Below are positions 1 through 20,622 of a stretch of 20,622 nt of DNA, piece after piece (positions within the stretch are counted from its first letter, which is position 1; every line of letters begins with the position of its first letter). Location: the IMG/VR virus record IMGVR_UViG_3300046450_001341, positions 1-20,622 of that record, one strand, 5' to 3'. The notes under the pieces were generated by a model, which ran no database searches, was not told the origin of the DNA, and saw only the letters and a program-made list of their open reading frames with translations. The position numbers were made by a program, and so were the translations under genes. The stretch is from a virus.

Positions 1-809
1 AAGCAGCGATGGACCACAACATTGACGTTGTAGAAGTTACCTATTGTAACTCACGATCAGTGGCAGAACATATTGTTATGCAGATCTTAGTCTTAGTAAG
101 AGACTTCACTACTCAACATGCAATTGTTAATGATGGTGGTTGGCATATTGCTGACGCTGTGTCTAGATCATATGATGTAGAAGGTATGCACATTGGTACT
201 ATTGCAGCAGGTCGAATTGGTTTAGACATGCTAAGAAAGATGAAACCATTTGATGTACATCTACATTACTTTGACAAACATCGTTTGAGTAATCAAATAG
301 AAACAGAACTAGGTTTAACATATCATGATTCAGTCGAATCTATGGTTGCACATTGTGATGTGATTAACATTAGTTGTCCACTACACCCTGAGACTGAGCA
401 TATGTTCAATGATGATCTAATCAGTAAGTGTAAAAAAGGTGCTTATATAATCAATACTGCTAGAGGTAAAATCTGTGACAAAGATGCCATTGCACGTGCA
501 TTAGAATCTGGCCAGTTAAGTGGCTATGCAGGTGATGTATGGTTCCCACAACCAGCACCTAATGATCATGTATGGAGAACAATGCCACACCACGCAATGA
601 CACCACACACATCTGGAACTTCCCTATCAGCTCAAGCAAGATATGCTGATGGAGTTAGAGAAATCTTAGAATGTTTCTTTGCTGAAGAACCTATTAGGGA
701 TGAGTATCTTATTGTACAAGCTGGAGACCTTGCAGGAATGGGTGCCCATTCATATACAAAGGGCACAGCAACAGGTGGTTCAGAAGAAGCTGCTGAATTT
801 AAAGCATAA
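1..809 (+). CDS. fdh: NAD+-dependent formate dehydrogenase, 5'-truncated by window edge
   Basis: Single-subunit formate dehydrogenase of the D-2-hydroxyacid dehydrogenase family (formate + NAD+ to CO2 + NADH, cytosolic). The reading frame is open from base 3 with no upstream stop, so the first ATG at 9 is internal; about 130 N-terminal residues of a roughly 400-residue enzyme are missing. Counting from that ATG, the residues match the Pseudomonas-type enzyme with a constant offset of 132: N14 (Asn146, formate), AAGRIG at 66-71 (nucleotide loop), D89 (Asp221, NAD+ over NADP+), R152 (Arg284), D176, Q181 (Gln313) and H200 with S202 (the His332 catalytic pair). The C-terminal YTKGTATGGSEEAAEF region is also family-typical. 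No key residue or frame is broken, so it should be active if the missing part is intact. It lies 77 bp upstream of a phage replication/transcription cluster on the same strand, which suggests a phage-borne metabolic gene. Family assignment is near certain; the role in infection is inference. Confidence 0.93.
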   Translation, partial: AAMDHNIDVVEVTYCNSRSVAEHIVMQILVLVRDFTTQHAIVNDGGWHIADAVSRSYDVEGMHIGTIAAGRIGLDMLRKMKPFDVHLHYFDKHRLSNQIETELGLTYHDSVESMVAHCDVINISCPLHPETEHMFNDDLISKCKKGAYIINTARGKICDKDAIARALESGQLSGYAGDVWFPQPAPNDHVWRTMPHHAMTPHTSGTSLSAQARYADGVREILECFFAEEPIRDEYLIVQAGDLAGMGAHSYTKGTATGGSEEAAEFKA

Positions 810-825
810 TATTTTAATGCAGCTG

Positions 826-854
826 TTTACTTTAGTCCACTTCTATGATATAAT
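826..854 (+). promoter_or_regulatory. sigma70-like promoter with extended -10
   Basis: TTTACT (826-831), 17 bases, then TATAAT (849-854) preceded by TG one base upstream (extended -10). It lies between the formate dehydrogenase stop and the next gene, with AGGAAG as ribosome binding site at 875-880 and the ATG at 887. It probably drives the cluster that ends at the terminator after gp32 using host polymerase. No clear MotA box was seen. Confidence 0.6.
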
Positions 855-886
855 ATAACTATATTAAATAAAAAAGGAAGCACATT

Positions 887-1324
887 ATGGCAAAACGTAA
901 GATGAGTGAAGAAGCAAAAGTAGCAGCTGCAGCAAACTTAGCAAAGGCTAGAGCAGCTAAAAAGCCAGCAGCATATAAAAATATAGCTGAAAATGTGCTT
1001 GCATTGGATGATGACAATGGTCTATCTGTAGTTAACATAAAGCGTTATATTAAGGCCCAGAAAGACAAGGTTAGTGTTCTAAAGAAGGCAGTTCATCGAA
1101 ATGAACGTGGTGCCATAGCTAAGATAACTTCAGTCCAAGCTTATGTAAGAGGGCTGAATCAATACTTACGTGATGGTATGTACCCCTTTGATTTTTATGG
1201 TGAAGATGAAGAAATTAGATTATATCATGAAACACTAGCACCAGCATATGATGAAAATGGTGATAGGAAAATCAATGATGATTTACCAAAAATGGAAGAA
1301 GTGATGGAAACATCACATGACTGA
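887..1324 (+). CDS. conserved hypothetical protein of T4-like marine phages, upstream of gp33
   Basis: A 145-residue protein with a basic, Ala/Lys-rich N-terminus (MAKRKMSEEAK, then alanine-rich helix to about residue 27). A helical middle contains IKRYIKAQKDK and a VRGLNQYLRDGMYPFDFYGEDEE segment, and the C-terminus is acidic. The overall pattern resembles a small protein of unknown function that I recall immediately before gp33/gp59/gp32 in marine T4-like phages; that resemblance is from memory. The charge pattern would allow nucleic acid or protein binding, but no catalytic motif is visible. The start is supported by AGGAAG six bases upstream. The stop overlaps the gp33 start by 8 bases, so the genes are probably co-translated. 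Function unknown. Confidence 0.8.
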   Translation: MAKRKMSEEAKVAAAANLAKARAAKKPAAYKNIAENVLALDDDNGLSVVNIKRYIKAQKDKVSVLKKAVHRNERGAIAKITSVQAYVRGLNQYLRDGMYPFDFYGEDEEIRLYHETLAPAYDENGDRKINDDLPKMEEVMETSHD

Positions 1325-1550
1325 AGATCTCAATAAAAAGACATTTTCAAGATTAGTTGAAACATATGTTAGAACACATAAAGATTGTCCCTATATGGAT
1401 GCTGTTATAAATGTATGCGAAAAGAACGAGATTGATTTAAGAGATAGCAAAAAATTAATCTCAAAAGAAATAGTTGAACATGTTGAATTTGAAGCAAGGC
1501 AACTTAATCTATTACAGGGTGGTAATCCAACATATGTTTTACCTCAATGA
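1317..1550 (+). CDS. gp33: gp33-like late promoter transcription accessory protein
   Basis: A 77-residue protein whose core FSRLVETYVRTHKDCPYMDA, followed by a VCEKNEID motif, a lysine-rich KKLISKEIVEHVEFEARQLN helix and a short LNLL tail, matches the short gp33 of marine T4-like phages as I remember it. In T4, gp33 bridges RNA polymerase and the sliding clamp (gp45) to activate late transcription with sigma gp55. This one is shorter than T4 gp33 (about 112 residues), and I cannot point to a clear clamp-binding tail; LNLLQGG is the nearest candidate. It overlaps both neighbours (8 bases with the upstream gene, ATGA with gp59). The exact TATAAATA octamers elsewhere in the window support an active gp33/gp55-type late system. 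An unrelated small protein at this position cannot be excluded. Confidence 0.65.
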   Translation: MTEDLNKKTFSRLVETYVRTHKDCPYMDAVINVCEKNEIDLRDSKKLISKEIVEHVEFEARQLNLLQGGNPTYVLPQ

Positions 1551-2125
1551 GAATGACAGGATATGAAGCATTTATACTACATCACGCCGTTAATCTACAT
1601 TTTAATAGATCTTATGATTGTTGGAAGTATAATTTTAAAACTAATGTAACTGAAAAAACTTATTGGAAAAGGCCAGATAAATTTCAGTTAACAAAAATTG
1701 GAAAAAGATTTAAAAGTAAGGATGATATAATTTTGTATTTTGCATCACACCAATTAGCTGGTAATACATTTACCGGTGATATGATAAGAGATGAAGATAC
1801 ATACACTAGCTTTTTAAAGCGTATAGATAGTATATCATATTTGTTTAAAAACGAATTAGAAGAAATTTCAGATGATGGGTTTGATTCCCTTTTGGAGATA
1901 GAAGAAACATATCCAAAGATCATTCATCATTATTTGGAAGACACGGTGTCTTTAGAGACAGTGTGTATAATAAATAGGTTGACAGGATTTATTGAGTCAA
2001 TCAATAAACAAATCACGGAAACAATTATGTGGCCTGATTTGTATAAGAAGATAACTAAATATCAACCTTTCTTAAAGATCGATGATAGTAAGATGAGAAA
2101 GATTGTATTAGATGTCTTTAATTAA
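1547..2125 (+). CDS. gp59: gp59-like DNA helicase loader
   Basis: A 192-residue protein in the size range of T4 gp59 (217 residues). It starts MRMTGYEAF and carries the aromatic and basic N-terminal pattern of the family (HHAVNLHFNRSYDCWKYNF near residues 12-30, then YWKRPDKFQLTKIGKRFKS). The FASHQLAGNTFTGDMI segment resembles the N-terminal domain, and the helical C-terminus ends in YQPFLKIDDSKMRKIVLDVFN-type sequence. gp59 loads the gp41 helicase onto forked, gp32-coated DNA. Placement between gp33 and gp32 agrees with this role and with gene order in marine T4-like phages. The start overlaps the gp33 stop (ATGA); a second ATG six bases on (1553) is an alternative. Acts in the cytoplasm at replication and recombination forks. 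Confidence 0.8.
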   Translation: MRMTGYEAFILHHAVNLHFNRSYDCWKYNFKTNVTEKTYWKRPDKFQLTKIGKRFKSKDDIILYFASHQLAGNTFTGDMIRDEDTYTSFLKRIDSISYLFKNELEEISDDGFDSLLEIEETYPKIIHHYLEDTVSLETVCIINRLTGFIESINKQITETIMWPDLYKKITKYQPFLKIDDSKMRKIVLDVFN

Positions 2126-2138
2126 TGATACAAAAAAA

Positions 2139-2156
2139 TATAAATTAATATAAATT
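2139..2156 (+). promoter_or_regulatory. tandem late-promoter-like octamers before gp32
   Basis: Two copies of TATAAATT (2139-2146 and 2149-2156), each 7/8 to the T4 late octamer TATAAATA and ten bases apart, sit in the 48-bp gap before gp32. They could add late expression of gp32. In such AT-rich spacer a chance match is quite possible. Confidence 0.35.
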
Positions 2157-2173
2157 TTTAAAGGAGATACAAT

Positions 2174-3082
2174 ATGTCATTTCAAGACTTAAAAAACAAA
2201 GCCGGTGCGATAGATAGCAATTTACAAGCTGCGGCTTCAAGCACCTCAGAAAAGAAATCATATGGCGATGATCGTCAATGGAAACCCACAGTAGATAAAG
2301 CAGGTAACGGTTATGCCGTTATTAGGTTCTTACCTACAGTCGAAGGTGATGACTTACCTTGGGCTAAATACTGGGACCACTTCTTCCAAGGACCAACTGG
2401 ACAATGGTATGTTGAGAAATCACTGACTACTATTCAGAAAGATGACCCTGTGTCGGAGATGAATTCTAAACTTTGGAATACAGGTATAGAAGCAGATAAA
2501 GATACTGCACGGAAACGTAAGCGTCGCTTACATTATGTGTCAAATATTTGTGTTGTTTCAGATCCTGAAAATCCTGAAAATAACGGCAAGGTATTCTTAT
2601 ATACTTATGGTGCTAAAATCTTTGAAAAGGTTATGAATAGCATGCAACCTCAGTATGAAGATGAAACTGCTGTTAATCCATTTGATATGTGGAAAGGTGC
2701 TAACTTTAAAATGAAGATTGCTCAAGTTGCGGGATTCCGTAATTATGATCGTTCTGAATTTGGTAGTCCTGAAGCTTTGAATGCAGATGATTCTGTATTG
2801 GAAGAAATATACAACAAACAGTATTCTGTTAAAGAATTTACTGATCCTTCAACATTTAAATCTTATAGTGAGCTTAACCTTAAGTTAACTAGAGTTTTAG
2901 GTGAAGATGCTGGAACTTCTCAAGAGAAATCAGCAATGGCAGAATCAGTAGATGATTCACCGTTTAATGATGAACCTTCTATTTCGGACCCAGTTGCAGT
3001 AGCAGCTGATCCAATAGCAAGAGCTGATTCAGATAATGATGATACTATGAGTTATTTCGCTAAGTTAGCGGCAGAAGCTTAA
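2174..3082 (+). CDS. gp32: gp32 single-stranded DNA binding protein
   Basis: At 302 residues it is essentially the length of T4 gp32 (301). The N-terminal cooperativity region is MSFQDLKNKAG. The OB core runs about residues 30-240, including YAVIRFLP (47-54), WYVEKSL (78-84), ARKRKRRLHYVSNICVVSDP (112-131), NPFDMWKGANFKMKI (168-182) and FKSYSELNLKL (228-238). The tail (256-302) is acidic, as used in T4 for contacts with replication proteins. Of the T4 zinc ligands (His64, Cys77, Cys87, Cys90) only a histidine (H69) is kept; the cysteine positions hold other residues, so the zinc knob is absent, as I recall for cyanophage gp32. A strong ribosome binding site (AAGGAG, 2161-2166) sits seven bases before ATG. 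It is the last gene of the left cluster, before a terminator. Confidence 0.95.
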   Translation: MSFQDLKNKAGAIDSNLQAAASSTSEKKSYGDDRQWKPTVDKAGNGYAVIRFLPTVEGDDLPWAKYWDHFFQGPTGQWYVEKSLTTIQKDDPVSEMNSKLWNTGIEADKDTARKRKRRLHYVSNICVVSDPENPENNGKVFLYTYGAKIFEKVMNSMQPQYEDETAVNPFDMWKGANFKMKIAQVAGFRNYDRSEFGSPEALNADDSVLEEIYNKQYSVKEFTDPSTFKSYSELNLKLTRVLGEDAGTSQEKSAMAESVDDSPFNDEPSISDPVAVAADPIARADSDNDDTMSYFAKLAAEA

Positions 3083-3088
3083 TCTATG

Positions 3089-3114
3089 AACCCGTCGAAA
3101 GGCGGGTTTTTTTT
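3089..3114 (+). terminator. intrinsic terminator after gp32
   Basis: Stem AACCCGTC / GGCGGGTT (one T-G pair) closed by a GAAA tetraloop (3097-3100), followed by a run of eight T ending at 3114. It sits 7 bases after the gp32 stop. The 3' T-run touches the stop codon of the convergent minus-strand gene (3113-3115). The minus-strand side lacks a T-run, so it works mainly on the + strand. Confidence 0.92.
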
Positions 3115-5563
3115 AATAGTTATTATAAGATCCACCAGCATCAAACTTAATGGCCTCTGATGAATAATAGTTATTATAGGTGTTATACAAGTTAGTACCA
3201 CCAGTACCATTCATGTTTCCATTACTTCCTGTTAAATCTACTTTAGAAACTCCTAGTGCTTCTTGTAATGCTCTAATTCCACCAGCTGCATTTTGATAAT
3301 TCTCTAAACTAAGATTTTTTAAACCTGTTGTAATAGTTAGATCATTACCTGCACCATACATTGCATATTTTCCACCATTAAATGCAGCATCTATACCATG
3401 AGCCATATATACAAAATCATCAGTAAATTTGGTAAATTCAAAATTACTTGCTTTTAATTGCATCCCAGTTAATTGATTCATTACATTTACAACCTTTGAT
3501 ATACCATCAGCTGATTTACCTAATGTAAGGTCACCTATTGTAGCTAAGCTTTCCATAGGTTTAACAATATTGTCTATCATGGTTTGTAAACCAGAGGCAC
3601 TTGTGTCTTTATCAGCCTTACCACTTAACCATTCCATATTAAAAAAGTTACTAAACCCATCAAAAGTATCACCTATAGTATCAGCTGTACCAGTTCCAAA
3701 CAAAGCTGTTCCTAATGCGGCTATACCAGCTCCTAATGAAACTAAACCAAGACCAGTACTAGTCAGATTTGCTCCATTAACCTGGTTAAATCCAGCTAAT
3801 CCACCCCCCATATGATTTAACATCGTACCGAATGCAGCGCCATCAGCACCTAAGAATGCGGCTATACCAGTAACACCAGCTAGACCAGCAAAGAAACCAC
3901 CAATACCAGCTCCCATTGCTGTCATACCTGCAGCAGCTAACGGCATTGCAGCACCTAATCCAGCACCAGCTATAATAAACCCAGATAAAGCTAATTGTTG
4001 TGGTCCAGTAAATGCACCTAAACCTTCTGCAATATTTGTAGCTTGATCTTTAAATGCTTTACCATCAACGTTGGCAAGAGAACCAAGTTTAGCAGCTGCA
4101 GTCATACCAACCATGAAACCACCAATACCAGCACCCATTATTGATGCACCGGCTGCTGCCTTTCCTGCATTTGCAATAGCAACCTTTCCTTTCCCGCCTG
4201 TCATCATAGCAGCACCAGCACCAGCCATTAAACCTAAAACACCTAATGTTTTTGCATCAAGAGTTTCTAAGGCCTTTAATGCTTCAACCGTATTAAGAGC
4301 ATTATCTTTAAATGTTGTACCACTAATTTTTGTTAATGCAGCAGGAGCAGACATACCAACCATGAAACCACCGATTGATGCTCCAGCGATTGAGGCTCCT
4401 GTAGCTGCTAACGCTGTAGTTCCAATGCCAAGTTTACTTGTTGCCATTAAAGCACCACCACCTGCAAGAACACCTAAGATAGCTAAAGTTTTTACATCCA
4501 TAGTTTCCAAAGCCTTTAAAGCTTCGACTGTATTAAGAGCGTTATCTTTAAATGATGTACCTTCTATTTTAGTTATACTTGAAACAGCAACAATACCAGT
4601 CATAAAACCACCAATAGCAGCACCAGCCAACGATGCACCAGCTGCAGCACCAGTCGCCTTACCTAAGCTTTTATATCCCAGGCCTGCTCCAGCGACAGCT
4701 ATTAAACCTAAAGTAGCTAGCGTTCCAGTACTTAAAGTACCAAGTTCTTCTAATGCATCTGCTACATCAGCAGCATTATCTTTAAATGTTTTACCATCAA
4801 AACCAGTTAAACTGCCCGCAGCTACGACACCTGACATAAAGCCACCAATACCCGCACCCATTGCAGTCATACCAATAGCAGCTTTAGCACTCTTGCCAAC
4901 TCCGCCGGCCATTCCTAAGAAAGCACCACCAGCTAACATAACACCTAACATAGTTATGGATTTATTGCTCATCTTACCGAAGTGTTCCCAACCTTCAGAT
5001 ATATTCTTTGCTTGTTCAGGGAAACCTTCCCCTCTAAATGCTTTTACGCCTGACCAAACCATTAAGCCACTCATAAATGCACCAATACCTAAACCCATTA
5101 AACCTAGACCAGCAGCACCTTTTGCTGCTTTACCTAAGAAACTAGATTTTCCACCAGCATCTTTTTTATTGTCTTTATCTTCTTTATCTTTATCTTTGGA
5201 TTCTCTATCAGCTTCACTTTGAGCACTATCTAATGCTTTCCAGCGCGCTGTAAAAAGATCTCTTAATTCGTCTTGTTTACCACGAGTTGAAGGTTTATTT
5301 TCTTCTTCAGCCTGACCTAACTTACCCTTTTCAAGGAATGTCTTTGCTTGACCTGCTAAGAACCTACGTTGGAAGTCTTGACCAGCACTCATGATATTAC
5401 TTTGTTGATCTACTTGTACTTCATCAACTGCAGCCATTCTTTCAGCACGATCGCGATCTTCTTTATCGCGTATTAAATCTTTTCGACTGACAGCATTAAG
5501 TTTCCTTAATTCAGCAACAATTAATCCTAATTGCGGGTCAGATTGTTTATTTTTTTCAGCCAT
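3113..5563 (-). CDS. probable tail tape measure protein, Ala/Gly-rich with ~79-residue repeats
   Basis: An 816-residue protein in three parts. Residues 1-115 are charged and helical. Residues 116-138 are a K/D/E-rich hydrophilic linker. Residues 150-625 contain six hydrophobic, Ala/Gly-rich units, each opening with a G-I-G-x-F-like motif (F163, F242, F320, F400, F483, F557) and carrying a G-x-x-F-K-D/E helix. Residues 625-816 look globular and end in an Asn/Tyr-rich tail. Long helical proteins with hydrophobic segments immediately downstream of a tail chaperone gene are tape measures in tailed phages; here the gene follows gp26 and gp51 with an 8-base overlap. T4 gp29, the known tape measure, has 590 residues; I see no convincing residue-level match to it. 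If it is the tape measure, it would set tail length inside the tube and reach the cell membrane at infection. Other virion or inner-tail roles remain possible. Confidence 0.6.
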   Translation of the reverse strand: MAEKNKQSDPQLGLIVAELRKLNAVSRKDLIRDKEDRDRAERMAAVDEVQVDQQSNIMSAGQDFQRRFLAGQAKTFLEKGKLGQAEEENKPSTRGKQDELRDLFTARWKALDSAQSEADRESKDKDKEDKDNKKDAGGKSSFLGKAAKGAAGLGLMGLGIGAFMSGLMVWSGVKAFRGEGFPEQAKNISEGWEHFGKMSNKSITMLGVMLAGGAFLGMAGGVGKSAKAAIGMTAMGAGIGGFMSGVVAAGSLTGFDGKTFKDNAADVADALEELGTLSTGTLATLGLIAVAGAGLGYKSLGKATGAAAGASLAGAAIGGFMTGIVAVSSITKIEGTSFKDNALNTVEALKALETMDVKTLAILGVLAGGGALMATSKLGIGTTALAATGASIAGASIGGFMVGMSAPAALTKISGTTFKDNALNTVEALKALETLDAKTLGVLGLMAGAGAAMMTGGKGKVAIANAGKAAAGASIMGAGIGGFMVGMTAAAKLGSLANVDGKAFKDQATNIAEGLGAFTGPQQLALSGFIIAGAGLGAAMPLAAAGMTAMGAGIGGFFAGLAGVTGIAAFLGADGAAFGTMLNHMGGGLAGFNQVNGANLTSTGLGLVSLGAGIAALGTALFGTGTADTIGDTFDGFSNFFNMEWLSGKADKDTSASGLQTMIDNIVKPMESLATIGDLTLGKSADGISKVVNVMNQLTGMQLKASNFEFTKFTDDFVYMAHGIDAAFNGGKYAMYGAGNDLTITTGLKNLSLENYQNAAGGIRALQEALGVSKVDLTGSNGNMNGTGGTNLYNTYNNYYSSEAIKFDAGGSYNNY
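3692..5101 (-). repeat. six tandem ~79-residue coding repeats in the tape-measure-like gene
   Basis: Anchor phenylalanines at residues 163, 242, 320, 400, 483 and 557 give spacings of 79, 78, 80, 83 and 74 residues. Units 3 and 4 are nearly identical over residues 334-359 and 414-439 (KDNALNTVEALKALET core). At DNA level these lie at 4487-4564 and 4247-4324, exactly 240 bases apart. The repeats are diverged coding repeats, not DNA satellites. Confidence 0.85.
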
Positions 5564-5738
5564 GTTTACTCTGCTCTCTATTACGTTCTTCTATCCATTG
5601 TGTTAGAAGGCTAACATATATATCCCTCTCCCACGGTAACATATTATTCAAATCTTCCAATTGAAAATTATGTTGATGCATTAAAGCAAAATTTGTCTTA
5701 TAATGCGTTACTAATGAATCGTGTGAAAGGGCTATATA
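5556..5738 (-). CDS. gp51: gp51-like frame, probably expressed as a -1 frameshift extension of gp26
   Basis: A small frame in the -1 phase relative to gp26. From the slip site it encodes 60 residues starting YIALSHDSLVTHYKTNFALM; its only in-frame ATG (5679-5681) would give just 41 residues (MHQHNFQLEDLNNMLPWERD onward, ending at TGA 5556-5558). The segment around MLPWERDIYVSLLTQW resembles the short gp51 (hub assembly catalyst) of marine T4-like phages and the Pro-Trp-Glu...Tyr helix style of tail chaperone extensions. The SHDSL...NFAL part upstream of the ATG also looks coding, yet no ATG, GTG or TTG precedes it after the upstream in-frame TGA. Fusion with gp26 would give 294 residues. The stop overlaps the start of the tape-measure-like gene by 8 bases. 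Alternatives are a short independent product from the ATG or initiation at the near-cognate ATA (5733-5735). Confidence 0.7.
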   Translation of the reverse strand, partial: YIALSHDSLVTHYKTNFALMHQHNFQLEDLNNMLPWERDIYVSLLTQWIEERNREQSKHG

Positions 5739-6439
5739 AAAAAATCAGCTAGTCCTTTTAACTCCCTTGTATTTTCGTGTCCACATTTTTTGCATGTGAA
5801 TTCTATATCATAACCAACATACGGTGTTTTAACAAGCATTGCCATTATTTCAGAAAATTGCTCAGAACTCATATTTTCAGTAAACTCAACCACTTCTTCA
5901 AATGGTACATCACTTGTTGAATGTATATCTTCACCATGATAAATTGTTCCAATTGATTTAGCAACCATATTGATAAGTTTTTCTGTACCAGTATCGCCTT
6001 CTACGCCTCTATCGCCCATAGTAGGCCAGCGTAATTCAATTGCCATATTATCACTAAGTTTTATTTGAAGATCTTTATTATCAAAATCATTATTCTTAAT
6101 TTCTAATTTATCTAAATTAACTTTAACGTTATTTGATTCTTCGCATTCATCAGCAGAACAAGTAATACCTAACTCTATTCCTTCACCTACACTGCTTGCA
6201 CGTAATGTTAAAAATATAAATTCAATATCAAATCCTGTTAACTTATCTATTTTAACACTATCATCTAAACATGATGTAATTATTGCAGTTACAGCTTGTT
6301 CAATTTGCATATCATCTTGAGATTCTAAAGCTATTAGCAATAGTTTCTCTTCTCTGACCACGTATGGTCTGTATTTAATACTTTCGCCTGTTGAGGGCAC
6401 AATCATATCATACTTTGGGGTTGCTAGTTTTGGCAACAT
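5732..6439 (-). CDS. gp26: gp26-like baseplate hub / tail assembly protein
   Basis: A 235-residue protein similar in size to T4 gp26 (208). It resembles the T4 baseplate protein family (Pfam T4_baseplate) as found in marine T4-like phages: N-terminal LPKLATPKYDMIVPSTG, then YRPYVVREEKLLLIALES (23-40) and a helical region with IELGITCSADEC (88-99). Two cysteine pairs (C94/C99 and C216/C219 in FTCKKCGHEN) could form a split zinc ribbon; this is visible in sequence but unproven. T4 gp26 is needed for hub assembly. Here the end of the gene (ADFFI) contains a U7 slip site that would link it to gp51, making it a candidate tail assembly chaperone for the adjacent tape-measure-like protein. The start is supported by GGAGAAG (6447-6453) seven bases upstream, and it follows gp54 by 32 bases. 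Confidence 0.85.
   Translation of the reverse strand: MLPKLATPKYDMIVPSTGESIKYRPYVVREEKLLLIALESQDDMQIEQAVTAIITSCLDDSVKIDKLTGFDIEFIFLTLRASSVGEGIELGITCSADECEESNNVKVNLDKLEIKNNDFDNKDLQIKLSDNMAIELRWPTMGDRGVEGDTGTEKLINMVAKSIGTIYHGEDIHSTSDVPFEEVVEFTENMSSEQFSEIMAMLVKTPYVGYDIEFTCKKCGHENTRELKGLADFFI
5738..5744 (-). promoter_or_regulatory. candidate -1 ribosomal frameshift site U UUU UUU at the gp26/gp51 junction
   Basis: In gp26 phase the message reads GAU UUU UUU AUA UAG. The seven U form a perfect slippery heptamer two codons before the gp26 stop. A -1 slip continues as UAU AUA GCC into the gp51 frame with no stop until 5556. A weak downstream stem (GCAUUA at 5706-5701 with UAAUGC at 5683-5678) starts about 31 bases past the heptamer, which is far for a stimulator. 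Expression is untested. Confidence 0.6.
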
Positions 6440-6471
6440 ATCATTACTTCTCCATTATTATAAATTATTTC

Positions 6472-7263
6472 TTAAAAACCACCAGCTACTGGTTGTTTAT
6501 TCCAAGGGCCACCACCCTTAGTATTCCAAGGTCCTTTTACTGGTTCACTTGTTTCTCCAATTAAAGTCTCTTTTTTATTTGTGTTTAATTTTTTCATTAC
6601 TTTATCATCTGTAAATTTAATATTAAGATTCATAAAGCCATTGAAATTGTTTAGTGCTCTCCAATTGTCATATTCCCAAGTTACAGTTACTTCTAATAGT
6701 CCATCAGAGCCATTACCTAATTCAATTGCCGACATTTGTATAGGATATGCATTCTCTAACTTAACTGCATAACCTGGAATTATATCATTAGATTGAGATA
6801 ATTGCTGTATTGTTACATCACTACAGTAGTCTCTTTTGTACATTGCTTTATAATGATCACCTGTACTATCAATAATCATTTCTTGCCACATATCAAAATA
6901 CTTTTTAATGTAATAGTCATTCGTTAATAAGAATGACATACTTACTTCATCAGTCATCATTGAATATGGCTTCTTTGACATATTATGATCATGTGTAGCT
7001 TCTGTTGTAGTTATACGTTTACCTGGAATTGAACATGTTTGACATAACAAAAACATATCTATCGGGTTACGAATAAAATCTCCTAAATGAACACCATCAC
7101 CAGATATCATATTATTTAATAATGTTGCTGGGTCAAATCTCATTAAAGAATTCATAGATTTTGAAGGATGAGGAATATATACACAGAATCTATTTCCACG
7201 CGCTATACCACCATGAGTGTTGACTGCAGATTTCATTGAGTCTATGTTTACTGGTTTTCCCAT
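6472..7263 (-). CDS. gp54: gp54-like baseplate tail tube initiator
   Basis: A 263-residue protein with the tail-tube fold pattern of the T4 gp19/gp54 group. NRFCVYIPHP lies near residues 24-33, the CSIPGKRITTTEA strand near 76-88, MTDEVSMSFLLTNDYYIKKYF near 102-122 and LLEVTVTWEYDNWRAL near 190-205. The C-terminus is Gly/Pro/Lys-rich (PWNTKGGGPWNKQP). In T4, gp54 sits on gp48 and starts tube polymerisation. Its neighbours are tail assembly genes and gp48 is encoded nearby, so gp54 is the most likely identity; the related tube protein gp19 is the main alternative. The ATG overlaps the upstream stop by one base (TAATG), and AAGGAA lies a few bases upstream, suggesting coupled translation. Confidence 0.68.
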   Translation of the reverse strand: MGKPVNIDSMKSAVNTHGGIARGNRFCVYIPHPSKSMNSLMRFDPATLLNNMISGDGVHLGDFIRNPIDMFLLCQTCSIPGKRITTTEATHDHNMSKKPYSMMTDEVSMSFLLTNDYYIKKYFDMWQEMIIDSTGDHYKAMYKRDYCSDVTIQQLSQSNDIIPGYAVKLENAYPIQMSAIELGNGSDGLLEVTVTWEYDNWRALNNFNGFMNLNIKFTDDKVMKKLNTNKKETLIGETSEPVKGPWNTKGGGPWNKQPVAGGF

Positions 7264-7841
7264 TAGTATTGTTTCCTTGAATCAGCCCAAACTGTTTGCA
7301 CACCAGCTTTCTTAAATGAGGCTGTTTGTAAAAATATTGCAATATTCCATTCTTCAGCAGATACTTTCATAATTTTTGAATTCACATTTTTTGTAAGATA
7401 ATGTTTGAAGCATGGTTTAAAGTATTTATAGTTCTTTGTTGCTTTTAATAAGTTATATGTAATTCTAAACTTAGTCGACTTATTAAATTTTTTATTAGAT
7501 GCTATAGCGCCTAATTTATCTAAGAAGATCGCACGAACTTTTGGCGGTAAATAATGTAAATTAATACCATAGAATCCATCTTTTGCTGCACCTACAACAA
7601 TAGTCAAAGGAAATGTATCATAGTAAGGCAATGTTTGTTTAAGCTTAGGATCATATGTGTACATCACCATATCACCTGAACTAGCCTCAGTTGCTTCTAA
7701 TCTATCATCATTAAGAACAGACTTACCTAACGGCCCAAGCTCTTTAGCTTTCTTTTGAAACCAAGTTGATGCTTCTTTTGATCTTGCTACTAAACCTTTA
7801 CGAAATGCTTCCGATTCTAATTTGTCAAATAAACTGGCCAT
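7263..7841 (-). CDS. probable gp2-like DNA end protector / head-to-tail completion protein
   Basis: A 192-residue protein with a charged helical N-terminus, a conserved-looking core YTYDPKLKQTLPYYDTFPLT (61-80) and a DGFYGINLHYLPPKVRAIFL segment (88-107). A basic region KATKNYKYFKPCFKHYL (133-149) follows, and EEWNIAIFLQTASF lies near the end. The core resembles a protein conserved beside gp4 in marine T4-like phages that I recall being annotated as DNA end protector (gp2); in T4 gene 2 also adjoins gene 4. The basic composition would suit DNA or capsid-portal contact. It lies directly after gp4 with its own late promoter at 7867-7874 and ribosome binding site AAGGAAA. The symbol is left blank because the gp2 match rests on synteny and memory. 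Confidence 0.5.
   Translation of the reverse strand: MASLFDKLESEAFRKGLVARSKEASTWFQKKAKELGPLGKSVLNDDRLEATEASSGDMVMYTYDPKLKQTLPYYDTFPLTIVVGAAKDGFYGINLHYLPPKVRAIFLDKLGAIASNKKFNKSTKFRITYNLLKATKNYKYFKPCFKHYLTKNVNSKIMKVSAEEWNIAIFLQTASFKKAGVQTVWADSRKQY
7433..7440 (-). promoter_or_regulatory. possible intragenic late promoter octamer
   Basis: An exact TATAAATA on the minus strand lies inside the gp2-like gene, about 170 bases before the gp54 start. It is also the in-frame codons for Asn-Tyr-Lys-Tyr. Several such octamers are expected by chance in DNA this AT-rich, so the call is weak. Confidence 0.25.
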
Positions 7842-7866
7842 TAAATTTCCTTTTTAATCATAACTA

Positions 7867-7874
7867 TATTTATA
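7867..7874 (-). promoter_or_regulatory. T4-type late promoter for the gp2-like gene
   Basis: An exact TATAAATA octamer on the minus strand overlaps the gp4 stop codon. The predicted start would lie near 7861-7862, leaving a leader of about 20 bases containing AAGGAAA before the ATG at 7841. Position, spacing and match all agree with a late promoter. Confidence 0.7.
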
Positions 7875-8367
7875 TCCGTTTCTTAAGTGTTTTCCATATT
7901 CTTTTACCGGTCTTTGTTTTACTTACTTTAAATTTCATAGACATTGTTTTAATTCCCATAGCTTCTAATTCATTCTCAGTCCATATCTGAAACTCATAAC
8001 CTCTATCATCTGCATACTTCTTTGCATACTTCCACTTAGATGTATTCTTCATATAAGTTAATGCTTCATTAAGCTTCTTACGTTTAGGTGGTTGTGTTTG
8101 CGCATGTGGTTTAATTTCAACCAAGATGGTACGACCTGTATTCGTTCGTATAGTAAGATCAACAAAGTATCTATGTGGCTTACGATCAGTTGAACATATA
8201 TATGGTATGACAGTTTCTTCAGACTGCCACCACTTAACCCATGTTGCTTTATCCATATATCTAAACGTATTGCGTTCCCATAATGACCTATAATGTATCA
8301 TATCAATATTACCATTATATTTTTCAGGGTGTTTTGGTCGCCAAGAGCCAGAATATGTCTTTTTCAT
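7870..8367 (-). CDS. gp4: gp4-like head completion protein with PD-(D/E)XK nuclease fold
   Basis: A 165-residue protein close to T4 gp4 (150 residues, also called gp50/65). It shares the start pattern YSGSWRPKHPEKYNG, the YRSLWERNTFRYMD helix (26-39), the ETVIPYICS strand (51-59), RYFVDLTIR (66-74) and VEIKPHAQTQPP (83-94). E31, D70, E84 and K86 reproduce the TnsA-like PD-(D/E)XK catalytic set, so an endonuclease-type active site appears intact. In T4, gp4 completes filled heads before tail joining. The start is fixed by alignment to the conserved N-terminus. No Shine-Dalgarno is visible and the late promoter octamer lies only five bases upstream of the ATG. It is the first gene of the minus-strand late operon. 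Confidence 0.88.
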   Translation of the reverse strand: MKKTYSGSWRPKHPEKYNGNIDMIHYRSLWERNTFRYMDKATWVKWWQSEETVIPYICSTDRKPHRYFVDLTIRTNTGRTILVEIKPHAQTQPPKRKKLNEALTYMKNTSKWKYAKKYADDRGYEFQIWTENELEAMGIKTMSMKFKVSKTKTGKRIWKTLKKRI

Positions 8368-8372
8368 ATAAC

Positions 8373-8380
8373 TATTTATA
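8373..8380 (-). promoter_or_regulatory. T4-type late promoter for gp4
   Basis: An exact TATAAATA on the minus strand, then GTTAT and the gp4 ATG. Late transcripts usually begin about five or six bases after the octamer, which would put the 5' end at or one base from the ATG, giving a leaderless message. Confidence 0.75.
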
Positions 8381-8388
8381 CAAATTCG

Positions 8389-8396
8389 TATAAATA
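8389..8396 (+). promoter_or_regulatory. T4-type late promoter for gp48 and the baseplate block
   Basis: An exact TATAAATA on the + strand, back to back with the gp4 promoter. The predicted start near 8401 leaves a leader of about 22 bases with AAAGGA (8411-8416) before the gp48 ATG. Confidence 0.82.
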
Positions 8397-8422
8397 ACTA
8401 TTATACAAATAAAGGACTTATT

Positions 8423-9637
8423 ATGGCAGATAGCAATCAAGGCGGTTTAGCTCCAGGACCACACCGCGCCGATGATACCAGAGTAAACAATGATTATCTA
8501 TGGGAACATTGGAAATACCCAGAAACTGTAGGTAATGATACTGGCGTTGACGATATAAATTTTAATAGTAATTCAACCAGTGAATACGCAAAGAATAGGA
8601 TGTCTAATACATCACCAATGACACATGAGCCATTTATGTTATTTGAGTTTATGAGAGTTGATAACGATAATTACGGTGAAAAAACATCTCAATTTGTTTC
8701 ATCAGGCGCTGATGCGCTTTGGAATGGAACCTACAAAAATGGCGGAAAAAATGTTGTACAAGCTGCTAAAACTGGGTTTACACGTGGACAAGATATGGCC
8801 AGCGATGCCGGAGCATGGCTAGCCACTGAAGCTGAAGGTTCTGATACGCAAGATGCTATTGATAATGCATCATTTGGTAATAGCGCACTTGGTAAAGGTG
8901 CTGAAGGTGTATTTAACAAAGTAAAAGAATGGGCTCAAAGTATTGGTACTCTTGTAAAAAGAAAATATATGGGTTCAATTTGTTTATATATGCCAACTGG
9001 TATAGAAATAAATGATCAAATGATTTATAATGATGATTCAAGAAAAATGGGAGCATTTGCAGAGACTTTATTCTCAGATAATTATAAAGACATATTTAAT
9101 CCAACAACATTAACAAGTCCAGAAGCACTAACTGCTGCTGGTTTTATAGGTGGGCAAGCATTTGGTGGTAGTGGTGTTATGTCAGCTCTTTTAGGTGCTG
9201 GGCTTGGCACAATAGTTAGTACAGAAATTCAAAGAGGTAGTGGTAAAGTTGCTAATCCAAATGAAATTGTAATGTATAGTTCAACTGCATTAAGAACATT
9301 TTCATTTGCTTGGACTATATTACCAGATTCTGCAAAGGAATCACAACAAGCAACAGGCCTTATTAAAATGTTTAGAAAAGCTGCTCATGCAACAAAAGAT
9401 AATAAACTGCTTATAACAGTACCTGATCATGTCATCGTATCATTTCATGGTGCTGGTGCAAAAGGTGTAGAAATGATTCAATTACCTCCATGTGTTATTG
9501 AATCTGTTAATGTTTCATATAATCCAAATAACACTTCATTTTTTAAAGAAAATAATTCACCTGTTGAAATTGGGTTAGCAGTAACACTTAAAGAAATGGT
9601 TCCATTATATTCAGATGACATAGACAAAGGATATTAA
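8423..9637 (+). CDS. gp48: gp48-like baseplate tail tube cap
   Basis: A 404-residue protein (T4 gp48 is 364). The N-terminus is hydrophilic and variable, followed by FMLFEFMRVD (71-80), GSICLYMPTGIEINDQM (184-200) and a Gly/Ala-rich hydrophobic stretch (236-270). The family-typical end has STALRTFSFAWTILP (287-301), LLITVPDHVIVSF (329-341), LPPCVIESVNVSYNPN (354-369) and VEIGLAVTLKEMVPL (381-395). gp48 caps the hub and carries gp54, from which the tail tube grows. It leads the + strand baseplate block from its own late promoter, with AAAGGA six bases before the ATG. Residues 90-170 (helical, Gly/Ala-rich) look like a lineage-specific insertion. gp53 starts two bases after its stop. Confidence 0.85.
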   Translation: MADSNQGGLAPGPHRADDTRVNNDYLWEHWKYPETVGNDTGVDDINFNSNSTSEYAKNRMSNTSPMTHEPFMLFEFMRVDNDNYGEKTSQFVSSGADALWNGTYKNGGKNVVQAAKTGFTRGQDMASDAGAWLATEAEGSDTQDAIDNASFGNSALGKGAEGVFNKVKEWAQSIGTLVKRKYMGSICLYMPTGIEINDQMIYNDDSRKMGAFAETLFSDNYKDIFNPTTLTSPEALTAAGFIGGQAFGGSGVMSALLGAGLGTIVSTEIQRGSGKVANPNEIVMYSSTALRTFSFAWTILPDSAKESQQATGLIKMFRKAAHATKDNKLLITVPDHVIVSFHGAGAKGVEMIQLPPCVIESVNVSYNPNNTSFFKENNSPVEIGLAVTLKEMVPLYSDDIDKGY

Positions 9638-9639
9638 TT

Positions 9640-10350
9640 ATGTACTTTAAATCAATACAAAATGTAGCAATAGATGTAGATGGATCTGGTATTTTAGATA
9701 GATTAAAAAATCTAACTGCAAAAGCAAATATTTCAAATTCATTAGTTAATAATGCTGGTTATTATCAGACCGTAAAAATTATAGATGGTGAAAGACCAGA
9801 TCATTTAAGTCAACGGTTATATGGCACATCAATATATCATTGGACATTCTTATTACTTAATCCACAGATAAAAAACATATGGGATGATTGGCCTATGAAG
9901 CATGGTCAATTAGTACAGTATTGCACAAATAAATATCAATACCTTGCTGCTGATACTGATACTGACTTAAATGAAAAATTTATTTTAGGTGAAACAGTTA
10001 AAGGTTCTGTATCATCTGCACTAGGTATTGTTAAAGAGATCCATGTTAATATGGGTTATATTGTAATAGAAAAAACATCAGGCACATTTACTATAACCGG
10101 TGAAACTATTCAAGGTATTACTTCTACAGATTCAGCGGATGCTAATTTTATTAAGTCACAAGCTTACGCACCTCACCATCATGTTGATGCTTCTAGTAAC
10201 TGGGTAAAGCGCGCTGCTTCTGGTACAACTCCATTTACTTACATCGATTATGAGTCTGCTGTAACTGAACAAAACAGAAATATTAAGGTCATTAAACCTG
10301 AAAATATAAGTGAAGTAGCTCGCCAATTTGCTAGCGCAATGAATGTCTAA
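9640..10350 (+). CDS. gp53: gp53-like baseplate wedge protein
   Basis: A 236-residue protein with the gp53 signature: YYQTVKIIDGERPDHLSQRLYG (41-62), YHWTFLLLN (66-74) and a DDWPM turn (82-86). In T4 gp53 (196 residues) finishes the wedge and ties neighbouring wedges together. A beta-rich segment at about 110-165 (FILGETVKGSVSSALGIVKE, then a second GETIQG repeat) looks like a small inserted barrel. The region APHHHVDASSNW (176-187) and the C-terminal helix IKPENISEVARQF follow. It overlaps the next gene by one base (TAATG). Confidence 0.85.
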   Translation: MYFKSIQNVAIDVDGSGILDRLKNLTAKANISNSLVNNAGYYQTVKIIDGERPDHLSQRLYGTSIYHWTFLLLNPQIKNIWDDWPMKHGQLVQYCTNKYQYLAADTDTDLNEKFILGETVKGSVSSALGIVKEIHVNMGYIVIEKTSGTFTITGETIQGITSTDSADANFIKSQAYAPHHHVDASSNWVKRAASGTTPFTYIDYESAVTEQNRNIKVIKPENISEVARQFASAMNV

Positions 10351-11486
10351 TGTATAACATACAAAATTTTAAGGTCTATATAGATAATACTGATATAAGC
10401 GCTATGGTCGTAGGTATGACTATATATGAAAGTATTCATGGCAATATTAAAGCTACTTTAAATGTAGATGATAAAGTTAATTTCTTTGATGTGTTTTTTA
10501 GAGGCATAACATTAAATATAGTTAAATTAAGTTATACCTATTTTGATGTACCAACAGAAATAATTTTATATGCTGATGGTATTACTGATCAAAAAATAAC
10601 TAAACAAGGAAAAACATATATTATTAAAGCAGTTTCTGTAAATAATTTTAATGAAGCTACCGCTAGAATTTGTAATGCATATAATGGAACATCAGCTGAT
10701 ATACTTACTGATATATGGGGAGAAACTCATGCTGAGAAGAATATATTAATGATTGATTCTGATGTTACTTCAAATGGAAAATATGTTGTACCTAATATTT
10801 CTGCTAGACAAGCTATGAATGATATAGTAAATACCGCATATTGCAAAATGAATACTCCAATGTTTTTATATCAAAGACTAGCCGATAATGGAATAACAAG
10901 ATTTACATCAATAGATACTATGCTAGAAACTAATTATTTGACTACTAACGGAAAGCCTTTCACAATACATTCTCAGGAAATAACTCAAGGTAGTGCTGAA
11001 GCCCCATTACGTAGTGTAGGATCTAGTTCTAAATTTACTTTAACTGATTACAATATGGATTTTATAAAAAAAGTCTCAGAAGGTATGTGGGGAAAATCAA
11101 TATTAGAAGTATCATTAGATGAAACTACAGAAACAGTAATTAAACCTGCAGAAGTAACTAATATTCCAATAACAAAATTCAGCCGCAGTAAAGATTTATT
11201 TGATGAAAAATCATTAATGTCAGGATATTCAGCAACGTCATCAGAACTTATAAGAAATATGAAATTTAGATTATTTAATACAGTATTAACTGCCAATGAT
11301 GTTATAGCTATTCCAGGTGTAGGTTGCGGAATGCTTATTAATGTTGAACAGGGCGGTGGTCAAATGTCAGGAACAAAATCCGATGGTCTTTATATAATTT
11401 CTTATGTAAGCCACAATTATAGAATGGAAGATGGCAGTATGGAATATTCACAAAATATAGGCTTAGTAAGGGAAGGTAACATATAA
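10350..11486 (+). CDS. gp27: gp27-like baseplate hub protein
   Basis: A 378-residue protein, close to T4 gp27 (391). It opens with a strand-rich domain (NFKVYIDNTDISAMVVGMTI, then an IKATLNVDD segment typical of the phage hub/D-protein fold). The central ISARQAMNDIVNTAYC region (about 147-162) lies near FLYQRLADNGITRFTSIDTM. The last third has DVIAIPGVGCGMLINVE and the closing GLYIISYVSHNYRMEDGSME pattern common to hub proteins of contractile tails. It sits immediately before the gp5-like spike with TAATG overlap, the expected hub-spike pairing. Sequence identity to T4 gp27 is probably low; the call rests on fold-like pattern, length and position. Confidence 0.7.
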   Translation: MYNIQNFKVYIDNTDISAMVVGMTIYESIHGNIKATLNVDDKVNFFDVFFRGITLNIVKLSYTYFDVPTEIILYADGITDQKITKQGKTYIIKAVSVNNFNEATARICNAYNGTSADILTDIWGETHAEKNILMIDSDVTSNGKYVVPNISARQAMNDIVNTAYCKMNTPMFLYQRLADNGITRFTSIDTMLETNYLTTNGKPFTIHSQEITQGSAEAPLRSVGSSSKFTLTDYNMDFIKKVSEGMWGKSILEVSLDETTETVIKPAEVTNIPITKFSRSKDLFDEKSLMSGYSATSSELIRNMKFRLFNTVLTANDVIAIPGVGCGMLINVEQGGGQMSGTKSDGLYIISYVSHNYRMEDGSMEYSQNIGLVREGNI

Positions 11487-13024
11487 TGTATTATTTTGGT
11501 ATAGTAGAAGATATAAATGATCCTTTAAAACTTGGTAGAGTTAAAGTTCGAGTGCATGATATACATACACTTAGTTCAGGCGGCAGTAAATATAATATAG
11601 ATACTGTTGATCTTGGGTGGTCAAATGTTGTATTACCAACAACTACACCGGGAATAAATGGTAAAGGTCATTCAGTAAATTTAAACGCAAGAGTCTTATG
11701 GAAAGAAGGCGATGTGTTACCAGATGGTAAAGCTATTGGTGATGAAAGAGTAACTGGTTCATTAGTTTGTGGTATATTTTTAGACCGTACTTTACAAGAG
11801 TTTATGGTCATAGGATCTCTTCCTACTAAAAGTCATGGCCAAGAAGATAATAATTTAAGAGTTAGAGGTGAAGCTAATCCACACGTTGGAGAGCCTATTG
11901 GTGTATATCAACCAAAGAATGTATATAACCCAATATTTCCAAACAATAATGTATATGAAACAGAAAGTGGCCACGTAAAAGAATATGACGATACGGAAGG
12001 ATACGAACGTATAACAGAAAGACATAGGAGTGGCACTCAATATTGTATAGATCCAAATGGTTCAAAGAATGAAACAATTGTAAGAGACAATTATAGATTA
12101 GTTGTAGGTCAAGATACACTTGAGGTTACTGGTAATGTTAAAATTATTGTAAGTGGTAATGTTGATTTGGCTGTAGCTAAAGATCTTAATGCTCATGTCG
12201 GTGGTAACATGAATACGACTGTTGACGGCAATGCAGACTTACTTGTTAAGGGTGACATTGATGGCGAGGTAAGGGGTAATATTGATATTGACGTAGGGAG
12301 CAGCGATCCAGAACATGTTATATACAATGATGAAGGTATTGCTGTACACCATGTAAAATTAGGTGGCTATACAAGAAATAACGCTATTGAGCAATGGTTC
12401 CCTAAAGTAAAGACAGACACATTCACCTTGACACATAAAAATATGAGGAAAGTTAAAGAGATGTCAGCTACGGCACAAGCACCATATGCAGCTGCATTAG
12501 CTACCTTCGCTGACTATGATCCTAGCAAAGTAAAATTAGTTAATGGCTCTTGGACATATCCAGACAAACCATCATACCCAGCTTCATTCGGTAATATTGA
12601 ATTACATACCGAAGGTGGTTTAAATGCTATCATTGGTGGTGAAGCTGATATGACAATATTCCAAAATGCTAAATTAGATATTAGAAAAAATGCAGACATT
12701 GACATTGGTGGCAATGTTGATATGGATGTGGTAGGTAATATTGTTATAGATGCTACAGGTGATGAGAGCATTATTGATATAAATTCCACAGGTGATTCAA
12801 GTCAAATTGATGTAAATTCGGCAGGCACTCTTAAATTATTCTCAACTGGTACAACAGATATAGAGAGCACAGCTGACATGACATTAAAGTCAACTAATAT
12901 AAAATTAGATGGTAATGTTGTTGTAACTGGTACAACTCACACAAGTACATCACAACAGCTTGATGGACATAATCATACTATTACTGGTGGATCAAGTGCT
13001 GGAAATACTGGCAATCTTAGTTAA
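11486..13024 (+). CDS. gp5: gp5/VgrG-like tail spike without lysozyme domain
   Basis: A 512-residue protein. Residues 1-113 form the OB-type domain (MYYFGIVEDINDPLKLGRVK, GSLVCGIFLD, QEFMVIGSLP). Residues 158-272 begin a triple-stranded beta-helix with short alternating repeats (GNVDLAV, GGNMNTTV, GNADLLV, GDIDGEV, GNIDIDV). Residues 273-368 are a non-repetitive, partly helical insertion. The helix resumes at about 369-478 (ADIDIGG, GNVDMDV, GNIVIDA). The tip has H485, H495 and H497 (DGHNHT), which could bind a metal as in other spike tips. The T4 gp5 lysozyme domain, normally between OB and helix, is absent: only a 45-residue linker separates them. It would form the membrane-piercing spike beneath gp27. 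The tip and metal site are inference. Confidence 0.85.
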   Translation: MYYFGIVEDINDPLKLGRVKVRVHDIHTLSSGGSKYNIDTVDLGWSNVVLPTTTPGINGKGHSVNLNARVLWKEGDVLPDGKAIGDERVTGSLVCGIFLDRTLQEFMVIGSLPTKSHGQEDNNLRVRGEANPHVGEPIGVYQPKNVYNPIFPNNNVYETESGHVKEYDDTEGYERITERHRSGTQYCIDPNGSKNETIVRDNYRLVVGQDTLEVTGNVKIIVSGNVDLAVAKDLNAHVGGNMNTTVDGNADLLVKGDIDGEVRGNIDIDVGSSDPEHVIYNDEGIAVHHVKLGGYTRNNAIEQWFPKVKTDTFTLTHKNMRKVKEMSATAQAPYAAALATFADYDPSKVKLVNGSWTYPDKPSYPASFGNIELHTEGGLNAIIGGEADMTIFQNAKLDIRKNADIDIGGNVDMDVVGNIVIDATGDESIIDINSTGDSSQIDVNSAGTLKLFSTGTTDIESTADMTLKSTNIKLDGNVVVTGTTHTSTSQQLDGHNHTITGGSSAGNTGNLS

Positions 13025-13031
13025 CAACGGG

Positions 13032-13039
13032 TATAAATA
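13032..13039 (+). promoter_or_regulatory. T4-type late promoter for gp25
   Basis: An exact TATAAATA in the 21-base gap between gp5 and gp25, six bases before the gp25 ATG (13046). The predicted transcript would start within about two bases of the ATG, and no Shine-Dalgarno is visible. Confidence 0.72.
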
Positions 13040-13045
13040 AGCTAT

Positions 13046-13444
13046 ATGGCAACAATTGCAAGACAAGAAACATACAAAGATTTAGATTTTACTTTCAAGC
13101 AAAATCCTAATACAAATGACGTTGGAATAAAGAAGGATAACGCTTCAGTAAAACAAAGTGTATTAAATATACTTCGTACAAATCATGGTGAGCGTCCATT
13201 TAATTATTTCTTTGGTGCAAACCTTAGAGCATATTTATTTGAGAACATGTCACACATAACAGCAGCGAGTATGTCTACTGCTATTAATACAGCTTTAAAT
13301 AATTTTGAACCAAGAATAGAAATACTCAATACAAATATCCAAGCAAAAGCATCAGAGAATGATGTAATTATAACAGTAACCGGTCGAGTTAAATCAAGTA
13401 ATCAAATAATTGATATAGCCACCACAATAGAGAGATTACGATAA
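13046..13444 (+). CDS. gp25: gp25-like baseplate wedge protein
   Basis: A 132-residue protein equal in length to T4 gp25 (132). It carries the GPW/gp25 family core: YKDLDFTFKQNPNTNDVGIK (10-29), SVLNILRTNHGERPFNYFFG (38-57) with the conserved Gly-Glu-Arg-Pro-Phe, and LRAYLFENMS (60-69). The strand-rich end is EIEILNTNIQ-like, with VIITVTGRVKSS and IDIATTIERLR. gp25 starts sheath polymerisation at the wedge tip and binds gp6 and gp53. It has its own late promoter six bases upstream and overlaps gp6 by one base (TAATG). Confidence 0.93.
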   Translation: MATIARQETYKDLDFTFKQNPNTNDVGIKKDNASVKQSVLNILRTNHGERPFNYFFGANLRAYLFENMSHITAASMSTAINTALNNFEPRIEILNTNIQAKASENDVIITVTGRVKSSNQIIDIATTIERLR

Positions 13445-15330
13445 TGGCAATTGAACGTAGAATTAACTCAAGTGAATTAGACTTTGATCAAATAAAAGCA
13501 AATCTAGTTGCATACATGAAGGCAACTGATACTACCTTCAATGACTACAACTATGAAGGCTCAGCAATGAGTACCATTATTGATGTATTAAGTTATATAA
13601 CACATGTAAATTCAATGAATGCAAACTTTGCTTTGAATGAAACATTCCTTGACACAGCTCAGCTACGAGCTTCTGTTGTATCACACGCCAAACTATTAGG
13701 ATATACGCCAAGATCAATTTCACCTTCTGTTGCCGTTATAAATGTTAAAATGAATTATGATGCTACAGCAACTCCTTTATATAATCATGATGGAAGTAAT
13801 AACCCACTTCCTTTAAGTATGCCTAGAGGTACAAAATTTCAAACATTAATTGATGGTGTTACATATCCGATGTTTGCTTCATCTACTGCTACAATTAATT
13901 TTGATGCTACTGACGGCTGGGTATTTCCAAATGTTAACATTGAACAAGGCACATTAGCTGAAATAACATATACATATCAAAATAATGTGTATGAACAATA
14001 TTTAATTCCTGTTACAAACGTAAATACAAAATCAATTAAAGTTACAGTTATAGATTCTAGTTCTTCAAGTTCATCAAAGGTTTATACTTTAAATACTAAT
14101 GTAGTAAATCTAAATGCCACGAGTGAAGTATTCTTTTTAGAAGAAGGTAGAGATGCTTATTACGAGATTAAGTTTGGTGATAACATTGTCGGTAAGAGAC
14201 CTGGAAATGGTAATAGTATTAAAATAGAATACTCTACAATAGCTGCAGGCACAAACGTTAACGGTGCTTCAGTATTTACTATGACTGATTCATTAAATGG
14301 TAATAGCAATGAAACTATCACACTAGTAACTAAAGCTGTAGGTGGTGCTGCAAGAGAATCAAAAGAAGCAATTAAATTTAATGCTCCTCTTGCTCATGTA
14401 TCTCAAAATAGGGCTGTTACACCAGATGATTATAAGGCTATTATAAAAAATGAATTTGCTGATATTGAAGCTGTTGCAGTATGGGGCGGAGAAGATCATG
14501 ATGTACCAGATTATGGTAAGGTATATGTAAGTATTAAGCCACTATCAGCTGAGGTGTTAACTGATTCACAAAAAACTACCATAAAAACAAACATTCTAAA
14601 GCCAAAAAACGTCGTAAGTATCACTCCGGTTCTTGTCGACCCAGAATACACCTACATAGACCTCGAAGTATACTTTAAATATAATCCTAACCTAGCTACA
14701 GTAACAGCAACTGGTCTTGCAACCTCAATACGGTCTACACTCATTGCATATAACAATGCAACTCTTAAGAGTTTTGGTGGTGTGTATAGGGATTCAAATG
14801 TTCTTAAAAAGATAGATGATACTAACATTGCTATTCTATCTAATATTACTCGTATTAAGATGACTAAGAAGATTGTACCAGCTCTTGGTACAGCAACTAA
14901 ATACTCACTTAAGTTTAACCAAGCTCTTACAGATTTAGATGCTACTACAGCAACTACTGGTTCTTATGTGACATCGACCATATTTACCTTTGCTGGTGTT
15001 GACTGTAGACTTAAAGATTTCTATGATAGTTCAAGTGATACACGAATTATTCAAATAGTTGATACAAATAACTTAGTACAATCAACAAATGTTGGTGATG
15101 TGAATGAAGAAGCTGGAACAGTTACTCTTACATCATTTAATCCTACAACACTTCCTACAGGTTCTACAACAATAGATGTTACGGTCAAGCCTGCATCATC
15201 TGATATATCACCTAAAAGAAATGAACTATTAACTATTAATACCTCAACTGCTACAATTATAGGTGAGATAGATACAATGGCAACTGGCGGTACAACTGCT
15301 GGAATCGATTATACTACAGTGAGTAACTAA
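13444..15330 (+). CDS. gp6: gp6-like baseplate wedge protein (J-like)
   Basis: A 628-residue protein near the size of T4 gp6 (660). The N-terminus has DFDQIKANLVAYMKATDTTF and the NANFALNETFLDTAQLRASV helix typical of the family (about 59-78), then KLLGYTPRS. The J-like core has GRDAYYEIKFGDNIVGKRPG (about 235-254), IKIEYSTIAAGTNVNGAS, a HVSQNRAVTPDDYKAIIKNE segment (about 317-336) and IEAVAVWGGE. The C-terminal part is beta-rich with Ser/Thr-rich loops. gp6 dimers form the inner baseplate ring joining wedges. It is coupled to gp25 upstream and to the next gene by TAATG overlaps. Confidence 0.92.
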   Translation: MAIERRINSSELDFDQIKANLVAYMKATDTTFNDYNYEGSAMSTIIDVLSYITHVNSMNANFALNETFLDTAQLRASVVSHAKLLGYTPRSISPSVAVINVKMNYDATATPLYNHDGSNNPLPLSMPRGTKFQTLIDGVTYPMFASSTATINFDATDGWVFPNVNIEQGTLAEITYTYQNNVYEQYLIPVTNVNTKSIKVTVIDSSSSSSSKVYTLNTNVVNLNATSEVFFLEEGRDAYYEIKFGDNIVGKRPGNGNSIKIEYSTIAAGTNVNGASVFTMTDSLNGNSNETITLVTKAVGGAARESKEAIKFNAPLAHVSQNRAVTPDDYKAIIKNEFADIEAVAVWGGEDHDVPDYGKVYVSIKPLSAEVLTDSQKTTIKTNILKPKNVVSITPVLVDPEYTYIDLEVYFKYNPNLATVTATGLATSIRSTLIAYNNATLKSFGGVYRDSNVLKKIDDTNIAILSNITRIKMTKKIVPALGTATKYSLKFNQALTDLDATTATTGSYVTSTIFTFAGVDCRLKDFYDSSSDTRIIQIVDTNNLVQSTNVGDVNEEAGTVTLTSFNPTTLPTGSTTIDVTVKPASSDISPKRNELLTINTSTATIIGEIDTMATGGTTAGIDYTTVSN

Positions 15331-16532
15331 TGGCAACAATTGGTAAATATAATATATCGTCATATATAGATGATTTAATACCAGATCACGTAGAGTCTTC
15401 TTATCCAACCCTTGTTGAATTTCTTAAGACATATGCATTATATTTAGAGCGTCAAAACAAATCAGGATATTATTTAAATTCATTAGATATCCAAAGGGAT
15501 ATTGATCATGTAGAAACTGATCTACTTACAGAACTACAGAATGAAATTGGTGTTGCGGTACCGAGAGATTTTGCTACAGACCCAAGAATGTTCTATAAGA
15601 GACTTGTTGAGTTTTATATAAGTAGAGGTACACCAGAATCTATTACATCATTCTTTAGAATGATTTATGACGATGATGTTGAAACATATTTTCCATTCAC
15701 AGATGTATTAATTCCATCTGATGGAAATTGGACAGATCAAACAGCTGCAATTATAGCAGATAGAACTGCATTTACGCCATCAAATATATTTACAATATCT
15801 GGAACACCAACAGTAGTTAGTGGAAACAATGATGCTAATAACCCAGCAATGTTTGATGATGACGTTGTATTTGTAAATAATACCCATCAGACTCCAGCTA
15901 CAGATTATGTTGAGTCAGTCTATTCAGATACTACTACTAAATACAAATTAACATTTACTAGTGCATTAACAAATGGTGATGTAGTTACTACATATGCTAA
16001 AGGTTTATTTACCACAGCTAATGGATTCTTGTCAGATAAGAAATATGTACAAGACTCTTATTATTACCAACAGTTCTCATATGTATTAAGAACTGGTAAG
16101 AATGTATCTGATTGGAAGAATGCATTTACAAGATTAGTTCACCCTGCAGGATTTAAGTTCTTTGGTGAGATTGCAATATTTATTGCACTACTTGATCAAG
16201 GAAATGTTAAAGCGCAATATGGTTGGTTACCATTTGTTGGTAAGATACAACTTACTTTAGGTGCACATCAGATTGGCCCAATAAGTTTTAATAGTCATAT
16301 ATTAGAGAAATCATATACTCACTTTGCAAGAGGAAGTTCAGAATTTAAGAAAATAGGTATGAATAACCATTGGGACAACATGAAATTTAGATATTTAGGT
16401 CCAAATTCAGATTTGGCTTCATATACAATTCAAGATAGTATAAATAACACTATAGGAATACAATTCGGAGTGGGTGGTGGTGAAACTACTCCATCAAGTA
16501 ACAGGAGTTCACTTTATGTACATACTCCATAA
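15330..16532 (+). CDS. baseplate wedge/structural protein, possible gp7 counterpart
   Basis: A 400-residue protein with a helical N-terminal domain that I recognise from structural proteins found after gp6 in marine T4-like phages: ESSYPTLVEFLKTYALYLER (22-41), DIQRDIDHVETDLLTELQNE (53-72) and FYKRLVEFYISRGTPESITS (88-107), then FFRMIYDDDVETYFP. A beta-rich insertion (about 125-240) carries the DDVVFVNNTHQTPATDYVES pattern. The helical part resumes at FLSDKKYVQDSYYYQQFSYV (about 233-252) and AFTRLVHPAGFKFFGEIA. T4 gp7 has 1032 residues and lies between 6 and 8, so position suggests a much shorter functional counterpart; sequence alone does not prove it. An exact late octamer lies in its 3' end. 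Confidence 0.6.
   Translation: MATIGKYNISSYIDDLIPDHVESSYPTLVEFLKTYALYLERQNKSGYYLNSLDIQRDIDHVETDLLTELQNEIGVAVPRDFATDPRMFYKRLVEFYISRGTPESITSFFRMIYDDDVETYFPFTDVLIPSDGNWTDQTAAIIADRTAFTPSNIFTISGTPTVVSGNNDANNPAMFDDDVVFVNNTHQTPATDYVESVYSDTTTKYKLTFTSALTNGDVVTTYAKGLFTTANGFLSDKKYVQDSYYYQQFSYVLRTGKNVSDWKNAFTRLVHPAGFKFFGEIAIFIALLDQGNVKAQYGWLPFVGKIQLTLGAHQIGPISFNSHILEKSYTHFARGSSEFKKIGMNNHWDNMKFRYLGPNSDLASYTIQDSINNTIGIQFGVGGGETTPSSNRSSLYVHTP
16439..16446 (+). promoter_or_regulatory. T4-type late promoter inside the gp7-like gene, upstream of gp8
   Basis: An exact TATAAATA about 110 bases before the gp8 ATG. It is within coding sequence (Ser-Ile-Asn-Asn codons), so chance occurrence must be weighed, but it precedes the only gene in this stretch with a separate leader and clear GAGGAA site. 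Confidence 0.45.
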
Positions 16533-16555
16533 CGTAAAATAAAAGAGGAAATAAA

Positions 16556-18079
16556 ATGGCAGCAATAATCACAAGCAAATTTAGATTGGATTCGACGAAT
16601 AAGTTCGTTGAAAGTCTTAGTGATAATCAATTCTACATGGCACTGGGAAGGCCTAATGCTTGGACTGATGATACAGTACCAACAACCCCATATGAAAATG
16701 ACTACACGTCACATACTTTATGGGAAAATATGTTTGCCATGAAGAGAGTTGATGCTGCTGATATTGTTCATAGTTCCCCAAGAAACCTATGGGTTTCAGG
16801 TACTACATATGTAGAATATGATGATCAAGACACAAATATAGAAAGTAAATTATACTTTGTTGTTTCAGATAATAACAATGTGTTTTTATGTTTAAGAGCA
16901 GGGTCAGGGGCAAGCACATATAACCCAGACACTGTAGGAGTTCAAACATCAGGTGTCATTGGTACTACAACTACTAATGATGGTTACATATGGAAATATA
17001 TGTACACTATCCCAACAACTGATGTAACTAAATTCTTAACATCATCATTTATTCCAACAAGAAAAATTTATGAAGTTCCTGTAGCAGGTGCTGATGCAGC
17101 ATTAGTTGCTCAGTGGGCTGTTCAAGGTAATGCAATTGACGGAGCCATATATAACCTTAAGATAACTACTGTGGGAACTGGATATACATCAGCTCCAACA
17201 TTAACTATTGCAGGTAACGGAACAGGTGCTACAGCTACATGTACAGTATCAGGTGGAGCCATTACAAGTGTTACAATGACAGCGGTAGGTTCAGGGTATA
17301 CCCACGCTACTGTTACAGTAACAGGCGGTGCAGGTTCAAATGGTGCAATAAGACCAGTTATAGGCCCAGTTGGTGGATTCGGGTTTAACCCAACCAATGA
17401 CTTACGTTCACATTACATAACTATCAACACTACATTTACGGGTGATGAGTCAGGCAGTATTCCTGATTCAAACGACTTTAGACAAATAGCAGTTGTAAAA
17501 AATCCAATTGAAAAAGCTACTGAATCAGCAACTCTTTCAGCATCAAATTCAATGGTGGTTGGCAATTTCTATAAGATTTTAACAATAGGTACATCTACTG
17601 ATGCACATTTCACAACTGCAGGATCAACGAGTGGTAATCCAGTTGTTGGAGAGATATTTAAAGCTATCGCTACAACATCATCTGGTTCAGCTACTATTGC
17701 TCAAGTTGCAGAAGCAAGTGCATATAATACATGTAAGAGTGTAACAATTCCTGCTTCATTAGCTAGTACATATGTTGCTGACTTTGCTTTCGAAGGTCAT
17801 ACAAGTGGTACAGTTGGTGCTAAAGGTATAGTGGTAGAATATAATAACACAAGTGGTGTATTACATTATATACAAAACGAAACTACTGGGTTCGGTACAT
17901 TTACTACTTCGCATTTGACGAGAGCAACTGGTTCAGGTGGTGCTGGTAATCAAATCTCAGCAGTAGGTGCTCCTCTTATTAATCATCATCAAGGTGATGT
18001 AATGTTTGTAGAGAATAGGACAGCAACAACAAGAGCTGCAGGACAAGTAGAAACAGTAAGATTAGTAATCGCATTTTAA
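16556..18079 (+). CDS. gp8: gp8-like baseplate wedge protein with two inserted beta modules
   Basis: A 507-residue protein, larger than T4 gp8 (334). The N-terminal half matches the gp8 family: MAAIITSKFRLDSTNKFVES, NQFYMALGRPNAWTDD (24-39), WENMFAMKRVDAADI (56-70), YFVVSDNNNVFLCL (100-113) and DGYIWKYMYTIPTTDVTKFL (142-161). Residues 199-263 are an insertion with two copies of a V-G-x-G-Y-T strand unit (TVGTGYTSAPTLTI and AVGSGYTHATVTV). Residues 333-384 are a second module (VVGNFYKILTIGT through VGEIFKAIATTSSGSATI) of a type common in phage virion proteins. The C-terminal gp8 strands follow to VETVRLVIAF. gp8 joins gp7/gp10 in the wedge. The start is supported by GAGGAA (16545-16550). Confidence 0.88.
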   Translation: MAAIITSKFRLDSTNKFVESLSDNQFYMALGRPNAWTDDTVPTTPYENDYTSHTLWENMFAMKRVDAADIVHSSPRNLWVSGTTYVEYDDQDTNIESKLYFVVSDNNNVFLCLRAGSGASTYNPDTVGVQTSGVIGTTTTNDGYIWKYMYTIPTTDVTKFLTSSFIPTRKIYEVPVAGADAALVAQWAVQGNAIDGAIYNLKITTVGTGYTSAPTLTIAGNGTGATATCTVSGGAITSVTMTAVGSGYTHATVTVTGGAGSNGAIRPVIGPVGGFGFNPTNDLRSHYITINTTFTGDESGSIPDSNDFRQIAVVKNPIEKATESATLSASNSMVVGNFYKILTIGTSTDAHFTTAGSTSGNPVVGEIFKAIATTSSGSATIAQVAEASAYNTCKSVTIPASLASTYVADFAFEGHTSGTVGAKGIVVEYNNTSGVLHYIQNETTGFGTFTTSHLTRATGSGGAGNQISAVGAPLINHHQGDVMFVENRTATTRAAGQVETVRLVIAF

Positions 18080-18092
18080 ATAGGAAACAAGC

Positions 18093-20622
18093 ATGGCAAT
18101 TTCATTTAACGTAGAACCATATTGGGACGACTTTGAGTCGGTTGCCGCAGGCAACACTCTTAGTCCTAAAGAACAATATCAAAGGATATTATTCAGACCT
18201 GGTAAGGCTGTACAAGCAAGAGAGTTAACTCAACTACAAACACAATTACAAAACCAAATATCTTCTGCGGGAGACCATGTATTTAAAGATGGTTCGGTAG
18301 TTGTTCCAGGTACAGTTCACTTACACAATAAAATTGACTATGTTAAATTAGATTCTGTTCATGCCAATAATGATACAGTTGCCGAATTAGTAGGTACTGA
18401 ATTTACTGATGGTACTAACATAGCTAGGGTTGTCCATGCTAGTTTAGCTGACGGTTCAGATCCAATTACTATATTCGTTAAATACATATCAGGTACAGTC
18501 TTTGCAGATAACGCAACGATCACTGCTTCAGGTAGTAAGTCAGCTGAAGTTAAAGCTTCTGCAGCAACCGGATTCGGTTCAATCGTAGCACTTGAAGATG
18601 GTATTTATTATATCAAGAAACACTTTGTTGTAGCTAAGGCTAAAACAATTGTATTATCTAAATATACACATAACGTATCATTTGATATTGGTCTATTGGT
18701 TACTGAAGCTATCGTTAGCCCAGGTGAGGATGCATCATTAAATGATAACGCTACAGGTGCACCTAATGCTTCGGCTCCAGGTGCACATCGTTATTCTATT
18801 ACAGCTACGTTAAGTAGTCAAGCAGTCAATGCTACATCAGGTAACTTTGTTCTTATCGCAAGATTAGAAGATGGTTTCATTACAAAGAATGCACGAACAG
18901 CTGATTATAATCATTTAGCTGATGAATTAGCTCGTAGAACATTTGATGAATCAGGTAACTACTACGTTAATCCATTTAAAGCATTAGTGAAAGATCATGC
19001 ATCTGATACTACTAAATTAACTCTTGGTATTGAGCCTTCAAAAGCTTATGTAAGAGGTTATGAGATACAGACATTAGGAACAACTAATGCACACTTTGAT
19101 AGAGCAAGGACATCAGAGAAGGTTACAGATAAAGTTACAGAGATAACTCATAATAACTATATTGAAGTTACATCTCTTGTCGGAACCCCAGATATTACTA
19201 CATTCGGTCCATTTGATATTGAAAATTCAAGTGGTAACTCAATTGGTACTGCGAGAGCAAGATCAATCGAACGTGTAAGCGGTAATGGTGATACAGCTGC
19301 AACTCGATACAGAATTCACATCTTTGATTTCACTGGCACAATGGTTGGTGCAAAAACACTAGATCATGTATCATCCAGTGCACAAACTCCAGGTGACCCA
19401 GCAGGAAATGGTGGTACTGGTTCGTTTACAGCAATTATTGCTGATCCAAATGCCGATGCTGCTATAGGCCCAGCAGCCACAGCATATAACATTGGACCAG
19501 ACACCTTAATATACGCATTACCATATCCAAGAATTAAAACATGTGATAGTGTAGTTGGTGGTGGTACTCCAGACTTTAACTATCGTTTTGAAACAAATAG
19601 AATTATTGCTGCAACAGGTATTGTTAACTCTGGTACAGCGGTATTTACAACTACGGTTGCTAATGAAGCGTTTGGTACAAAGTCTAATAACACTAATTGG
19701 ATCATAATAAATGATACCGATGCTACTGTTGGTGGTGAAATAGTTACTGTTGGAAACATTGCTTTCAATGCTGGCTTAACAACAGCAACAATTACTGGAT
19801 TAACAGCACAAAATGGTGACACAGTAAGATTGATTGCACCATTTATAAGAACTGCAAACCATAAGACTAAAACACTAAGTGGAAATACTGCTGTAGCATT
19901 TAATGCTGGCACAGACTTTACTGGTACAGGTCAATCACTTGGTAAAGCAGATGTATATGAGATAGTCTCAGTTGTTGAAAATGTAAGCAATACCAATGTT
20001 ACTACACACTTTGATTTAGACAATGGCCAAAGAGATGATTTCTATGATGTTGGTCGGGTTAAACTTAAGACTACATCAAACTATACTGCAGCTGCAGCAC
20101 TTGATGTTACATTTAAATACTTCACTCATTCTACCACAGGTGATTTCTTTACAGTTGATTCATACACTGGTGTGATTGATTATGATAAGATACCTAAGGT
20201 TGGTAATATAGAATTAAGAAGTGCAGTTGATTTTAGACCAAGAATAGATGATTCTGGTGGTAACTTTACTGGATCAGGTGCTCTTGTAGCAGTTGCTCCA
20301 ACAAGATTTAGTCAATTCGAAACTGATATTCAATACTACTTAGGAAGAATAGATAAAGTTTATTTAGATTCTAAAGGTAACTTTGGATTTGCTACAGGTG
20401 TCCCGGCAGTTTATCCAGAGCCGGCAGAAATTCCAACTGATTCAATGCATTTATATACAATGACTATTCCGGCATATACATTAACAGCCGATGAGGTAAC
20501 CCTTGACTTTATTGATAATAGACGCTATACAATGCGTGATATCGGTAAGATCGATAAGAGAGTAAGCCAAATAGAATACTATTCAGTGCTATCATTCTTA
20601 GAAGCTGAAGCACAGAACAAAC
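18093..20622 (+). CDS. DUF4815-like virion structural protein, 3' end beyond window
   Basis: The open frame of at least 843 residues starts MAISFNVEPYWDDFES and runs off the window. It has the YQRILFRPGKAVQARELTQL motif (29-48) followed by QTQLQNQI, the hallmark start of DUF4815-type structural proteins after gp8 in marine T4-like phages. The long middle is beta-rich. Near the edge are VDFRPRIDDSG-like sequence, RRYTMRDIGKIDKRVSQIEY and YSVLSFLEAEAQNK, also typical of this family. It is probably a wedge-periphery or tail-fibre-attachment protein in the place of T4 gp9/gp10; that role is inferred from position. The start is supported by AGGAAA (18082-18087) 13 bases after the gp8 stop. No internal stop was found in the parts I translated (the N-terminus and the last 14 codons); the rest was not checked codon by codon. 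Confidence 0.82.
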   Translation, partial: MAISFNVEPYWDDFESVAAGNTLSPKEQYQRILFRPGKAVQARELTQLQTQLQNQISSAGDHVFKDGSVVVPGTVHLHNKIDYVKLDSVHANNDTVAELVGTEFTDGTNIARVVHASLADGSDPITIFVKYISGTVFADNATITASGSKSAEVKASAATGFGSIVALEDGIYYIKKHFVVAKAKTIVLSKYTHNVSFDIGLLVTEAIVSPGEDASLNDNATGAPNASAPGAHRYSITATLSSQAVNATSGNFVLIARLEDGFITKNARTADYNHLADELARRTFDESGNYYVNPFKALVKDHASDTTKLTLGIEPSKAYVRGYEIQTLGTTNAHFDRARTSEKVTDKVTEITHNNYIEVTSLVGTPDITTFGPFDIENSSGNSIGTARARSIERVSGNGDTAATRYRIHIFDFTGTMVGAKTLDHVSSSAQTPGDPAGNGGTGSFTAIIADPNADAAIGPAATAYNIGPDTLIYALPYPRIKTCDSVVGGGTPDFNYRFETNRIIAATGIVNSGTAVFTTTVANEAFGTKSNNTNWIIINDTDATVGGEIVTVGNIAFNAGLTTATITGLTAQNGDTVRLIAPFIRTANHKTKTLSGNTAVAFNAGTDFTGTGQSLGKADVYEIVSVVENVSNTNVTTHFDLDNGQRDDFYDVGRVKLKTTSNYTAAAALDVTFKYFTHSTTGDFFTVDSYTGVIDYDKIPKVGNIELRSAVDFRPRIDDSGGNFTGSGALVAVAPTRFSQFETDIQYYLGRIDKVYLDSKGNFGFATGVPAVYPEPAEIPTDSMHLYTMTIPAYTLTADEVTLDFIDNRRYTMRDIGKIDKRVSQIEYYSVLSFLEAEAQNK

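Follow-up and report, generated by a model that had tools for sequence, protein, structure and literature searches.

Predicted −1 frameshifting at the gp26/gp51 junction of marine T4-like phages, a candidate two-product tail assembly chaperone gene

A short and a long protein form encoded directly before the tape measure gene are the hallmark of tail assembly chaperones. In lambda, the short gpG and the long gpGT derive from one gene through a −1 slip just before the tape measure gene, and the contractile-tail phage P2 makes gpE and gpE' by a −1 slip on a T-rich heptamer, likewise before the tape measure gene. The pair described here has the same short/long arrangement as gpG/gpGT, by a predicted −1 slip before a putative tape measure gene, but shows no detectable sequence relation to the lambda proteins, differs from them in slip site and protein size, and carries a 60-aa extension; P2 gpE/E' resembles it in slip and position but belongs to a different protein family.

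T4 gp26 and gp51 are described as hub-assembly chaperones, gp51 being required yet absent from the particle (review, PMC3004832). Vladimirov, Gautam and Davidson (Virology 2022, as cited in PMC12846349) identified tail assembly chaperone genes of T4-like phages, under a title that puts the emphasis on a route other than frameshifting, in keeping with T4 itself but not with the locus studied here. PMC12846349 refers to poly-T slip signals as known in TAC-N genes of T4-like phages, and proposes a conserved −1 frameshift at GTTTTT, at the end of TAC-N, in the TAC locus of Vandenendeviridae and Andersonviridae; that slip site is T-rich like the present one, but its T run is shorter and the phage families are different ones. 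Because of the 2022 paper, as it is cited there, and this statement, we treat the core idea as already published for T4-like phages, which it probably is. A sequence-only reading of this locus had known of no description of T4-like gp26/gp51 as a chaperone pair, and on this point the cited 2022 identification had preceded it. The GenBank entry of Citrobacter phage Moon, in which a 'GT-like fusion' is placed at gp27/gp28, indicates that T4 chaperones had been looked for. The marine clade, the candidate RNA stimulators and an invariant CCTTTC element are possibly new.

Reading frames at the junction and their neighbours

The window, i.e. the whole stretch of viral DNA analysed (20,622 nucleotides; IMG/VR record IMGVR_UViG_3300046450_001341), contains two overlapping frames on one strand, directly before a putative tape measure gene:

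6472..7263, minus strand: tail-tube-like protein, upstream neighbour (phrog_45, E 2.1e-32; PF23849, E 1.1e-6)
5732..6439, minus strand: gp26 reading frame, putative short form (TAC-N-like), 235 aa (PF12322, E 1.8e-57; phrog_150, E 1.8e-61)
5738..5744, minus strand: slippery heptamer T TTT TTT; 190/190 relatives retain T TTT TTN
5556..5738, minus strand: −1 frame extension, C-terminal part of the putative long form ('gp51'), 60 codons plus TGA (phrog_634 and phrog_150 matches; dN/dS)
5679..5681, minus strand: sole ATG in the extension (residue 20), a start that is not conserved
3113..5563, minus strand: 816-aa ORF, putative tape measure protein by position; it starts with the ATG at 5563 and overlaps the last part of the extension

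The gp26 gene ends GAT TTT TTT ATA TAG, the three bases of ATA separating the heptamer from the stop codon (5734-5732). Upstream, the −1 frame is closed by a TGA that overlaps GAT, directly before the T run; from 5738 it is open up to the TGA at 5558-5556, adding 60 residues (YIALSHDSL...KHG) for a fusion of 294 aa. The only ATG, GTG or TTG in the extension is the ATG at 5681-5679, which leaves a 41-residue remnant. These figures, from the seven-T slip and the 235- and 294-aa forms to the lone ATG, had been given in the sequence-only reading and are confirmed from the DNA. The match of gp26 to PF12322 (T4_baseplate) scores 195 bits against a cut-off of 24.5, and its phrog_150 match ends at position 232 of 282. 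The extension supplies the missing end of phrog_150 (236-277) and also has a match to phrog_634 (E 7.6e-26).

We propose, with a probability of about 0.9, that a single gene comprises gp26 and the 'gp51' frame and yields two products, a chaperone of the G/GT type made by −1 frameshifting. The frameshift at the junction, taken by itself, we regard as almost certain from the conservation described below, and a chaperone role for gp26 and the long form, to which position and paralogy with T4 gp26 and gp51 point, as highly probable. Most ribosomes would stop at the gp26 TAG and release the 235-aa short form; a fraction, presumably the smaller one, would slip one base back on U UUU UUU (5744-5738), with tRNA-Phe re-pairing in the P and A sites, and would read 60 more codons to give the 294-aa long form. 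The two forms would then act as a TAC-N/TAC-NC pair, comparable to lambda gpG/gpGT, that handles the tape measure protein and may help to recruit tail-tube subunits as its partners.

Neither Pfam nor PHROG gave a match for the 816-aa protein, and its identity as a tape measure protein is therefore proposed from position. The gene at the corresponding place in HTVC008M matches tape measure PHROGs; a comparison of the 816-aa ORF with the HTVC008M and Melnitz tape measure candidates gave no similarity. The earlier statement that the pair lies directly before the tape measure gene thus stands as to place, the protein itself being named by its position.

Chaperone function and the T4-type paralogs

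When the AF2 model of gp26, a confident one (pLDDT 86.8), was compared with PDB folds, the highest probability (0.77) went to 2ob9_B, the HK97 tail assembly chaperone, with an rmsd of 2.8 over 62 columns; this is a weak match that, at E 0.86, is only a hint. Sequence searches of the PDB with gp26, as a single protein and as a profile, returned nothing relevant, and no tail-chaperone family of Pfam matched, PF12322 (T4_baseplate) being the only Pfam entry above its cut-off, although a family match is not required of all members. The long form was modelled by way of the natural in-frame gp51 of a T4 relative, standing in for the fused protein; this model had no meaningful PDB match in Foldseek, and its matches in a viral library were to gp26 proteins, among them that of Aeromonas phage 25 (E 2.6e-9), consistent with paralogy.

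Profile comparison connects the two T4 proteins to the present locus. T4-type gp51 can be aligned from end to end, the shift point included, with the fusion of gp26 and extension (hhalign, 99.6%, E 5.3e-24, columns 7-253 against 13-287), and the T4-type gp26 and gp51 profiles align with each other (98.7%, E 3e-16). The gp51 proteins of T2 and Acinetobacter phage Lazarus span positions 13-280 and 13-281 of the 282 in phrog_150, whereas gp26 of the same phages reaches only 235, and T4-type gp26 corresponds to the short part of the fusion. T4 relatives (T2, Lazarus, AS-gz, Pseudotevenvirus) thus hold homologs of the short form and of the whole fusion as two paralogous genes without a slip, where the window has one gene with a predicted slip. 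Both genes occur in 43/43 T4-type IMG/VR loci, divergent in 38 and in same-strand tandem in 5, the best match of the tandem loci being the Pseudotevenvirus copy. In a tree, T4-type gp26 and gp51 fall together, split from the frameshift-type phages with UFBoot 98, a result weakened by midpoint rooting and long branches.

The simplest history suggested by these comparisons is that an ancestral frameshift gene, kept in the marine phages and KVP40, was replaced in the T4 branch, where duplication would have taken over from frameshifting, gp26 becoming the short form and gp51 the long form. The earlier suggestion that a T4-type phage would gain the standard chaperone cassette is accordingly to be divided: position and paralogy with T4 gp26/gp51 favour it at the present locus, but T4-type phages themselves have two separate genes without a frameshift.

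Database names would fit gp26 and gp51 as structural parts of the baseplate hub, with a fusion that works in the assembly of the hub and not on the tape measure protein, and so would the older T4 genetics, cited in PMC3004832, that put gp26 in the hub. We consider this improbable, since gp51 is missing from the T4 particle and the same review lists both proteins as chaperones, the short/long architecture precedes the tape measure position, and in Lazarus gp26, gp51 and gp28 are annotated as tape measure assembly chaperones.

Conservation of the slip site and coding of the extension

The gp26 stop follows an in-frame T TTT TTN at a distance of 0-6 nt, nearly always 3, and the extension lies in −1, in 190/190 frameshift-type loci, comprising 174 IMG/VR contigs and 16 named phages (S-RSM4, P-HM1, S-N03, HTVC008M, Melnitz, DLP6, Milchi, Ps15, KVP40, PX29, PhiW-14, Cr30, phiM9, Y68, OLIVR6 and XG4), the window included. 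An IMG/VR scan with gp26 had yielded 80 relatives of 48-100% identity, with TTTTTTT and the −1 phase kept in 80/80, and further scans added 93 loci. Conservation of slip site and phase, which the sequence-only reading had set beforehand as a test, therefore held in every locus. Ackermannviridae, considered as additional members, were rejected, as they have no T6 run.

Over the 190 loci the last base of the heptamer may be C, T, G or A. Among 122 dereplicated loci, the T run is preceded by a codon for D (51), S (47), N (19), A (4) or R (1), whose third base is T in every case; the heptamer thus persists despite amino acid changes, and also in GC-rich phages that otherwise avoid TTT, a codon nearly unused elsewhere in DLP6, Y68 and phiM9-like loci. 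If the chance of the run is calculated from the codon usage of the gene concerned, the log10 probabilities for these 122 loci add up to −49.8, a figure that overstates significance because the loci share ancestry. In the AT-rich window clade TTT makes up 94% of Phe codons and codon usage alone makes the run fairly likely, so that the force of the argument comes from the wider set. The T run starts at codon position 3 in 122/122 loci, and 16/21 other T6 runs in the same genes lie in a different register.

Substitution patterns indicate that coding in the extension begins at the slip, where it lacks a start codon, some distant relatives with an ATG excepted. Pooled over the window clade, extension residues 5-19 show a dN/dS of 0.285 in the −1 frame, against 1.19-1.21 in the two other frames, i.e. 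purifying selection acts in the −1 frame only, as the proposal of a coding segment ahead of the ATG implied; for residues 20-40 it is 0.212. Across 57 sequences, L4, H6 and N16 of the extension do not vary. No locus of the window clade has a possible start codon ahead of extension residue 9, and most have none ahead of 18. The further expectation that relatives have no normal start before the extension was borne out in this clade but not in some distant phages, nor in about half of the cyanophage loci.

Those exceptions favour an alternative in which gp51 would be a small gene of its own, its translation coupled to that of gp26 or reinitiated past the gp26 stop, with the residue-20 ATG or a non-standard codon near the junction as the start. 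In KVP40, PhiW-14, Cr30, phiM9, Y68 and Ps15 an ATG overlaps or adjoins the gp26 stop, about half of the cyanophage loci have an ATG at extension residue 4, and public annotation treats gp51 as its own gene. Against this, the heptamer and its register are kept even where such an ATG is present (KVP40, PhiW-14, Cr30, phiM9 and cyanophage loci with a junction ATG), the residues under purifying selection in the window clade include those ahead of any possible start, the residue-20 ATG is missing in 10/40 representatives of that clade, and T4-type gp51 is an in-frame fusion; a separate gp51 therefore appears very unlikely.

Candidate stimulators around the slip site

Under the frameshift reading, two sequences probably assist the slip, one of them SD-like and upstream of the heptamer, the other downstream of it. 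The sequences concerned in the window are:

5768-5762, minus strand: second SD-like stretch, AAGGGAG, upstream of the heptamer
5753..5759, minus strand: SD-like AAAAGGA upstream of the heptamer (anti-SD energy against a synonymous-codon null; putative role)
5725..5732, minus strand: GCCCTTTC, element conserved at the nucleotide level, downstream of the heptamer; it shares one base, the last, with the gp26 stop

Anti-SD pairing was stronger than in the synonymous-codon null in 96/122 loci (mean −6.0 vs −4.6; Wilcoxon p 1.5e-13, for loci that are not independent). Folding z-scores fall at 3-6 nt past the heptamer (means −1.37 and −1.55, with 39% below −2), while at other positions they stay close to zero. 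In many relatives a hairpin follows shortly after the slip site, and its structure depends on the clade: S-RSM4 relatives have a 9-bp stem seven nt past the heptamer, another clade has an 11-bp stem, and P-HM1, S-N03 and DLP6 have other hairpins. Support from covariation is modest and, for the cyanophage hairpins, weak: clade A has one pair changed on both sides (26/500 shuffles reach the score), and clade B is better (3 pairs; 6/500 shuffles).

A downstream hairpin was sought in the window and its clade and was not found. At the corresponding place in this clade, 40/40 loci have C as the third base of codon 3 and CTT or CTC as codon 4, mostly giving CCTTTC. GCC accounts for 29/29 Ala codons at the element vs 4% of Ala codons in these genes, which indicates constraint beyond the protein; pairing of CCTTTC with downstream sequence was found in 3/40 loci only. 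The SD-like stretch and the downstream element would together promote the slip, the latter as a hairpin in many relatives and as CCUUUC in the window clade. That slippage in this marine clade is tuned by an invariant linear CCUUUC just downstream of the heptamer, and not by a hairpin, is a tentative and rather doubtful suggestion. CCUUUC occupies the place of the 5' arm of the hairpin in cyanophages.

Homopolymer runs can cause transcriptional slippage, and RNA polymerase might in this way make the long form on the seven T of the window; however, in 79/122 loci C, G or A interrupts the run, which is then no more than six T long, the invariant start at codon position 3 is not required by a polymerase, and the hairpin and SD-like signals lie at ribosomal spacing, which makes polymerase slippage very improbable. 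An assembly or sequencing error, as a T7 run at the joint might suggest, is refuted by comparison: 190 loci, drawn from many projects and isolates, have their frames divided at one and the same codon, often where C, G or A comes after six T.

If the frameshift reading is correct, marine T4-like phages gain a conserved two-product tail chaperone gene, and annotation would be corrected in hundreds of genomes in which the gp51 start is misplaced or missing. The candidate stimulators are testable in simple reporters and, should the CCUUUC reading prove true, would constitute a system of interchangeable stimulators, in a gene family whose T4 branch would later have given up frameshifting in favour of a duplicated gene. 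T4 gp26 and gp51 would be explained as the short and long forms of one ancestral protein, offering a natural comparison between two isoforms obtained by frameshifting and two obtained by gene duplication.

The element following the proposed slip site

Nucleotide conservation across the window and its 80 IMG/VR relatives (L001-L080) delineates one short element shortly 3' of the heptamer T TTT TTT, the proposed -1 slip site near the end of gp26:

Window 5732-5725, minus strand: NNC CT[T/C], mostly CCTTTC

This element is invariant throughout that set, and alanine codons within it are GCC in 29/29 cases, versus a 4% background; judging from this GCC usage, it is under constraint exceeding what is needed at the protein level. 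No hairpin was found at the element in the window's clade.

Junctions in more distant phages

In Ackermannviridae and Vibrio phage K351 (L096, L097 and L098), a gp26-like gene precedes a -1 frame that carries a related MPW motif. The T6 run (T TTT TTN) is absent from these three loci, where only CTTTTC or ATTTTC occurs, and the K351 junction contains TAATG; these junctions may use a different slip site, or coupling. Campylobacter phage vB_CjeM_WX1 carries the following feature, with no separate short gene within the sequence stretch read around it:

L102:2356-3096: single in-frame long form

Other genes in the window

Window 3113-5563, minus strand: 816-aa ORF, putative tape measure
Window 3-809: gene resembling NAD-dependent D-2-hydroxyacid dehydrogenases, with a PF02826 match at E 3e-47
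Window 7870-8367, minus strand: gene matching PF08722 at E 2e-15, a TnsA-like endonuclease N-domain

The putative tape measure contains imperfect Gly/Ala-rich repeats and had no match in Pfam and PHROG searches. The dehydrogenase-like gene, incomplete because it is truncated by the window end, is a possible auxiliary metabolic gene. The PF08722-matching gene occupies the place of the T4 head completion gene gp4.

Chaperone annotation in T4-type phages

T2 gp26 (L099:2324-2950) weakly matches phrog_1140, the gp28 family (E 9e-4); gp28 may thus belong to the chaperone family as its third paralog. The GenBank entry for Citrobacter phage Moon (L241:11607-13245) unites T4 gp27 and gp28 under the label 'GT-like fusion, tape measure chaperone'; our data point to gp26/gp51, rather than gp27/gp28, as the tape measure chaperone.
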